From Acetobacteraceae bacterium B3987 (GTDB taxonomy: Bacteria > Pseudomonadota > Alphaproteobacteria > Acetobacterales > Acetobacteraceae), in contig JAFNMF010000001.1 in assembly GCA_026537415.1 (NCBI GenBank), positions 1,015,112 to 1,079,111 of the forward strand: DNA of 64,000 nt, read 5' to 3'. Of this stretch, positions 1 to 64,000 are shown piece by piece. The translations under genes and the position numbers were made by a program. How positions within the stretch are numbered: the first letter of the stretch is position 1; each line of letters begins with the position of its first letter. The notes under the pieces were generated by a model. That model had not been told where the DNA came from and ran no database searches. It saw only the letters and a list, made by a program, of their open reading frames with translations.

Positions 1-507
1 GAGCGTTTCAGCACCGATGCTGATGGCCGTCGTTGGTTCCGTAGCCGTGATTCAGGGTTTCTCATGAAGGGGCATCTCTTCGTGACGGGCCGGATGGAGA
101 ATAGTCTCTTCATTGGTGAACAGCGTTATGATCCTGATGATCTGGCACAGGCTGTCCGGCAGGCCTGCCCTGTGTTCAGCAGCCGAGGTGTAACGGTGTT
201 CCGGCATGAGGGAGAGCTATGCGTGATGGGTGAATTGTCTCTGGCGCAAGTGAGGCAGGAAGCCGGGCATGAGAAGCTCTTGTCTGGGATGGCCCGTGCC
301 ATAAGGCAGGCCTGCCCGGTTCGAAAATTGCGCTGTGTTCTGGTGCGGCAGGGCGGCGTGCATCGCACGCCAAGCGGCAAGATTCGTCTTTCAGCAACGT
401 CTGAGGCTTTTGCGGCGGGGCATCTTCCTGTTGTGCAAGAGCAGCATTTTGGCCCGGATGAACTGGAAACAGTCGAGATTCTGGCTTGGGGGGAAACGCC
501 GCTATGA
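1..507 (+). CDS. Acyl-AMP ligase-like protein, C-terminal part (5' end outside window)
   Basis: The reading frame is open from base 1, so the gene starts outside the window; 168 residues are visible. The segment GFLMKGHLFVTGRMENSLFI resembles the late core motif of fatty acyl-AMP ligases (GFL..GELFVTGR.KDLII), and RTPSGKIRLS near residue 125 carries the lysine used for adenylation in the ANL superfamily. About 40 residues follow that lysine, so the C-terminal lid domain looks complete. The family activates a carboxylic acid as an acyl-adenylate and passes it to a carrier protein or CoA. It lies 72 bases upstream of two heptosyltransferase-family genes on the same strand and may share their transcript. 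The substrate cannot be told from this part, and the typical GRNHYPQD sequence is replaced by GEQRYDPDD, so the exact subfamily is uncertain. Confidence 0.62.
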   Translation, partial: ERFSTDADGRRWFRSRDSGFLMKGHLFVTGRMENSLFIGEQRYDPDDLAQAVRQACPVFSSRGVTVFRHEGELCVMGELSLAQVRQEAGHEKLLSGMARAIRQACPVRKLRCVLVRQGGVHRTPSGKIRLSATSEAFAAGHLPVVQEQHFGPDELETVEILAWGETPL

Positions 508-579
508 GCGGACATCACGGTGAAGGGTGCAGGCACGCCCGGGAGAGAGAAGAAGAGGCATGTGTGCAGGAGTGTGGCC

Positions 580-1749
580 ATGAGTGACAAGGACGAGATA
601 GTGCTGACACAGGCTGGTCCTGAAGGGATCCGCTATGACTTCAATGATGGTTGTCGTGTCTGTGTGCCAGAGGGAGCTCTGTGGGCAGTAAGATTGCGGG
701 ACTTGGATACGGATACGGTCCTGTTCTTTCAGGAGATCAATGGGGCTGGCATGGTGCAGAGCTTGAAGCGGTATTATATCCGCTTCGAGATCACTGTGTG
801 GAAGAATGGGGAAGAGTTCTTTACCCATGTCTGTGACCTGAAGGATCGTGAAGTCCTTATCACCATGAATATGGGTGGGTTGGGTGACCATATTGCTTGG
901 ATCGGGCAGGCGGCCACCTTTGTGGAGAAGCATGGATGCCGTGCGAGTTTTCTCGTAAATCCAGCCATGATCCCATTGTTTGAAGATGCCTATCCTCATA
1001 TCCGGTTCATTGATGATGATGACCAGGGCGACCGGCAATATTATGCCCATTACAAGGTGTTGGTCTTCTTCGGCGACACGGAGTTTACATGTCAGCCTAA
1101 TGATTACCGGCAGAGCGGGCTTGCCCATATGGGGGCCTACATACTGGGGCTATCGCCGCAGGATCGGAAGCCACGTATCGTTGCCGACCCGGGGGGACGC
1201 CCCATGGAGGAACCTTATGTCTGTATTGGGGCCCAAGCCTCAGGGCTTAGCAAATATTGGAATAATCCCCGTGGCTGGTATGACCTGATCCGCTTCCTGA
1301 AGGAAAAAGGTTACAAGGTTGTCTGTATTGATAAGGAGCGTGTCTCCGGGCCGATTACGGCCACACGGACCATTCCTCACGGGGCTCAGGATGAGACTGG
1401 GAATCGCCCGCTGCCAGAACGTGTCCGTTGGCTGCAACATGCTGAATTTTTCGTGGGAACCTCTTCCGGTTTGGCATGGCTGGCTTGGGCTGCTGGAGCA
1501 AAGGTGGTCATGATCAGCGGCTATACGGAGCCGTATAATGAGTTCCATACGCCTTATCGCATCATCAATAGAAACGTCTGCAATAGCTGTGCCAATGATG
1601 TGAATATTGAGCTGAAACCTGACGATCCCTTCTTCTGCCCCCGCCATAAGGGGACGGAGCGGATGTTTGAATGTTCCCGGGGGATTTCTTTCACGCAGGT
1701 GAAAACAACTATTGAGCAGATTCCGGGGTTTGGGGAGCTGTCAGAATGA
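580..1749 (+). CDS. Autotransporter strand-loop-strand O-heptosyltransferase family protein (first of two)
   Basis: 389 residues. The sequence matches the bacterial autotransporter heptosyltransferase family (TibC/AAH type), which transfers heptose to serines of autotransporter passenger domains in the cytoplasm. Visible landmarks are an N-terminal beta domain (about residues 1-85), a GGLGDHIAW loop at the start of the GT-B fold, and GTSSGLAWLAWAAG in the C-terminal sugar-nucleotide half. Four cysteines, C334, C337, C353 and C365 (CNSC, FCPRHKGTER, FEC), have the layout of the iron-binding finger of TibC. An in-frame GTG at 520 exists, but ATG 580 is preceded by AGGAG at 568-572 and is preferred. 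The stop overlaps the start of the next gene (ATGA), so the two are translationally coupled. No autotransporter substrate is in the window. Confidence 0.85.
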   Translation: MSDKDEIVLTQAGPEGIRYDFNDGCRVCVPEGALWAVRLRDLDTDTVLFFQEINGAGMVQSLKRYYIRFEITVWKNGEEFFTHVCDLKDREVLITMNMGGLGDHIAWIGQAATFVEKHGCRASFLVNPAMIPLFEDAYPHIRFIDDDDQGDRQYYAHYKVLVFFGDTEFTCQPNDYRQSGLAHMGAYILGLSPQDRKPRIVADPGGRPMEEPYVCIGAQASGLSKYWNNPRGWYDLIRFLKEKGYKVVCIDKERVSGPITATRTIPHGAQDETGNRPLPERVRWLQHAEFFVGTSSGLAWLAWAAGAKVVMISGYTEPYNEFHTPYRIINRNVCNSCANDVNIELKPDDPFFCPRHKGTERMFECSRGISFTQVKTTIEQIPGFGELSE

Positions 1750-3260
1750 CTGAAAAGAAAACGGAACGTGTCCTGCAGGATATTGTTGCTCTGAAGCCCC
1801 CTTCATCCGCCTCTATATTGCCCTTTACGGAAGAAACAGTGGCTTCCAGCACGGAGGAGCAGAAGGAGTCTACGGTTCTTTCTACGACTGAATTGCCGTC
1901 TGTTTCCTCTGGGGTAAGTGCTGCGGAGCCGAAGAAGAAAGATGATGGTGTAGAGCGGCTACCCAATTTCCCGTTCCCGGCACCAGAGATGGAGCCTACC
2001 CAGGAGGGGCCTTACGGCCTGCGCTATGACTTTAACCTCGGCGTCCGGATAAAGATGCCGCCGGGTGAGAAATGGCGGATACGCTTCTGGGATATGGAGA
2101 CCGATACCTGCCTGTATGATGGAAAGGCTGGAGGGGAATATGTTTCTTCTCGTAAGAAACATTTTCTGCATGTGTTCATTGAGCTGTTTGAAGATGAGGA
2201 GCTTGTTTGGACACATGAATATGATGCGCGGAGGAAAAAGGTCGCCATCATCATGCCAACAGGAACGTTAGGGGACCCTCTGGGGTGGGTGCCGTATGTC
2301 GACCGGTTTGGGCAGAAGCATGATTGCGACATGATTGTCGTGACCAGCGAGGTGATTGTCGACCTTATGGGGCCAGCCTACCCGCATATCCGCTTCCTGA
2401 AGGAGTCTGAGTTTGCGGCGGTGAAAGGCGAACTCTATGCCAGCTATTATATCGGATTGTTTTTCCATGATGAGGAACAGGCATGGCAGCCACGGGATTT
2501 CCGTGCCGTTGGCCTCCATCGGACAGCTGGATGGATTCTGGGGGTAGACCCGACCGAGATTCGTCCTCGGGTTGTCATCGAGAAGGCCGATACACGTCCG
2601 ATAGAAGAACCTTATGTGGTGGTGGCCGTGCAGGCATCCTGTGCTTGTAAGATGTGGCAGAACCCGTTCGGCTGGCTGGATACGGTCCAGTATCTGAAGA
2701 AGATGGGTTATCGTGTCATCTGCATCGATAAGGAACCAGTGGTCGGGCATAATATCACATGGAATTATATGCCTAATGGTGTGGAAGATGAGACAGGTGA
2801 TCGCCCGCTGTCAGAACGGGCTCGCTGGATAAAACATGCCGAGTTTTTTGTCGGTCTGTCTTCTGGTCTCTCATGGCTTGCGTGGGCTGTTGGTACGCCT
2901 GTCGTTATGATTAGTGGTTTTACAGACCCGATCAACGAGTTCCATACGCCGTACCGTGTGTTTAGTAATCATGGCTGTAATAGTTGTTGGCATGATTTAC
3001 GGACACCCTTCCAGCATAATGATTATCTTTTCTGTCCTCGGCATAAAGGGACAGAGCGAGCCTTTGAATGTACACGCAATATCAGCACATCTTACGTGCT
3101 GTCTGTCATTAAGCAGCTTTGTCGGGATCGTGGCCTTGTACCACCTGCTGTGGCGGCTGGTGAGCCATGGCCTGATGATGCAGAGCGGGTGAATGAGGTC
3201 GCAAAAGCGGTAGGAAAGAGGGGGTATGAGCACCGGCACGAAATCTACTGGAAGCTCTGA
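1746..3260 (+). CDS. Autotransporter O-heptosyltransferase family protein (second of two)
   Basis: 504 residues, a paralogue of the gene before it. It shares the order of beta domain, GTLGDPLGW loop, GLSSGLSWLAWAVG and the four-cysteine finger (C411, C414, C430, C442). It differs by an N-terminal extension of about 75 residues rich in Ser, Thr, Glu and Lys, probably disordered. Its ATG lies inside the stop of the upstream gene (ATGA overlap), so both products are likely made in linked amounts. Known family members form large homo-oligomers; a hetero-complex here, or different acceptor specificities, is inference only. The gene is followed by 115 bases without a gene before trhO. Confidence 0.85.
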   Translation: MTEKKTERVLQDIVALKPPSSASILPFTEETVASSTEEQKESTVLSTTELPSVSSGVSAAEPKKKDDGVERLPNFPFPAPEMEPTQEGPYGLRYDFNLGVRIKMPPGEKWRIRFWDMETDTCLYDGKAGGEYVSSRKKHFLHVFIELFEDEELVWTHEYDARRKKVAIIMPTGTLGDPLGWVPYVDRFGQKHDCDMIVVTSEVIVDLMGPAYPHIRFLKESEFAAVKGELYASYYIGLFFHDEEQAWQPRDFRAVGLHRTAGWILGVDPTEIRPRVVIEKADTRPIEEPYVVVAVQASCACKMWQNPFGWLDTVQYLKKMGYRVICIDKEPVVGHNITWNYMPNGVEDETGDRPLSERARWIKHAEFFVGLSSGLSWLAWAVGTPVVMISGFTDPINEFHTPYRVFSNHGCNSCWHDLRTPFQHNDYLFCPRHKGTERAFECTRNISTSYVLSVIKQLCRDRGLVPPAVAAGEPWPDDAERVNEVAKAVGKRGYEHRHEIYWKL

Positions 3261-3375
3261 TTGTTGGTGAGGGCGGATGTCTTCTGCCTTCTTATCAAGC
3301 TCGAAAGGGTGTCATTTATAGGGTGGCCTGCTAGAAGGGCCGTCAGGTTCCTTCTTTGCGAGAATGGTTGACTGA

Positions 3376-4320
3376 ATGACAACTACATCCCTGCCGGTCT
3401 GTGTGGCCGCCCTTTATCATTTTACCTCATTTGAGGATCATGCAGCCTTGCGCCAGCCTCTTCTGGATGTGTGCCAGAAGGAAGGCGTCAAAGGCAGTTT
3501 GCTGCTGGCCCGTGAGGGTATCAATGGTACGATTGCCGGGTCAGATGAAGGTATTGATGCCGTTCTGGCCTATATCAACAGTCTGCCGGGTTGCGCCGGG
3601 TTCGATTACAAGAAGTCCCGTGCGAAAACGATGCCTTTCCTGCGCATGAAGGTGCGACTGAAGAAAGAGATCGTCACGATGGGGCAGCCGGACATTGACC
3701 CGCATGTCTGTGTTGGCCGTTATGTTGAGCCAAAAGACTGGAATGCCCTGATTTCTGACCCTGACACGGTCGTGATGGATACCCGTAATGATTATGAAGT
3801 GGCCATCGGGACATTCCGTGGGGCCGTGGATCCGAACTTGAAGACCTTCCGGGCTTTTCCGGATTGGTTCCGTAATTGGCGGAAAGAGGTGGAAGCGCAG
3901 GGCCGTACACCGAAGATCGCCATGTTCTGCACCGGGGGCATCCGGTGTGAGAAATCCACCGCCTTTGCCCGTCAGGAAGGTGTGGAGGATGTGTATCACC
4001 TCAAGGGTGGCATCCTGAAATATCTGGAAGAAATCCCGGAGGAAGAGAGCCTGTGGGATGGCGAATGTTTCGTGTTCGACCAGCGTGTGTCAGTCGGGCA
4101 TGGGCTGAAGTTGGGTAAATATGATCTTTGCCATGCCTGCCGTGCGCCCATCAGTGCGGAGGACAAACAGTCCTCTCATTATGAGGAGGGGGTGAGCTGC
4201 CCGCATTGTTACGGGCAGAGGACAGAAGCCCAGCGTCAGCGGTACCGTGAACGCCAGCGGCAGGCGCAGCTAGCAGAACAGCAGGGTCGTACCCATCTGG
4301 GGGATGAGGCGCAGGGCTGA
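3376..4320 (+). CDS. trhO: tRNA uridine-5-oxyacetic acid pathway hydroxylase TrhO (rhodanese-like)
   Basis: 314 residues. Members of this family (formerly YceA) hydroxylate uridine 34 in tRNA anticodons to 5-hydroxyuridine, using oxygen. An N-terminal acylphosphatase-like domain (about residues 1-95) is followed by a rhodanese domain whose active loop reads [14 protein letters not shown], with catalytic Cys185. The C-terminus has two CxxC pairs (CHAC and CPHC, about residues 255-280), as in full-length homologues, and ends in an Arg/Gln-rich tail. It stands alone, with a bidirectional hairpin at 4342-4374 after it. Confidence 0.93.
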
Positions 4321-4341
4321 TTCCGGTCTTCATCTCGTGGG

Positions 4342-4374
4342 AAAAGGCGTCTTCCATGTCAGGAGACGCCTTTT
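4342..4374. terminator. Bidirectional terminator between trhO and the copper receptor gene
   Basis: AAAAGGCGTCT (4342-4352) pairs perfectly with AGACGCCTTTT (4364-4374) around an 11-base loop. The A and T runs at the stem ends make it usable from both strands, which suits two convergent genes. Confidence 0.85.
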
Positions 4375-4380
4375 CTGTTT

Positions 4381-6723
4381 TCAGAAATGTTCCCGCAGGG
4401 TCAGGTTGACAGAACGGCCCATGCCCAGAACAGGCCCGGGAGGGCTGCCTGCCGTGCTGACAGCACGGCCCCCCAGTGGCAGGGCGTAACGCTGGTTCAG
4501 CAGGTTATCGAGGCTGACATCCAGCTGAAGATAACGGGACCAGTGATACCCTGCTCCGAGATTGAACAGCGCATAACCGGGTGTGCGTGGTTCATTGCGG
4601 ACCCAGTCCACTGTGTGTTTTGCTTTGACCAGCACGACTTCCGCCATGCCATGCCACGGGCCGAAATGCTCATGCAGGCGGATGGTTCCATTAAGGGGCA
4701 TCTGCTGATACAGGCCGGAATGGGTCTTGAAGTCCTGCCCCCGCACCCAGTTCAGATTTGCTGAGAGTTCGCCCGTGCCCCAGTGTGTGTTGTCCCATAA
4801 GGTTGCCCGGCTGGACGCATTGATGCCGTAGCTCTGGGCATTATGGTTGACGAACTGGAGCAGATTGAACCCTCGTGACAGGGCACCGATACGCACGACG
4901 TTAATGTAATTGTGCGTGTAGGTGTAGAAAGGCTGGATCATGGCCTCCCACTGGTGATCGTCTGCATCATGGAAGCGGAATGTCACGCTGGTGGTGTTGG
5001 CGACTTCAGGCTTTAGGTTCAGATTGCCGACATAGCCGTTGCCATCGCCGAACCAGTTGATCATTCGGGTGGTCATGCTCTCCCGGCTCCAGCCATAGCG
5101 TTCATATAGGTTGGGGGAGCGTGTCTTGCGGGCATAGCCGCCTTCAATGTTCAGATAGGCGCTGGCCCGGTAGCGCAGAAGAGCCGTGACATCGAAATTG
5201 TCATCCGTACGCCCCCGGCGGGCACTGTTAAAAGCACGGGCTGCCGCCTGATTGGTGCTGCCCATGCTCATGCCGCTCATTCCCATGCCAGACATTCCCA
5301 TACCGGACATGCTGCTCATGCCCATCATGGACATGCCGCCCCCCATACTCATTCCGCTCATGGAGGATGACAGACCCTGATAGGGGGAGACCGGGCCAGT
5401 ATTCATCATGATGACATCACTGCGCATGCCGAGTTCGGAGGAGAGGCGGGGCGTCCATTGGGCATTCCACTGGATGAAATGGCCGAGATGGTCCCGATGG
5501 GCCCCATTCAGGCTGTGGAAGGTGCCCGGTCCCATCATCATGCTGCCCATGACAGGCGGCCACCAGTCATTGAGACCATCATGACTGAAAGCACTTCCCA
5601 CCTTGAGCTGATGGCTCCGGCCAAGGGGAAGTGTCGCAACGAGGCTATACCCTGCCGTCCGGCCATCACTGTTCATGGGCATACCGGTCGTGGCACTGTG
5701 GCCGCCTTTATCGGCCAGCATGTTCATGGCATGGGTGACACGCTGCCAGTAGCCTCTGGCCTCCAGCGTGCCCCAGCTGAACGTGCCGGTATATTTGCCG
5801 TTCACGAAGGTGGAGCGGTTGTTGGTTTCATCCATGTACTGGTTGGGGAAGCCCTCATAGGGTGTGTCCTGCTGGCCGAATGTCAGGCTGAAAAGATGGT
5901 TCTTCAGTTTCAGTCCAGCCGTCACGTCATGATTGAAGCTGAGATAGTTGCTGGAGAGAACCCGTCCCCCACGTCCTCCGGCTGTGTAATCGCTGGCATG
6001 GGTGTAAGAGCCACTATAGCGCAGGCTGAGCATGTCATTGGCAACCGTGATGGAACCACCGGCACCGGAGCCGCCACCATTGCTGCGCCAGTCTTCCCGT
6101 CCATCGCCTGTTACGAGGATTTTGCCTTCCTTGGCGAATTGCGGGTCTTTCCGTTCCACGGAGATGGTGCCTCCCGTGCTGTCCCCGCCGAGGCTGACAG
6201 GTGTGATCCCTGCAATGGCCACGCTGTGGGAGACTTCATCAAGGCTGATCTGGGAGAGGGCGGGGTTCATATGGTTGGGACAGTCCGCCATCAGGGGCAT
6301 GCCATCCACGAAGGTGGCAACTCGGTCATCGGCCATGCCGTTGAGAACCGGCAGGCTGGCAATGCCTCCTGTTTTGTAACTGCTGAAGCCCGGTATGTCA
6401 CGGAATAGGGCTGCCGTATCGGTTGCCTGTGTGAAGGGGCGTCGTGTGGCCGTGACGTTGATTTGTTCAGCTGTGTGAGTGGTGGATGACGTGGCCGTCT
6501 TGGGCGTCAGAGAGGCAGGAAGCTGCCGGATGGGGGTTATCTGTAGTTGATCGGCCGGGGCGGTTGTTCCGGTGTCCGGTGCGGTCTGGGCCTCTGCCTG
6601 TCTGGCTGGTAGGAGCAGGCTACTCAGCAGCAGGGTAGTCAGAGCCGAGAAAGACGGTAGGTGACGCAAAGCGTAGGCCGAACGTGTGATACGTTCGCCT
6701 TCACAAGGGGAGAAAATAGACAA
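4381..6723 (-). CDS. TonB-dependent copper receptor (OprC/NosA type) with Met-rich loop
   Basis: 780 residues. An outer-membrane beta-barrel that takes up copper with energy from TonB. The N-terminus shows a signal peptide ending near PARQAEAQ, then a plug domain (about residues 65-215) and the barrel. The C-terminus ends in Phe (NLTLREHF), as outer-membrane barrels do. A loop at about residues 452-487 holds 14 methionines within 34 residues, mostly in MSG/MSM/MGM steps; this is a likely Cu(I) ligand region. The frame opens at a TTG (6723) with GGATG just upstream and no in-frame ATG near, so the start is the least certain part. The next gene upstream on this strand is a His-rich DUF2946 protein, also linked to copper in other bacteria. 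Confidence 0.9.
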   Translation of the reverse strand: MSIFSPCEGERITRSAYALRHLPSFSALTTLLLSSLLLPARQAEAQTAPDTGTTAPADQLQITPIRQLPASLTPKTATSSTTHTAEQINVTATRRPFTQATDTAALFRDIPGFSSYKTGGIASLPVLNGMADDRVATFVDGMPLMADCPNHMNPALSQISLDEVSHSVAIAGITPVSLGGDSTGGTISVERKDPQFAKEGKILVTGDGREDWRSNGGGSGAGGSITVANDMLSLRYSGSYTHASDYTAGGRGGRVLSSNYLSFNHDVTAGLKLKNHLFSLTFGQQDTPYEGFPNQYMDETNNRSTFVNGKYTGTFSWGTLEARGYWQRVTHAMNMLADKGGHSATTGMPMNSDGRTAGYSLVATLPLGRSHQLKVGSAFSHDGLNDWWPPVMGSMMMGPGTFHSLNGAHRDHLGHFIQWNAQWTPRLSSELGMRSDVIMMNTGPVSPYQGLSSSMSGMSMGGGMSMMGMSSMSGMGMSGMGMSGMSMGSTNQAAARAFNSARRGRTDDNFDVTALLRYRASAYLNIEGGYARKTRSPNLYERYGWSRESMTTRMINWFGDGNGYVGNLNLKPEVANTTSVTFRFHDADDHQWEAMIQPFYTYTHNYINVVRIGALSRGFNLLQFVNHNAQSYGINASSRATLWDNTHWGTGELSANLNWVRGQDFKTHSGLYQQMPLNGTIRLHEHFGPWHGMAEVVLVKAKHTVDWVRNEPRTPGYALFNLGAGYHWSRYLQLDVSLDNLLNQRYALPLGGRAVSTAGSPPGPVLGMGRSVNLTLREHF

Positions 6724-6788
6724 AGCTCATCCATTCTGAAGAAAGCATACGGAAAGGCCGATACGCAGCCTTCTTCAGGCTGGATCGG

Positions 6789-7331
6789 TCAGGTGAGTGC
6801 GTGATTCAGGATGAATGAGGGTGGCCCACGACTGGGGGGACGTTGCCGGGTCGGTTCCGGTGGGGCTTGTGCAGGATGCGCCGCCTGCCAGACCTGCCGA
6901 GACAGCCGGGTATAGCTGAGCAGTACGGCAAGGACCGTCAGGGCAAGCAGAACGTGACTCAGCAGGGGGCAGAGCGGGCAGTCCAGCCCGTGGTGGTGAT
7001 GGTGTTCCCCAGAATGATGATGGGTCTTCATTTGATCGGAAGGGGCCGTGGAGGCCCTGGGATGGCAGTGCTGGTGCCTGCTCTGCATCATGCCGTCATG
7101 GTCCATGTCGGGCATGGCGGATGCAGGCTGTGTAACCGCTGCGGGAGCGATATCAATGCCTGTCAGTCGCAGGATGGCCGCTCTGGGGCTTTCATCGGGC
7201 AGGCTGGAGGCCGTGAGAAGAAGCTGTGCCCCAAAGCCCAGCAGCATGACCAGCCCCATGAGGAGGCGTAACGGACGCCAGCGCAGCAGGGCAGAGAGGG
7301 TCATCAGGCTGTGGGTGGGGGCGACAATCAT
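6789..7331 (-). CDS. DUF2946 family membrane protein, His/Met-rich
   Basis: 180 residues. A first hydrophobic segment (about 17-43) is followed by an exposed stretch with MPDMDHDGMM and two histidine runs (HHHSGEHHHHHG), then CPLCPLLSHVLLALTVLAVLL with a CPLC motif leading into a second membrane segment. The C-terminus PPSRGPPS fits the family. DUF2946 proteins often sit beside copper TonB receptors, as here (66 bases from the receptor gene). A role in periplasmic copper handling is inferred from metal-binding residues and context; no reaction is known. Confidence 0.75.
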   Translation of the reverse strand: MIVAPTHSLMTLSALLRWRPLRLLMGLVMLLGFGAQLLLTASSLPDESPRAAILRLTGIDIAPAAVTQPASAMPDMDHDGMMQSRHQHCHPRASTAPSDQMKTHHHSGEHHHHHGLDCPLCPLLSHVLLALTVLAVLLSYTRLSRQVWQAAHPAQAPPEPTRQRPPSRGPPSFILNHALT

Positions 7332-7334
7332 GCT

Positions 7335-7673
7335 TCAGTGACGGACTCCACCGGAGAGACAGGCCAGCAATGTTCCCAGCATGATCAGCCCAACCCCCAG
7401 ATAGGCTGTCAGGCTGAGGGGCTGACGGAAGATGGTCACACCGATGAGGACGATGCAGACAATCCCCACCCCGCACCAGACAGCATAGGCAATCCCGAGA
7501 GGGATGCACTTCAGGGCCTGTGCCAGACAGAAGAAGGCGGCTCCATAGAGCAGGAGCGAGCCGACGGTGGGCAGGGGCTTGCGGAACCCGTTGGAGATGT
7601 TGAGCAGGCTGGTTGCCAGAACCTCCAGAAGGATGGCCCCGAACAGGAAGAGCCAGGCGAGAAAGGGTGTCAT
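7335..7673 (-). CDS. SMR family small multidrug resistance transporter (EmrE-like)
   Basis: 112 residues, four predicted membrane helices, the normal SMR length. The membrane-embedded glutamate required for proton-drug exchange is present as E17 (GAILLEVLATSLL), and the helix-3 signature reads AYAVWCGVGIV with W66. Family members export lipophilic cations or guanidinium. The gene ends 3 bases before the DUF2946 gene and follows uvrA by 14 bases on the same strand. Whether this one carries quaternary cations or guanidinium cannot be read from the sequence. Confidence 0.9.
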   Translation of the reverse strand: MTPFLAWLFLFGAILLEVLATSLLNISNGFRKPLPTVGSLLLYGAAFFCLAQALKCIPLGIAYAVWCGVGIVCIVLIGVTIFRQPLSLTAYLGVGLIMLGTLLACLSGGVRH

Positions 7674-7687
7674 GCCCGCACCCTATA

Positions 7688-10618
7688 TCAGGCTTTCCGT
7701 TTTTTGCCACTTTTCTTGACGGTTTCTTCCGGTCTGGTGCTTGTGGCAGGTGAGCCAGCGGCCAGCATGGGGGCAAGGAAGTGTCCGGTATGGCTCTCCT
7801 TGCAGGTAGCGATGTCTTCTGGCGTGCCGGTGGCGACAACCTGCCCACCGCCTGCACCGCCTTCCGGCCCGATGTCGATTACCCAGTCTGCCGTCTTGAT
7901 GAGATCGAGATTATGCTCGATGACCAGCACCGTATTGCCCTGTTCCACCAGAGCATGAAGAACATTCAGCAGCTTGTGGACGTCTTCGGTATGCAGCCCG
8001 GTTGTGGGTTCATCCAGCACATAGAGGGTCCGGCCCGTGGCACGGCGGGCGAGTTCCTTGGCGAGTTTCACACGCTGGGCCTCACCACCGGAGAGGGTGG
8101 TGGCCTGCTGGCCAAGGGCCACATAGCCCAGCCCTACCTGCTGGAGGATGGAGAGGCGGTCCGCAATGCGGGGCACGGCACTGAAGAATGGCACGGCCTC
8201 ATCCACCGTCATGGCCAGAACATCCGCAATGGATTTGCCCTTGAACTTGATCTCCAGCGTTTCCCGGTTATAGCGGGCACCTTTGCAGGTATCGCAGGTG
8301 ACGAACACATCCGGCAGGAAGTGCATTTCAATCTTCAGCACACCGTCACCCTGACAGGCCTCGCAGCGTCCCCCCTTGACGTTGAAGGAGAAACGTCCCG
8401 GCTTGTAGCCCCGTGCCTTGGCCTCCGGTAGTTCGGCAAACCAGTCCCGGATGGGGGCGAAGAGGTCCGTATAGGTAGCGGGGTTGGAGCGTGGCGTCCG
8501 CCCGATGGGGGACTGGTCGATCTCGATGATCTTGTCGAGCTGCTCGGTCCCTTCCAGCCGTCCATAAGGCAGGGGGACAGCAGCAGATTTCATGATCTGC
8601 CGGGCCAGCCCTTTGTAGAAGGTATCGGTAATCAGTGTGGACTTCCCGCTGCCGGAAACACCCGTTACGGCAATGAAGGTACCAAGCGGGAACTTTACAC
8701 TGACATTTTTGAGGTTGTTCCCTTTGGCCCCGTGGATGCTGACCCAGCGTTTACTCTTGCGGCGTGTGGTAGGGACGGGGATGCCCCGACGGCCTGCCAG
8801 CCACGCGCCGGTCAGGCTGTCGGGATTTTGGGCGACTTCCTCCGGTGTGCCACAGGCGATGACATGCCCGCCCTGTGTTCCGGCACCCGGCCCCATGTCG
8901 ATGAGATAGTCCGCCTGCCGGATGGCATCCTCATCATGTTCCACGACAAGGACGGTATTGCCGAGATTTCGCAACCTTTCCAGCATGGTGAGCAGGCGGG
9001 CATTGTCCCGCTGGTGCAGCCCGATGGAGGGTTCGTCCAGCACATAAAGGACACCCGTCAGGCCGGAGCCGATCTGTGAGGCCAGCCGGATGCGCTGGCT
9101 TTCCCCGCCGGAGAGCGTGCCGGAACTGCGGGAGAGGGTGAGGTAATCCAGTCCTACACGGTCAAGGAAGTGCAGCCGTTCGGTGATTTCCTTGAGGATG
9201 CGCCGGGCGATTTCAGCCCGCTGGGGTGTCAGGCTGGCCTCCACGGTGCTGAACCATGAGAGGGCTTCGCTGATGGTCAGCTCCGAGGCTTCGGCGATGT
9301 TGCTGTCATTGACCTTTACGCAGAGGGCTTCCGGCCGCAGGCGGGCACCGTGACAGGCGGGGCAGGGCATGGCGGACTGGTACCGGCCCAGAGCCTCCCG
9401 CACATGGACGCTGCTGCTCTGCGCCAGACGGCGTTGCAGATGGCTGATGATGCCCTCGAAGGGCCGGTTGATGGTGTAGGTCTTTCCCTTGCCATCCTGA
9501 TAGGGAATGCTGACAGGCTCGGCAGCACCATTCAGGAGGAACTGGCGGGAGCTGTCCTTCAGCTTGTTCCAGGGCGTGTCCAGCGTTTCTCCGCAATGGC
9601 GGGCAAGGGCGGCGAGGGTCTGGTCAAAGAGCGGGTCCTGCTCATTCCGCCACGGAGCAATGGCTCCTTCCCGCAGGGTCAGGCTGTCATCGGGGATGAT
9701 GAGATTGGGGTCGAAATGCGTCTCCGTCCCCAGCCCGTCACAGGTTGGGCAGGCCCCCATCGGCGCATTGAAGGAGAAAAGGCGGGGTTCCACACTTTCC
9801 AGCATGAAGCCGGATTCCGGGCAGGAATAGCGGGAGGAGAAGGAGGCTTTCAGAGGTTCACGTTCTTCCCCGCTGCGGAGGACTTCCTCAACGGAGGCCA
9901 GACCGTCCGAGAGTTCCAGAGCGGTTTCAAAACTGTCAGCCAGCCGGGTCTCCACACCCTCTTTCAGCACCACACGATCCACCACGACATCCACATTATG
10001 GCGTGTCTTGCGGTTCAGTTTTGGAGCGTCGCTGATCTCGTAGAGCGTGCCATCAATCCGCACACGGGCGAAGCCACGGCGGGTCAGCTCGGCCAGTTCC
10101 TTCGCACAGTCGCCTTTGCGGTCCCGCACGACAGGGGCCAGCAGCATGAGCCGTGTGCCGGTGGGCATGGCCATCACACGGTCCACCATCTGGCTGATGC
10201 TCTGGGCCTCGATGGGCAGGCCGGTAGCCGGGGAGTAGGGTACCCCCGCCCGTGCCCAGAGCAGGCGCATATAGTCGTGAATTTCGGTGATCGTGCCGAC
10301 CGTGGAGCGTGGATTGCGGGAGGTCGTTTTCTGCTCGATGGAAATGGCCGGGGAAAGACCTTCAATGGAGTCCACATCCGGCTTGCCCATCAGCTCCAGA
10401 AACTGGCGGGCATAGGCGGAGAGGCTTTCCACATAGCGACGCTGCCCCTCAGCATAGATGGTGTCGAAGGCGAGGGAGGACTTGCCGGAACCGGACAGGC
10501 CCGTCAGCACGGTCAGTCTGTCCCGGGGGATGGTGACATTGATGTTCCGTAGATTATGCGTACGGGCACCACGGACGATGATGTGGCTTGTGCTGGCGGG
10601 AGGGGGTGTATCTGTCAC
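7688..10618 (-). CDS. uvrA: Excinuclease ABC subunit A
   Basis: 976 residues, usual length. UvrA finds DNA damage in nucleotide excision repair and loads UvrB. Both ATP-binding halves are present: Walker [11 protein letters not shown] near residue 39 and [10 protein letters not shown] near residue 655, each with an ABC signature ([12 protein letters not shown] and [12 protein letters not shown]). Zinc-binding cysteines are visible in [14 protein letters not shown] and the second finger CEACQG...CDTCKG. The start codon is GTG at 10618. A Lys/Arg-rich tail (SGKKRKA) ends the protein. It is divergent from ssb, with a 139-base region between. Confidence 0.97.
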
Positions 10619-10757
10619 GCTATGTCCTCAATGACGGCCTTGCGGGCTGTGGTGGATGCATGGGCGGTCCATCTGTGCAATATAGGCAATATGGGTACAC
10701 GGTGCCAGAATCGAACCGTGACAATGAAAAGTTCTTGAGAGAAGTGGAAGAAGACGC

Positions 10758-11345
10758 ATGGCAGGCAGCGTAAACAAGGTCATTTTGGTGGGGAATCTGG
10801 GGCGTGACCCGGAGGTCCGTAACACCCAGTCCGGCAGCAAGGTCGTCAATCTGGCCATCGCCACGAGTGATACGTGGAATGACCGCAACACGGGCGAACG
10901 GCGTGACCGGACGGAGTGGCATCGTGTTGTCATCTTCAATGAGCGTGTTGGCGATGTGGCCGAGCGTTACCTGCGCAAGGGCCGCAAGGTCTATATTGAG
11001 GGTGAGCTTCGCACCCGTAAATGGACAGACCAGCAGGGCATGGAGAAATACACGACCGAGGTCGTGATTGACCGCTTCCGTGGCAATCTCGTGCTGCTGG
11101 ACAGCCAGCGCAGCGGTGGTGATGGCGGCGGTTACGGTGATGATGGCTATGACGGCGGCTATGGCGATGGTGGCAGCAACTGGGGCGGTGGTGGCGGTTC
11201 TGCCCCTGCGGGCCGCGGTGGTGCTGGTGGCGGTAATCGTGGTCCACAGCAAGGCGGTGGCTTTGGTGGTGGGGCCAATTCTGGTTGGGATAGCTCATCA
11301 TCTGGGCATGGCGATCAGAGTCTGGATGACGAAATTCCGTTCTGA
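10758..11345 (+). CDS. ssb: Single-stranded DNA-binding protein
   Basis: 195 residues. An OB fold covers about residues 1-112, beginning SVNKVILVGNLGRDPEVR. A Gly-rich flexible linker (about 118-180) follows, and the tip DDEIPF is the conserved peptide that recruits repair and replication partners. The divergent pairing with uvrA is common in Alphaproteobacteria and suggests shared control in the region 10619-10757, but no convincing LexA box was seen there. Confidence 0.97.
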   Translation: MAGSVNKVILVGNLGRDPEVRNTQSGSKVVNLAIATSDTWNDRNTGERRDRTEWHRVVIFNERVGDVAERYLRKGRKVYIEGELRTRKWTDQQGMEKYTTEVVIDRFRGNLVLLDSQRSGGDGGGYGDDGYDGGYGDGGSNWGGGGGSAPAGRGGAGGGNRGPQQGGGFGGGANSGWDSSSSGHGDQSLDDEIPF

Positions 11346-11428
11346 ACCTGTATCGTGACGATAAATGGCCCGGTGGCATGTGCTGGGTCGTGATGGTGGC
11401 ACGTCTATAAGGCGGAGAGGCTGGGGAT

Positions 11429-12079
11429 ATGGGGGGAGTACGGTACGAACGGGGTGCAGGGTATGTGCGGACTGGTGTGTTACTGGCACTGGTCGGGAGC
11501 ATGCTGGCAGGCTGTGCTACCTCTCCCCCGCAGAATCCTAATAATCTCTGTTCCATCTTTCAGGAAAAACGGGGCTGGTATCATACGGCTATGAGGCAGG
11601 AGGCAAAGTGGCATATTCCTGCTTCTGTCCCTATGGCCATGATGAATCAGGAATCCAGCTTCCGGGCCAATGCACGGACCAGACGGACCTATATCCTCTG
11701 GATTATCCCGTGGGGGCATATCAGCACGGCTTACGGCTATGCTCAGGCGAAGAATGAAATCTGGCATGATTATCAGCGGCAGACTGGTGCCGGTGGTAGT
11801 CGGACTGACTATGCCGATGCTCTCAATTTCATGAACTGGTATATTGCCAATAGCAGGAAGGTGGACGGTATTCCCGTTACTGATGCTACCCGTCAGTATC
11901 TTGCTTATCATGAGGGCTGGACCGGATATCGCCGCCGGACTTATGCCTCCAAAGGATGGCTGATTACGGTGGCCCGTAAGGTGGGCCACCGTGCCCAGCA
12001 GTACCAACAGCAGTATGATGCCTGTAAGGACAGGCTCAAAGGCGGCTGGTGGGAGAACTTCTGGGACTGGTTGTTCTGA
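11429..12079 (+). CDS. Lipoprotein with lytic transglycosylase (SLT) fold
   Basis: 216 residues. A signal peptide ends in the lipobox SMLAGC (lipidated Cys29), so the mature protein is membrane-anchored. MAMMNQESSFRANA holds the expected catalytic glutamate (E75) of the SLT family, which cuts peptidoglycan glycan strands. Helices rich in aromatic residues follow, and the C-terminus is Trp-rich (GGWWENFWDWLF). The usual GLMQ motif is not obvious; its place is taken by WGHISTAYGYAQA. A cell-wall lytic role is likely. It may be cotranscribed with ssb (83-base gap). Confidence 0.75.
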   Translation: MGGVRYERGAGYVRTGVLLALVGSMLAGCATSPPQNPNNLCSIFQEKRGWYHTAMRQEAKWHIPASVPMAMMNQESSFRANARTRRTYILWIIPWGHISTAYGYAQAKNEIWHDYQRQTGAGGSRTDYADALNFMNWYIANSRKVDGIPVTDATRQYLAYHEGWTGYRRRTYASKGWLITVARKVGHRAQQYQQQYDACKDRLKGGWWENFWDWLF

Positions 12080-12862
12080 TTAGCTACCTTTTTGCGGGCT
12101 TGTTAGGCCATTCGCTAAAGCTGCGGCTGCGCCAGGGCTGTGCGGGGCCTTTGTAGGGGCACCGTCCCGGCCGTCATGTCGTGTGTGCGGGATGACATTC
12201 CCATCCATGAGGACGTAGCGGAACTGGCCGTCTTTGATCTCGGCGAGGAAAATATCTTCCAGTTTTTCAATGTTCCGTTTCTTCATGTCCTCTTTGAGGT
12301 CTTCTTCAGAGAGGCCGACATCTTCTAGGTCGTCTGCACGAACAACGCCATCATAATAGATGATGACTGCGGGAAGTTTCTTTTTGTCGGTGATGGCAGT
12401 AATGGCACCGCTTGGCTCAATTTGAGCAAAGTAAACATCATCGAATGAATAAATACCCTGAATATTCAGCTGTGAAGCGATATTGAGCATATCAATCTTA
12501 TTGTTTTTGTCGCGGATGTTTTCCATAAGAAAACGACCGTCTTTAATAATCGGTATCTGTCTACCAATGGTCACATTTCTGAACATGTTGATTTTTCTGC
12601 AGAAACGTGTCAGAGTCAAAAGTATACCAACCCCGATGAGCAGGGCGATGACATATTCGTGGAAGGATATGTTGGTCGTGTAAAGGACCCCGCCCACAAG
12701 CCCACCAAGGATGAAGTTACCGACAAGGTCGATGGCATTCATCTGGGAGACCTGGCTACGACCGGAAATGTTAAGATAAGCGATGATGATGGCGAAGCCC
12801 GTTACCAGCTTCAGGAACATCCAGAGGTTAAGAGCGAGATTCGGGAAGAGTTGGTGAAGCAT
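12080..12862 (-). CDS. DUF421 (YetF-like) membrane protein
   Basis: 260 residues from the chosen start. Three hydrophobic segments (about residues 8-30, 38-62 and 65-85) precede a soluble domain typical of the DUF421/YetF family: GRQIPIIKDGRF, then a helix and a beta region. The function is unknown; Bacillus homologues affect spore or cell-envelope behaviour. The frame extends to 12967, but ATG 12862 has AAGG eight bases upstream and matches the usual N-terminus better. A low-complexity tail of about 45 residues rich in Ala, Pro and Gly is extra to the family. Convergent with the transglycosylase gene, the stop codons directly abutting. Confidence 0.8.
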   Translation of the reverse strand: MLHQLFPNLALNLWMFLKLVTGFAIIIAYLNISGRSQVSQMNAIDLVGNFILGGLVGGVLYTTNISFHEYVIALLIGVGILLTLTRFCRKINMFRNVTIGRQIPIIKDGRFLMENIRDKNNKIDMLNIASQLNIQGIYSFDDVYFAQIEPSGAITAITDKKKLPAVIIYYDGVVRADDLEDVGLSEEDLKEDMKKRNIEKLEDIFLAEIKDGQFRYVLMDGNVIPHTRHDGRDGAPTKAPHSPGAAAALANGLTSPQKGS

Positions 12863-13079
12863 TAAGAGAACCTTGCGAGGGAATAAAGAGAGGGCGGTCT
12901 TCATACAGGGAGTTCTGGTCCTCGTGTAGGAGGGAAAATCCCTTCCACGCAAGGCTATAAGGGTCATTAACAGCTTTTCAAGATGTTGCGATCTTTTTCT
13001 CGCCTGTTACTCTTGAGAGAAGAAAACAGGCACCAAAATTTTCAGAGACCGAATCCGGTCAGGCAAGTAAGGAGTATTC

Positions 13080-13823
13080 ATGAGCAAGCACACGAATTTC
13101 CCGATCCCCGATCAGGCCCCTGCTGCCGTGTTGCCCACAGGGCGTCTTGAAATGATCCTTTTTGACTGTGATGGCGTATTGGTGGGTGGGGAGCATCTCT
13201 CCACGGCTCTGATGTCTGAAGATGCTCGCAACCATGGCTGGAACATCAGTGATGAAGAAGGCAATAAGCTGTTCGGTGGTGGTGAGCTGGCCAAGATTGG
13301 TGAGATGATCGCCGAGAAGACTGGCGATAAGCTGCCTGATAACTGGGATATGATTATGCAGGACCGCATCGTAGAGATGATGCGGAAGAAGGCAAAGGAA
13401 GTTCCCGGTGCGACGAAGATGCTGCGGGATGTTGTGAATGAAATCCGCCTGCCGATCCGTGTCGGTTCCAATTCTTCAGAAGCGGAAATGGAAGCTAAAT
13501 TCTCCAGCACAGGTCTGGATAAGATTCTGAAGGAGGAACGCATCCATTCCGGTCGTGACCTGAATATGCCTAAGCCTCGCCCGGATATTTATCTGTATGG
13601 TGCCAAGCAGGAAGGCATTGATCCGGCCCACTGTCTGGTGCTGGAGGATTCCGATGCGGGTGTTGAGGCTGCTCGTCGTGCAGGAATGGCCTGCGTGTTG
13701 CTGCGTGATCTCGACAAGCCTGCTCCGTCATGGCCGGGGCTGCTGCGTATTGCCCATCTTGATGAGTTCGTGCCGTTGCTGAAGAAGATCATCGCAGCGC
13801 AGGAAGAACACCGCAAAGGCTGA
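13080..13823 (+). CDS. HAD-superfamily phosphatase (subfamily IA)
   Basis: 247 residues. The nucleophile motif ILFDCDGVL gives Asp29 and Asp31, an all-helical cap follows (about 42-110), motif II is VGSNSS, and LEDSDAGVEAARRAGM supplies the metal-binding acidic residues. The organisation is that of small sugar-phosphate phosphatases and phosphoglucomutase-like enzymes. It lies 99 bases upstream of mannitol 2-dehydrogenase on the same strand, so a hexitol- or hexose-phosphate substrate is a reasonable inference. The N-terminal 22 residues are an unusual Pro-rich leader. Confidence 0.85.
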   Translation: MSKHTNFPIPDQAPAAVLPTGRLEMILFDCDGVLVGGEHLSTALMSEDARNHGWNISDEEGNKLFGGGELAKIGEMIAEKTGDKLPDNWDMIMQDRIVEMMRKKAKEVPGATKMLRDVVNEIRLPIRVGSNSSEAEMEAKFSSTGLDKILKEERIHSGRDLNMPKPRPDIYLYGAKQEGIDPAHCLVLEDSDAGVEAARRAGMACVLLRDLDKPAPSWPGLLRIAHLDEFVPLLKKIIAAQEEHRKG

Positions 13824-13851
13824 AGAGAGGCCTTTCCTCGAAGATTGGCGT

Positions 13852-13900
13852 CCGCTTCCCCATCTGTGGGAGCGGGCTGGTTGCTTTGCCCGTTTTATTT
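13852..13900 (+). terminator. Alternative hairpins between the HAD phosphatase and mannitol dehydrogenase genes
   Basis: Hairpin 1 pairs CCGCT(T)CCC (13852-13860) with GGGAGCGG (13868-13875). Hairpin 2 pairs CGGGC (13873-13877) with GCCCG (13888-13892) and is followed by TTTTATTT. The two share bases 13873-13875 and cannot form together. This could be a weak intercistronic terminator or attenuator; the second stem is only five pairs. Confidence 0.35.
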
Positions 13901-13922
13901 ATGATTCTTCTGGAGACACGTC

Positions 13923-15386
13923 ATGCTGACATATGATGGTCTGAAATCCCTGCCGCAGAATGTGGTTGGTCCCGCCTATGATGTACGCAAGGTGACATCG
14001 GGCATCGTGCATTTTGGTGTAGGCAATTTCTTCCGTGCCCATCTGGGTTACTATGTGGACCGTGTTCTCGCACTGCCAGACCAGCAGGGCTGGGGTATTA
14101 CTGGTGTTGGCCTACGCTCCGGGGGGAACTCCGACAGGAAAGCAGAAGAGTTTCAGGCACAGGAAGGTCTATATTCCCTGACGGAAATTGCTGCCGACGG
14201 TAAGGCAGAGATTCGTGTTATGGGCTGTTTGCGTGGGTATCTTCAGGCACCGGATGAGCCGGAAAAGGTGCTTGCCCTTCTGGCGGACAAAGCCACGAAG
14301 ATTGTCTCCATGACTATCACGGAAGGTGGTTATAATATTGATGAAACAACCGGGGAGTTCCGTACATCCCTTCCGGCTGTTCAGAAAGATCTCGCCGACC
14401 CGAAGAACCCCAGAACCATTTTTGGCTTTGTGGTCGAAGGGCTGCGCCGCCGCCGTGAGGCTGGTCATGGTGGTCTGACCATCATGTCCTGCGACAATCT
14501 GCGTCACAATGGTGATGTGTCCCGCAAGGCGTTTGTTGGCTATGCCCGTGCTGTGGATGCTGATCTGGCAGCCTGGATTGAGCAGAATGTGACCTTCCCC
14601 AATGCAATGGTGGACCGCATTACGCCGTCTGTTTCGGATGAAGATAAAGCTAAACTGAATGAGCGTAGTGGATTGGATGACCTTCAGCCGTTGCTGTCTG
14701 AGGATTTCATCCAGTGGGTGATAGAGGATAAATTTGCAGCAGGCCGTCCTGCTTTCGAGAAGGTCGGTGTTGAGTTCACCGATCAGGTGAGTGCCTATGA
14801 ACATGCCAAGATACGGATGCTCAATTCCAGCCATCTTATTCTCAGTGCTGCGGGTATGCTGCTGAATCTCAAGTTAGTGGATGAGGTTCTGCGTGAACCC
14901 CGTGTGCATAAGTTTGTGGATTCTGTTCTGGAAAAGGACGTGATTCCTACCCTTAAGGCACCGCCGGGTGTGGACCTGCATAAGTACAAAGCTACTCTGC
15001 TGACTCGTTTCTCCAATGCGGCGATGGCGGATCAGGTAGCCCGTATTGCTTCCGATGCTACGTCCAAGGCACAGGTGTTCTGGACGGAAACAGTGCGTGC
15101 GGTGTTGGAAGGGGGCCGGGATCGCACACGGATCGTATATTGCATGGCTCTCTTGTTGGAGTTGCTGCGTGGTAAGAACGAAAAAGGTGAGAAAATTGCG
15201 CTTCAGGAGCCTTTTTTGAGCGAAGAGCAGCTGAAGATTGCTGCCTCTGATGACTTGTCAGAGTCGATCAACCTGCCTGCTTTTGATGGTTGGCGTGATT
15301 TGTTGACTCCTGAGATTAAGAAGGAAATTGCTCATAATAGGGAACTGATTCGCAAGGAAGGTGTGCTGTCTAGTCTGCCTGAGTGA
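13923..15386 (+). CDS. Mannitol 2-dehydrogenase (long-chain polyol dehydrogenase)
   Basis: 487 residues, normal for this NAD(P)-dependent family, which interconverts mannitol and fructose in the cytoplasm. The N-terminal nucleotide-binding part starts IVHFGVGNFFRAHLGYYVD. The catalytic set K296, N301, H304 (AKIRMLNSSH) aligns with K295, N300 and H303 of the Pseudomonas fluorescens enzyme. In acetic acid bacteria such enzymes use fructose as an electron sink or recover NADPH. Mannonate or fructuronate reductases share the fold, but the context has no hexuronate genes. A strong terminator follows at 15428. Confidence 0.9.
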   Translation: MLTYDGLKSLPQNVVGPAYDVRKVTSGIVHFGVGNFFRAHLGYYVDRVLALPDQQGWGITGVGLRSGGNSDRKAEEFQAQEGLYSLTEIAADGKAEIRVMGCLRGYLQAPDEPEKVLALLADKATKIVSMTITEGGYNIDETTGEFRTSLPAVQKDLADPKNPRTIFGFVVEGLRRRREAGHGGLTIMSCDNLRHNGDVSRKAFVGYARAVDADLAAWIEQNVTFPNAMVDRITPSVSDEDKAKLNERSGLDDLQPLLSEDFIQWVIEDKFAAGRPAFEKVGVEFTDQVSAYEHAKIRMLNSSHLILSAAGMLLNLKLVDEVLREPRVHKFVDSVLEKDVIPTLKAPPGVDLHKYKATLLTRFSNAAMADQVARIASDATSKAQVFWTETVRAVLEGGRDRTRIVYCMALLLELLRGKNEKGEKIALQEPFLSEEQLKIAASDDLSESINLPAFDGWRDLLTPEIKKEIAHNRELIRKEGVLSSLPE

Positions 15387-15427
15387 GGCTGTTACGAGTG
15401 GCTGTTGTTTGATTATGAGATGGAAAA

Positions 15428-15452
15428 GGGAGGCGTAGGCCTCCCTTTTTTT
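15428..15452 (+). terminator. Terminator after mannitol 2-dehydrogenase
   Basis: GGGAGGC (15428-15434), loop GTAG, GCCTCCC (15439-15445), then seven T. A classic intrinsic terminator that isolates the CRISPR leader from upstream transcription. Confidence 0.92.
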
Positions 15453-15626
15453 ATGTTTACGAGTCTCCTGTGGATAAAATTGTTTTTGGATTGTCTATGA
15501 GGGAGAGACTTTTTTTGATGGGCAAAGAAAGAAAATTTTCCTTGAAGAGATTATTAAAATTATATTTAAGTTGGTAGGTTCTTTGACAATTAAAAAAGAC
15601 TTATATTACTTACGGTTACAACAAGT
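15453..15626 (+). promoter_or_regulatory. AT-rich CRISPR leader
   Basis: 174 bases between the terminator and the first repeat, much richer in A and T than the surrounding genes. TTGACA at 15583-15588 could be a -35 box; the nearest -10-like TATTAC (15604-15609) gives only a 15-base spacer. Leader placement on this side fits the repeat orientation (handle GATGAACCG toward the spacer on the + strand) and the decayed last repeat at the other end. No certain IHF site was identified. Confidence 0.75.
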
Positions 15627-18600
15627 CTGTTCCCCGCCTACGCGGGGATGAACCTCACTGGCGACGATCTAACTCGCAAAGAACACCCTGTTCCCCGCCT
15701 ACGCGGGGATGAACCGCTCCCAGACGAACCATGCGTAGGCTATGGAGCCTGTTCCCCGCCTACGCGGGGATGAACCGCTCTTTTGCTAGACGTGCTGGCC
15801 CCCCTCCTTCTGTTCCCCGCCTACGCGGGGATGAACCGTTCCTATCCGACGTTCGGAAAGGGCGGAACATCTGTTCCCCGCCTACGCGGGGATGAACCGT
15901 GTTAGGTCGGAGGGCAGGGAAGGGAGCGGGCCTGTTCCCCGCCTACGCGGGGATGAACCGCTGCCGTCCGTCCCCCAGAGATGGGCTATTACCTGTTCCC
16001 CGCCTACGCGGGGATGAACCGGACGACCCGGCAGGTTATGCCGCTGGCCATCCCTGTTCCCCGCCTACGCGGGGATGAACCGGCAACATCTCACACAATA
16101 AAAAAAGGCCCGTTCTGTTCCCCGCCTACGCGGGGATGAACCGGCCGTGGCGGGTGGAATCATGACTCTGCCTGCCTGTTCCCCGCCTACGCGGGGATGA
16201 ACCGGCTCCAATGAGCCATTTTTTATCTGCCAGAGTCTGTTCCCCGCCTACGCGGGGATGAACCGGCGGCTTTCCTTTTCTCTTTGGGCTAGGGATCCTG
16301 TTCCCCGCCTACGCGGGGATGAACCGAACGTGCGAGGCCAGACCGCCACGCTATGCCGCTGTTCCCCGCCTACGCGGGGATGAACCGTCTCGAGAATGTT
16401 CCAAATGACTCTTACCCAACTGTTCCCCGCCTACGCGGGGATGAACCGAGCAATTTCGGCCCCGTATCAAACAACAGCCACTGTTCCCCGCCTACGCGGG
16501 GATGAACCGGGTAAAGTGGGATGTACGGAAGGGAGAAAAAACTGTTCCCCGCCTACGCGGGGATGAACCGCGGAGGGGATAAGGGTAGGGGATATTCCTA
16601 ATCTGTTCCCCGCCTACGCGGGGATGAACCGGTCCGATTTCTCCAGTAGTGAGAGCGGCGATGCTGTTCCCCGCCTACGCGGGGATGAACCGATGCACTG
16701 GCACGGCGCAGGGATGCGTCTGGACTGTTCCCCGCCTACGCGGGGATGAACCGGTGCGATGCCGGGTGTTCAGGTTAGATGTGCACTGTTCCCCGCCTAC
16801 GCGGGGATGAACCGCTCGGAAGACCGGCTCGCCACCATTTAGGTCGCTGTTCCCCGCCTACGCGGGGATGAACCGAGCGGATACCAGAGATCAATGCGGC
16901 CGGTGCTCTGTTCCCCGCCTACGCGGGGATGAACCGTCATCACACAGCGTAACATCCTCGTCACTGGCAACTGTTCCCCGCCTACGCGGGGATGAACCGT
17001 CACTGCCTGCTAGGGCCTGTACCTCGATCTGCTGTTCCCCGCCTACGCGGGGATGAACCGCAATAGAATTATTTTTTCATCACTGCTTCAGTCTGTTCCC
17101 CGCCTACGCGGGGATGAACCGCGCTGCCCGGTCTGGTGCAGTCCGTACACGATCTGTTCCCCGCCTACGCGGGGATGAACCGGTGCTGCGCATCCAGCCG
17201 GAACACCCGGCAACCTGTTCCCCGCCTACGCGGGGATGAACCTCCGGATTTTCGGCCACCCACTCGTAAAACGTCCTGTTCCCCGCCTACGCGGGGATGA
17301 ACCGAGCTTAATGGCGAGCTGACCCTGAAAGGGTTCCTGTTCCCCGCCTACGCGGGGATGAACCGCGCATTGATAGCATCCCGCCATCGTGTTGACGCTG
17401 TTCCCCGCCTACGCGGGGATGAACCGATTGTTCTGTCGCCCACCGAATCATAAACTCACTGTTCCCCGCCTACGCGGGGATGAACCGACAGTTTTTCACC
17501 GACCTGAACCAGCCGACAGCTGTTCCCCGCCTACGCGGGGATGAACCGTTGCCCCCCGTGGTGACGGTTCGATCTCACGACTGTTCCCCGCCTACGCGGG
17601 GATGAACCGACTGCCCACCCTGCCGGGTGCCAAAATTGATGCTGTTCCCCGCCTACGCGGGGATGAACCGGAGTTCCACATCGCAGACATGAAGAGCGAG
17701 CGCTGTTCCCCGCCTACGCGGGGATGAACCGCAGCAGGTATTTTCTGACCTAGAGCCTTCTATCTGTTCCCCGCCTACGCGGGGATGAACCGGCACAACA
17801 GACAGTATCTTTGCTCCAGCCCATCTGTTCCCCGCCTACGCGGGGATGAACCGCTGATCGTCTCAGGTCGAGCGCAATCAGCCATCTGTTCCCCGCCTAC
17901 GCGGGGATGAACCGAAATACGGCAGTCTGCTCTTATTGAGCGAGAGCTGTTCCCCGCCTACGCGGGGATGAACCGCTCACCCCAAAGAAATCGCTGAGGG
18001 TATTGCTCTGTTCCCCGCCTACGCGGGGATGAACCGACGTGAATACGACAGGTCATAGCCCGTGGGGACTGTTCCCCGCCTACGCGGGGATGAACCGCCA
18101 CAGGGTGTTGTTGATTTTTCCTACCCCGACTGTTCCCCGCCTACGCGGGGATGAACCGGGGATTTCCTCTTTGGTCAGCAAAGCCGCATGCTGTTCCCCG
18201 CCTACGCGGGGATGAACCGCTCTCATTTGGGGCGTATCCAGAGGTCAGCCTCTGTTCCCCGCCTACGCGGGGATGAACCGAACTTTTTGACCTGAGACCG
18301 AGAAGAATCTCGGCTGTTCCCCGCCTACGCGGGGATGAACCGCATCTCCAATGCCAATTTTTACGCTTGCTGCTCTGTTCCCCGCCTACGCGGGGATGAA
18401 CCGGAGACAGCCAAATATTCGGCGGGAGTGTTGTCCTGTTCCCCGCCTACGCGGGGATGAACCGCACGGTACATCCCCACATCAGTAGGGATGGAACTGT
18501 TCCCCGCCTACGCGGGGATGAACCGAGCGGGATTACCCGCCTGCAAATCCAGAGCGTCTGTTCCCCGCCTACGCGGGGATGAACCGACTGCCCGTTGCAG

Positions 18601-20599
18601 TAACCCCCATGCCTTTTTCTGTTCCCCGCCTACGCGGGGATGAACCGAATATGTGATTGAGCAGTGGAATAAACGAAGCCTGTTCCCCGCCTACGCGGGG
18701 ATGAACCGGACGGATTACGACTCCGGAAGCCTTGGAGCTGCTGTTCCCCGCCTACGCGGGGATGAACCGGCTGAGCGCCGCATGAAAGCCACCTTAATTA
18801 TCTGTTCCCCGCCTACGCGGGGATGAACCGAGTTAACCACTAAACATGGCTGGGAATATCAGCTGTTCCCCGCCTACGCGGGGATGAACCGAGATTGGAG
18901 GATTCTTCCTCTTTTTTATAATACTGTTCCCCGCCTACGCGGGGATGAACCGGCCGTAAAAGCGTGGAAAGAAAAGGGGGTGCGCTGTTCCCCGCCTACG
19001 CGGGGATGAACCGTTGTGCGGGCGGCTATCATGCAGACGATCGCTCTGTTCCCCGCCTACGCGGGGATGAACCGCTGCCGGAGACTCGTTCTGTATCGCA
19101 CCTGTGCTGTTCCCCGCCTACGCGGGGATGAACCGTTTCCTATTACCCGCCCGATAACCCGGACTTGCTGTTCCCCGCCTACGCGGGGATGAACCGCTGC
19201 GCTGGCAGCTGACCAGCCGGAGCGAGTTCTGTTCCCCGCCTACGCGGGGATGAACCGTCATCAGTTGCCTCAATGATTGTCCCCTCATTCTGTTCCCCGC
19301 CTACGCGGGGATGAACCGGGAATCTTCCTTAGTTTGCTGTCCCCAATCAGCTGTTCCCCGCCTACGCGGGGATGAACCGGCAAACTGTAACGGGTGCCGT
19401 GGGGCATGTTCCTGTTCCCCGCCTACGCGGGGATGAACCGCAGCTGATGTGGCTGTTATTCAGGAATATGGACTGTTCCCCGCCTACGCGGGGATGAACC
19501 GGTGTGTCTTGACGGCCTCTTCATGCAGTCCGCCTGTTCCCCGCCTACGCGGGGATGAACCGAAGGAACTGGCATTACAATTTGCTAGTAATCACTGTTC
19601 CCCGCCTACGCGGGGATGAACCGCAGGACGCTGAGATGGAACGGGCAGCGGCCCGCTGTTCCCCGCCTACGCGGGGATGAACCGGCACGGAAACCTATTA
19701 TAAGGCGGCGTTCGGTCTGTTCCCCGCCTACGCGGGGATGAACCGCTGAATATCCAGCCCATGCGCAACGCCCTCTTCTGTTCCCCGCCTACGCGGGGAT
19801 GAACCGACAGGCCTCATCATCTCCCTACTGATCGCCGGCTGTTCCCCGCCTACGCGGGGATGAACCGTACGAACTTTTCAGAGGTGGGGAGGGCCTGCTC
19901 TGTTCCCCGCCTACGCGGGGATGAACCGCAGATTATTGATAATTTTCTTTGTTTTGTCAGCTGTTCCCCGCCTACGCGGGGATGAACCGAATTATAATAA
20001 ATGAACTATATGTTGTGTTTTCTGTTCCCCGCCTACGCGGGGATGAACCGTCTGGTGAATAGCTTGGATGCCGCCCTCGAAGCTGTTCCCCGCCTACGCG
20101 GGGATGAACCGCCAGAACTCAAGCCATGCCCGTTCTGCCCTAACTGTTCCCCGCCTACGCGGGGATGAACCGTATCCCTTGTTTCCCCTACAACTGAGGA
20201 AAGGCTGTTCCCCGCCTACGCGGGGATGAACCGGGGAAGCGTACCAGCAGGCTAATATGCGTATGCTGTTCCCCGCCTACGCGGGGATGAACCGGCGCAA
20301 TCGGGAACGGGCCAGATACCGTCCGGCTGTTCCCCGCCTACGCGGGGATGAACCGCAGCCGCCCAAAGCCCCGGGAAAACGGGGCACCTGTTCCCCGCCT
20401 ACGCGGGGATGAACCGTTCTGGCACGCTGTCTTGCCGCTCAAAACTGACTGTTCCCCGCCTACGCGGGGATGAACCGCAGGAAGATATCGAGCGGGCCGA
20501 TGCGCTACTCTGTTCCCCGCCTACGCGGGGATGAACCGGCCTGTCTGCGTAGTAGAGACAAACACAGCCTCTGTTCCTCGCCTATGCGGGGATGAATTG
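15627..20599 (+). CRISPR. Type I-E-like CRISPR array, 82 repeats and 81 spacers
   Basis: The 29-base repeats begin CTGTTCCCCG and end GCGGGGATGAACCG; CCCCGC and GCGGGG form a 6-bp hairpin around CTAC, closely matching E. coli type I-E repeats. Repeat starts step by 61 bases except twice: spacer 22 (16937-16970) is 34 bases and spacer 44 (18281-18313) is 33, all others 32. Repeats 1-81 appear identical apart from the last base: repeats 1 (15655) and 27 (17243) end in T instead of G. Repeat 82 (20571-20599) has four C-to-T changes, as expected of the leader-distal end. Transcription should be left to right, giving crRNAs with a 5' handle AUGAACCG. No cas gene lies within the window on either side, so the effector proteins must be encoded elsewhere or be missing. 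The high repeat identity and large size argue for past active acquisition and maintenance. Confidence 0.98.
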
Positions 20600-20706
20600 T
20601 CTTGCCTGATTATGTGCCGGCTATTACTTTAGAATAGTGCTTGTCGTTCCCGTGGTCCATTTTATGAATGGTACGGTACATTGTAGGTATTTTATAGGAT
20701 GTTTCT

Positions 20707-20976
20707 GTGAAATATAAGTATATTCAGTCGTTATCGATGAAATTCTTTCTTTTGTGTGCTTCGTTTCTTTTTCTATGCAAGTGTGTTTTGATATTTGTGA
20801 AGGTAAATGTATATGGGGTTCGTTTCCACGTAAACTATGATGGTTTTTATCCTGATAAGATCATACTGTTTACAGAGCAGATGTCGTATTTGATGGAGAG
20901 CTTGGTAACACCTTTTGCAATTATCTGGGCGGCATCGACGCTCTGTATTGTTCTACGTGAGAAGGATCAGGAATAA
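20707..20976 (+). CDS. Small AT-rich two-helix membrane protein, unknown
   Basis: 89 residues, not recognised. A GTG start at 20707 is preceded by AGGA (20696-20699), a good ribosome-binding site; an ATG 30 bases in is a second choice. There are two hydrophobic segments (about residues 12-32 and 64-82) with a polar loop between that includes NYDGFYPDK. Base composition is clearly more AT-rich than flanking genes and resembles the CRISPR leader, hinting at foreign origin. It lies 108 bases beyond the last CRISPR repeat on the same strand. It could be an acquired membrane toxin or a phage-derived remnant, but nothing in the sequence proves either. Confidence 0.5.
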   Translation: MKYKYIQSLSMKFFLLCASFLFLCKCVLIFVKVNVYGVRFHVNYDGFYPDKIILFTEQMSYLMESLVTPFAIIWAASTLCIVLREKDQE

Positions 20977-21046
20977 GCTGATTTTAGCTTGGCGGGCGAA
21001 TAAGGCTTTGTCTTGTCCAGGTTGATCTTGAGGTGGGGGAACTGAC

Positions 21047-22387
21047 TTACGGCCCACCCCGGGTCTGCCAGAGCCACTCCAGAGCTTCGGGGAGGGTCTG
21101 CTCTATGGTGGGGCCGTCCACATGCTGGGCATTGCGGGAGAAGATGAACTGGTAATCATAGCCTTTATCCGCCAGAGCACGGGCCAGGTTTTCGCCCGCC
21201 AGAACCCAGTCATGCATTCCATCTGGCATGGGGCGGACGGGGTAGAAGAGGTCCTGATCGCCCATTTCGTACCAGATGTGCAGCGGTGCCCTTGGGGCCG
21301 CCGGTATGAGGGCAGCTCCCGGCTGGGGCGGGGTGGCCTGTGGTGTACCGGCCCAGGGGGAATGAAGCTGCCATCCACCACCGGGTAATGCCGGGTTGTG
21401 AGGCCATTGCTGGTTGACCAGAGAGGGTGAGTAGGCCAGCACCCGGTGATAGAGATTGGGCCGGAACCATGCCATCGCAAAGGCTGCCGCTCCACTGGAG
21501 CTGAATCCCATGGTGGCCCGTTCTTCCGGATTATGGGACAGGGTGACGCTGGCTTTCTGTTCCACGAGGGGCAGGATGTGCGCTTCCACCCAGTCTGCAT
21601 AATCGCCGGACATGGTGTCATATTCCCGTCCACGTTCGCTGCCCTGAGCATCACCACCGCCTGAACCGACGCCAATTACGATCATGGGGGGGATACGGTG
21701 GTCTTCAATCAGCCTGTCCACGAGAGAGAACAGGTCACGCCCCGGATAGATGCCATCATTCCCTCCATCACCGAAGATCAGGAATGGCAGGGGATGGTCA
21801 GCAGGCGTGTTGGGGGGAACATACACATCTACCGTGCGGGTCCACGGGGCTGGATGGGCACCCGGTACGTTCAGGATGGAAGGATCACCCGGCTGACTGG
21901 TGGACACATTCTTCATGCCGATGGCACAGGGTTCCGGTTCGTCCCGTACCATGCCCGGATTGTACCCGCTGGTAGGGGATGAGGTCAGCGTAAAGCTGAT
22001 GAGCCGTCCTCTGGCAGGACGGATGCCCTGCCATTCAGGAGGTAGGGTGTGGGTGGGGCCAAGAATGTAATTGCCTGTTCCGTTTACCGGCGGAAGCGTC
22101 GCATCCGGCAGGTCGGTTGCCTGCGGATAGAGCGGATTATGAGGGTCATGAACCGGCATGGCACCGGCTCCGCTCAGGCCAGATGTGTTGATGTAGAATG
22201 GCTTCTGTGGGTCTGTCGTGTTGGCCTGTGGGGGCTGGAGAGCTTCCAGCGGTTTGCAGTCGGCAGATTCAGTCTGGGCCTGACAGGGGCTGATGAAATG
22301 TCCGAGGGGCAGCATCAGGGCACTGGCAAGGAGGCCATGCTTCCAGAAGCGCAGTAACTGATGGCGGAATGATGAATCTACAGACAT
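21047..22387 (-). CDS. Secreted esterase, alpha/beta-hydrolase (esterase D/Fes type)
   Basis: 446 residues with an N-terminal signal peptide ending near SPCQAQ, so a periplasmic or secreted protein. The hydrolase domain starts near residue 190 (VDVYVPPNTPADHPLPFLIF) and shows the nucleophile elbow MGFSSSGAAAF and a C-terminal HVDGPT histidine. The organisation is that of the putative esterase family that includes enterochelin esterase and the mycolyltransferase fold. An N-terminal region of about 150 residues, rich in Pro and Asn, is larger than usual. The substrate is unknown; no siderophore genes are nearby. Confidence 0.78.
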   Translation of the reverse strand: MSVDSSFRHQLLRFWKHGLLASALMLPLGHFISPCQAQTESADCKPLEALQPPQANTTDPQKPFYINTSGLSGAGAMPVHDPHNPLYPQATDLPDATLPPVNGTGNYILGPTHTLPPEWQGIRPARGRLISFTLTSSPTSGYNPGMVRDEPEPCAIGMKNVSTSQPGDPSILNVPGAHPAPWTRTVDVYVPPNTPADHPLPFLIFGDGGNDGIYPGRDLFSLVDRLIEDHRIPPMIVIGVGSGGGDAQGSERGREYDTMSGDYADWVEAHILPLVEQKASVTLSHNPEERATMGFSSSGAAAFAMAWFRPNLYHRVLAYSPSLVNQQWPHNPALPGGGWQLHSPWAGTPQATPPQPGAALIPAAPRAPLHIWYEMGDQDLFYPVRPMPDGMHDWVLAGENLARALADKGYDYQFIFSRNAQHVDGPTIEQTLPEALEWLWQTRGGP

Positions 22388-22448
22388 GGAGCCGTCACGG
22401 AATAAAGAAAAAGAACAGTTTTCCTGACGCTACCATAATTTTGCTCAT

Positions 22449-22507
22449 GGAAAAGCCATGCTTTTCCAGAAGTGACAGGCCCCATACTGTCTGATGGGGC
22501 CTGTCAC
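22449..22507 (-). terminator. Two consecutive hairpins after the DHDPS-family gene
   Basis: A perfect 14-bp stem, GTGACAGGCCCCAT (22472-22485) with ATGGGGCCTGTCAC (22494-22507), around an 8-base loop is followed on the minus strand by GGAAAAGC-ATG-GCTTTTCC (22449-22467). No long T run follows the first stem, but the second ends in TTTTCC. Probably terminates the gene at 22516. Confidence 0.65.
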
Positions 22508-22515
22508 GGGCGGGG

Positions 22516-23418
22516 TCAGCCCGGCTGATGGGTCTTGATCAGGGAGGCGAGCTGCTCGGCATCCTGTGCAGAAACACCCTGGAGCGGACGGGGCAGTGCA
22601 TGGGCACCAGCCAGCCCCATGATTTCTGCCGCCGAGGCGATCACACGCAGGGAACCACCATAACGGGCACTCATTTCCCAGAAGGGGGCGAAGATGGCGT
22701 TGATGCGGGCCACCTCGTCCTTCTGTCCGGCCAGAGCGGCATCCGTCAGCTGGCGGGCCAGACGGGGGAACAGGCCACCCCATTCAGAGAACCAGATGCA
22801 GGCACCGTGCATCAGGGCATTGCCAGCTGTCGGGTCGCCACTGATGCCGGGAGAGACATCATCCGGCAGGGCGGGCAGCAGACGCTTCATCCGGGCAGAG
22901 GCCTCTTCTGCTGTAGGGGAGCCGCTGGGGAGCTTGACGGAACGGACATGCTTCAGCTGGCAGATGCGCTGCATCAGGGAGTCCGAGAAATGGAACTGCG
23001 TCGTGCCGGGTGTGTCATAGACGACCACTGGTACGGAGACATGGCTGTTGACGGTCTCATACAGGTTAAAGACTTCTTCGTCCCGCAGGGGGAAGTAGCT
23101 CATGGGGGGCAGCAGCAGGGCTTTTGCACCGGCCTTCTGGGCATCTTCGGCCAGCAGCAGCGTGTCCCGCAGATTGATGGCCCCGATGCTGACCAGAACT
23201 GGTGTCGTGCCTGCATGTTTAACGGCCAGACGGGCGATCTTCTCCCGCTCACTCCGTGTCAGGAAGGCATAGCTGCCGGTGGAGCCGAGGGCACCGATGG
23301 AATCAACTTTTGCGTCCACCAGCCGGGTGATCAGCGTGGCGAAGCGGGATTCATCAGGCGCATCCTGATGCATGGGGGTGATGGGGAAGGCACTCAGCCC
23401 TTTGAAGGAAAATGTCAT
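22516..23418 (-). CDS. Dihydrodipicolinate synthase family aldolase
   Basis: 300 residues, a TIM-barrel lyase of the DapA/NanA/KDG-aldolase group. The Schiff-base lysine is K162 (SVKLPSG) and the catalytic tyrosine Y134 (VVVYDTPGTT). The substrate loop reads GSTGSY (residues 45-50), not the GTTGE of true dihydrodipicolinate synthase, so a biosynthetic dapA role is unlikely and a catabolic 2-keto-acid aldolase is more probable. It follows an AraC regulator gene on the same strand (84-base gap), suggesting control by its substrate. Confidence 0.85.
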   Translation of the reverse strand: MTFSFKGLSAFPITPMHQDAPDESRFATLITRLVDAKVDSIGALGSTGSYAFLTRSEREKIARLAVKHAGTTPVLVSIGAINLRDTLLLAEDAQKAGAKALLLPPMSYFPLRDEEVFNLYETVNSHVSVPVVVYDTPGTTQFHFSDSLMQRICQLKHVRSVKLPSGSPTAEEASARMKRLLPALPDDVSPGISGDPTAGNALMHGACIWFSEWGGLFPRLARQLTDAALAGQKDEVARINAIFAPFWEMSARYGGSLRVIASAAEIMGLAGAHALPRPLQGVSAQDAEQLASLIKTHQPG

Positions 23419-23502
23419 GGAATCTGTCCTTTCCGTTAAGGTCTGGACATCATGGCGGGCGGACAGGCTGACCGTATAGAAGGAATGTGACCTTCCGATA
23501 TT

Positions 23503-24210
23503 TTAATGTGGAACCGGCCCAGCCCGATAACGCCCCGGTGTCGTGCCGAATGTCCGGCGGAAGAGGCGGCCCATGTGGCTCTGGTCGGCAAAGCCTGCAT
23601 CCATGGCGGCCTGAAGGCTGCTGGCACCGGAGCGTAACTGTGCTTTGGCATGGTTGAGCTGCTGGAGCAGGCGGAAAGCCTGCGGAGCCAGCCCGTAATG
23701 ACGCTGGAAGCGGCGAGAATAGGCTTCCCGGCTCATGTTTGCCTGACGGGCGAGCGTCTGAATGGAGTCCATGAAGGGGTCATCCTGCATGGGCAGGGGA
23801 AGAGCAGGCGGTGCCGCAAGGTGAATATGTGACGGGCGTTCATTTTCCCCGAGATAATGCCGGATGAGTCCGGCACAGTCGGCCCGGTCCGTGCAGAGGT
23901 CGGGCGTAAGGTAGAGATTCAGGCAGAGCGTCTGCCCGACATGGGCCGGGTCATCATCCTTCGAGAGATGGGGCGTACCTGCGGGAATGAGCAGGGCCTG
24001 CCCCGCCGTGAGGCGGATGGACTGACCGGCAATGAAAAAATGACGGCAGCCTGAGAGCAGGAAAGCAAGCTGGTCTTCCTGATGGAAATGCAGCGGCAGG
24101 GCCAGTGTGGTGCCCTGAGCCATGCTCATCTCTTTCACGTCAGGATGGCTGGCACGCCAGTAATGCCACGGTGGCCCGGAGGGGAGCAGAGAGGAAGAAG
24201 AAAGAAGCAT
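23503..24210 (-). CDS. AraC-family transcriptional regulator with cupin sensor
   Basis: 235 residues. An N-terminal cupin-like domain (about 20-105; LPLHFHQEDQLAFLLSG and LLIPAGTPH) is followed by two AraC helix-turn-helix units (about 135-230; SREAYSRRFQRHYGLAPQAF and AGFADQSHMGRLFRRTFGTTPGRYR). It is immediately upstream of the DHDPS-family gene and probably regulates it. The intergenic region toward tetR (24211-24361) contains at least one TetR-type operator. Confidence 0.9.
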   Translation of the reverse strand: MLLSSSSLLPSGPPWHYWRASHPDVKEMSMAQGTTLALPLHFHQEDQLAFLLSGCRHFFIAGQSIRLTAGQALLIPAGTPHLSKDDDPAHVGQTLCLNLYLTPDLCTDRADCAGLIRHYLGENERPSHIHLAAPPALPLPMQDDPFMDSIQTLARQANMSREAYSRRFQRHYGLAPQAFRLLQQLNHAKAQLRSGASSLQAAMDAGFADQSHMGRLFRRTFGTTPGRYRAGPVPH

Positions 24211-24308
24211 GGTGTGATTTCAAGGGCATCTGGTCCTGATGGGGATGCAGGATAGTCTGTTTGTCATGGTGGCGTCCATCGGGGCAGGACAGGGATTAAA
24301 AATAGAAT

Positions 24309-24316
24309 GACCGGTC
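24309..24316. promoter_or_regulatory. Operator-like palindrome, site 1 (upstream of tetR)
   Basis: GACCGGTC within ATGACCGGTCTATT, 46 bases before the tetR start. The same 14-base core recurs at 25026 and, with one change, at 25105. The core resembles the TAGACCNNTCTA box of NemR-type TetR repressors. Confidence 0.7.
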
Positions 24317-24361
24317 TATTTTTAAATGGACAGGCTGGAACCTTTCTGTTACAGAGGCAGC

Positions 24362-24955
24362 ATGACAGTAGCAGAGAAACATGTGCAGGCCCGTCGGCGT
24401 ATTCTGGAATCCGCCCGTCCCCTGATCGGGGTGAGGGGGTTCTCTGCCGTGGGGCTGAGCCAGATTCTGGAGGCTGCCAATATCCCCAAAGGCTCATTCT
24501 ATCATTATTTTGAATCGAAGGAGCATTTCGGGGCGGCCCTGCTGGAACTCTACAATGAGCAGTATATGGCAAAGCTTGATGCCCTCATTGCCCAGACCGG
24601 GAAGACGGGGTTCGAGAAGCTGTCTCTTTATTGCCAGTGCTGGGTGGATGCACAGCAGGATGGGTGCCTCAGTGAGAAGTGCCTTGTCGTCAAGCTGGCT
24701 GCTGAAGTGTCTGACCTGTCCGAACGGATGCGTCTGATTCTTGAGGAAGGTACAAGCGGTATTGTGGATCGTCTGGCTCTCATCATTGCAGAGGGTCAGA
24801 AGGATGGGTCCATCACCGGGGAGCTTCCTGCCCGACAGATGGCTTCCGTGGTTTATCAGACATGGCTTGGGGCTACTCTGCTGGTGAAGGTGACCCGTCA
24901 GTCTGAGCCTTTTGAGGAGGCTTTTGCGGCGACAAGGCAGCTTGTGGCGGCCTGA
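24362..24955 (+). CDS. TetR-family repressor (NemR-like), aldehyde/electrophile response
   Basis: 197 residues from ATG 24362 (the frame opens at 24326, but homology begins with VAEKHVQARRRILESARPLI). The helix-turn-helix reads GLSQILEAANIPKGSFYHYF (about 33-52). The ligand domain contains two cysteines in QDGCLSEKCLVV; NemR-type regulators sense electrophiles by cysteine modification, so these are candidates. It stands before a YqhD-like reductase and an aldehyde dehydrogenase, and three operator-like sites flank it, suggesting autoregulation and control of the downstream gene. Confidence 0.88.
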   Translation: MTVAEKHVQARRRILESARPLIGVRGFSAVGLSQILEAANIPKGSFYHYFESKEHFGAALLELYNEQYMAKLDALIAQTGKTGFEKLSLYCQCWVDAQQDGCLSEKCLVVKLAAEVSDLSERMRLILEEGTSGIVDRLALIIAEGQKDGSITGELPARQMASVVYQTWLGATLLVKVTRQSEPFEEAFAATRQLVAA

Positions 24956-25025
24956 AAGCCGCTTGTTTCCTGGCATGTGGAGGAGGTGGCGGGTTTTTCT
25001 GGAAATGGCCTTTCATTTTTGAGAT

Positions 25026-25033
25026 GACCGGTC
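25026..25033. promoter_or_regulatory. Operator-like palindrome, site 2 (upstream of the YqhD-like gene)
   Basis: GACCGGTC in the context ATGACCGGTCTATT, identical over 14 bases to site 1, located 125 bases before the reductase start. Confidence 0.72.
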
Positions 25034-25104
25034 TATTTTAATGGTGCTCCCCATGAAGGGCGTCAGTGCCGAGGGAATGGTTTATGGGTCCACATTTTAT
25101 AGAT

Positions 25105-25112
25105 GACCAGTC
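25105..25112. promoter_or_regulatory. Operator-like palindrome, site 3 (upstream of the YqhD-like gene)
   Basis: GACCAGTC in the context ATGACCAGTCTATT, one base different from sites 1 and 2, centred about 42 bases before the reductase start; bound repressor here would probably block the promoter. Confidence 0.68.
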
Positions 25113-25150
25113 TATTATTATGTGGCCCGGGATGAGGAAAAGAGGACATC

Positions 25151-26311
25151 ATGGATAATTTCGAGTTCTATAACCCGACGAAAATCCTTTTTGGCAAAGG
25201 CATGATCGCAAAGCTGGATGAGCAGCTGGACAGTCAGGCACGGGTTCTCATCCTTTATGGTGGGGCCAGTGCGGAGAAGAACGGCACGCTTGGTGAGGTC
25301 CGCAAGGCTCTTGGCAAGCGGAGTTTCTGCGAGTTTGGCGGGATTGAAGCCAATCCGACCTATGAAACGCTCATGAAGGCCGTTGAAGTCGCCCGCAAGG
25401 AGAAGGTGGATTTCCTTCTGGCTGTTGGTGGCGGTTCCGTCATGGATGGTACGAAGTTCGTTGCGGCTGCCGTGCCCTATCAGGGTGAACCGTGGGAAAT
25501 CCTGCTGAAGCAGGGTGAAACGGTCAAGGAGGCCCTGCCACTGGGTACGGTCGTGACCCTGCCTGCTACCGGGTCAGAAATGAACAATATTGCCGTGATC
25601 TCCCGCAAGGAGACAGGTGACAAGCTGGCTTTTGCCAATCCCAGTGTGTTCCCGGCTTTCTCCATTCTGGACCCGACCCGCACATTCACCCTGCCGCCCC
25701 GTCAGGTGGCCAATGGTGTGGCGGATTCCTTCGTTCATGTGATGGAAGCCTACATGACCCTGCCGCAGGATGCGATGGTGCAGGACCGCTACGCCGAGGG
25801 CCTGCTGCTCAGCCTGCATGAAATCGCAGGACGCATCACCAAAGCCCCTGCTGATGATTATGAGCTGCGGGCCAATCTGATGTGGGTGGCAACACAGGCC
25901 CTGAATGGCCTGATCGGTGCTGGCGTGAAGCAGGACTGGGCAACCCATGCCATCGGGCATGAGCTGACGGCGAAATACGGGATTGACCATGCCCGTACGC
26001 TGGCCATCGTGTTCCCGGCCATGCTGAAGGAACGCCGGGAGCAGAAACGTACCAAGCTGCTGCAATATGCTACCCGTGTTCTGGGGCTGACCGAGGGGAC
26101 GGAAGACGAGCGTATTGATGCGGCCATCGCCCGTGTTGAAGCCTTCTTTGAAGGGCTGGAGATTCCTGTCCGCCTGTCGGCCTATGAGATCGACCGTGCC
26201 GGTATTGAGCCCATCATTGCCCAGCTTGAAGAGCATGGCATGACGGCTCTTGGTGAGGAGCAGGCCATCACGCCAGAAATCAGCCGTAAAGTTCTGGAAA
26301 GAGCTCTGTAA
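25151..26311 (+). CDS. yqhD: YqhD-like NADPH-dependent aldehyde reductase (iron-type alcohol dehydrogenase)
   Basis: 386 residues. It reduces toxic short-chain aldehydes to alcohols. GGGS (residues 93-96) is the dinucleotide-binding turn, and the metal ligands D192, H196, H266 and H280 (VADSFVHVMEAYM, WATHAIGHELTAKYGIDHA) line up with D194, H198, H267 and H281 of E. coli YqhD. Two operator-like sites lie in its promoter region, so TetR control is likely, with induction by aldehydes. In an acetic acid bacterium, aldehydes from alcohol oxidation are an obvious substrate source. Confidence 0.93.
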   Translation: MDNFEFYNPTKILFGKGMIAKLDEQLDSQARVLILYGGASAEKNGTLGEVRKALGKRSFCEFGGIEANPTYETLMKAVEVARKEKVDFLLAVGGGSVMDGTKFVAAAVPYQGEPWEILLKQGETVKEALPLGTVVTLPATGSEMNNIAVISRKETGDKLAFANPSVFPAFSILDPTRTFTLPPRQVANGVADSFVHVMEAYMTLPQDAMVQDRYAEGLLLSLHEIAGRITKAPADDYELRANLMWVATQALNGLIGAGVKQDWATHAIGHELTAKYGIDHARTLAIVFPAMLKERREQKRTKLLQYATRVLGLTEGTEDERIDAAIARVEAFFEGLEIPVRLSAYEIDRAGIEPIIAQLEEHGMTALGEEQAITPEISRKVLERAL

Positions 26312-26447
26312 GTTACCATATCTGACTGGGGGGGCGGTGTGCAGTCTGTATCATGGTCCCTCAGGCAGCCTCGGGTGACGCCATAGTCTGGCGGCCCGTA
26401 TTACGAAGTTCCGCCAGAGAGTGGAACCGAGAGAAGTGAGGTATTTC

Positions 26448-27839
26448 ATGGCCTACGCTACGACCAATCCTTATACCAACGAAGTCATCAGGACATTTCC
26501 TGAGGCAACCGATCAGGAAGTGCAGGCTGCCCTGACCGCAGGTCATAAGGCCTATGAGGCATGGCGGGAAACCAGCTTTGCTGAACGGTCCAGACTGCTG
26601 AAGTCCGTTGGTGCTCTCCTGCGCCGGGACGCCGATAAGCTGGCCCGTCTGGCCGCTCTGGAAATGGGCAAGGTGCTGGCAGAGGGCAAGGCGGAAGTCA
26701 TTCTGTCTGCCGAGATCTGCGAATATTACGCCGATCATGCCGAGGAGCTTCTGAAGCCGGAAGAACTGAAGGTATCCAGCCCTGCTATCGGGCGGCCAAC
26801 CATAGTGCATGAACCACAGGGCATCGTGCTGGCGATTGAGCCGTGGAACTTCCCTTATTATCAGGTGGTCCGTATTGCTGCGCCGCAGATTTCTGCCGGT
26901 AATGCCGTCATTCTCAAACATGCAGGCAACTTGCCGCAATGTGCCGCTGCCTGTCAGGCACTCTTTGAGGAAGCTGGTGCCCCGAAGGGGCTGTTCCAGA
27001 ATCTCTATCTGGCCCGTCATCACACGGAAGTGGTGCTGAATGACCCCCGTACCTGTGGCGTGGCACTGACAGGCTCTGAAGGGGCTGGTTCTGTCGTGGC
27101 AGGCATTGCGGGTAAGGCCCTCAAGAAGGCGACGATGGAGCTGGGGGGCAGTGATGCCTTCATCGTGCTGGATGATGCCGATCTTGAGAAGACAGTCAAA
27201 TGGGCCGTGTTCGGTCGGCACTGGAATGCCGGTCAGGTCTGCGTGTCTGCCAAGCGCATCATCGTGGTGGACAGCCTCTATGACCGCTTTGTGGAGATGT
27301 ACAGGAAGGGCATTGCCGAGCTGAAGGCTGGTGATCCGCTGGACCCCAACACCAACTTTGCTCCGCTTTCGTCTCAGAAGGCAGCAGATGATCTGCGGGA
27401 ACTGGTACAGAAGGCCGAGAAGAACGGGGCCAAGGTTGAAACCATTCCGCTATCCGTGCCCAATCAGGGGGCTTTCTTCCAGCCGGTGCTCCTGACGGGG
27501 CTGGATGAGAAGAATGAGGCCCGTCACTGGGAGTTCTTTGGTCCGGTCGCGCAGCTCTATCGTGCGAAAGATGAGGATGATGCCATCCGCATCGCCAATG
27601 ATTCCCCTTATGGGCTTGGCGGGTCTGTCTTCACGAAGGATGAAGCCCGTGGTGCCCGTGTGGCGGCGAAGATCCGTACCGGCATGGTGTTCATCAACCA
27701 TCCGACCGGCACGAAGGCTGAATTGCCCTTCGGTGGCATCGCCCGTTCCGGCTATGGCCGGGAGCTGATTGGCCTTGGCATCAAGGAATTCGTGAATCAC
27801 AAGCTCATCAATATCGTGGATATTGACGCCCCGTTCTGA
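26448..27839 (+). CDS. NAD(P)-dependent aldehyde dehydrogenase (YneI/succinate-semialdehyde type)
   Basis: 463 residues from ATG 26448, which has GAGG six bases upstream; an earlier in-frame start at 26421 lacks support. Oxidises aldehydes to acids. Visible motifs: EPWNFPYYQVVR, TGSEGAGSVVAG, the general-base glutamate in TMELGGSDAFIV, and the catalytic cysteine in NAGQVCVSAKR. The length and shortened N-terminus match the YneI (Sad) subgroup, which acts on succinate semialdehyde, but related enzymes use other small aldehydes. It follows the reductase by 136 bases; no operator copy was seen directly before it. Confidence 0.88.
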   Translation: MAYATTNPYTNEVIRTFPEATDQEVQAALTAGHKAYEAWRETSFAERSRLLKSVGALLRRDADKLARLAALEMGKVLAEGKAEVILSAEICEYYADHAEELLKPEELKVSSPAIGRPTIVHEPQGIVLAIEPWNFPYYQVVRIAAPQISAGNAVILKHAGNLPQCAAACQALFEEAGAPKGLFQNLYLARHHTEVVLNDPRTCGVALTGSEGAGSVVAGIAGKALKKATMELGGSDAFIVLDDADLEKTVKWAVFGRHWNAGQVCVSAKRIIVVDSLYDRFVEMYRKGIAELKAGDPLDPNTNFAPLSSQKAADDLRELVQKAEKNGAKVETIPLSVPNQGAFFQPVLLTGLDEKNEARHWEFFGPVAQLYRAKDEDDAIRIANDSPYGLGGSVFTKDEARGARVAAKIRTGMVFINHPTGTKAELPFGGIARSGYGRELIGLGIKEFVNHKLINIVDIDAPF

Positions 27840-27863
27840 GGGGAGGATTCCCTCTGATTACAA

Positions 27864-27893
27864 AAAAGGCGGCTCCAACAGGGGCCGCCTTTT
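27864..27893. terminator. Bidirectional terminator between aldehyde dehydrogenase and cytochrome b561 genes
   Basis: AAAAGGCGGC (27864-27873) pairs with GCCGCCTTTT (27884-27893) around a 10-base loop; it serves both convergent genes. Confidence 0.88.
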
Positions 27894-27904
27894 CTGTTTC
27901 AGTC

Positions 27905-28453
27905 CTATCGCCCCAGCATGGACCCCAGGACACCATCACGACGGATGATGCCATGCAGCAGGGCGGCTCCGATATGAGCGAGGATGAGTAGAATCAGCCC
28001 ATAGGCCAGCAGGCTGTGCAGGCAGCGCAGCGCACCCCAGAGATGGGGATGGAAGCCGATAAGGGGCGGGATATGACAGCCACCCCACAGAGTGATGGGA
28101 TACCCGCCAGCCGAGAGCATGGCCCAGCCCACCAGTGGCAGAGCAAGCATGAAGCCATAAAGCAGGATATGGGACAGATGGGCGGCCAGCTTCATGATGA
28201 CCGGTAGGTCATGGGGTAGGTCGGGTGTGTGGCTGGCAAAACGGTTGATGAGCCGGATGACCACCAGCAGCAGGATGAGAAAGCCCACCGTGCGGTGCAG
28301 TGTGAACAGCTGTGCATAATGAATGGTGGGGTCATGCGCCATGATAAGTCCAACAAAGAGCATGACGATGATGAGGGCTGCCATCACCCAATGCAGAAGG
28401 ATGGACAGGCGAGGGAAGGGAGCAGCATGGCCTGTATTCTGGGGAAATGACAT
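27905..28453 (-). CDS. Cytochrome b561 (bacterial CybB family)
   Basis: 182 residues, four membrane helices with histidines in the heme-binding positions (LLHWVMA, LHRTVGF, CLHSLLAYG, LAHIGAALLHG). Members move electrons from quinol to partner proteins or superoxide. It begins 3 bases after the stop of the peroxidase gene, so the two are one operon. This pairing is widespread and suggests the cytochrome feeds electrons to the periplasmic peroxidase. Confidence 0.92.
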   Translation of the reverse strand: MSFPQNTGHAAPFPRLSILLHWVMAALIIVMLFVGLIMAHDPTIHYAQLFTLHRTVGFLILLLVVIRLINRFASHTPDLPHDLPVIMKLAAHLSHILLYGFMLALPLVGWAMLSAGGYPITLWGGCHIPPLIGFHPHLWGALRCLHSLLAYGLILLILAHIGAALLHGIIRRDGVLGSMLGR

Positions 28454-28456
28454 GGG

Positions 28457-29551
28457 TTACTGGCCTTTTCCGTCCGTGGTGAGGGTGGGGTTGGTCACGT
28501 CGCCGGGTGTAACCATGCTGGGGGCTTTATGCTCGGCAGAACGGGTCGCATAGGAGCGCATATAGACGGTCGAACGCAGGGCCAGCAGCGGGTCGCCCGA
28601 AACGCCGATACCATCTGGCAGAATGGTGGGGTCGAAGACCATAGAGCCGCAAGGGCTTTCATCTTCGCTGGAGGCCTTCGTGAAGGTCACCGTACCGACT
28701 GTCACTTTCTGGTCGGCTTCATCCCAAGGCTGGCTAGGGTCGTTAACCGGGTCTTCCTCACGGGCAATCGTGGCGACAATGTCCCAGCGGAGAGGTCGCT
28801 GATTCAGTGTTTGGACCAGCCGTTTGAAGAGATAATTCTTATCATTGGCACCACTGCCTTCAGCGGGGCTGAAAGGCTCTTGCGCTACGACTGCCCAGCG
28901 AACAGCCGTTTTCTTGCCGGTACTGTCAGTCAGGATGAAGCTGTCGAGGCTGTTATAAGTGTCGTTAGTCAGGTCGGATGTTTGTTGATGGGCTTTTGCC
29001 TGTTCAAAAGCCGTTTTCAGCCAAGGGCGTTGGGCCGCATAGGCCTGAACAGCCGCCGGGTCTGGTTTCTGGGTGGTGGGGTTCAGCTTTGCCGCACCAA
29101 AGAAGGCGTAAGCATCGGCAACGTCCCGCATGGATTGAAGTGGAACATCAACCAGAGCCAGTCGCCAGTCATCACCGGTTGAGGAGCGTATCTGTAGGGA
29201 GAGACTGCGGGCCACGGCGGGGTTATCCGGCAGATAGGGTAGAGGGGGAGCCAGTGAGAAACGCCCCATGACAGGCAGATGCTTTCCCTTGAAAATACCG
29301 GAGCGGGAAAGAGCCTGTCCTTCTGGGGAGGGGTCAAACCAGCCTGTAGCACACATGCCTTTGGCATGGGCGCGGCGGAAGCCATCACCCGGGGCACCAG
29401 CATTATGGAAGCGTTGCATGAAGTGGGCGGGAGATATGGCAGATGGGCTGAATGCACCGGCTGTCCAGGCCAATAGGCCACCTAGACAGAGTGGCGGCAG
29501 AATGACCGCCGCCCAACGGGCCGGACTGCCCTTACGAGGGGAGTGTGCCAT
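28457..29551 (-). CDS. Catalase-family heme peroxidase (SrpA type)
   Basis: 364 residues, the small monofunctional group related to catalase that acts mainly as a peroxidase. An N-terminal membrane/signal segment (about 12-34) places it on the periplasmic side. The distal histidine is H62 (RRAHAKGMCATG) and the proximal heme ligand is Y330 with R326 (LRSTVYMRSY). It is cotranscribed with cytochrome b561, a likely electron donor. A role in removing peroxide made by membrane oxidation of sugars and alcohols is inferred. Confidence 0.9.
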   Translation of the reverse strand: MAHSPRKGSPARWAAVILPPLCLGGLLAWTAGAFSPSAISPAHFMQRFHNAGAPGDGFRRAHAKGMCATGWFDPSPEGQALSRSGIFKGKHLPVMGRFSLAPPLPYLPDNPAVARSLSLQIRSSTGDDWRLALVDVPLQSMRDVADAYAFFGAAKLNPTTQKPDPAAVQAYAAQRPWLKTAFEQAKAHQQTSDLTNDTYNSLDSFILTDSTGKKTAVRWAVVAQEPFSPAEGSGANDKNYLFKRLVQTLNQRPLRWDIVATIAREEDPVNDPSQPWDEADQKVTVGTVTFTKASSEDESPCGSMVFDPTILPDGIGVSGDPLLALRSTVYMRSYATRSAEHKAPSMVTPGDVTNPTLTTDGKGQ

Positions 29552-29646
29552 CGGATGATCTCCTCAGCGGATGATAGAACTCTATCCCCTGGCCGTATCA
29601 GATGTCATCCATGACGGAAAGTTAAAGTAACAGAATAGCGAGGACG

Positions 29647-29679
29647 AAGCCCCCACCCTGCCAAGTAGGGAGGGGGCTT
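29647..29679 (-). terminator. Terminator-like hairpin after the RND operon
   Basis: AAGCCCCCACCCT (29647-29659) pairs with AGGGAGGGGGCTT (29667-29679), one A-A mismatch, seven-base loop. It directly follows the last gene of the efflux operon; no long T run follows on the minus strand. Confidence 0.6.
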
Positions 29680-29688
29680 TATGTCTGC

Positions 29689-31365
29689 TCAGGGCATGGC
29701 CCCGATGGGCAGAGGTTTGAGGTGGGCATTCGTGCCACGGCCTACGGCATCCGGTGCGTCATGAGTTAGGTCTTCATGAGCTTCGGGATGTTCGGAGGCA
29801 TTGACGTCGCCAACCTGTTTGGGATGATGCAGCCCTTCATACTGGAAGGCCCCGACAGACAGGGTCTCTGCCATGGTGGGCAGGTTCTTGGAATCCCATC
29901 CGCCACCAAGGCTGCGGATCAGCGAGACGTCAGCCTGATACAGCCTTGTAGCCACTTCCACCTGCGTGATGCGGCTGTGGAGGGTGTTTTCCTGACTGAA
30001 GATGGCATCCAGATAGGTGCCCACACCGCCCTGATAGAGTGTCATGGTCATGTTCTGGGTTTCCAGATTGGCATTGACGGCTTTTTCCAGAGCCTGATTT
30101 TCCAGATTCAGGCGGTTGGTGCGGGAGAGACCATCCTCCACTTCCCGGAAGGCGGAAAGGACGGTCGTGCGGTACTGGTCCCGTGTTTCCCGATAGGCCG
30201 ACCAAGACCGCTGGAGTTCCGCCCGATGCACGCCGCCATCAAAGAGCGGAATGTTCATGCGGGCACCGTAGGTCCAGAGCGAGTTGGCCAGATTGGCCAG
30301 CTTGAAGCCATTGGCCTCGAATCCGGCATCCGCATTGAGGGAGAAATGCGGATAGAAGGCCGCACGGGCGATACCGATGGCCCGGTTGGCCTGTGCCATT
30401 TCACGCTCTGCACTGGCAATGTCAGGCCGCCGTTGCAGCAGACCGGACGGCACACCCGTGGGGATGGCTGGCTGGTGGAAGTCCAGTGCCTTGACCGGGT
30501 CGATGTGGAAGCTGGAGGGCGCACTGTTGGTCAGTACGGCAATGGCATGTTCCGTGACTTCACGGGCGGCCTGGATGTCATACAGGGCAGCCTGTGTGGT
30601 GTAGAGCTGGGCTTCCGCACGGGCGAGGTCCAACCGTGGAGCCGCCTTGTATTGCAGCTGGGTCTTGGTGACATTTAGTGCCCGCCGGTAATAGGCGATG
30701 GACTGCTGGTAGATGGCGATTTGCGCATCATAGCCACGCAGCTGGATATAGTCGGTTGCCAGTTCAGCTTCCAGACTCAACCGTGCCATGGCGAAGCGGG
30801 CGGCCTCCTGCTGGGCAGCCTGTCGGTTCATGCGGACACGGTTGCGGATGGAGGACCAGATGTCCGGTTCCCATGAGGCCAGACCGGCATATTCTTCCTG
30901 TGTCTGGGTCAGCGTGGCCCCGTTACGGAAGAGCCTGTCCGCCGACTGCTTGTTGTCGGACCCCCCAGCTTCAAGACTGAAATGCGGAAGCAGGTCTGCC
31001 CGTGCTTTGGCAACGAGGGAACGGGCCTGAAGGAAGCGTTCTGCTGCGGCCTGGAGGTCGCCATTCTCGGCAATGGCCCGGTCTTCCAGCTGGTTCAGCA
31101 GCGGGTCACGGAAGAGGGTCCACCAGTCACTGGGGAGGGTCGCATCCGCAGGTTGGGCTATAGCGAAGGGAGCCTGCCCCTGCCAGCTGTCCGGCACGAC
31201 AAAATGCGGCACTTCATAGCGTGGGGCGAGGTCGCAGGCACCAAGGCTCGTCAGGGCCAGTAGGCCGCCGCCAAGGGCCGCCCGACGGGCCAGACGGCCT
31301 AGCCCGTGACGGGTCTTCTTCGTCTTCTTCATGGGGGAGAAACGGTCAGAGATCATGGTGGTCAT
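29689..31365 (-). CDS. Outer-membrane efflux lipoprotein (NodT/OprM type)
   Basis: 558 residues. The lipobox TSLGAC puts the lipidated cysteine at residue 44 after a basic leader. The body shows the OEP repeats: YRRALNVTKTQLQYKAAPRLDLARAEAQL in the helical barrel and the signature RPDIASAEREMAQANRAIGIARAAFYP. It forms the outer-membrane exit of the tripartite pump encoded by the two genes upstream; its ATG overlaps the adaptor stop (TGATG). The C-terminal tail of about 50 residues (HPEAHEDLTHDAP...) is longer and more acidic than usual. Confidence 0.93.
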   Translation of the reverse strand: MTTMISDRFSPMKKTKKTRHGLGRLARRAALGGGLLALTSLGACDLAPRYEVPHFVVPDSWQGQAPFAIAQPADATLPSDWWTLFRDPLLNQLEDRAIAENGDLQAAAERFLQARSLVAKARADLLPHFSLEAGGSDNKQSADRLFRNGATLTQTQEEYAGLASWEPDIWSSIRNRVRMNRQAAQQEAARFAMARLSLEAELATDYIQLRGYDAQIAIYQQSIAYYRRALNVTKTQLQYKAAPRLDLARAEAQLYTTQAALYDIQAAREVTEHAIAVLTNSAPSSFHIDPVKALDFHQPAIPTGVPSGLLQRRPDIASAEREMAQANRAIGIARAAFYPHFSLNADAGFEANGFKLANLANSLWTYGARMNIPLFDGGVHRAELQRSWSAYRETRDQYRTTVLSAFREVEDGLSRTNRLNLENQALEKAVNANLETQNMTMTLYQGGVGTYLDAIFSQENTLHSRITQVEVATRLYQADVSLIRSLGGGWDSKNLPTMAETLSVGAFQYEGLHHPKQVGDVNASEHPEAHEDLTHDAPDAVGRGTNAHLKPLPIGAMP

Positions 31366-32564
31366 CAGTCATCATCCCCGGATTCTTCCCAGCCGCTCTG
31401 ATTATAGCCCCGGGCAGGTGTTACGATATGGACGGGGTCGCCTTCCAGAAGGTCAGCAGGCGGATTGTTGATGATGCGGTCATCAGCTGTAATGCCCGCC
31501 TGAACCTCTGTGGAGCTGTCCGCCATCTTGCCGACACGGATGTTCTTGAAGCGGACGGTGTTTTTCTGGTCCACCGTGGCCACTTGCATTCCCTTTTCCT
31601 GGAAGACGAGAGACCCCGTGGGAATCTTCAGCAGATGGGAAGCATTGTTGTTGGCCTTCAGCGAGACGGAGGCGAAGGTTCCCGGCCAGAGGGCATGGTC
31701 GGAATTGTCCACGGTGAACTCGGAGACAGCCGTTCTTGTGTTGGGGTCATAGCCGAGAGAGGCCGTCAGGAACTTGGCCGTGAAAGTCCGGTCTGGGTAC
31801 TGGGGGACGTGGATTTCTGCCGTCAGCCCATCTGTCAGCATGTAGGAGAAGATTTCCGGGACGGAGATGAACAGACGCAGGCGGTGCGTATCGGCAACGG
31901 TGAACAGCTCGGAAGCCCCACCAGCAGCATTGAGCTGCCCGCCCCCGCTATTGACGTAATCACCCACATTGATGGAACGGGCTGTCACAACGCCATCGAA
32001 CGGGGCCACGATCTGCTTGAACTTCTCCAGTGCGGCGAAGTGGTCCACATTGCGCTGGGCGGCTTCCATCTTGGCATAGGCGGCCTGTTCATCGGCCGTG
32101 GCGACAGAGACGGACTGGCCGGACACGGCCTGGGAGTGCCCCATGGCCCGCCAGCGGTTGGCGGTGACGGAGGCCAAATTGTACTTGGCCTTCTGCGCAT
32201 CCAGATCAGCCAGAGCCTGAGCGTACTGGGCATCCAGTGCCGGGGCGTTGATCTCGGCCAGCACGTCACCTTGATGAACGACGGCACCGTAATCCTTGTA
32301 CCACATCTTCACATAGCCGGAGACCTGAGCATAGATCGGGGCCTGATACCAAGCATCAATCGTACCGGGGAGCGTGAGGCTCACCTTGCTGTCGGCCTTG
32401 TGAGGAAGGATGACGGCCACGTTTGGTACGGCACTTTCCTCGGCCACATCATGCAGATGGGCATTATGGGCAAAGCGACCAAACAGAAGCACGATGATGT
32501 AAAGGCCAAGCACTAGGGCGATCAGGCCAAGCAGTAATTTATGTTTACGGGACATGCTGGCCAT
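31365..32564 (-). CDS. RND efflux periplasmic adaptor (HlyD/AcrA family)
   Basis: 399 residues: a single N-terminal membrane segment (about 9-30), a lipoyl half-motif (VSGYVKMWYKDYGAVVHQGD), a coiled-coil hairpin (about 105-175), the second lipoyl half (IVAPFDGVVTARSINVGDYV) and beta-barrel domains. It links the inner-membrane permease to the outer-membrane channel. Overlaps both neighbours by one base (TGATG junctions), so all three subunits are tightly coupled. The sequence looks like a multidrug rather than metal adaptor, lacking a Met- or His-rich N-terminus. Confidence 0.93.
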   Translation of the reverse strand: MASMSRKHKLLLGLIALVLGLYIIVLLFGRFAHNAHLHDVAEESAVPNVAVILPHKADSKVSLTLPGTIDAWYQAPIYAQVSGYVKMWYKDYGAVVHQGDVLAEINAPALDAQYAQALADLDAQKAKYNLASVTANRWRAMGHSQAVSGQSVSVATADEQAAYAKMEAAQRNVDHFAALEKFKQIVAPFDGVVTARSINVGDYVNSGGGQLNAAGGASELFTVADTHRLRLFISVPEIFSYMLTDGLTAEIHVPQYPDRTFTAKFLTASLGYDPNTRTAVSEFTVDNSDHALWPGTFASVSLKANNNASHLLKIPTGSLVFQEKGMQVATVDQKNTVRFKNIRVGKMADSSTEVQAGITADDRIINNPPADLLEGDPVHIVTPARGYNQSGWEESGDDD

Positions 32565-35500
32565 CAGACGGTCTCCTTATGACGCGCAGTACGGTTGTGA
32601 AGGATTGCATAGACACAGGGAACAAAGAGCAGCGTGGAAAGCGTGGCAACAATCAGCCCGCCAATCACGGCCCGGCCCAGTGGGGCATTGGTGGAGTTGG
32701 AGGTGGCCATGGGGATCATCCCCACCACCATGGCAAGGGCGGTCATCAGCACGGGGCGGATACGTTCTCTCCCGGCTTCCGTTGCAGCCCGGAGGGCATC
32801 GCCATGCATCTCGATCCGCTCTCTGGCGAAGGACACCACAAGGATGGAGTTCGCCGTGGCGGTCCCCATGCACATGATGGCACCCGTCAGGGCCGGAACG
32901 GACAGGCGTGTCCCGGTCAGGAACAGGGCCCAGGCGATGCCTGCCAGCGCACCTGGTAGGGCGGTGATGATAATGAACGGGTCCATCCAAGACTGGAAGT
33001 TGACGACAATCAGCAAATAGATCAGCACGACAGACACCATCAGCCCAATGACGAGCTGGCTGTAGGCTCCATACATGGTCACGGCAGCACCATGAATCTC
33101 CGTTGCGGCCGTCTTGGGCAGCAGGGGCTTCGTGTCGTTGATGACTTTCTTGACGTCTGTCAGGACAGCCCCAAGGTCCCGCCCTTCGGTGGAGACATAG
33201 ATGTCCACCTCCGGCATGGAGTTGAAGTGAGAGACCTCACCCGGTGTGCCGGTCGGCACAACGGTGCTGATGCTGCCCAGAAGCTGGTCGCCCGTGCCGG
33301 TCGGGTTGCCATCGCCCTTATCCACCGGAATGGTCAGTAGGTCGCTCAGATGCGTCAGCTGGTCCTGAGACACATAAGTGTTCAGCGGGAAGGTGACGTC
33401 ATTGCTGGGGTCGAGCCAGAACTGAGGGTCCACCGTGCTGGAGCCGGAGAGTGTCATCAGCTGGTTGTTGGCGAGGTCGGCCTCGGTTAGGCCGGTGGCC
33501 TGACTGAAGGTCCGGTTGCCGCGGATCATCAGGGTCGGTGTTTTCATCGTCTGCTGGATGACAACATCGGCAGCACCCGGGATATGACGCAGTCGGCTTA
33601 TGATTTTGCGAGCATAATCATAATTGTCTGCAATATCCGGCCCGTTGATCTGGATGTCGATTGGTGCAGGAGATCCGAAGTTGAGGATCTTGGCTGTCAG
33701 GTCTGCCGGCTGGAAGGTGAAGACCGTACCGGGGAAGCGGGCGGACAAGTCCTTCCGCAGCAGGGCACGATAATCCCAGACAGGGGAGGCTTCATCCTTC
33801 AGGGCCACGGTCAGGTCGCAGTCCTGGGTCCCGATGGTCGGGGTGGGGATGAAGGCCTGGTTATGGGCACCTTCTGGCAGGCCGCAGTTGCTCACGATTT
33901 CTTCGACCTGACCGGGCAGATCATGCTCGATACGGTCGGAGACCAGAGCGGCAATACGTCCGGCCACCTCAATACGGGTACCTAGTGGGGCACGCATATG
34001 CATCTGGAGCGCATTGGACTTCGTTTCCGGGAAGAAGTCTCGTCCCGCTGTGAAGTACAGCCCCAGTGAAAGGATTGAGAGACCAAGGAAGACGCCAACG
34101 AAAATTTTGCGTTGTTCCACACAGCGGACTAGCAGGGCGTAATAGCTGTCCCGGAAGCTGTTGAACTTTTGTTCAAATCCCTGCTGGAAGCGGATGAAGA
34201 AGCCCATGACACCACTACGGGGCGGTAGAGGTGCTGGCTGGTTGTGGCTGTCCGTACCATCCCCACGCTGAATAGGGTGCCCCGCTGCCGCAGCGGCATT
34301 GTTGGCATCAGCGATGTACTGTTCCTTGTCAGGAATATCGTGGCCGTGACTGTGATCGGCCAGCAGGTATTTCGCCATGGTTGGGACGAGTGTCCGTGAC
34401 AGGACAAAGGAAGCAATCATGGCGAAGATGATGGCTTCGGCCATTGGGCGGAAGAGATAGCCTGCTACGCCGTCCAGCTCGAACAGCGGTAGCCATACGA
34501 TGCAGATGCAGGTGGTAGAGACAAAGGTCGCCGTCACAATCTGGTTGGCTGCATCGATGATGGCAGGTTCAAGGGCTTTGCCCATTTCTAGATGAGTGTC
34601 GATATTCTCGATCATCACCGTGGCGTCATCCACGAGGATACCAACGGCTAGTGCCAGCCCGCCGAGTGTCATGACATTGATGGATTCACCGGCCCATCCC
34701 AACCCGATGACTGAGCAGAGAATGGCCAGCGGGATGGAGGTGGCAATGATGATGGTGGAACGCCACGACCCGAGGAAGAGCAGCACCACGATACCGGTCA
34801 GGAAGGCGGCGGTGACCATCTCCCGCACCACGTCCTTGATGGCATCCTTCACGAAGATGGAGGCATCGGTCAGGATGCTGACCTTCACGTCATCCGGCAG
34901 GACGGCACGCAGGCGGGGGAGGGCTTTTTTCACGCCATCCACAACATCCAGCGTGGAGGCCTCACCACTTTTCATGACGACAACTTCGACACCCTGACGC
35001 CCTTTGACGAGAACAAGGTTGGTCTGCGGGTGACCGCCTCGGTACACATCCGCCACGTCATGCACATAGATCACGGCATTGCCCACACGCTTGACCGGAA
35101 TGTTGCCGATGGCCTTCATGCTCTTGGGGGTGGCGTTGGTTTGCACCATCCAGTCCACAGCGTCGATCTTCTGGTCACCAGCGGGCAGAACGATATTCTG
35201 GTCGTGCATGGCGTTCTGCACATCCATGGCCGAGAGATGGTGTGCCCGCAGCTGGTCTTGATTCAGCGTGACCATCACGAAGCTATCCATCCCGCCATAA
35301 GGATGCGGCACCACGGCACCTTCTACTGTCACCAGAAGCGGGCGGACCCGGATCATGGCCAGTTTGTAAAGGTCGGATGGTGTCTGCTTGTCGGATGTAA
35401 TTTGGAGAGAAATAACCGGAACAGAGGAAGCATCCAGCCTCATAATCATTGGGGCGGGGATGTTCACTGGCAGCTGTTTGATGACCGTTTGGGAAATGGC

Positions 35501-35833
35501 GGTCACTTCTGCTTCTGCCTCGCCAATCTCCGACCCGGGCTGGAAGAAGATCGTTACGATCCCACGACCGTAATAGGAGTTGGACTCCATATGTTCGATG
35601 CCCTCCACGGTGGAGGTCACCATCAGTTCGTAGTTATAGATGATACGGCCCGCAAACTCTTCAGGCAGCATCCCGCCATAAGTCCAGACAGCGGAGACCA
35701 CCGGGATCTTGATATTCGGGAAGACGTCAGTCGGTGTTTTGAAGACTGACATCACCCCGAACATCACGATCAGGATGGACAGTACCACAAAGGTCAGAGG
35801 CCGCTTCAGGGCGGTGATGACAATGGCATTCAT
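32564..35833 (-). CDS. RND efflux permease (HAE1/AcrB-like)
   Basis: 1089 residues, twelve membrane helices expected. First helix FVVLSILIVMFGVMSVFK, then a large periplasmic domain; helix 4 contains the proton-relay aspartates (ILVDDATVMIENI); the repeat half begins near residue 560. Exports drugs or solvents by proton antiport. A cytoplasmic insertion at about residues 490-540 (HSHGHDIPDKEQ, AAAAGHPIQ) is rich in His and Ala. First gene of a three-gene operon; no regulator gene lies beside it, which is unusual for such pumps. No clear ribosome-binding site precedes the ATG. Confidence 0.93.
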   Translation of the reverse strand: MNAIVITALKRPLTFVVLSILIVMFGVMSVFKTPTDVFPNIKIPVVSAVWTYGGMLPEEFAGRIIYNYELMVTSTVEGIEHMESNSYYGRGIVTIFFQPGSEIGEAEAEVTAISQTVIKQLPVNIPAPMIMRLDASSVPVISLQITSDKQTPSDLYKLAMIRVRPLLVTVEGAVVPHPYGGMDSFVMVTLNQDQLRAHHLSAMDVQNAMHDQNIVLPAGDQKIDAVDWMVQTNATPKSMKAIGNIPVKRVGNAVIYVHDVADVYRGGHPQTNLVLVKGRQGVEVVVMKSGEASTLDVVDGVKKALPRLRAVLPDDVKVSILTDASIFVKDAIKDVVREMVTAAFLTGIVVLLFLGSWRSTIIIATSIPLAILCSVIGLGWAGESINVMTLGGLALAVGILVDDATVMIENIDTHLEMGKALEPAIIDAANQIVTATFVSTTCICIVWLPLFELDGVAGYLFRPMAEAIIFAMIASFVLSRTLVPTMAKYLLADHSHGHDIPDKEQYIADANNAAAAAGHPIQRGDGTDSHNQPAPLPPRSGVMGFFIRFQQGFEQKFNSFRDSYYALLVRCVEQRKIFVGVFLGLSILSLGLYFTAGRDFFPETKSNALQMHMRAPLGTRIEVAGRIAALVSDRIEHDLPGQVEEIVSNCGLPEGAHNQAFIPTPTIGTQDCDLTVALKDEASPVWDYRALLRKDLSARFPGTVFTFQPADLTAKILNFGSPAPIDIQINGPDIADNYDYARKIISRLRHIPGAADVVIQQTMKTPTLMIRGNRTFSQATGLTEADLANNQLMTLSGSSTVDPQFWLDPSNDVTFPLNTYVSQDQLTHLSDLLTIPVDKGDGNPTGTGDQLLGSISTVVPTGTPGEVSHFNSMPEVDIYVSTEGRDLGAVLTDVKKVINDTKPLLPKTAATEIHGAAVTMYGAYSQLVIGLMVSVVLIYLLIVVNFQSWMDPFIIITALPGALAGIAWALFLTGTRLSVPALTGAIMCMGTATANSILVVSFARERIEMHGDALRAATEAGRERIRPVLMTALAMVVGMIPMATSNSTNAPLGRAVIGGLIVATLSTLLFVPCVYAILHNRTARHKETV

Positions 35834-36131
35834 GGGTTTGACTGTTCCAGTTTTATTCCAGAGGCAGAAGGAAGTTGAAACAATCTAGGCAAAAAGGGCG
35901 ATGAGGCGAATTAAATACTGTTTTAGTCTGCTTTATGACATCCCTGTAAGGTATCTTGTGACTGTCCGTAGCTCTTGCAGGGCTGCTTCTTTCTGCTTGC
36001 AAAGGCTCTTTTGATTCAGTCTTTGGCACGGGTTCTAGATTACAAAAAGGTCATGAAGTAAACCTTCCCCAACCGCAGGGGCGGTAGGAGAAGGCTGCCT
36101 GATAGTGGTGTCGGTTTTGTGTGTCTCGGTG
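35834..36131. other. Intergenic region between the efflux operon and the FAD dehydrogenase operon
   Basis: 298 bases without a gene. The right part holds the terminator at 36063-36094 for the cytochrome gene; the left part must contain the promoter of the RND operon, with AT-rich sequence around 35910-35935, but no -35/-10 pair could be chosen. No small ORF with a good ribosome-binding site was seen. Confidence 0.6.
36063..36094 (-). terminator. Terminator after the FAD dehydrogenase operon
   Basis: Minus strand: an outer stem CCTTCTCC/GGGGAAGG (36063-36070 with 36087-36094, one G-T pair) and an inner stem ACCGC/GCGGT (36072-36076 with 36081-36085) around a four-base loop, followed by TTTAC. 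Confidence 0.75.
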
Positions 36132-37505
36132 TCAGTTCTTGGGGAGCTGCTCCGGGGTAGCCGGTTGTGGCATGGAGTGGCGGATGCGCCGCACGGCACC
36201 TTCTTTCACGCCCTTGCTGTTATTGCCCCAGCTCTTACGGATGAAGCTTACAACATCTGCCACTTCCTTGTCGGAGAGTGTGTTCGCAAAACCCGGCATG
36301 GTGAAGGCGGAAGGCGACGTATGCAGGGCGTGTGTGTTGTCACCGGCTAGAACGATATGAATGAGCGATGTGGCATCGTCTGTCATCACGACCGGATTCC
36401 CGGCCAGCGGCGGGAAGACCGTTCCATAACCCGCCCCATCAGTACGGTGACAGGCGGCGCAGCGATCCATGTAGGTTTGTGCGCCCGGCTGTGACATGTC
36501 GGCACGGCGCAGCATGTCCGCTGTTGAGGGGTCATAGACCCAAGGTGTTTCTTTCCGGGCGGGGGCCAGCAGCATGAGATAACGGGCAATGGCGTGCAGG
36601 TCGTCATCCTTGAAGGCATGGGCACTATGGACGATGACCGGCGTCATCCCCCCAAAGCTGGCACCTGTCCGTGCCCGGCCCGTGCGGAGAAAGTCCACGA
36701 TGTCCTGCTCGCTCCAGCGGCCCAGCCCTGTGCGGTTCTCCTGACGGATGGAGGGAACAACCCATTGTTCCACCACACCGCCCCCAGAGAGAAAGAGTGG
36801 TCCATCCTTGGCGGTCTGGGCTTTTTCATTAAGAGCGATGCTACGAGGGCTGTGGCAGGCACCGCAATGGCCTGGCCCTTCTACTAGATAGGCCCCACGG
36901 GCAAGAACGGGGTCGGAGAACTGGTTATTGGTGCGGTGCTGGGCGGACTGGATGGAGGGTGAGAACAGCCACCGCCAGATATGCAGCGGCCAGCGCATGG
37001 AGAGCGGCCAGATGATTCCATTGGCAGGAGGGTCCACCGGCTGCGGTGTAACGCCCCGTTGGAAATAGACATAGAGGGCATGGATGTCTGCCTTGCTCAG
37101 CCGTGCGTAAGACGGGTAAGGCATGGCGGGATAGAGCGCACTGCCATCTTTGCGGATGCCGAGCTGGACGGCTCGGGCAAATTCAGCCTCCGTGTAACGG
37201 CCAATACCGTGAACAGGGTCCGGTGAGATGTTGGTGGAGTAGATGGTTCCTATAGGCAGCTTGAAGGGCATCCCGCCGCTATAGGCAGGGCGGCCCGGCT
37301 GGGTGTGACAGGCGGCACAGTCGCCCAGAATGGCTTGATAATGGCCTTCTTCAATCAGCCCGGCAGGCAGAGGAGCATCATCAGCTTGGGCGGTCTGGGC
37401 TGGCAGAGCGGCGGCCATGATGCCCAGCAAGCCCAACCCCACCATCAGCAGGGGGTGGAGGAAAAATGTGCGTTTCGTGCTGGTGGAGCGGAGGAACAGG
37501 GACAT
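36132..37505 (-). CDS. Tri-heme cytochrome c subunit of membrane FAD dehydrogenase
   Basis: 457 residues with a signal peptide ending near QTAQA. Three CxxCH heme sites (CAACH, CGACH, CAACH) are spaced as in the cytochrome subunits of gluconate 2-dehydrogenase, 2-ketogluconate dehydrogenase and alcohol dehydrogenase of acetic acid bacteria. It passes electrons from the flavin subunit to ubiquinone on the periplasmic face. The stop-start junction with the flavin subunit gene overlaps by one base, so the subunits are made together. Confidence 0.93.
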   Translation of the reverse strand: MSLFLRSTSTKRTFFLHPLLMVGLGLLGIMAAALPAQTAQADDAPLPAGLIEEGHYQAILGDCAACHTQPGRPAYSGGMPFKLPIGTIYSTNISPDPVHGIGRYTEAEFARAVQLGIRKDGSALYPAMPYPSYARLSKADIHALYVYFQRGVTPQPVDPPANGIIWPLSMRWPLHIWRWLFSPSIQSAQHRTNNQFSDPVLARGAYLVEGPGHCGACHSPRSIALNEKAQTAKDGPLFLSGGGVVEQWVVPSIRQENRTGLGRWSEQDIVDFLRTGRARTGASFGGMTPVIVHSAHAFKDDDLHAIARYLMLLAPARKETPWVYDPSTADMLRRADMSQPGAQTYMDRCAACHRTDGAGYGTVFPPLAGNPVVMTDDATSLIHIVLAGDNTHALHTSPSAFTMPGFANTLSDKEVADVVSFIRKSWGNNSKGVKEGAVRRIRHSMPQPATPEQLPKN

Positions 37506-39298
37506 CAGGCGTGTACCATCGGGCCGGGATTGCGGAGATAGGTCTGGCGGATGTGGTAGGCCGACCAGTAGGCCAGTGCCGCCACCAACCCGGTTGGGTT
37601 GTAGCCCATTCCCTGAGGAAAGGCGCTGGAGCCAATGACGAACAGATTTGAGACATCCCAGCTTTGAAGATACCGGTTCAGGGCACTGGTCTTTGGGTTG
37701 TTCCCCAGAATGACCCCACCATTAAGATGGGTTGTCTGATAGATACGGCTATCGAAAAGCTGGCCCGGGTGTAGGCTGTTCAGGCTGGTCTTCGTGGCCC
37801 CCATAGCCTGAGCAATGTCGCCAATATGTTTGACGACATACTGGTTCATACGGATGTCGTTGTCCTTCCATGTGAAGGTCATCCGTAACATGGGCTGGCC
37901 GTAGGCATTGCGCCATGTGGGGTCCAGATCGAGATAAACATCCCGGTAGGCCATGTTGCTGCCGTGAGCATCAATAGCGAAGGAATGTTTATATTGGTCG
38001 ATCATGGCGGCTTTGTAGGCACTGCCCCAGCGGGGTGCGTCCTTTCCACCACTGTTCTGTGCTGCTGCAATAGGTTTGAGACCCGCCTGATTGACCCAGA
38101 CGGGGGAGCCGCCAATGAAGCCCGCTTTGCCACGGTCCAAACCGGAATGGTTGAAGTCATCAATCGCCACACCGCCGCCACCAGCACCGACAAACTGGTT
38201 CGTGAAGCGGTTTTCAGGCAGCCAGACACGGGATGAGGTGATGGTCTGGTAGGTGAAGTTGCGGCCAATGGTTCCAGTCTGGCTGACTGGGTCGTAGGGC
38301 TGGCCAATGCCGGAGGTCAGCATGAGATGGACATTATGCAGCTGGAAGGCACTGAGAATGACCAGATCAGCTTCGATCACTCGTTCGGATTCGGTTTTGA
38401 GGTCGATATACCGCACGCCGGTGGCTTTCTTGCGGGTATCATCCAGCATGATTTCCAGCACCTGCGCTTGCGTGATGAGTTTGAAGCGTTTGTCCTGCCG
38501 CAGGGCGGGCAGGATGTTCACGTTTGGCGAGGCTTTGGAATAGAGATAGCAGGCATATCCGCTGCAATAGCCGCAGAAATTGCAGGGGCCCATCTGGCAA
38601 CCATAAGGGTTGGTGTAGGGCTGGGATGCATTGGCCGCAGGCATACTATACGGATGGAAGCCCGCATCGCTGGCGGCTTGACGGAAGACGCTGGCGGAGA
38701 AAGTATCCGCCATGGGTGGTAAGGGGAAATGGTCGGAACGGTCTGGCGCAAAGATGTTGCCACGCCCTGTCTTCGTCCCCTGAACGGACGAGGCCTCTCC
38801 AGAGGTGCCGAAGACCTTTTCGGCTTTATCGAAAAACGGCTCCAGCTCTTTGTAGCTGATACCGTAATCCTGAAGATGCATGTCTTTTGGGATGAACTTA
38901 TGCCCGTACCGTTCGATAGTAGCACTACGCAGGCGGAGGTCATCCTCCGTGACTCGGAAGTGACAGCCCGACCAATGTAACCCGGCCCCGCCGACCCCTT
39001 CGCCGGGGAGAAAGGCCGCCAGCTGGCGGTAGGGGAGAGCGGTCTGGTCGGGCCTGTTGCGGATGGTCAGGGACGTGCGGGCCAGTTTCTGGAAGAGGCG
39101 TTTGCGTATGGCCCCCCTCAGTTCATCAATGGACCCGGGATAGGTCCCTTCAACAGCTGTACTATGGTCATGGCCACGCTCCAGCATGGTGACGTTCAGC
39201 CCGGCTTCTGTCAGTTCTTTGGCCATGATGCTGCCTGCCCAGCCGGCACCTATGACAACAACATCCGGTTTTGCAGAAGGAAATGTCTGGTCCGTCAT
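37505..39298 (-). CDS. FAD-dependent GMC dehydrogenase, catalytic subunit (gluconate/2-ketogluconate type)
   Basis: 597 residues. A Rossmann FAD site opens the protein (VVVIGAGWAGSIMAKEL, residues 13-29), with the GMC substrate domain after it and the C-terminal histidine region near TTHLNGGVILG. A cysteine cluster C234, C239, C242, C245 and C250 sits where related three-subunit FAD dehydrogenases bind a 3Fe-4S centre. The length fits gluconate 2-dehydrogenase or 2-ketogluconate dehydrogenase better than sorbitol or fructose dehydrogenase (about 540). The order small-large-cytochrome matches kgdSLC/gndFGH-type operons. The substrate cannot be decided from sequence alone. Confidence 0.88.
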   Translation of the reverse strand: MTDQTFPSAKPDVVVIGAGWAGSIMAKELTEAGLNVTMLERGHDHSTAVEGTYPGSIDELRGAIRKRLFQKLARTSLTIRNRPDQTALPYRQLAAFLPGEGVGGAGLHWSGCHFRVTEDDLRLRSATIERYGHKFIPKDMHLQDYGISYKELEPFFDKAEKVFGTSGEASSVQGTKTGRGNIFAPDRSDHFPLPPMADTFSASVFRQAASDAGFHPYSMPAANASQPYTNPYGCQMGPCNFCGYCSGYACYLYSKASPNVNILPALRQDKRFKLITQAQVLEIMLDDTRKKATGVRYIDLKTESERVIEADLVILSAFQLHNVHLMLTSGIGQPYDPVSQTGTIGRNFTYQTITSSRVWLPENRFTNQFVGAGGGGVAIDDFNHSGLDRGKAGFIGGSPVWVNQAGLKPIAAAQNSGGKDAPRWGSAYKAAMIDQYKHSFAIDAHGSNMAYRDVYLDLDPTWRNAYGQPMLRMTFTWKDNDIRMNQYVVKHIGDIAQAMGATKTSLNSLHPGQLFDSRIYQTTHLNGGVILGNNPKTSALNRYLQSWDVSNLFVIGSSAFPQGMGYNPTGLVAALAYWSAYHIRQTYLRNPGPMVHA

Positions 39299-39303
39299 AA
39301 GGC

Positions 39304-40086
39304 TCAGCCCTCCTCATCATTTTGGAAAGAGGGGCTGTATGGGTCGGGCTTGGGAGGCATTCCGACCGGCCCCAGAGGGTAGGGGGCCCCTTGCTGATTG
39401 ATCCAGTCCATAAAGTCCGCTCGGGCACCGGGAAAGCCCATCATTTTCCAGCCGCCCATAGAGTAGTTGCCGCCATAAGCAGGGTCGGAGAAGGCACCTT
39501 CCAGTGTGTTGGTACGTAGCTGCTCAAAGAAGACAGCCCCGGGAATATCATTGAAAGAGAGTTTATTATCTTCCAGATCGTGCAGCACATCATCCTGCCA
39601 TTCTGGGGAAAGGGCAGCAAAGATTGTGTGGTAGGTCATGAGGCAATGGGTGTTAATAGGCGCAATAACCCCACGATACAGGTCTTGCGGGCTGTAAGGC
39701 AGTTGATAGCCCAGCTCTGGCGGCCCATTCACGAAAGGGGCTTTCATGTACCAGAGGTCGCCACGGCCATAGGGTGTGGTCATTTGGCGATCTATGAAGC
39801 GGGGCACGCCGAGAGCCTGTGCCCCCGGCCCGTTTTCATCCTGCGGGAAGATGCGTTCGCAGGCGTGGCAGAGAAAGAGATATTCCTCAGCATTAAAGAA
39901 AACGGGCTTGTAATGCGCCGGGTTATCATCGGGTATATTGGGTTGTTGCTTCTCGCTTTTCTCATCTGCTCTGGCCGTGTGGCTGAGCAAGGGAACGCTG
40001 GAAAGAGAGGCAGCTCCCCCCATGAAGCCACGCCGGGATAGCGGGGTGGAAACATCGCGGGAGGGAGGAAGAGAAGATGATGTCAT
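39304..40086 (-). CDS. Small (gamma) subunit of membrane FAD dehydrogenase, Tat-exported
   Basis: 260 residues. The N-terminus carries a twin-arginine signal (LSRRGFMGGAASL) ending near SHTARA; in this enzyme class the small subunit brings the folded, FAD-loaded large subunit across the membrane through Tat. The rest matches the gluconate 2-dehydrogenase subunit 3 family (VFFNAEEYLFLCHACERIFP). First gene of the operon, 5 bases before the catalytic subunit. A tatA gene is present in this window at 48603. Confidence 0.92.
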   Translation of the reverse strand: MTSSSLPPSRDVSTPLSRRGFMGGAASLSSVPLLSHTARADEKSEKQQPNIPDDNPAHYKPVFFNAEEYLFLCHACERIFPQDENGPGAQALGVPRFIDRQMTTPYGRGDLWYMKAPFVNGPPELGYQLPYSPQDLYRGVIAPINTHCLMTYHTIFAALSPEWQDDVLHDLEDNKLSFNDIPGAVFFEQLRTNTLEGAFSDPAYGGNYSMGGWKMMGFPGARADFMDWINQQGAPYPLGPVGMPPKPDPYSPSFQNDEEG

Positions 40087-40229
40087 CGCACAGCGCAGCC
40101 CGGTTGGAGAAAGTAAGGAACATCCAGCAGAAAGGCAGAATGGGAAAAATGACAGCAGAAAACAAGTTACGCTGCTGTCATCCCCGTTACTGAATGTTTT
40201 CTTTGCGTTCTTTTCGTTCTCTGCTTCCC

Positions 40230-41042
40230 TTATTGGGGGAGCGTGAGAACACCCGGCGGAGGGGAGTGAATCCGGTTTGTTGAAGGTGCCTGACCTATAT
40301 CGGTAGCAGGCTGTTGCCAGCTATTGACGGCGGCGTTTGCGGAACTGGTGGCAGTGCTTGCAGCCTGTCCAGCTGCTGTTGTGGCACCGGTCACGGCGGC
40401 ATTGGCCGAGGACTGCGCCGCTGTCGCCGGGTTGGTGCTGGAGAGGTCTGTCCCGCTTAAATCCTGACTTTGAATGGTTGTGGCATCCAGCGGGGTGCCT
40501 GTTGCATCAGTCAGCCAAGAGGAAAGATGGTTACGGACCTGATACTCCAGCTCGACATTCATGTCGTCCATAAGCTGCGTATTGAGCGTATGGAGGTTAT
40601 GTTCCAGTCCGAGATCGCTGGGGGCGTCAATCGTGCGCTGAACATGGGCTGTGATGAACCCATGATGATTATGGGCCGTATCATTCAGGTTCAGCTTGAC
40701 CGTGTAACTCCCGCTAAGCGCATGGTGCGGGGCTTTGGTCATTTCTGCCTTTGTGATGGTGAGGTTGGCTGTACCAGATGACCCCATGGCGTGCAGACGC
40801 TGATGAGCCATCAGAGCCAGTGTATCAGCAGGATTTGTCGGGCTTTTGGAGGAAATGTCATCGCTGTCCGGATGGACCTGATTGTCGACATTCACCTGAC
40901 TGACATTCAGGTTGAGGGGTGGCAGGTAGCTGTAATCCGGTGCAGGAAAGGTCTCTTCGCTGGGATTGCTGGAGGCACAGCCAGCGAGTAGAGCCAACCC
41001 GCAGAACAGCCCTAGAGTGGAGAAAGAGGGACGCAGCTTCAT
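40230..41042 (-). CDS. Lipoprotein, unknown function
   Basis: 270 residues from ATG 41042. The start gives a compact signal peptide with lipobox LALLAGC (Cys22). The frame extends upstream to 41252, overlapping the previous gene; ATGs at 41084 and 41093 are alternatives. The middle section (about 70-200) has alternating strands, and AANAAV/AQSS repeats rich in Ala, Ser and Thr make a low-complexity C-terminus. Not assigned to a known family; it may be an envelope lipoprotein of the acetic acid bacteria. The stop of the preceding gene (41071) is 29 bases away, so cotranscription with hslO is likely. Confidence 0.6.
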   Translation of the reverse strand: MKLRPSFSTLGLFCGLALLAGCASSNPSEETFPAPDYSYLPPLNLNVSQVNVDNQVHPDSDDISSKSPTNPADTLALMAHQRLHAMGSSGTANLTITKAEMTKAPHHALSGSYTVKLNLNDTAHNHHGFITAHVQRTIDAPSDLGLEHNLHTLNTQLMDDMNVELEYQVRNHLSSWLTDATGTPLDATTIQSQDLSGTDLSSTNPATAAQSSANAAVTGATTAAGQAASTATSSANAAVNSWQQPATDIGQAPSTNRIHSPPPGVLTLPQ

Positions 41043-41070
41043 ACGGCTGACCAGATGCGGCCTTCTGACA

Positions 41071-42165
41071 CTATGATTCGTCATGGTTTTCATGTCCGGC
41101 GTCTGTTTTCTTTTCGTGATTCTGCGGGATGAGTTGATTCCGTTCCGGTAGGCCTGCTGCTCGGCCTGCCTCAAGGATGGAAGACTGCATCCAGAGTTTA
41201 GAAGAAAATGGAAAAGATGTCCGGTTTTGTCCAGTCTCTTCGTGCGACTCACACATGGAGGCAGAGGAAACTGTTGTAATTTCTTCCCACAAGGCAGAGG
41301 CCCGGCCTACGCCATAATCTTCCAACCGGAAGGGGCGGGCATGTTTCAGTTCCTCAATGCAATGAGGATGGTTGATGAACCATGAGAGAAGGAAGACGGG
41401 GACGAGGGGTGTTAATGGCCCATCCCCTATCAGGAGCTGCCCTTGTGGATGGTAGAAGAGCGGGGCAGGGGCTGTCTGGGATTCGCCACTTCCTGTTGGC
41501 GTGGACCAGAAGAGGTAGAAGGTTTGCCCGTTCCTTTCATCGCTGAAGCGACAGGCCACGCCTCTCTCCATCGGCATGGTCAGTTCGGCTCGTACGATGC
41601 GGCCACTGAAAGGTGAATAGGTCAGTGTATGGGGGCCGGCAGGGCGGGTTTCCAGCAGCGTTTTGATAAGTTCGGGGGAAAAGGGCTTCGAACTTTCCTC
41701 AGCATCATCGCTCTCCGGCGGTGTGCTGTCCTGTTCCAGCAGAACAGCAGATGGCAGGAGGCGTAGCTCTGTGCTGACAGTGCGGAACCAGAGGCCGAGC
41801 AGCTGGAGGCAGGCCGTATGAGGAAGGCGGGCCAGCGGGGCTAGAGCCTCATGTGGGAAGCTGGCTTCTTCTGGCAGAGGTGTTACCTTACCCAGCAACG
41901 TTGTGCTGAGCCGGTGGAGAGGCGGGGTGATGGCCTCCATGACCCGGCTGCTCCAATGGGTATCCAGTGCCAGAGCATGGCAGGCAAGGAGGTCACCATC
42001 CGGGGAGAGCCACCAGCAGACGTCCTGCCCTGTCTGTTCATGATGGAGAATCAGGACGTCCAGCCCCGCAGGGGCCCAATGTCGCCCGAGGAGATGCCAG
42101 CCGGGGTAGAGCTGCCGGATCGGCTGCCCATCCCGCCGGAGAGATGCTGGCAATCCTGCTGTCAT
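41071..42165 (-). CDS. Conserved-looking hypothetical protein next to hslO
   Basis: 364 residues, not recognised. No signal peptide or membrane helix is visible; the composition is Leu- and Pro-rich with Trp-containing segments (LYPGWHLLGRHWAPAGLDVL) and a strand-rich centre. A Ser/Glu-rich linker (about 150-170) splits it into two parts. Its first bases overlap the hslO stop by 4 bases, so it is translated with hslO. Function not inferable. Confidence 0.65.
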   Translation of the reverse strand: MTAGLPASLRRDGQPIRQLYPGWHLLGRHWAPAGLDVLILHHEQTGQDVCWWLSPDGDLLACHALALDTHWSSRVMEAITPPLHRLSTTLLGKVTPLPEEASFPHEALAPLARLPHTACLQLLGLWFRTVSTELRLLPSAVLLEQDSTPPESDDAEESSKPFSPELIKTLLETRPAGPHTLTYSPFSGRIVRAELTMPMERGVACRFSDERNGQTFYLFWSTPTGSGESQTAPAPLFYHPQGQLLIGDGPLTPLVPVFLLSWFINHPHCIEELKHARPFRLEDYGVGRASALWEEITTVSSASMCESHEETGQNRTSFPFSSKLWMQSSILEAGRAAGLPERNQLIPQNHEKKTDAGHENHDES

Positions 42166-43130
42166 GGTGCGCCAGCGTTACCTTTTTCCGCATTATCGGG
42201 CAGGCTGTCCCGGTTGAAGGTAAAGGCGGTGTTGCAGAAATGACATTCCATGGAGATCACGCCATCTTGGGCCATATGGTCGAGATCATCCTTGCTGAAG
42301 CGTTCCAGCACACCTTGAAGGCGGGTTCGGCTGCACCGGCAGCCGAAGGAAAGCGGTCTGGCTGGGGCCAGTTCCACACCCAGCGTACCGAACAGACGGT
42401 TGATGAGTGTGGCAGGTGAGAGGTTCGGGTCGAACAGTTCATCTGCCTTGAGGGTCTGCCCAAAGGTGCAGGCCGTTTCCCATAGGTCCTGAATGGTGGC
42501 GTCAGCGGGTTTATGGTCATCATTGCCCGCAATAGGGGTGCTATCTGGCAGACGTTCCAGCACCAGAGCCCCAGCCTGCCAACCTGCTTCCGTATGGCGG
42601 GAGAAGAGGTGGATGGCGCAATCATGCTGTTCGCTGGTCTGGAAGTAATGTTCGGCCATGTTAGCCAGATTGGGGCCTTCCAGCCTGACAATACCCTGAT
42701 AGCGGTCAGTATCCGGCCCCTGATCTACCGTGAAGGCCATATACCCCTTGCCCAGCAGCCCGGAGGCATCTTCTGGCAGAGGGAGGGTGTAATCTTCAGC
42801 CATGCGGGCGGTAAAGCGTAACTCGCCTGTGTCTGTGCAGTCGGCCAGAAACAGGGAGACAGGCCCGTCCCCTTTGACCTGAAGGGAGAAGGAGCCCTTG
42901 AATTTGAGGGCCGTTGCCATGGCTGCCACAAGGGCCAGAGCCTGCCCACCAAGAAGGCGCACAGGTTCCGGCAATTCATCATGGCGAGAGAGAATGGCAC
43001 CGGCAAGCGGGCCAAGCGTAATCAGCCGCCCTCGCACCGGTACATGGCCGAGATGGAACGGTGTAATGGCATGAGCGACTGTGAGGTCGGGTACGTCATG
43101 CGGGCGATGGGAGGTGGTGGTCTCTGTCAC
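42162..43130 (-). CDS. hslO: Redox-regulated chaperone Hsp33
   Basis: 322 residues. Hsp33 is a cytoplasmic holdase switched on by oxidation. The C-terminal zinc switch is complete: C264, C266, C296 and C299 (FGCRCSRTR and MECHFCNTAF). The N-terminal domain fits the family (GPLAGAILSRHDELPEPV). First gene of a likely three-gene unit. A hairpin at 43161-43194 separates it from argF upstream. Confidence 0.95.
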   Translation of the reverse strand: MTETTTSHRPHDVPDLTVAHAITPFHLGHVPVRGRLITLGPLAGAILSRHDELPEPVRLLGGQALALVAAMATALKFKGSFSLQVKGDGPVSLFLADCTDTGELRFTARMAEDYTLPLPEDASGLLGKGYMAFTVDQGPDTDRYQGIVRLEGPNLANMAEHYFQTSEQHDCAIHLFSRHTEAGWQAGALVLERLPDSTPIAGNDDHKPADATIQDLWETACTFGQTLKADELFDPNLSPATLINRLFGTLGVELAPARPLSFGCRCSRTRLQGVLERFSKDDLDHMAQDGVISMECHFCNTAFTFNRDSLPDNAEKGNAGAP

Positions 43131-43160
43131 CGGGGTGATTGTCCTCTCTGTCGGGCCTGC

Positions 43161-43194
43161 CCTGATGCCTCACCCTGCTGGAGGAGGCATCAGG
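43161..43194 (-). terminator. Hairpin between argF and hslO
   Basis: CCTGATGCCTC (43161-43171) pairs perfectly with GAGGCATCAGG (43184-43194), 12-base loop; on the minus strand it follows the argF stop by 8 bases and is therefore a likely argF terminator, without a clear T run. Confidence 0.65.
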
Positions 43195-43202
43195 AGGAAG
43201 GG

Positions 43203-44171
43203 TCAACCCTGATAGGCTGAAAGGTCATCCTTTCCCATGCACCAGAGCAGGAGTCCCTTCTGGGCGTGCAGGCGATTTTCTGCTTCATCAAATACAACGG
43301 AGGCCGGGCTTTCGAACACGGCTTCGCTGACTTCCTCTCCTATATGGGCAGGCAGACAGTGCATGAACAGGGCCTGCGGTGAAGCCAGTGCCATGAGGGC
43401 TTCATCTACATGGTAAGGGCGGAAAATCTTGAGGCGTTTTTCCGCATCCTTGTCCCCCATGCTGACCCATGTATCCGTGATGACAGCATCCGCACCTTCT
43501 GCGGCCTCTTTGGGGTCGTGTGTCAGCCGGATGTCACCACCATTCTCCCGTGCCCAGTTTACGGCGGTTTCGGAGGGGGTGAACTCGCCTTCCGGTGTGG
43601 CCAGATGCAGGGAGAAGCCCAAACGGGCGGCCGCTTCAATCATGGAGGTGGCAACATTGTTGCCATCGCCAATCCATGCGAGCTTTTTGCCAGCAATTGG
43701 ACCACGATGTTCTTCAAAGGTGAGGATGTCGGCCAGAATCTGCACAGGGTGAGAGACGGGCGTCAGCCCGTTGATGACGGGCACGCTGCTCCAGCGGGCC
43801 AGTTCTCGCAGGTTGGCATCCGTGCCGGTACGCAGCGTGATGACATCCACGAAACGGGAGAGGACACGGGCCGTATCAGCAATGGACTCACCACGACCCA
43901 GCTGCATCTCGGATGGGGACAGCACATTGACGGTCCCGCCAAGCTGTTTCATCCCGACTTCGAAAGAGACACGGGTGCGTGTGGAAGGGCGGGACATCAT
44001 CAGTCCCAGCGCACGGCCTGCCAGAGGCAGACCGGGGCAGAGCGGGTGCTTACGGCCCTGCTGAAGGGCTTTAACCCGTGCGGCGAGCGTGAGAATGTGC
44101 CGCAGCGTCTCGGTGGAGTGATCCTTGATGTCAAGGAAGTGACGGGGCGATGAGGCCTTGATGGTGCTCAC
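43203..44171 (-). CDS. argF: Ornithine carbamoyltransferase
   Basis: 322 residues. Makes citrulline from ornithine and carbamoyl phosphate in arginine synthesis. The carbamoyl-phosphate loop is SRPSTRTRVSFE (about 60-71), the HPVQ motif is present (SHPVQILADI), and the ornithine-binding signatures are WVSMGD and MHCLPAHIGEE. It follows argD by 11 bases on the same strand, so both form an operon. Confidence 0.96.
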   Translation of the reverse strand: MSTIKASSPRHFLDIKDHSTETLRHILTLAARVKALQQGRKHPLCPGLPLAGRALGLMMSRPSTRTRVSFEVGMKQLGGTVNVLSPSEMQLGRGESIADTARVLSRFVDVITLRTGTDANLRELARWSSVPVINGLTPVSHPVQILADILTFEEHRGPIAGKKLAWIGDGNNVATSMIEAAARLGFSLHLATPEGEFTPSETAVNWARENGGDIRLTHDPKEAAEGADAVITDTWVSMGDKDAEKRLKIFRPYHVDEALMALASPQALFMHCLPAHIGEEVSEAVFESPASVVFDEAENRLHAQKGLLLWCMGKDDLSAYQG

Positions 44172-44182
44172 GCAGGGTCTCC

Positions 44183-45358
44183 TTACTTGTTGGCAAGGGC
44201 GTGAGCGGCACGCCCGATGCGGGTGCAGGCTTCCTGACAGTCAGCCTCGGTTGCGATGAGGGGGGGGACCAGACGCAGCACATTATCCCCTGCGCCGATG
44301 GCCAGAAGGCCCTCGGCCATGACAGCTTCCAGCACTTCCCCGACAGGGATGCGGCAGCGTAGCCCCCGCATCAGCCCGATACCACGGGCTTCCTCAAAGA
44401 TGGTTGGGTAGTCCGTCACGCATGTCTGGAGCATGGCCCCGAAGGCTTCACCGGTCTTGCGGACATGGTTCAGAAAACCGGGGGCCAGAATTTCCTTTAG
44501 CACGGCCAGTCCAGCGGAGCAGGCTAGTGGATTGCCGCCATAAGTAGTGCCGTGCGTGCCGGGTGTGAGGTGCTGGGCTAGCGTTTCCCGGGCTAGGACC
44601 GCTCCAAGCGGGAAGCCTCCCCCGATGCCTTTGGCGGAAGACACGACATCCGGCGTAATCCCTGCCTGTTCAAAGGCAAAGAGTGTGCCGGTACGGCCCA
44701 TGCCGCTCTGCACTTCATCAATACCCAAATAGAGGCCTTTTTCATCGCACAGGGCACGCAGACCACGCAGGAAGGCAGGGTCTGCAACCCGGATGCCACT
44801 TTCGCCCTGCACGGGTTCAAGCAGGATGCCGGCTGTCCGGTCTGTCACGGCTGCCCGGACGGCTTCGATGTCATTGAAGGGCACATGGTCGAACCCATCT
44901 ACCGGTGTCCCGAACCCTTCCAGATAAGCTGGATTGCCGGTGGCGGAGATGGTGGCTAGTGTCCGGCCATGAAAGGCATTGTTGAAGCAGATGATCCGTG
45001 TGCGTTCAGGGTGGCCATTCTTATATTGTGCCCGCCGGATCAGCTTGATGAGGCCCTCATTGGCCTCCGCTCCTGAATTGCAGAAGAGGACGGAATCCGC
45101 AAAGCTGTTGGCAACGAGAATATCTGCCAGAGCCTTGGCCTGCGGCACCTGATAGAGGTTGGAGACGTGGATGACCTTTTCCGCCTGCTCGGTGATGGCC
45201 TTTACAAGAGCTGGATGGCTGTGCCCGAGGGACGAAACGGCAATACCCGCCCCGAAGTCTAAATAACGTCGTCCATCTGTGCCGGTAAGCCAGAGGCCTT
45301 CGCCATGCTCAAAGGCGAGGTCAAAGCGTTTATAGTTCGGCATGATGGAGGCGATCAT
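44183..45358 (-). CDS. argD: Acetylornithine aminotransferase
   Basis: 391 residues, class III PLP enzyme. Converts N-acetylglutamate semialdehyde to acetylornithine. The PLP lysine lies in SSAKGIGGGFPLGAV and the aspartate in GIDEVQSGMGRTG; AFHGRTL is the substrate loop. First gene of the argD-argF pair. A succinyldiaminopimelate transaminase activity is common for ArgD and possible here. Confidence 0.94.
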   Translation of the reverse strand: MIASIMPNYKRFDLAFEHGEGLWLTGTDGRRYLDFGAGIAVSSLGHSHPALVKAITEQAEKVIHVSNLYQVPQAKALADILVANSFADSVLFCNSGAEANEGLIKLIRRAQYKNGHPERTRIICFNNAFHGRTLATISATGNPAYLEGFGTPVDGFDHVPFNDIEAVRAAVTDRTAGILLEPVQGESGIRVADPAFLRGLRALCDEKGLYLGIDEVQSGMGRTGTLFAFEQAGITPDVVSSAKGIGGGFPLGAVLARETLAQHLTPGTHGTTYGGNPLACSAGLAVLKEILAPGFLNHVRKTGEAFGAMLQTCVTDYPTIFEEARGIGLMRGLRCRIPVGEVLEAVMAEGLLAIGAGDNVLRLVPPLIATEADCQEACTRIGRAAHALANK

Positions 45359-45580
45359 TGTGGACGCGTTCCTGGTCTAAAAACTGACAACATGCAGCGT
45401 GCGTCCCGTTTGATGGTTTTTTCCATGCTTTCAACGGAAAACACCCCTGTCTGGATTTTCAGATCAGGGGGAGACTGCCAAGCTATACTGCTTGCAGAAA
45501 GTAAAATCGTCAAACCCTGTTTTTACAGGGAAGCAATGAAGGAGCCTTTATGACATGGCTTATGGTTTATGGAGCAGAGA

Positions 45581-47230
45581 TCACCCTGCTAACCGGTGAT
45601 AGACGAGGTTCCGTGCCAGCCAACAGCTGATGCGTACCTGATGGATGCGCTTGTTCCGGCGTTCAAAGAGCAAGGTCCAGTCTCCGGGCGGCGTATGGTC
45701 GAGGGCACGGGGGCAGGGAAAGGCCCAAAGGTCCGGCCCCAAAGGGGTTAGCCGCTCCATCCGCCCAGTGCCTAGAAAACCAGAAAATCCCCCATGAAGC
45801 AGGCCGCCCTGACTGGTGATGACAAAGCGGGACCCGTCCAGTTCGTCACACTCATAGGTTCCTACAAGGTCTGCTAGGTCAGGTTGGGGTGTGTCGGGGT
45901 AGGGGCGGAGCAAGACATGGCGGTTTTCCCCCGGTCGGCCCATGATGATGTGAGGGCCGGAAGGGCCATGTGCATTGGCCTGCATATGTTCGCCCTGAAT
46001 GTAGCGGATACGAACATTTCCGGCCTCAGCAAGTTGAGGGGTGATGATGTCCAGTGTTTCTGGCAGCATGAGGTAGCGGAGCTGGAGTTTATTGTCCCCT
46101 ATTGCTGTGATGCGGGCGGAAAGGCCGGTTTCTTCATCCAGCCAGAGGCCTTCCAGCGCATGAGGGGGTTGTTCCTTGCTGGGTAAGGTTTGTGGCTTGT
46201 CTGCCGGTGTTTCGTCTTCTCCTAGAAAGGCCCGGAACAGGCTTGCCGCTGCTTGTTGAGCCGGGGACATGTGGTTGAAGAGGACGATGACCGAGAGGCG
46301 CAGCGCAGCGCAGTGCAGCCTATGAGATCGCCACCCTCGCAGGGCACCGCCGTGAGCGGTGACGTCATGGCCTGCGATTTTCCCGTGCTGTAACCCAAAG
46401 CCGTAGGGGGCTTTGTGCCCGTTATCGAACTGCACAGGGCGGCTCATGCGGTTATAGAGGCCATCGGGATCGTCACGTTGTTGGTCGATGAACTGCTCCC
46501 AAGCAATCATGTCATCTAGCGAGGCAGCCATTCCGGCATCGCCTGTCCAGTAGATGTTATTACGGGCAGGCCAGTACCCGCCTTCTTGCGTGCCCTCATA
46601 GCCGGTCGTGCCATCGGGAAGGGCACTGGTTTCTGCGGCAAGGATGGCCCGTTTCATGTTGGCTTTGTCGAACACATGCTGTTGTAGGAGTTCGGCAAAG
46701 CTCAATCCGCTTTCGTCTTCCATGGCTTCGGAAATCAGGCGGAAATTCTGATTGACGTAGGAATAGGAGGTGCCGGGAAGAAATTGAAGGGAGCGTGTTC
46801 CAGCGATGACACGTTCGGAATCTGATGGGCTGAATGTGCCTTCAATGGCGGCACCATGCAGCATGGCAACGGCCCAATAGTCCCGTAGGCCGGATTGGTT
46901 ATGGGCCAGCTGCGTGACGGTCGGCGGGTCAGATCGCAGATGGGGTAGGCGTTTTTGAATGTAAGGAGCGAGGATTTCGGGATCGGTGTAGCGGTCTAGT
47001 AGGGTTGCACAGGTGAACTGTTTGGTAATGGAACAGATGCGAAACAGGCTGGAGGCTGTAAAAGGCAGGCGACGTTCTAGAGAGGCATAGCCCCAGCAAT
47101 GTTGGGCGATCACCTTGCCCTCATGTAGGATTGCCATAGCCCCGCCGGGCCCGGGATAACGCTCTGCTACGGCGTGCATTTCGGCCTGTATGTGCCCGCT
47201 TCCGGGCCGGGTGGAGCGTTGTGCGTGCAT
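45581..47230 (-). CDS. S12-family serine hydrolase, D-aminopeptidase-like
   Basis: 549 residues. The penicillin-recognising fold shows SxxK as S67-I-T-K70 (ICSITKQF), YxN as YVN in SYSYVNQNF, and an HGG in place of the KTG triad (TAHGGALRGWRSH). HGG is the mark of Ochrobactrum-type D-aminopeptidase. Two C-terminal beta-barrel domains (about 340-549) also fit that enzyme. No signal peptide, so probably cytoplasmic; it may cleave D-amino acids from peptides. Unusual cysteines and Trp-rich tail add no further hint. Confidence 0.82.
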   Translation of the reverse strand: MHAQRSTRPGSGHIQAEMHAVAERYPGPGGAMAILHEGKVIAQHCWGYASLERRLPFTASSLFRICSITKQFTCATLLDRYTDPEILAPYIQKRLPHLRSDPPTVTQLAHNQSGLRDYWAVAMLHGAAIEGTFSPSDSERVIAGTRSLQFLPGTSYSYVNQNFRLISEAMEDESGLSFAELLQQHVFDKANMKRAILAAETSALPDGTTGYEGTQEGGYWPARNNIYWTGDAGMAASLDDMIAWEQFIDQQRDDPDGLYNRMSRPVQFDNGHKAPYGFGLQHGKIAGHDVTAHGGALRGWRSHRLHCAALRLSVIVLFNHMSPAQQAAASLFRAFLGEDETPADKPQTLPSKEQPPHALEGLWLDEETGLSARITAIGDNKLQLRYLMLPETLDIITPQLAEAGNVRIRYIQGEHMQANAHGPSGPHIIMGRPGENRHVLLRPYPDTPQPDLADLVGTYECDELDGSRFVITSQGGLLHGGFSGFLGTGRMERLTPLGPDLWAFPCPRALDHTPPGDWTLLFERRNKRIHQVRISCWLARNLVYHRLAG

Positions 47231-47321
47231 GGGAACTCACTGGCGGGTAAAATGACAGAACCTGTTACCAGTGATGAAGAGTTTGCACGGGCAGGGCAAG
47301 AGTAAGTTATGGACTGATCGC

Positions 47322-47927
47322 ATGGATGTTATCCCACCTTCACCAGATTATCAGAGCCTGAAAGAAGCGGCTTTGGCGCATCTGGCTCGGTTTGCCACTA
47401 CCCGGCAGAGTCTACGGCAGATGTTGCAGCGGCGTATCCGTCGTTGGGGTATCCGGGCTATTCGGGCCGGTATGTTTGCCGAGGAGGTGGCTGCCCATGA
47501 GGAAGCTTGCCAGCCCCTGATCGAGCAGATTGCCGAAGAGATGGATCGTCTTGGTGCTGTGGATGACGCCGCCTTCTCCCGGTCCCGGTCCCGTAATCTG
47601 GCCCGTTCCGGTCGGTCCCGCCGGGCTGTGCAGGCGCATCTTCAGGGGAAGGGTGTTGATGGTGAGACGGCCCGTCAGGCTATGGATGAGAGTTTAGGGG
47701 AAGTGGGGGAGGAGCAGGCACATCAGGCTGAATTATCCGCTGCACTTATTCTGGCTCGCAAAAGAGCAGTCGGGCCATTTCATAGGCCCGACAGGCCGGA
47801 GAAAGAGCGCATGAAAGTACTGGCCATCTTCGCCCGTAATGGCTTCTCACAGGATGTCGCAGAGAAGGCACTTGGCATGGAGCGGGACGAAGCGGAAGAC
47901 CTCATTATTCAGTTCCGGTCCCTGTGA
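47322..47927 (+). CDS. recX: RecX-family regulator of RecA
   Basis: 201 residues from ATG 47322; an upstream in-frame ATG at 47274 would add 16 residues, and neither has a strong ribosome-binding site. Helical repeats typical of RecX are visible: ALAHLARFATTRQSLRQMLQRR, GAVDDAAFSRSRSRNL and ILARNGFS-like segment FARNGFSQDVAEKAL. RecX restrains RecA filament growth. recA itself is not in the window. Confidence 0.85.
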   Translation: MDVIPPSPDYQSLKEAALAHLARFATTRQSLRQMLQRRIRRWGIRAIRAGMFAEEVAAHEEACQPLIEQIAEEMDRLGAVDDAAFSRSRSRNLARSGRSRRAVQAHLQGKGVDGETARQAMDESLGEVGEEQAHQAELSAALILARKRAVGPFHRPDRPEKERMKVLAIFARNGFSQDVAEKALGMERDEAEDLIIQFRSL

Positions 47928-48009
47928 TGGTGGAGCATTCAGGAACCAGATTCAGCCTTAATGGTCGGATAGGTTGCCTTCAGGGATTATGAGCAGTGCG
48001 AGGGGTGAC

Positions 48010-48501
48010 ATGCAGGGAAGCGGAGCTGTCGTAGTGGGGCAGTGGGGGGCGGCCCGCTGGAAGGTCGGGATTGTTTTGTTTGCTTGCCTTACTCTTGGAG
48101 CGTGCAGTTCGGTCGGATCGTATCATGGGCCGGTGCAATGTGCGCCGTACGCACGGCAGGTGAGTGGTATCAATCTGCGTGGCCGGGCTGCCAGCTGGTG
48201 GTGGGAGGCAAGAGGTCATTATCAGCGCAGCCATAAGCCGCAGCCGGGGAGTGTGCTGGTCTTCCGGTCGAGTTCCCGTATTCCGGACGGACATGTCTCG
48301 GTCGTACGGCGCATCCGTACAAGGCGGTGGATAGAAGTGGATCATGCCAACTGGGTTGGCGGGCGGATTGAGCATGGCGTGCCAGTGGAGGATGTGTCTC
48401 CACGAGGGGATTGGTCATCCGTCCGGGTCTGGTGGGCTCCGGCTGGAAGTATGGGCAGCCGTGCATATCTGACCTATGGTTTTATCCTGCCAATGCGTTA
48501 G
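48010..48501 (+). CDS. CHAP-domain lipoprotein (amidase/endopeptidase)
   Basis: 163 residues from ATG 48010, preceded by GAGGGG; earlier TTG (47974) and ATG (47989) starts are less likely. A signal peptide ends in the lipobox LTLGAC (Cys32). The CHAP domain has its catalytic cysteine in VQCAPYAR and histidine in DGHVSVVRR, with W-rich strands between. Such proteins cut peptidoglycan peptide bonds. The domain is at the short end for the family. Confidence 0.8.
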
Positions 48502-48602
48502 GATGCTCCCGAGATGAAAAGGGGCATGGCCTGAGGGGTTGCACAATCTGCACACCCCTGCCACATGAAGAACGCCTCAACCTTATCAGGGAGTATGGTC
48601 CT

Positions 48603-48887
48603 ATGGGCAGCATGAGTCCGATTCACTGGATAATTCTTGCCGTTATTGTGCTGGTGCTGTTCGGTGGTGGCGGCAAGATCAGCAGCCTGATGGGCGATTT
48701 TGCCAAAGGGATCAAATCCTTCAAGAAGGGCATGGCCGAGGATGATCGGGACGGTGCCGCTCCGAAACCGGAAGATGAGCGTCTCTCTCCTCCGCAGGCC
48801 CAGCAGACCAGCCAGCAGCCGGGCACGACAGCGCATCAGCAGCAGGATGTCCGCATGGCTGACGATGAGAGCCGTCATACTCACTGA
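48603..48887 (+). CDS. tatA: Twin-arginine translocase subunit TatA
   Basis: 94 residues. The ATG at 48603 is preceded by AGGGAG (48588-48593). One N-terminal membrane helix ([16 protein letters not shown]) is followed by the amphipathic helix ([19 protein letters not shown]) and an acidic, Gln-rich tail: the TatA/E layout. tatB and tatC are not adjacent here, so this is a solo tatA. It could export the small subunit of the FAD dehydrogenase encoded at 39304. Confidence 0.92.
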
Positions 48888-48934
48888 CCCGCACAGGATG
48901 GCCTTTCTGTACATGACGATCTGATAATGTCGCT

Positions 48935-49867
48935 ATGACTTTTTGCACAGACTGGCGGGCCGTGCCCCGTTCTTGCTGGGGAGCCGCTGTTGCTCTGGGA
49001 AATTTTGATGGTGTGCATCGTGGCCATGCCCATCTGCTCCAAAGCCTGAAGATGGCCCGTCCTGGCTGCCGGTTGGGGGTGCTGACTTTCGAGCCGCATC
49101 CCCGTTCCTTCTTCCGTCCGCAGGACCCGCCTTTCCGTCTCATGCGGCCGGAGGTGCGTGCTGCCGCTCTGAAAGAACAGGGTGTGAGCTGCATCGTGCA
49201 GGCGGATTTTGATGACGCTTTCTCCCATCTCGGGGCGGAGGCGTTCGTGCGGGATGTGTTGATTGAGGGGCTGCATGTGGCTCATGTAGCCTGTGGAGCA
49301 GATTTTGCTTTCGGGCACCGGCGGGAAGGCGATGTTGCTTTTTTGGAGCAGCTTCTGGTCGAGCATGGTGTTGGTGTTAGTATTGTCCCACAGCTGGCGG
49401 ATGCCGCCGGGCCTGTGTCTTCCAGCCGGATACGTCGTCTCCTTCAGGAAGGCTATCCAGAAAAAGCAGCGGAACTTTTGGGGCGTAATTGGGCTATTAC
49501 GGGAGAGGTCGTCAAAGGCGATCAACGGGGGCGGCTTTTGGGCTTCCCTACGGCAAATATTGCTCTGGGTGAGCATTTGGAGCCTGCCAGAGGTGTCTAT
49601 GCCGTGCGGGTACAGATGCCGGATGGCCGGTTAATTCCCGGTGTGGCTAATCTTGGCCGTCGTCCGACTATCAATGACGGGCGGGAGAGCCGATTAGAAG
49701 CGCATCTATTCAATTTGGATGAGGACCTGTACGGCCAGATACTGGGTGTGGAGCTGGTGGCCCTATTGCGGGATGAAAAACGCTTTGCTTCCCTTGATGA
49801 ACTAAAGGCCCAGATTGCCGCTGATGCGGCACAAGCGAAGCAAGTGCTTGGCAAGACAGGGGGTTGA
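48935..49867 (+). CDS. ribF: Bifunctional riboflavin kinase / FAD synthetase
   Basis: 310 residues. The N-terminal nucleotidyltransferase domain has LGNFDGVHRGHAHLL and the second domain (about 190-305) the kinase motif GFPTANIAL. It makes FMN and FAD from riboflavin and so supplies the flavin enzymes encoded nearby. Placed just before ileS, as in many proteobacteria; the gap is 70 bases. Confidence 0.95.
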   Translation: MTFCTDWRAVPRSCWGAAVALGNFDGVHRGHAHLLQSLKMARPGCRLGVLTFEPHPRSFFRPQDPPFRLMRPEVRAAALKEQGVSCIVQADFDDAFSHLGAEAFVRDVLIEGLHVAHVACGADFAFGHRREGDVAFLEQLLVEHGVGVSIVPQLADAAGPVSSSRIRRLLQEGYPEKAAELLGRNWAITGEVVKGDQRGRLLGFPTANIALGEHLEPARGVYAVRVQMPDGRLIPGVANLGRRPTINDGRESRLEAHLFNLDEDLYGQILGVELVALLRDEKRFASLDELKAQIAADAAQAKQVLGKTGG

Positions 49868-49937
49868 CCGGGACGGTGCCCTCTCTCCATAAGTACAGGT
49901 ATTTTTATTCCGTACTGAGAGCTGGCGCACCTATTCC

Positions 49938-52907
49938 ATGTCTGAGCCTGTAGAAAAGACCGATACTGTTTTCCGTGAACAGCAGGAGCGTTACCGGGAG
50001 ACGGTCTTCCTGCCTAAAACGTCCTTCCCCATGCGGGGTAACCTGCCCAAGCGGGAGCCGGACATGTTGGCCCGTTGGGCGGAGATGGGGCTGGACAGCC
50101 AGATAGCAGAAGCCGGGCGCAAGGCGGATTCCATCTTTACACTGCATGATGGCCCACCCTACGCCAACGGTCATATCCATATCGGCCACGCACTCAATAA
50201 GGTGATGAAGGACGTCATCAACCGTGCCCAACGCATGAATGGGGCGGAAGTGCGTTACATGCCGGGTTGGGACTGCCATGGCCTGCCGATTGAGTGGAAG
50301 GTCGAGGAAGAATATCGCAAGAAGGGCAAGGACAAGGACGCCGTGCCGGTTCTTCAGTTCCGTGCGGAATGTCGGGACTACGCCGCAAAATGGGTGGAAG
50401 CTCAGCGGGAGGATTTCAAACGTCTGGGGATTCAGGCGGAGTGGGATAATCGTTATGTGACGATGGACTTCTCCTCTGAGGCGCAGATCGCCGAAGAAAT
50501 CGGTAAGTTCCTGCTCAATGGCCGTCTCTATCGTGGGCTGCGGCCAGTGATGTGGAGTCCGGTTGAAAAGACTGCTCTGGCCGAGGCGGAAGTCGAATAT
50601 CACGATATTACCTCAACGACCCTGTTCGTGGCCTTCCCTAATGTGAAGGACCCGACAGAAGGGCAGCTTCTTGCTGGTGCATCAGCAGTGATCTGGACCA
50701 CGACCCCGTGGACAATCCCTGTAAACCGTGCGCTCGCTGCTGGGCCGGAGATTACCTATAACGTCATCCGTGTCACGGGCGTGGCTGAGGACAGTCTCGT
50801 ACCGGTCGATGCAAAGCTCATCATTGCCGAAGACCGTCTGACGGACTTCCTGACGGGGGCTGGCATCAGCGGGCATGAGGTGCTGCACACACTCCCCGGC
50901 AGTGCTCTGGAAGGTGCCGTGTTCGCCCATCCGCTGCGTGGCCGTGGGTTCGATTATGACGTGCCGCTGCTGCTTGGTGAGTTTGTCACGACTGATGCCG
51001 GTACCGGTCTGGTCCATATGGCACCGGCTCATGGTCATGATGACTTCATGCTCTGCCGTGCCCACGGTGTGGAAGTGACGGAAGAGGTCTGTGACAATGG
51101 CACCTATGTTGAGTGGATGCCGGAACTGGGTGGCATCCATGTCTTCAAGGCGACGCAGCCGGTTTGTGACCTGCTGACGCAGGTGCGGGAACAGGCCCAG
51201 CAGGAAAAGGCCCCGGCCCGTGGTCTGATGGCTCGGGCAGAGATTGTCCATTCTTACCCGCATTCATGGCGGTCCAAGAAGCCTGTGATTTTCCGGGCCA
51301 CGCCACAGTGGTTCATTGCCATGGAACCTCGTGAAGGGGATGAAGGTGGTCCCGGTCTGCGTGAGCGCGCCCTGAAAGCTCTTGATGATATCAGCTTCGT
51401 TCCGGCTAGCTCCCGTCGCCGCCTGACAAGCATGATTGAGCAGCGGCCTGACTGGTGCATTTCCCGCCAGCGGTCATGGGGTGTGCCGATTGCCGTGTTC
51501 GTGGAGAAACGTACCGGTGAGGTCCTGCGGGATGCGGACGTTATGGCTCGCATCGTGCAGAGCTTCAAGGAGCGTGGGGCGGATGCGTGGTACGATACGG
51601 ACCCCGCCGTTTATCTCGGTGAAGGTCGTAACCCGGAAGATTACGATCAGGTCTTCGATATTGTTGATGTCTGGTTCGAGAGTGGATGCAGCCATCGTTT
51701 CGTCCTGCATCAGGATGGCGTGAATTATCCGGCAGACCTGTATCTGGAAGGGTCCGATCAGCATCGTGGATGGTTCCAGTCTTCCCTGCTGGAGAGCGTG
51801 GGTGCGGAAGGTACGGCGTCTTACAAGGCGGTCGTGACCAATGGTTTTGTGCTGGATGGGCAGGGGCGCAAAATGTCCAAGTCCCTCGGCAACACCATTG
51901 TGCCTGATGACGTGACGAAGACATTGGGTGCGGACGTGCTGCGCCTGTGGGTTCTGAACTCCGATACCAATGAAGATTTGCGTATCAGTAAGGAGATCCT
52001 CAAGCAGCAGGGCGAGCTTTATCGCCGTGTGCGGAACACGTTGCGTTGGCTGCTCGGGGCGCTGGAAGGCTTTACGGATGCCGAAGCCCTGCCTTTGGGG
52101 TGGGATGACGTATCAGCCCCGGTGGATGTGGTGCTGGATAAGCTGGTTCCCGATGAAGCCGCCCGTGCCCTACGCCATAAGGCAACGGTGAAGGCTCGCA
52201 AGGCCCTGCCGCTGCTGGAGCAGTATATCCTGCATCGTCTGTATGAGCTGTATCAGCGTGTGCAGGACGCTGTGCAGACCCATCAGTGGAACGGCGTCTA
52301 TCCGCTCTTGCATAATTTCTGCAATAACGAGCTGTCAGCTTTCTATTTCGATATCCGCAAGGATGTCATTTACTGCGACCCGGCGGACTCCCACACACGC
52401 CGTGCGGCCCGCACCGTGCTGGATGTGCTGCATCGTGCCCTGACGACATGGCTGGCCCCGGCTCTGGTCTTTACGGCAGAAGAATCATGGCAGGCTCGTT
52501 TTGGTGAAGAAGGCAGCGTGCATCTGGAACACTTCTTTGTGCCGGAAGAAGGCTGGTACGACCCTGAACTGGCAGAACGCTGGGAGAGCCTGCGTCAGAC
52601 ACGCCGCCGTGTGACCACGGCTCTGGAAGGGGCACGCCGTGAAGGCATGATCGGGTCTTCCCTGGAGGCGCAGGTCCATCTGCCGCTAACGGCTGAGGAG
52701 CAGGTTGTGTCCGAAGGGATCGACTGGGCGGAGCTTTGCCTTGCCTCCGAGGTTCATGTTCAGGAAGGGCAGGCCGAGGATGAGGTGAAGGTCAGCCGTG
52801 CGGATGGGCAGAAATGTGCCCGTTGCTGGCGCATCCTGCCGGATGTCGGGCAGAATGAGGATCATAGCCATCTCTGCTTGCGTTGTTTTGATGCGGTAAG
52901 TGCATGA
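49938..52907 (+). CDS. ileS: Isoleucyl-tRNA synthetase
   Basis: 989 residues. HIGH motif as HIHIGHALNK near residue 80, KMSKS in GRKMSKSLGN near 640, and a C-terminal zinc-binding end with CARCW and CLRCF. The editing domain lies between about 200 and 400 (TTPWTIPVNRAL). Class Ia synthetase charging tRNA-Ile. Its stop overlaps the lspA start by four bases, the classic ileS-lspA arrangement. Confidence 0.97.
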   Translation: MSEPVEKTDTVFREQQERYRETVFLPKTSFPMRGNLPKREPDMLARWAEMGLDSQIAEAGRKADSIFTLHDGPPYANGHIHIGHALNKVMKDVINRAQRMNGAEVRYMPGWDCHGLPIEWKVEEEYRKKGKDKDAVPVLQFRAECRDYAAKWVEAQREDFKRLGIQAEWDNRYVTMDFSSEAQIAEEIGKFLLNGRLYRGLRPVMWSPVEKTALAEAEVEYHDITSTTLFVAFPNVKDPTEGQLLAGASAVIWTTTPWTIPVNRALAAGPEITYNVIRVTGVAEDSLVPVDAKLIIAEDRLTDFLTGAGISGHEVLHTLPGSALEGAVFAHPLRGRGFDYDVPLLLGEFVTTDAGTGLVHMAPAHGHDDFMLCRAHGVEVTEEVCDNGTYVEWMPELGGIHVFKATQPVCDLLTQVREQAQQEKAPARGLMARAEIVHSYPHSWRSKKPVIFRATPQWFIAMEPREGDEGGPGLRERALKALDDISFVPASSRRRLTSMIEQRPDWCISRQRSWGVPIAVFVEKRTGEVLRDADVMARIVQSFKERGADAWYDTDPAVYLGEGRNPEDYDQVFDIVDVWFESGCSHRFVLHQDGVNYPADLYLEGSDQHRGWFQSSLLESVGAEGTASYKAVVTNGFVLDGQGRKMSKSLGNTIVPDDVTKTLGADVLRLWVLNSDTNEDLRISKEILKQQGELYRRVRNTLRWLLGALEGFTDAEALPLGWDDVSAPVDVVLDKLVPDEAARALRHKATVKARKALPLLEQYILHRLYELYQRVQDAVQTHQWNGVYPLLHNFCNNELSAFYFDIRKDVIYCDPADSHTRRAARTVLDVLHRALTTWLAPALVFTAEESWQARFGEEGSVHLEHFFVPEEGWYDPELAERWESLRQTRRRVTTALEGARREGMIGSSLEAQVHLPLTAEEQVVSEGIDWAELCLASEVHVQEGQAEDEVKVSRADGQKCARCWRILPDVGQNEDHSHLCLRCFDAVSA

Positions 52908-53440
52908 AGCAGACTGGGACTGGAAGTACGGAGGGTGGTGTATCCCCATCCGCCGTACCCTCTTCGCCACGGTGGCGGCTTGTCGGATTGATAACGGCCT
53001 TGGTCGTTCTGGTGGTGGATCAGGCGAGTAAGGCGTGGATTCTTTACTGGCTGAACCTGCCAGCACGGGGCAGTGTGGCTGTGCTGCCCGGTCTTAACTT
53101 CACGATGGTGTGGAACCATGCCGTGACGTTTGGCATGTTTGGTGGGCATGGGCGGTGGTTGTTCATCATCATTTCCACGCTAGCGGTGCTGGGGTTGCTG
53201 GTTGTTTTGCTGCGGTCTCGCCGTCGGCTGGTCAGTCTGGCCTGTGGGGGGATTATTGGCGGGGCCATTGGCAATGTGATCGACCGTCTCCAGTACAAGG
53301 CTGTGGTGGATTTCCTGCATCTTCATGTTGGGGGTTGGTCCTGGTACGTTTTTAATATCGCCGATTCTGCCATTGTCTGTGGTGTTGGGTTATGGCTGCT
53401 GGACTCCTTTTTGGTGGAGCGGCGTAGCCAACATGGATAA
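52904..53440 (+). CDS. lspA: Lipoprotein signal peptidase II
   Basis: 178 residues, four membrane helices. The two catalytic aspartates occur in GNVIDRL and FNIADSAI. Cleaves the signal peptides of lipoproteins after lipidation; several putative substrates are encoded in this window (11429, 29689, 40230, 48010, 53520). ATGA overlap with ileS shows coupled translation. Confidence 0.96.
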   Translation: MKQTGTGSTEGGVSPSAVPSSPRWRLVGLITALVVLVVDQASKAWILYWLNLPARGSVAVLPGLNFTMVWNHAVTFGMFGGHGRWLFIIISTLAVLGLLVVLLRSRRRLVSLACGGIIGGAIGNVIDRLQYKAVVDFLHLHVGGWSWYVFNIADSAIVCGVGLWLLDSFLVERRSQHG

Positions 53441-53519
53441 AGCGACAAGCAGCTTGCCCATTGCAAGCAGGCTCTATAGGATTGGGCATCCTTTTGTCTG
53501 TGCAATGCGGGAACCAGTC

Positions 53520-54056
53520 ATGCGGCTTTTTGCTCCTTCAGTTATACGTCATGGAGTCCGGTTAGGTGCTCTTGCCACGTTTGGGCTGGCGTTGGCTGGG
53601 TGCTCCGGCAGTGATGTGGCTCGTGGCTTCGGTCTTCAGCGTAGCCTGCCGGATGAGTACACCGTGACGACCCGTGCGCCGCTTTCCATGCCGCCATCCG
53701 AGAAGCTGGCTCTCCCCGGTGCTGCTAATGCGAACCGTCCGGATGAAAGCCCCCGTATGCAGGCGTTAGAAACGCTGGACCCGGATGTTGCTCTGCACCC
53801 CAATGAAGGGACGGATAGCAGCGGCCAGCAGGCACTTGTTCAGAATGCTACGTCTGCCGCTCACGGGCCGGAAAATGCCGAGCTTGGCGATGCTGATGCC
53901 GGTTTTGTGGATAGTTTGCTGTTCTGGCGTGGTGGCCGGGCTGGTAACGTCGTGGACGGTGAGGCGGAGAACCGCCGCATTCAGAAGAATGAAGCTCTTG
54001 GGCAGAACTTCACCGAAGGGGCTACGCCGACCTTGCGGAAGGGTGGCAGTAAGTAA
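53520..54056 (+). CDS. DUF3035-like outer-membrane lipoprotein
   Basis: 178 residues from ATG 53520 (GGGA upstream); ATGs at 53433 and 53505 are possible earlier starts. The lipobox ALAGC follows a 20-residue hydrophobic leader. The mature protein has DVARGFGLQRSLPDEYTVTTRAPLSMPP, which matches the DUF3035 (BamF-like) lipoproteins of Alphaproteobacteria placed downstream of lspA. The rest is low-complexity. A role in outer-membrane assembly is suggested by family and context only. Confidence 0.62.
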   Translation: MRLFAPSVIRHGVRLGALATFGLALAGCSGSDVARGFGLQRSLPDEYTVTTRAPLSMPPSEKLALPGAANANRPDESPRMQALETLDPDVALHPNEGTDSSGQQALVQNATSAAHGPENAELGDADAGFVDSLLFWRGGRAGNVVDGEAENRRIQKNEALGQNFTEGATPTLRKGGSK

Positions 54057-54117
54057 GGGGCGGCTTACGTCCCTGTCCTCCGGTCCGGTTCTGCGTTGCC
54101 CTGTCTGAGGAGGAGCC

Positions 54118-56028
54118 GTGGTGCGGCCTGTCATCCGTCGTCTTTCCAGTCATGTTGTGGACCTCATCGCAGCTGGTGAGGTCGTGGAGCGGCCCGCTGC
54201 TGCTCTCAAGGAGCTAGTGGAAAATGCTCTGGATGCTGGAGCAACACGGCTAGAGGTCATTCTTCGGGGTGGTGGCTGCGAGCTGATTGAGGTCAGCGAT
54301 AATGGCCGGGGGATGGAGGTCGAAGAGCTGCCCTTGGCGGTAGAACGTCATTGTACGTCCAAACTACCCAATGATGATCTAACAGCTATCAAGACGTTAG
54401 GATTTCGGGGCGAGGCCCTGCCGTCCATTGGGGCCAGTGCCCGTCTTTTCCTGACATCACGAACAGAGACAGCGGACACGGCGTGGGAACTTTCCGTGCA
54501 GGGTGGCGTTGTTGAGGGACCGGTGCCGTCTGCCGGGGCGGTGGGGACCCGTGTTGTGGTGCGGGACCTGTTTTTTGCCACACCGGCCCGCCGAAAATTT
54601 CTGAAGACGGCCCGAGTAGAGGGCAATCATGCCGAGGCCGTCATGCGGCGTGTGGCGTTAAGTGCCCCCGAGTGCGCCATTACGTTCATTATGGATGGGC
54701 GGGAGATTTTTAGCTTTCCGCCGCAGGATATTCGCAGCCGGGTTGCTAGCGTGCTGGGCGTGCCGGAAGATGGCCTCTTGGCGGTGGATGAGCAGCGAGG
54801 GGCCATGCGGCTGAGCGGCTATATCTGCGGGCCGGGCGAAACCCGCCGGACGGGTAACGGGCAATTCATGCTGGTCAATCATCGCCCCGTGATGGACCCT
54901 ATTCTGCGAACCGCCATACGGGTGGCTTATCGTCCTGTGATTGAGAAAGGGCGGTTCCCTGTTCTTCTGTTGCATCTTCAGCTTCCGCTGGATCGGGTGG
55001 ATGTGAATGTTCACCCGGCCAAGACGGAGCTGCGTTTTGCTGATGAGGCTGAAGTGCGGGCCTTCGTTATTGGGGCGGTAGGGCGTGCCTTGGCTCGGAG
55101 TGCTGGTGAAGGCGGTGGCATACAGGCGGACCTTGGCATTATTGGCCGTCGTGCCTCTTCCATTGGGCAGAGGGTGCCGGGGTCTTCCTATTCCTACGAC
55201 CATACGGGGGCTACCCGAACACCGCCGGTTGATTTCGGGTTTGGGACATCTATCCGGCGGTTTTCGTCTCCACCTGTAGGGGAGCAGCCTCCCTCCGTGC
55301 GGGAACAGACGCCTATTTCCAGTCTGGATGAAGGGCAACGCCGCTACGCTGCGACTGCGGGCTGGGACAGTGAAACGGGTGAGTGCAGGGAGGCTCCGCC
55401 TTCTCTTGTGGTGGAGGCTCAGCCGGTACATCCTCTTGGTGTACCGATTGGGCAGATTCATGCCACGTATATCCTGTCCATAGCCCCGGATGGTGATTTG
55501 ATCCTGACAGATCAGCATGCCGCTCATGAACGTTTGACACATGAGCGTTTACGTGCCCGTTTTGCCGAGGGGGTCGTAAAGGCGCAGGCTTTGTTAATGC
55601 CGGAAGTAGTGGACCTACCGCATGGGGCTGCTGAGGCCCTGACACATTGTGCGGAAGAGCTGGCCCGTTTTGGTCTGGAGATCGAACCATTTGGCATCGG
55701 CAGTATTCTGGTTCGTAGCCTGCCTGCCCCTTTGAGTGGCAGTGATGTGGCCGGTCTTCTGCGTGATGTGGCGGAGGAGCTTGTCCAGATGCCTGACCTA
55801 CCTGCCCGGCAGACGGACAGTCTGGACGGACGGTTTGAGGCCATCATGGCCCGCATGGCCTGTCATGGGAGCATCCGGGCCGGACGACTTCTCAAGCAGG
55901 AGGAAATGGAGGCTCTTTTGCGGGGAATGGAGCAGCATCCCCGGGCCAATACCTGCCCTCATGGTCGCCCAACATGGTTGAAGTTGGATAAGGATGGACT
56001 GGAAAAGCTTTTTGGAAGAACCAAGTAA
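54118..56028 (+). CDS. mutL: DNA mismatch repair protein MutL
   Basis: 636 residues, start GTG at 54118 or 54121 after AGGAGG. GHKL ATPase motifs: ELVENALDAGATR, DNGRGM, FRGEAL. The C-terminal part carries the endonuclease motif DQHAAHERLTHE (DQHAx2Ex4E) together with ACHGSIRAG and CPHGRPT, so it should nick DNA itself, as in species lacking MutH. Acts with MutS, which is not in the window. Confidence 0.95.
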   Translation: MVRPVIRRLSSHVVDLIAAGEVVERPAAALKELVENALDAGATRLEVILRGGGCELIEVSDNGRGMEVEELPLAVERHCTSKLPNDDLTAIKTLGFRGEALPSIGASARLFLTSRTETADTAWELSVQGGVVEGPVPSAGAVGTRVVVRDLFFATPARRKFLKTARVEGNHAEAVMRRVALSAPECAITFIMDGREIFSFPPQDIRSRVASVLGVPEDGLLAVDEQRGAMRLSGYICGPGETRRTGNGQFMLVNHRPVMDPILRTAIRVAYRPVIEKGRFPVLLLHLQLPLDRVDVNVHPAKTELRFADEAEVRAFVIGAVGRALARSAGEGGGIQADLGIIGRRASSIGQRVPGSSYSYDHTGATRTPPVDFGFGTSIRRFSSPPVGEQPPSVREQTPISSLDEGQRRYAATAGWDSETGECREAPPSLVVEAQPVHPLGVPIGQIHATYILSIAPDGDLILTDQHAAHERLTHERLRARFAEGVVKAQALLMPEVVDLPHGAAEALTHCAEELARFGLEIEPFGIGSILVRSLPAPLSGSDVAGLLRDVAEELVQMPDLPARQTDSLDGRFEAIMARMACHGSIRAGRLLKQEEMEALLRGMEQHPRANTCPHGRPTWLKLDKDGLEKLFGRTK

Positions 56029-56201
56029 CGCTTGGCTTCAGAAGGTTTTTTCACATTTGTTTGACGAGAGGACAGGCCGCTATGCAGGGTCTGTCTATGG
56101 TTTTTTTGGTATCGGTAGAGGTAGTATCCTCCCTTATTTCATGGATATGACCTTTTCTTTGCGGAGTTGATCGGGAAGAAAACGGTCCGAAAGAGGATGG
56201 A

Positions 56202-57917
56202 ATGGCCGATATTGTTGCTGAGCTGAAGTCTGTTGTTGGTACTGGAAATGTTCTGACGTCAGAGAGTGCGACCTACGGGTACCGTAAAGGGTTCCGTTTC
56301 GGTGATGGCAAAGTGGAGGCCGTTGTCATCCCCAGCTCTTTGGTGGAGCTGTGGCGTGTAGCAAAGCTGGCAGTAGAAGCGGGGCGCATCATTCTTATGC
56401 AGGCCTCCAATACTGGGCTGACGGGTGGCTCCACCCCCGATGGTAACGATTATGACAGGCCAATCATTCTCATCAGCACACGCAAGCTGAAAGGGATTCA
56501 GCTTCTGGGCGAGGGTAAACAGGTTGTCTGCCTGCCGGGGGCAGATCTGTATGAGCTGGAGCAGATATTGGCTCCGTTGGGGAGGGAGCCGCATTCCGTC
56601 ATTGGTTCATCTTGTATCGGGGCCTCTGTCCTTGGCGGGGTGAGTAATAACTCTGGTGGGGCCTTGGTGCAGCGTGGCCCGGCTTATACGGAAATGGCTC
56701 TTTATGGGCAGGTAGACGCCGAAGGTAGGTTGCATCTGGTCAATCATCTGGGAATCCGTTTTCAGAATGAAGAGGTGGCTGAATCGGTACTGGATGCGCT
56801 GGAACATGGTCGTTACAGCCCGGATGATGTGGATTGGTCGGGCAAGCAGAAGGCTCATGATGATGATTACGTCAACCGTATCCGTCAGGTCGATGAGGCT
56901 TCGCCGGGGCGGTATAATGCTGATCCGGGCCGTCTATTCGAAGCTTCCGGTAATGCGGGTAAGCTGATTGTCTTCGCTGTGCGGCTGGATACCTTCCCGG
57001 CGGCGCAGGATACAGCCGTTTTCTATATTGGCAGCAACAAGACGGATACGCTGGAGAAAGTCCGTCGCCATCTGCTGACAGCGTTTGAAGAATTGCCGAT
57101 TGCCGGTGAATATATGCACCGGGATGCCTTTGCCATTGCGGATAAATATGGCCGGGATACGGTAGCGTTGATCCGCTTCTTGGGAACGAAGCATCTGCCC
57201 CTCATGTTCCGTATGAAAGCATGGGTTGATTCGTTTGCTCAGCGCATTTCATGGTTGCCGGATGGCCTGAGTGACTTGGTCATGCAGTTCGGTAGTCGGT
57301 TTCTGTCTTCGCAGGTTCCTGCTCGGATGATGGATTACCATAGGAAATACGATCATCATCTCATGCTGCGTGTTTCTGGCACTCTGGCCCAGCAGGTCCG
57401 CCCGTGGCTGAAGAGCTTTTTTGCAGATGATCTGGCCGAGGAGGGGGCATTCTTTGAATGTACAACACAGGAAGGCACGTTAGCCTTTCTGCATCGCTTT
57501 GCCATGGCAGGGGCTGCCAACCGGTATGTTGCCGTTCATGGCAAGCGTACTGGCGGGATGATGGCACTGGATGTTGCCCTACGCCGGAATGATTGGGAAT
57601 GGTTGGAGCGTTTGCCGCCAGAGGTGGATGATCAGCTGGTGTTGAAGCTCTATTACGGGCATTTCCTCTGCCATGTCATGCATCAGGATTATGTTGTGAA
57701 ACCCGGTGTGGACCCTATGGATGTCGAGCAGCGGTTCATGTGGCCGATATTGGATAAACGGGGTGCTCGTTACCCCGCCGAGCATAATGTAGGTCATCTC
57801 TATCATGCCCCGCAGAGCATGGCCGACCATTACCGGTCCCTCGACCCTTGTAACTGTCTGAATCCCGGTGTTGGACGTCAGACAAAAAAGAAGAACTGGG
57901 TCGCTGAGAGCGTTTGA
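56202..57917 (+). CDS. dld: Quinone-dependent D-lactate dehydrogenase
   Basis: 571 residues, FAD-linked and peripheral to the inner membrane. The FAD-binding PCMH core shows NTGLTGGSTPDG and SVIGSSCIGASVLGGVSNNSGG; the membrane-binding and C-terminal domains follow to the normal E. coli Dld length. Oxidises D-lactate to pyruvate with electrons to ubiquinone, a common energy source in acetic acid bacteria living with lactic acid bacteria. ATG 56202 has AGAGG upstream. Confidence 0.94.
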   Translation: MADIVAELKSVVGTGNVLTSESATYGYRKGFRFGDGKVEAVVIPSSLVELWRVAKLAVEAGRIILMQASNTGLTGGSTPDGNDYDRPIILISTRKLKGIQLLGEGKQVVCLPGADLYELEQILAPLGREPHSVIGSSCIGASVLGGVSNNSGGALVQRGPAYTEMALYGQVDAEGRLHLVNHLGIRFQNEEVAESVLDALEHGRYSPDDVDWSGKQKAHDDDYVNRIRQVDEASPGRYNADPGRLFEASGNAGKLIVFAVRLDTFPAAQDTAVFYIGSNKTDTLEKVRRHLLTAFEELPIAGEYMHRDAFAIADKYGRDTVALIRFLGTKHLPLMFRMKAWVDSFAQRISWLPDGLSDLVMQFGSRFLSSQVPARMMDYHRKYDHHLMLRVSGTLAQQVRPWLKSFFADDLAEEGAFFECTTQEGTLAFLHRFAMAGAANRYVAVHGKRTGGMMALDVALRRNDWEWLERLPPEVDDQLVLKLYYGHFLCHVMHQDYVVKPGVDPMDVEQRFMWPILDKRGARYPAEHNVGHLYHAPQSMADHYRSLDPCNCLNPGVGRQTKKKNWVAESV

Positions 57918-57964
57918 AGCCAGCTCGGCAGGGCTTTTTCCCGTAAAGGGCCCTGCCTGCGTGG

Positions 57965-58522
57965 TTAGAAATCGTCTTCTGTCAGTGGAACAGGCGTCAG
58001 GCTCGCAGGGAGATAGAGGGGATGTTCGGGGCGGTGGCCCTTACGGCTCAGCCGTAGGGCTGTGACCTTGTGACCGGCTCTGAGCAGCAGTCTGGCGATT
58101 TTCGGGCCACGGTAGCGTAGTTCTTTTGCTTGTGGGGTACCATAGGCCAGCACGATGAGATCGGCCTGCTCGGCCATTTCCAGCAGGTAATGGTCTGTTT
58201 CTGGGCCGACAGGGTCGGGAACTTCCAGCAGGCGTTTCTGATCTGTACAGCGATAGGCAAAGCTGTTGCCGACAAACATGCCTCCATAGCCCCATTGCCG
58301 ACTGTAACGCTGGCATTTGGCCACGGAGCGGTCATCGCCATATTCCGTGGCGACAGAAGGATTCATCATGATCCACATGATGAAGGGTTTTGTCTCATCC
58401 CATGATCGCCTGAGCGTATAGCGGTAGCAATCGCCGGGTCCGGCATAGAGGGCCGTGCTGGTGACGTCATCAGCCAGACGCAGCGGTTTCGCCGTGCCGA
58501 CATGGTGTGGTGCGTGCGGCAT
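57965..58522 (-). CDS. DUF1643 family protein
   Basis: 185 residues, soluble. It contains the family core WIMMNPSVATEYGDDRSVAKCQRYSRQWG and a later ADLIVLAYGTP strand. The function is unknown; homologues occur in phage, plasmid and chromosomal settings. Convergent with dld; the next gene upstream on its strand ends 20 bases before its start. Confidence 0.82.
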   Translation of the reverse strand: MPHAPHHVGTAKPLRLADDVTSTALYAGPGDCYRYTLRRSWDETKPFIMWIMMNPSVATEYGDDRSVAKCQRYSRQWGYGGMFVGNSFAYRCTDQKRLLEVPDPVGPETDHYLLEMAEQADLIVLAYGTPQAKELRYRGPKIARLLLRAGHKVTALRLSRKGHRPEHPLYLPASLTPVPLTEDDF

Positions 58523-58541
58523 TGCCTCGTCCTTTGGCTGT

Positions 58542-59747
58542 TTAGGGAGCGTTGGGAGGGATGGTGAGGCAGTCGATCGTACTGTGTAGGCGTTTGCACG
58601 CTCCGGTGGCTTGGCTATGTGTCAGATTGATCAGACGGGCTCGGTAAAGTGTGCCCCTGACTGTATGGACAGGCATGACCAGCACGGACGCATTACCCGC
58701 AATAGGGGTGATGCGGGGCCGTAGCTGTGTGGCGACCATGAGAGCCTGTTTCTCGCCGCCATAACTACCTAACTGGATGGCCCAGTCGTGCGTTGATTCG
58801 GCTAGCATATCCGTAGCTCCCCTCCGGCTGGCTGGGGCATCTGCCAAAGGAATGGACCGGATGCGTAGTGTGTTTCTTTGCTCTTCGGGTGGAAAGGAGC
58901 GTGGTGGAGTAGAGGGTTGGATACGGGGCCGGGTGGTGGGTGTAGCAGACCGTGCTTGAGTGCCAGAGTATCCCCGAGCAGCCCATGCCGCCCGGATATC
59001 CTGTGTCTCGGCTGTTTGTGCAACCGACTCGGTTGGGGTGTCGTTGTCTTCATCCAGAGGAGAGGCAGCGTCAATGTGGCGGGAGGTCTGCGCTGTCCTG
59101 TCGTGGCGGGCTACGATGAGGTCATTGCGGGAGCGTTGACGTGGCCATATTCCCATGATTTTGGGGGCAATGGCGGCAACATAATTGCGTGTTTCTCGTG
59201 GGAGGGCTCTGTTCTGGCGGAGATAATGGTCCAGACTGCCGGGGCCATAATTGTAGGCGGCGAGAAAGCCGGGGGAACCGTATATTTCATACATCTGGCG
59301 GATATAGGCTGTCCCGGCAAGGATGTTGTCGTGCGGGTCGTAGGGATCCGGGCCGAGGTTATATTGGGTGCGTAGGTCATCATAGGCGGGTGGCATGACT
59401 TGCATCAGCCCCATGGCACCCGGCGTAGAGGTAATGAAGTTGCCGTAACGGTCGTACAGATGTCCGCCTGATTCCTGATGCATCACGGCCCTGATCCATT
59501 CTGTTGGAACGTCAAAGCGGTTTGAAGCCTCATCAATATAGGGGCCCCAAGGGTCATCAGGAGGTCCGGGTGGGGTATAGTGGGACCGGGCATGAGCCTG
59601 ATAGTCTGCTTGCTCTTCCAGCACGGGCATGGTCGGGCCATTGCTGCCATTCTGTGTGGCACAGGCTGCCAGCACAGCAGGTAAAAGTAAGGCAAAACAG
59701 AGGCGGACCATGCGCAGGGGAGAGGAATATGGGGCAGTGCGTATCAT
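58542..59747 (-). CDS. Lytic transglycosylase with C-terminal SPOR domain, lipoprotein
   Basis: 401 residues from ATG 59747, which has AGGA upstream. The signal peptide ends with lipobox VLAAC. The SLT domain (about 75-195) has catalytic Glu in AVMHQESGGHLY, then GAMGLMQVMPPAYD and AAYNYGPGSLD. A long linker rich in Thr, Pro and Arg follows, and the last 75 residues form a SPOR domain (WAIQLGSYGGEKQAL...) which binds denuded glycan strands at the division site. Probably an outer-membrane, septum-active cell-wall enzyme of the RlpA/MltE-like group. Confidence 0.88.
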   Translation of the reverse strand: MIRTAPYSSPLRMVRLCFALLLPAVLAACATQNGSNGPTMPVLEEQADYQAHARSHYTPPGPPDDPWGPYIDEASNRFDVPTEWIRAVMHQESGGHLYDRYGNFITSTPGAMGLMQVMPPAYDDLRTQYNLGPDPYDPHDNILAGTAYIRQMYEIYGSPGFLAAYNYGPGSLDHYLRQNRALPRETRNYVAAIAPKIMGIWPRQRSRNDLIVARHDRTAQTSRHIDAASPLDEDNDTPTESVAQTAETQDIRAAWAARGYSGTQARSATPTTRPRIQPSTPPRSFPPEEQRNTLRIRSIPLADAPASRRGATDMLAESTHDWAIQLGSYGGEKQALMVATQLRPRITPIAGNASVLVMPVHTVRGTLYRARLINLTHSQATGACKRLHSTIDCLTIPPNAP

Positions 59748-59993
59748 GAGGGCTTCCTGAACGGGAACATGCACAAAACCTATTTTTCTATCACGGGAGT
59801 GATGGGAAGCAGAGAGATGTTCGATTTTTATAAGTAAAGATCACGTTATAAAAGAGGCTTAATAGCGAAGCAGGGGATTGAAAAAGAGGGGGCAACCGGC
59901 TTAGTGTGGCGCTGATTATGTTGCGGTAATGGTAGTAGTGCTGCCTGTTGTGACTGGTCGATGGTTGCATGATGGGAATTGAGGTACGAGAGC

Positions 59994-60212
59994 ATGTCTT
60001 ATGCTGCGCTGGATGCGGTCCGAGTTGCCCGGGCTGCTGAGTTGGCCTTGCAGACGCTGGCCGGGGAGAAGGAAGTGTCTGAGGCGCACCAGCGCAAAAC
60101 GATTCTAATCGAGCGTATTCATGCCCTTGCTAAAGCTGCCGCAGAGACAGCAGGGCAGGGGACGGTGACGCTGACTTCTGAAGAGTTCTGGCTGATCTCC
60201 AGAAACTGGTGA
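59994..60212 (+). CDS. Small hypothetical protein
   Basis: 72 residues from ATG 59994, preceded by GAGG (a TTG at 59979 is a second choice). Mostly alpha-helical and Ala/Glu/Leu-rich, without membrane segment, ending EEFWLISRNW. It sits 80 bases before a glycosyltransferase gene on the same strand. Not recognised. Confidence 0.55.
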   Translation: MSYAALDAVRVARAAELALQTLAGEKEVSEAHQRKTILIERIHALAKAAAETAGQGTVTLTSEEFWLISRNW

Positions 60213-60292
60213 TGAAGTATTAGCTGGAATCGGGGCGTAGTAATGAACGATTATAGTATTTTGAGAAACTGGATATTGGGGAGTGTTAAGGG

Positions 60293-61159
60293 ATGAAGTG
60301 GTTTTTTGCGATTACAGAGAAAACGCTGTCCAACGACCCAGATCACGGTTTTATCGATTGCATTCGGGCTGCGGTACAGTCAGCACGTGAAAATACAACG
60401 CTGATCCCGCACATGGTGTTTGATGGTAATGAATGTGACTTCACACGGGAGATGCGTGCTGCGGGGGTGAATGTCATTTTTCACCGGTTGCATTTTTATG
60501 ACCGTTTGCTGGAGGCGCAGCGTCGTCTGAAGCCGGAATGGCCGAACTACATTTTCACTGCTGCCGGTGCTTTCATGCGGTTGGAACTGCCCCTGCTGGA
60601 GCAGGAGGATCAGTACGTTCTGTATACCGATTGTGACGTGATGTTCCTGAAGGACCCGCAGGTTGAGTTCTGTAAACCAGAAATCTTTGCGGCCTGTGGG
60701 CAGTTTGGCAAACAGGATTATTATGTGGATATGAACTCGGGGGTCATGGTGATGAACCTCGAGCGTCTGCGTCGTGACCTTCCAGCGATGGTGGATTTCC
60801 TGTGTGATAACCTGGACTATGTTTCTGGGTATGATCAGGAGCTACTGCGTATTTTCTATAACGCACAGTGGAGCCCGCTTTCCGCCCGCTTCAATTGGAA
60901 GCCTTATTGGGGTGTGGATGACCGCGCCACTATTGTCCACTTCCATGCCGCGAAGCCCCCGGCAGCACGGCATCTGTTGGATGATCCTGCTTATCGTGAG
61001 CATGATCACGTTTTCCATGCATGGCGTCATTGGTTCTTTCAGAACCCAGCTGGTTATGGATATTATGTTCCGCAGTGGGAAAAATATCTTGAGAAAGCCC
61101 GTCAGTCTTACCAGCCCGGTGTGGTCAGTGAGTTTGATGCACTGAGATTTGAGGAGTGA
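60293..61159 (+). CDS. GT8-like glycosyltransferase
   Basis: 288 residues. The GT-A fold is indicated by the metal-binding DxD (YTDCDVMFLKDP, about residue 117), the next strand VDMNSGVMVMNLERL, a DQELLRI helix, and a C-terminal HFHAAKPP like the HxxGxxKP end motif of family 8. Transfers a sugar from a nucleotide donor; the acceptor is unknown. No O-antigen or capsule genes surround it. A strong terminator follows. Confidence 0.78.
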   Translation: MKWFFAITEKTLSNDPDHGFIDCIRAAVQSARENTTLIPHMVFDGNECDFTREMRAAGVNVIFHRLHFYDRLLEAQRRLKPEWPNYIFTAAGAFMRLELPLLEQEDQYVLYTDCDVMFLKDPQVEFCKPEIFAACGQFGKQDYYVDMNSGVMVMNLERLRRDLPAMVDFLCDNLDYVSGYDQELLRIFYNAQWSPLSARFNWKPYWGVDDRATIVHFHAAKPPAARHLLDDPAYREHDHVFHAWRHWFFQNPAGYGYYVPQWEKYLEKARQSYQPGVVSEFDALRFEE

Positions 61160-61187
61160 TTTCCTTCAACGGGTGCGAGCTTTAAGA

Positions 61188-61217
61188 AAAGCCCTCTTTT
61201 GTGGAGGGCTTTTTTTA
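61188..61217 (+). terminator. Terminator after the glycosyltransferase gene
   Basis: AAAGCCCTC (61188-61196) pairs with GAGGGCTTT (61204-61212) around TTTTGTG, then a T run to 61216. Confidence 0.92.
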
Positions 61218-61248
61218 TGGAGAGCTGTTTTATTGCCTAGTTGGATTA

Positions 61249-62364
61249 TCAGTCGCTTGTGGAGGATGGCTGTGTCAGCTGTTCGGTATGTTCAGTCGAA
61301 GCAGGTTTGCGGACATGACATTCGAGCCAGCGTCCGAGAGGGCGGGCTATGGCTGGGCCTAGTGTGATGACGGCCAGCATGCGAGCTGTCTGCATGGCGA
61401 TAATAAAAGGTAGGGCAATCGGAATATTGGCACTTATGACGATGATGGTATCCAGCCCGCCCGGGCTTGTGGCCAGATAGGCACTAAGGAGATCAATATG
61501 GGCAAAATGGGCCACAGGGAGGGCCAGTAGGGCACAGCTGGCAATGAGTGTTACCGAGGATAAAGCAACGGCTGGGATTGAGCGTAGCGCATAGCGTAGA
61601 ATGGGGGCTGTAAAGCGCAGACCAATGGACCAGCCGATAGTTAGATAGGCCGGAATACGGATCCAGAAAGGTGCGCTGATTTGAAACAGGCCACTCAATT
61701 GGGCAACGGCACCTGTAAGGATAGTCAGTAACAGCGTGGCGGCGGGTGAACGCAATCTTAGCCCGATGAGCGTGCTGATGGCGATCAGAACTAGTGTAGG
61801 CAAAAGGTCTCCCCGGACCGGCATGGGCATATGGGAGGGGTGACTCGTGCGTATGACGATCCATGAAATCAGGGATGTGGCAACGGCGACCATGATGACC
61901 CTGAAATAGAGCATGAAAGCCGTCAGCCTCGTATCAGCCCCAAAGGACCCGCAGAGCATGACCATGGTGGAGGCAGCCCCCGGTGACGTTCCCCAAAGAG
62001 CTGTTGTTCCGGGCATGACCCCGAACCAAGCAAGGCAGGCCCCGGTGGTGAAGCTGACAAGAATGACAGACAGGACACTGAAGAGAACCAGTATCCAGTG
62101 AGACATGATGTGGTGGAGAACAGAGAATGTCAGGCTATTGACGACCACACAGGCCAGAATGGCTTGTGCCATGGTGAAGAAAACGGGCTTTATGGTCACA
62201 CCACGATTCTTGACGGACATGATAATGCCCGCCGCCATAGGTCCCAGCATCATACCTGCCGTTAGATGCAATATCAGGAAGAGGCCTGAGATTACGGCAG
62301 AGAAAAAGATCAGTCCCGCCCATCGTATGCCATAGGACTGCCAAGAAAGGGACGATAGGGTCAC
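61249..62364 (-). CDS. AbrB-family membrane protein (PF05145)
   Basis: 371 residues, about ten hydrophobic segments in two similar halves, as in the AbrB duplication family; the signature WGTSPGAASTMVMLCGSFGADTRLTAFMLYFRV is present. The function is uncertain; some members are reported as ammonia-related or regulator-named transporters. It follows sspB by 15 bases on the same strand and so may be cotranscribed with it. Confidence 0.85.
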   Translation of the reverse strand: MTLSSLSWQSYGIRWAGLIFFSAVISGLFLILHLTAGMMLGPMAAGIIMSVKNRGVTIKPVFFTMAQAILACVVVNSLTFSVLHHIMSHWILVLFSVLSVILVSFTTGACLAWFGVMPGTTALWGTSPGAASTMVMLCGSFGADTRLTAFMLYFRVIMVAVATSLISWIVIRTSHPSHMPMPVRGDLLPTLVLIAISTLIGLRLRSPAATLLLTILTGAVAQLSGLFQISAPFWIRIPAYLTIGWSIGLRFTAPILRYALRSIPAVALSSVTLIASCALLALPVAHFAHIDLLSAYLATSPGGLDTIIVISANIPIALPFIIAMQTARMLAVITLGPAIARPLGRWLECHVRKPASTEHTEQLTQPSSTSD

Positions 62365-62379
62365 ACGCCCGGTCCCTGC

Positions 62380-63018
62380 TTAGCTGTTCCCGTCATCAGG
62401 GTCTCCAGAGGACGCGCTGCCTGAAGGTTTTTTGCGGAAGGCGGCTAGGCTAACGACTTCTGCCCCTTCGTGGTTCTGGCTGTGGCCTGTATCCCCTTCA
62501 GTTTCTGGCGGTGTGGTCTCTGTTTTGGGTTCATCTGTTAGTGGGCGAAGCGTGTGGACTTCTGCCAGACTGGTATCTTCCCCTTCCTCATAGGTGTTGC
62601 CGCCTGTTGTGTCGGGGCGGGTAGTGAAATGCATGACAAGATGAACATGCGGATCCGCAAAGGCTGTGATAGCCCCCAAGGGGATATGAAGCGTGCTGGG
62701 AATCCCCCCAAAAGAGAGGCCGACAGAGAAGGTGCGGGCGGCGTGATCTATTGTGAGATTTTGGAACTGATGTTGCAGAACGATGGTCATTTCTTCCGGA
62801 TAACGTTCCTTCAGGCGGGAGGGGATGTCTACTCCCGGAACGTCAGTGCGGAATGTCATGTAGAAGTGGTGATCCCCGGGGAGGCCATGTTCACTGACAT
62901 GGTCCAGTGCCTTGAGCATGACAGCGCGCTGGGCTTCTTCCATCCAGCGATCGTAGGGGAGGAGGCTGGTTGGCATGGAAGGATCAAAACCGTCGGAGCC
63001 GTTGGTATCGTCACTCAT
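62380..63018 (-). CDS. sspB: ClpXP adaptor SspB (alphaproteobacterial type)
   Basis: 212 residues. The folded N-terminal domain (about 20-130) has the SspB pattern: FYMTFRTDVPGVDIPSRLKERYPEEMTIVLQHQF, FSVGLSFGGIPSTLHIPLGAITAFADP. A long acidic, Thr-rich linker leads to a basic C-terminus (VVSLAAFRKKPSG), which in this family docks on ClpX. SspB hands tmRNA-tagged proteins to ClpXP. The tmRNA gene lies 112 bases upstream on the same strand. Confidence 0.9.
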   Translation of the reverse strand: MSDDTNGSDGFDPSMPTSLLPYDRWMEEAQRAVMLKALDHVSEHGLPGDHHFYMTFRTDVPGVDIPSRLKERYPEEMTIVLQHQFQNLTIDHAARTFSVGLSFGGIPSTLHIPLGAITAFADPHVHLVMHFTTRPDTTGGNTYEEGEDTSLAEVHTLRPLTDEPKTETTPPETEGDTGHSQNHEGAEVVSLAAFRKKPSGSASSGDPDDGNS

Positions 63019-63129
63019 GGAGCAGCACCATCACCTGTTACATCTGGAAATTCTTCTCAGGTGTGCGACAGGCTGCGTGAAATCGCAAGGCCCCGGGTGC
63101 ATATTTTCCCGACTGGTATTTTATTGGTG

Positions 63130-63437
63130 GAAAGTGTTTCAGAAAAGAAACAGGTGGGGGGGCTTCTGTTGCCCGGTGCTCCCCCCGAACCGCGCTTATC
63201 GCTTATGCAGCAACAGCGAGCACCTCAGAGTTATCGTTGGCACTTGTAAAGTCAGCCCGATGACGGCGGAACAATACCGGGCAAAAAGTAGATCTTTACC
63301 ATGCGTGTCGAGCCTGTTTCGTCCCCATAGCGTCAGCCTATAAGGCCGATGGTGGAGACGCCGGGCACTGCCCCCGGGTCCACAACACTTATTTCATCTA
63401 CCGTTTATCGCCATAGCCAAGGCCGAAGCCTCCGGCA
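63130..63437 (-). ncRNA. ssrA: Two-piece (permuted) tmRNA
   Basis: On the minus strand the acceptor piece comes first and ends GTCTCCACCA at 63350. The coding piece starts at 63326 with GGGGACGAAACAGGCTCGAC. GGGGACG of the coding piece pairs with CGTCTCC of the acceptor (seven pairs, one G-U), rebuilding the acceptor stem with discriminator A and CCA. A 23-base spacer (63327-63349), itself hairpin-forming, separates the two and is presumably removed. The tag reading frame is 63241-63203, ANDNSEVLAVAA then TAA. The T-arm stem is CCGGG/CCCGG with loop GGCAGTG rather than TTCRA. A G7/C7 stem at 63156-63186 is part of the pseudoknot region. The 5' and 3' limits are estimates, the 3' end the less certain. 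Confidence 0.95.
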
Positions 63438-63443
63438 CTGAAA

Positions 63444-63472
63444 AATATAGGCAGTTCTATCCGGTATGGCAA
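63444..63472 (-). promoter_or_regulatory. Promoter of the tmRNA gene
   Basis: Minus strand: -35 TTGCCA (63472-63467), 17-base spacer, -10 TATATT (63449-63444). It would start transcription near 63437, just before the acceptor piece GCCGGAGGC. Confidence 0.78.
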
Positions 63473-63630
63473 GACAACAGTCAGACAAGACAAACAGTTG
63501 CATTTAGGATTATCCTGAAGTGTTTCATTCCGTAGCGGTCTCAGCTACATCATGCTCCAATGGAGGGCGACGGTTTGCCGGTCAGCCTCATAGATAATCT
63601 GATATGGTCAAGCGAGCGGGAGAGACAGTC

Positions 63631-64000
63631 ATGGCCCTGACAGACGAGCAGCGTTCCGAGATAGAGGCCCTGCGTGCCGCTCCTCATCAGACAGTCCGGC
63701 CAACAGTTCCGGCTATGGAGGCATTGCTCTTCGAACCATTCCCGCTGCTGGATCACGGTTTCATCCGTGTTGTGGACTATATGGGAGGCGATTCGGCTGT
63801 TGTGCAGGCAGCCCGTGTTTCCTACGGCAAGGGCACTCGGAAGACATCAGAGGATGCCGGTCTGATTCGCTATTTGATGCGGCATCGGCACTCCACACCA
63901 TTCGAGATGTGTGAGATCAAGTTTCACGTGAAACTGCCACTTTTTGTGGCTCGGCAGTGGATTCGCCATCGTATGGCGAGTGTGAATGAATATTCCGCCC
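63631..64000 (+). CDS. thyX: Flavin-dependent thymidylate synthase ThyX (3' end outside window)
   Basis: 123 residues are visible, from ATG 63631 with GGGAGAG upstream. The ThyX motif [12 protein letters not shown] is reached at the window edge (preceding ARQWI), and [25 protein letters not shown] matches the substrate-binding N-terminal part. Makes dTMP from dUMP with FAD and methylene-tetrahydrofolate. Divergent from the tmRNA gene; the 158 bases between the tmRNA promoter and this start show no other feature. Confidence 0.93.

Follow-up and report, generated by a model that had tools for sequence, protein, structure and literature searches.

How can a CRISPR array of 82 repeats serve its host when no cas gene lies near it? 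We addressed this question for a bee-associated Bombella genome, in which such an array lies in the window (the whole 64-kb stretch of DNA that was analysed). The following features of the window are referred to throughout:

13923..15386, + strand: mannitol dehydrogenase gene (mtlD), the upstream flank and the marker of a conserved site.
15555..15626, + strand: leader block, AT-rich, about 70-75 bp, abutting repeat 1 and common to the leader of the cas-adjacent array (by local alignment).
15627..20599, + strand: CRISPR array of 82 repeats and 81 spacers, tetraloop CTAC (from the repeat and spacer list).
15717..15748, + strand: spacer 2, second-newest, matching phage contig L282 of IMG/VR with 3 mismatches; upstream GTG, outside the PAM set.
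17854..17885, + strand: spacer 37, with 3 mismatches to a prophage terminase gene (same-genus genome G022, locus L148); upstream TAA, outside the PAM set.
20571..20599, + strand: degenerate terminal repeat at the old array end, with 4 mismatches and tetraloop CTAT.
21047..22387, - strand: esterase gene, the downstream flank, beyond an 89-aa ORF.

The array proved to be as the sequence-only reading had described it, with nearly identical repeats between mannitol dehydrogenase on one side and a small ORF followed by an esterase on the other. The 29-bp consensus was exact in 79 of the 82 repeats, and the reversed pattern gave no match; the 1st and 27th repeats differ from it solely at position 29. 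The repeat has a 7-bp stem, and the spacers measure 32 nt in 79 cases, 33 nt in one and 34 nt in one, so that a 29-bp stem-loop repeat and spacers of about 32 nt place the array in type I-E. The last repeat of the B. pluederhausensis array carries the same loop change as the last repeat here. A consensus scan found no promoter in 15350-15700.

The reported lack of cas genes in the 64 kb was likewise borne out. A tblastn search of the window with the eight Cas proteins of the genome returned no homologue (best E 0.11; C23 positive control 100%), and cas profile models gave no match to the 10 ORFs between 7688 and 26311. A PADLOC 'Mads' match at 7688-10618 was dismissed, the protein being UvrA. 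The contig that carries the array is 1.11 Mb long and its closer end is 75 kb away; an assembly break, which had been named as a possibility, therefore does not explain the separation from cas.

A repeat search of the whole genome, allowing up to 3 mismatches, returned 159 matches (81 in the window array, 76 in contig C23, and the other 2 in contig C21), against 0 for the reversed pattern used as a chance control. Contig C23 holds a complete type I-E operon adjoining a 76-repeat array with a loop-variant repeat, which supports the first of two earlier options, namely a cas operon at another place in the genome. All eight genes (cas3, cse1, cse2, cas7, cas5, cas6e, cas1 and cas2) match I-E models; cse1, truncated at the locus edge, scored just below the cut-off, and its whole ORF matches the I-E model. 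Alignments with solved relatives indicated that the catalytic motifs of Cas1 and Cas3 are retained. The repeats of the two arrays differ at two loop bases (CCAT on C23, CTAC in the window) and sometimes at position 29, where a base other than G occurs in 2 of 82 window repeats and 12 of 76 C23 repeats (Fisher p 0.004).

We therefore favour, with a probability of about 0.9, the reading that the window array is a second phage memory of this genome, served in trans by the C23 operon. An origin in another, lost CRISPR system, or in a Cas9 system as in other Bombella, is extremely improbable. Type II-C does accompany I-E in most of the Bombella strains covered by the main text of Ganote et al. (2025, mSystems, PMC12282179); against this origin, the window repeat is of I-E type and only two loop bases off the I-E array of the genome, the single cas1 gene found is the I-E one, and a Cas9 search of the genome gave no match, with a weak control (4 of 14 detected, none above the cut-off).

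The in-trans reading draws further on the leaders. Over bases 0-75 upstream, the window and C23 arrays aligned locally with a score of 38, where none of 500 shuffles exceeded 16, and over bases 80-155 the score was 9 against a shuffle maximum of 14. In all 9 genomes that have both arrays, the likeness again covers about 75 bp and goes no further, with scores of 31-47 where the shuffles reached at most 14-20. The window array thus carries the leader type of the array beside the genome's own cas1-cas2.

The sequence-only reading had called an array of this kind apart from its cas genes unusual, a view that the relatives of this genome contradict. Of 10 Bombella-group genomes, 8 have an array at the mtlD site, and each of these also has cas1e; the array of Bombella sp. 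ESL0385 has 103 repeats, so the window array is not the longest. For Bombella, I-E arrays of a canonical and an 'orphan' kind, with variant tetraloops, were described in 2025 (PMC12282179), and the arrangement given in the main text of that paper is the one seen here: a pair of I-E arrays in each genome, one next to cas and the other distant, with unlike tetraloops. The window array, with no cas nearby and a tetraloop other than that of the C23 array, is an orphan array in this sense. Of the 9 genomes with both an mtlD-site and a cas-adjacent array, 8 have unlike tetraloops in the two, and in B. favorum they are alike. The present genome seems to belong to another species than those covered in that main text; its MtlD is nearest to that of B. 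favorum (95%). B. favorum also has a lone repeat, of which no copy was found in the present genome. In B. intestini LMG 28161, two arrays of 28 spacers each, located on separate contigs, and a third of 3 spacers have been reported (PMC5112900). We recovered the two 28-spacer arrays as well; the part of that report drawn on here states no in-trans relation between them, unlike our reading.

Three further cases concern the mtlD site. B. dulcis gave no cas1 match, and its mtlD site holds a leader and one terminal-type repeat; this one genome is the source of any link between absence of cas and absence of an array. A B. dulcis contig ends in a fragment of the receptor that flanks the cas site. The L025 MAG has cas1e and a cas-adjacent array, and its mtlD-esterase gap of about 255 bp is without an array, which could reflect loss; in a midpoint-rooted Cas tree this MAG joins the P. 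apium group rather than falling outside Bombella. All three Saccharibacter genomes were without cas1, repeats or array. The mtlD-esterase gap of a Bombella ancestor probably received its leader and repeat as a copy of those of the cas-adjacent array. Among 19 arrays there were 24 shared-spacer pairs and the window array was in none of them, indicating turnover since the split from its sisters.

These comparisons also weigh on two further explanations. Under one, the window crRNAs are produced and used, and spacers are gained in the cas-adjacent array only. The main text of PMC12282179 does not settle which Bombella array gains spacers, and the position-29 difference means that the acquisition histories of the two arrays may differ. 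However, the leader block of the window array is conserved, the array has no spacers in common with its sisters, and of the 9 genomes with both arrays, 8 have the longer one at mtlD and B. intestini has two of equal length; we regard this explanation as very unlikely. Under the other, which the sequence-only reading had offered as its second option, the array has survived its cas genes and fallen out of use. The lack of a nearby cas gene and the few window spacers matching known phages would fit. Relic arrays are marked by decayed repeats and no matching operon, whereas here the operon is intact, its array has a near-identical repeat, and the window repeats are uniform across 5 kb; the spacer turnover, and the collapse to one repeat in the Bombella without a cas1 match, also speak against a relic. 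That the array was left behind in this way is highly improbable.

The preferred reading of a second memory served in trans can also be set against the spacer targets. The search covered 727 spacers from arrays of the genus; one zero-length piece from ESL0385, produced by overlapping repeat calls, was excluded. Phage loci were matched at up to 3 mismatches by 21 of the 727, and the reversed control gave 0 at up to 6. The matching spacers comprised 14 of 462 from mtlD arrays and 7 of 265 from cas arrays. In type I-E, AAG, ATG, GAG and AGG form the AAG-type PAM set. AAG stood upstream of 5 of the 14 mtlD-array matches and 4 of the 7 cas-array matches, against a background of 1.6%, and 9 of the 14 mtlD-array matches had one of the four motifs. 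At the level of the genus, these sequence matches point to Bombella phages, with AAG-type PAMs, as the targets of both kinds of array. In the window array itself, 2 of 81 spacers match at up to 3 mismatches; the bases upstream of these two matches, GTG and TAA, are not AAG-type PAMs. Bombella I-E spacers are mostly strain-specific and match prophages, and the largest array has 101 spacers, according to the main text of PMC12282179.

Spacers of both arrays gave no full-length self-target in a search that covered the window plus nine further parts of the genome, the longest exact match being 16 nt. The whole array had two weak matches among annotated phages (a Saccharomonospora phage in 11 pieces at 72%, and one of 37 bases) and matched 77 plasmid records. 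We dismissed these as target evidence; the many-piece matches among the 20 plasmid records listed resemble other I-E arrays. The portal family PF04860 revealed no prophage in 11 of 11 genomes, and the terminase family PF03237 gave matches in 10 of 11.

Contig C21, outside the window, carries a prophage with three mini-arrays of I-E-like repeats, holding 1, 6 and 8 spacers and surrounded by integrase, terminase, portal and head genes. The genome-wide cas searches were for cas1 and Cas9, and cas1 sits on C23, not in this prophage. The repeats vary within one array, with stem changes matched so that pairing is kept. The mini-arrays share a conserved 5' element and have no host-type leader, and in two of the three the end repeat is fused to a terminator-like hairpin. 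Two of the 15 spacers match other Bombella phages at up to 5 mismatches, both with AAG. Spacer C8 matches the head gene of a related phage with an AAG PAM, and the carrier's own copy (3 mismatches) with CGG; another spacer matches a second kind of phage with an AAG PAM; and spacer C1 matches the carrier prophage with 6 mismatches and AGT upstream. A match of spacer B1 to cas1 (19 nt, 1 mismatch; maximum 17 in 600 shuffles) was set aside, having no PAM and being one of 15 spacers. A lone I-E-like repeat occurs in phage L151 and at C21:37155, the L151 copy accompanied by the 5' element and by a terminator-like hairpin. The exact C21 repeat had no match in IMG/VR, and the terminal unit, sought in 120 genomes of the family (3 Bombella), was found in its own genome only. 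The 17-base end motif occurs in IMG/VR in 4 stretches on 3 contigs, with the repeat alongside on one contig.

As described in the parts of the sources used here (Medvedeva et al. 2019, PMC6858448; review PMC11656645), virus-borne mini-CRISPR arrays resemble those of C21 in being cas-less and viral with host-like repeats, in having spacers apparently directed at related viruses, and in the stand-alone repeats of the same phages. They are defined by 1-2 spacers (PMC6858448), against 1, 6 and 8 in the one C21 prophage, so on spacer count two of the three appear to work like virus-borne mini-arrays rather than to be such arrays; the within-array repeat variation with matched stem changes, and the lack of a host-type leader, also set them apart. 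The lone repeats of L151 and C21:37155 recall the solitary repeat units of Racr (Camara-Wilpert et al. 2023, PMC10651486, as far as that source was consulted). Racr inhibit CRISPR; the likeness seen here is one of sequence. Unlike Racr, the unit at C21:37155 also terminates spacer-bearing arrays elsewhere in the same prophage. The main text of PMC12282179 has no wording on PAM, mannitol, synteny or phage-encoded or phage-borne arrays, and relative to that text the mtlD site, the copied leader, the empty MAG site, the PAM, the B. dulcis collapse and the prophage mini-arrays appear to be additions.

One operon serving two arrays has a precedent. In E. coli K-12, a single I-E operon serves CRISPR-I and CRISPR-II, which have similar leaders and lie tens of kb apart; here the distance is at least 75 kb and the arrays are on separate contigs. 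On the preferred reading, the single C23 operon would serve both chromosomal arrays, with transcription, processing, adaptation and interference of the window array all occurring in trans. Cas1-Cas2 would recognise the leader of about 75 bp common to both, new spacers would enter at the leader end, and the first repeat would be copied at each addition, keeping the arrays uniform. Both transcripts are predicted to fold into the same 7-bp hairpin, at whose base Cas6e would cut, and Cascade-Cas3 would then employ crRNAs of both arrays against phages. A wider version is evenly balanced between right and wrong: the I-E operon would have three clients, namely the C23 array, the mtlD-gap array seeded by the copied leader, and the C21 prophage mini-arrays, with which the prophage would turn borrowed Cas6e and Cascade on competing phages of Bombella, evading its own spacer by an altered PAM. 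Should these mini-arrays be functional, the memories of host and prophage would be rivals for a common set of Cas proteins within one cell.

Taken together, these results mean that a cas-less array of such size can be a normal component of a complete system. A Bombella genome with two arrays has one Cas set and loops by which the crRNAs of each array can be told apart, and a relative that has lost array and cas1 serves as a natural control; this provides a basis for testing which array gains spacers and for what reason the one far from cas is frequently the longer.

The sequence-only reading had described a long CRISPR array in the window, and the repeat and spacer list bears this out:

15627-20599, + strand: CRISPR array of 82 repeats and 81 spacers

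Seventy-nine repeats are exact to the consensus, two deviate solely at position 29, and the final one carries four mismatches. Because an AT-rich leader precedes repeat 1 and this degenerate repeat closes the opposite end, the usual rule makes spacer 1 the most recent. The window was also reported to lack cas genes; accordingly, a homology search with the genome's own eight Cas proteins found no homologue in it, and a profile search matched no cas model among the 10 ORFs surrounding the array. The closer of the two contig ends is 75 kb away from the array, which rules out an adjacent cas operon hidden by an assembly break. A strong PADLOC match to Mads at window positions 7688-10618 (331 bits) was rejected as a defence-library false positive, the ORF being UvrA.

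The window genome comprises 2.04 Mb in 30 contigs, with the window on C28. Allowing up to 3 mismatches, the repeat had 159 matches in it: 81 in the window array, 76 on contig C23 and two on contig C21. Of the two options offered earlier, a cas operon elsewhere in the genome is the one supported, as C23 carries a complete operon followed, 69 bp from the cas2 stop, by its own array:

C23:34078-38681: array of 76 repeats
C23:38751-47345: complete cas operon, eight genes from cas3 to cas2
cas3, 851 aa
cse1, 503 aa
cse2, 175 aa
cas7, 406 aa
cas5, 230 aa
cas6e, 234 aa
cas1, 316 aa
cas2, 101 aa

The genome has one cas1 gene. By alignment with E. coli Cas1, its product retains the four residues E141, H208, D218 and D221, and Cas3 has the HD, GKT, DEVH and QR-GR-RH motifs. 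The cas3-cas6e part (C23:40000-47345, equal to 2001-9346 of the compared stretch L013) has diverged from relatives far more than the adjoining cas1-cas2 or the mtlD neighbourhood. DNA identity to B. favorum per 300-bp bin was 63-79% in cas3-cas6e, 82-87% in cas1-cas2 and 82-92% in the mtlD neighbourhood, with the step within the cas locus at the cas6e/cas1 border; across nine relatives, protein identity was 48-69% for Cse2 and 92-97% for Cas1. Module exchange or an arms race against anti-CRISPRs could explain this divergence.

The mtlD array, behind the mannitol dehydrogenase gene, and the cas array share a leader. In all nine genomes with both arrays, the approximately 75 bp upstream of repeat 1 are similar between the two sites (local alignment scores 31-47; maxima of 500 shuffles 14-20), bases 80-155 upstream show no likeness (scores 5-12; shuffle maxima 11-14), and at the cas site the block fills the gap between cas2 and repeat 1. 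In the window genome the predicted 7-bp repeat stem is identical, and the tetraloop is CTAC in the mtlD array versus CCAT in the cas array. The tetraloops differ in eight of these nine genomes, B. favorum being the exception. In B. favorum (L017, L108) both arrays have CCAT, yet the mtlD leader remains of mtlD type; a mutation in repeat 1, or an exchange from one array to the other, may have reset the repeat.

Type I-E acquisition copies the first repeat each time. Twenty-three repeats depart from their array's consensus at positions 1-28, and 14 of them are the last of their array, consistent with such copying. Position 29, which in I-E derives from the PAM, is not G in 2/82 repeats of the window array versus 12/76 of the cas array (Fisher p 0.004).

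An MtlD search of genome contigs assigned the window genome to Bombella, with 95% identity to B. favorum and 94% to B. intestini. We compared 10 Bombella-group loci (Bombella, Parasaccharibacter and one MAG); in eight of them an array starts 198-260 bp after mtlD, with 48, 29, 28, 44, 55, 21, 61 and 103 repeats. The B. dulcis site is a collapsed array, retaining the conserved leader and a single terminal-type repeat (L020:11715-11743), and the MAG has no array there. Among 13 genomes searched, cas1e was found in nine, namely the eight with an mtlD array and the MAG; B. dulcis and three Saccharibacter gave no cas1 match. In this set, therefore, every genome with an mtlD array also has cas1e, and the spacers are gone in the one Bombella that lacks it.

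The mtlD-esterase junction is array-free in all three Saccharibacter and in the MAG. The MAG falls outside the 10 Bombella rows in the MtlD + HAD tree (fork support 85/97, drawn open), but a midpoint-rooted tree built from five Cas proteins puts it in the P. apium group. In the simplest history, leader and repeat would have been copied from the cas site into the mtlD-esterase gap within the Bombella lineage; alternatively, the MAG may have lost its array. The stretch examined contains no esterase in B. saccharophila, P. apium and ESL0385, so the right-hand flank has changed in these genomes.

Comparison of 19 arrays yielded 24 spacer pairs with at least 22 matched bases (15 within one genome, five within the P. 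apium group, four others). None includes the window mtlD array, and one joins the genome's cas array to B. favorum mtlD spacer 34 on the opposite strand. Blocks are duplicated inside arrays of B. pluederhausensis (L022, spacers 35-37 = 51-53) and ESL0385 (L026, 66-69 = 70-73).

Of 727 spacers, 21 matched at up to 3 mismatches in a collection of 193 prophage and phage stretches totalling 2.49 Mb, at similar rates for mtlD arrays (14/462, 3.0%) and cas arrays (7/265, 2.6%); reversed spacers gave no match up to 6 mismatches. AAG lies upstream of 9/21 protospacers (background 1.6%, p 2e-11), and AAG, ATG, GAG or AGG, the E. coli PAM set, upstream of 15/21 (background 6.1%, p 3e-14; set chosen after an initial look at the matches). 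At this threshold the window array matched with 2 of 81 spacers, spacer 2 (upstream GTG) and spacer 37 (TAA), and the genome's cas array with none of 75. When as many as 6 mismatches were allowed, the counts rose to 5/81 and 8/75, and two matches in each had one of these PAMs. Spacers of both arrays match the phage kind of L282 and that of L147/L148, the latter with genes for integrase, repressor, portal, major head and sheath. No full-length self-target was found in the own-genome stretches examined. A BstA-type gene for abortive infection (L147:12397-13356) lies in a Bombella-type prophage of G022 to which spacers from several species match.

We conclude, with a probability of about 90%, that the window array is a working second array. 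The analysis shows the array, the operon, the common leader, the same stem and the conserved site, together with phage matches and PAM at the level of the genus and the array collapse in the sole Bombella without a cas1 match. On this reading the array would be transcribed, its transcript would be processed by Cas6e, and adaptation and interference would operate in trans. A memory still read and no longer written, and a relic, are each very unlikely, and an origin in another, lost system is scarcely credible.

The window array belongs to a described kind, as Ganote et al. 2025 (PMC12282179), in the part consulted, report canonical and 'orphan' I-E arrays in Bombella with differing tetraloops, a maximum of 101 spacers in an array, and spacers that match prophages. 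They conclude that the systems are active and leave undecided which array gains spacers; the main text consulted contains none of the terms 'PAM', 'mannitol', 'synten', 'phage-encoded' or 'phage-borne'.

The two C21 repeat matches sit in a prophage that encodes integrase, terminase, portal and head proteins and holds three cas-less arrays of I-E-like repeats at 61-bp spacing and one lone repeat:

C21:12628-12717 (L135 from 12628): mini-array A, 1 spacer
C21:23687-24081 (L136 from 3687): mini-array B, 6 spacers
C21:26535-27051 (L136 from 6535): mini-array C, 8 spacers
C21:37155 (L136 from 17155): lone I-E-like repeat

A conserved 5' element of the GGAAACAGGACTAGA type precedes A, B and C, and the host leader is not there. 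In A, B and the lone repeat, the final repeat continues into a second, terminator-like hairpin and a T-rich stretch (folded on the copy in the related phage L151). The stem of C is altered on both sides (CCCCGC/GCGGGG to CCCCAC/GTGGGG). The last eight repeat bases, the would-be crRNA handle, are variable in C and identical to the host's in B.

The 15 mini-array spacers were searched against 325 loci (4.54 Mb). Two matched at up to 5 mismatches, both with AAG upstream: C8 in L151 (3 mismatches), in a gene whose counterpart on C21 falls in a major head family by its match, and B2 in L148 (5 mismatches); reversed spacers gave no match below 9 mismatches. The carrier's own C8 site likewise has 3 mismatches, but CGG upstream. 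Arrays B and C lie within 7.3 kb of C21 that is a short gap in L151, and L151 has a lone repeat bearing the 5' element. Lone I-E-like repeats occur in Bombella-type phages and prophages (L151:7783; L148:16708; L149, minus, 15861; L328, minus, 58), a subset with the C21-type 5' element or end hairpin; they are candidates for decoys of the Racr type or for arrays that have lost their spacers.

The literature consulted already describes both virus-borne mini-arrays and Racrs; the part of PMC6858448 seen defines such mini-arrays by 1-2 spacers, which the C21 arrays with 6 and 8 exceed. Although the numbers are small, the sequence pattern fits a prophage that would borrow host Cas proteins against rival phages.
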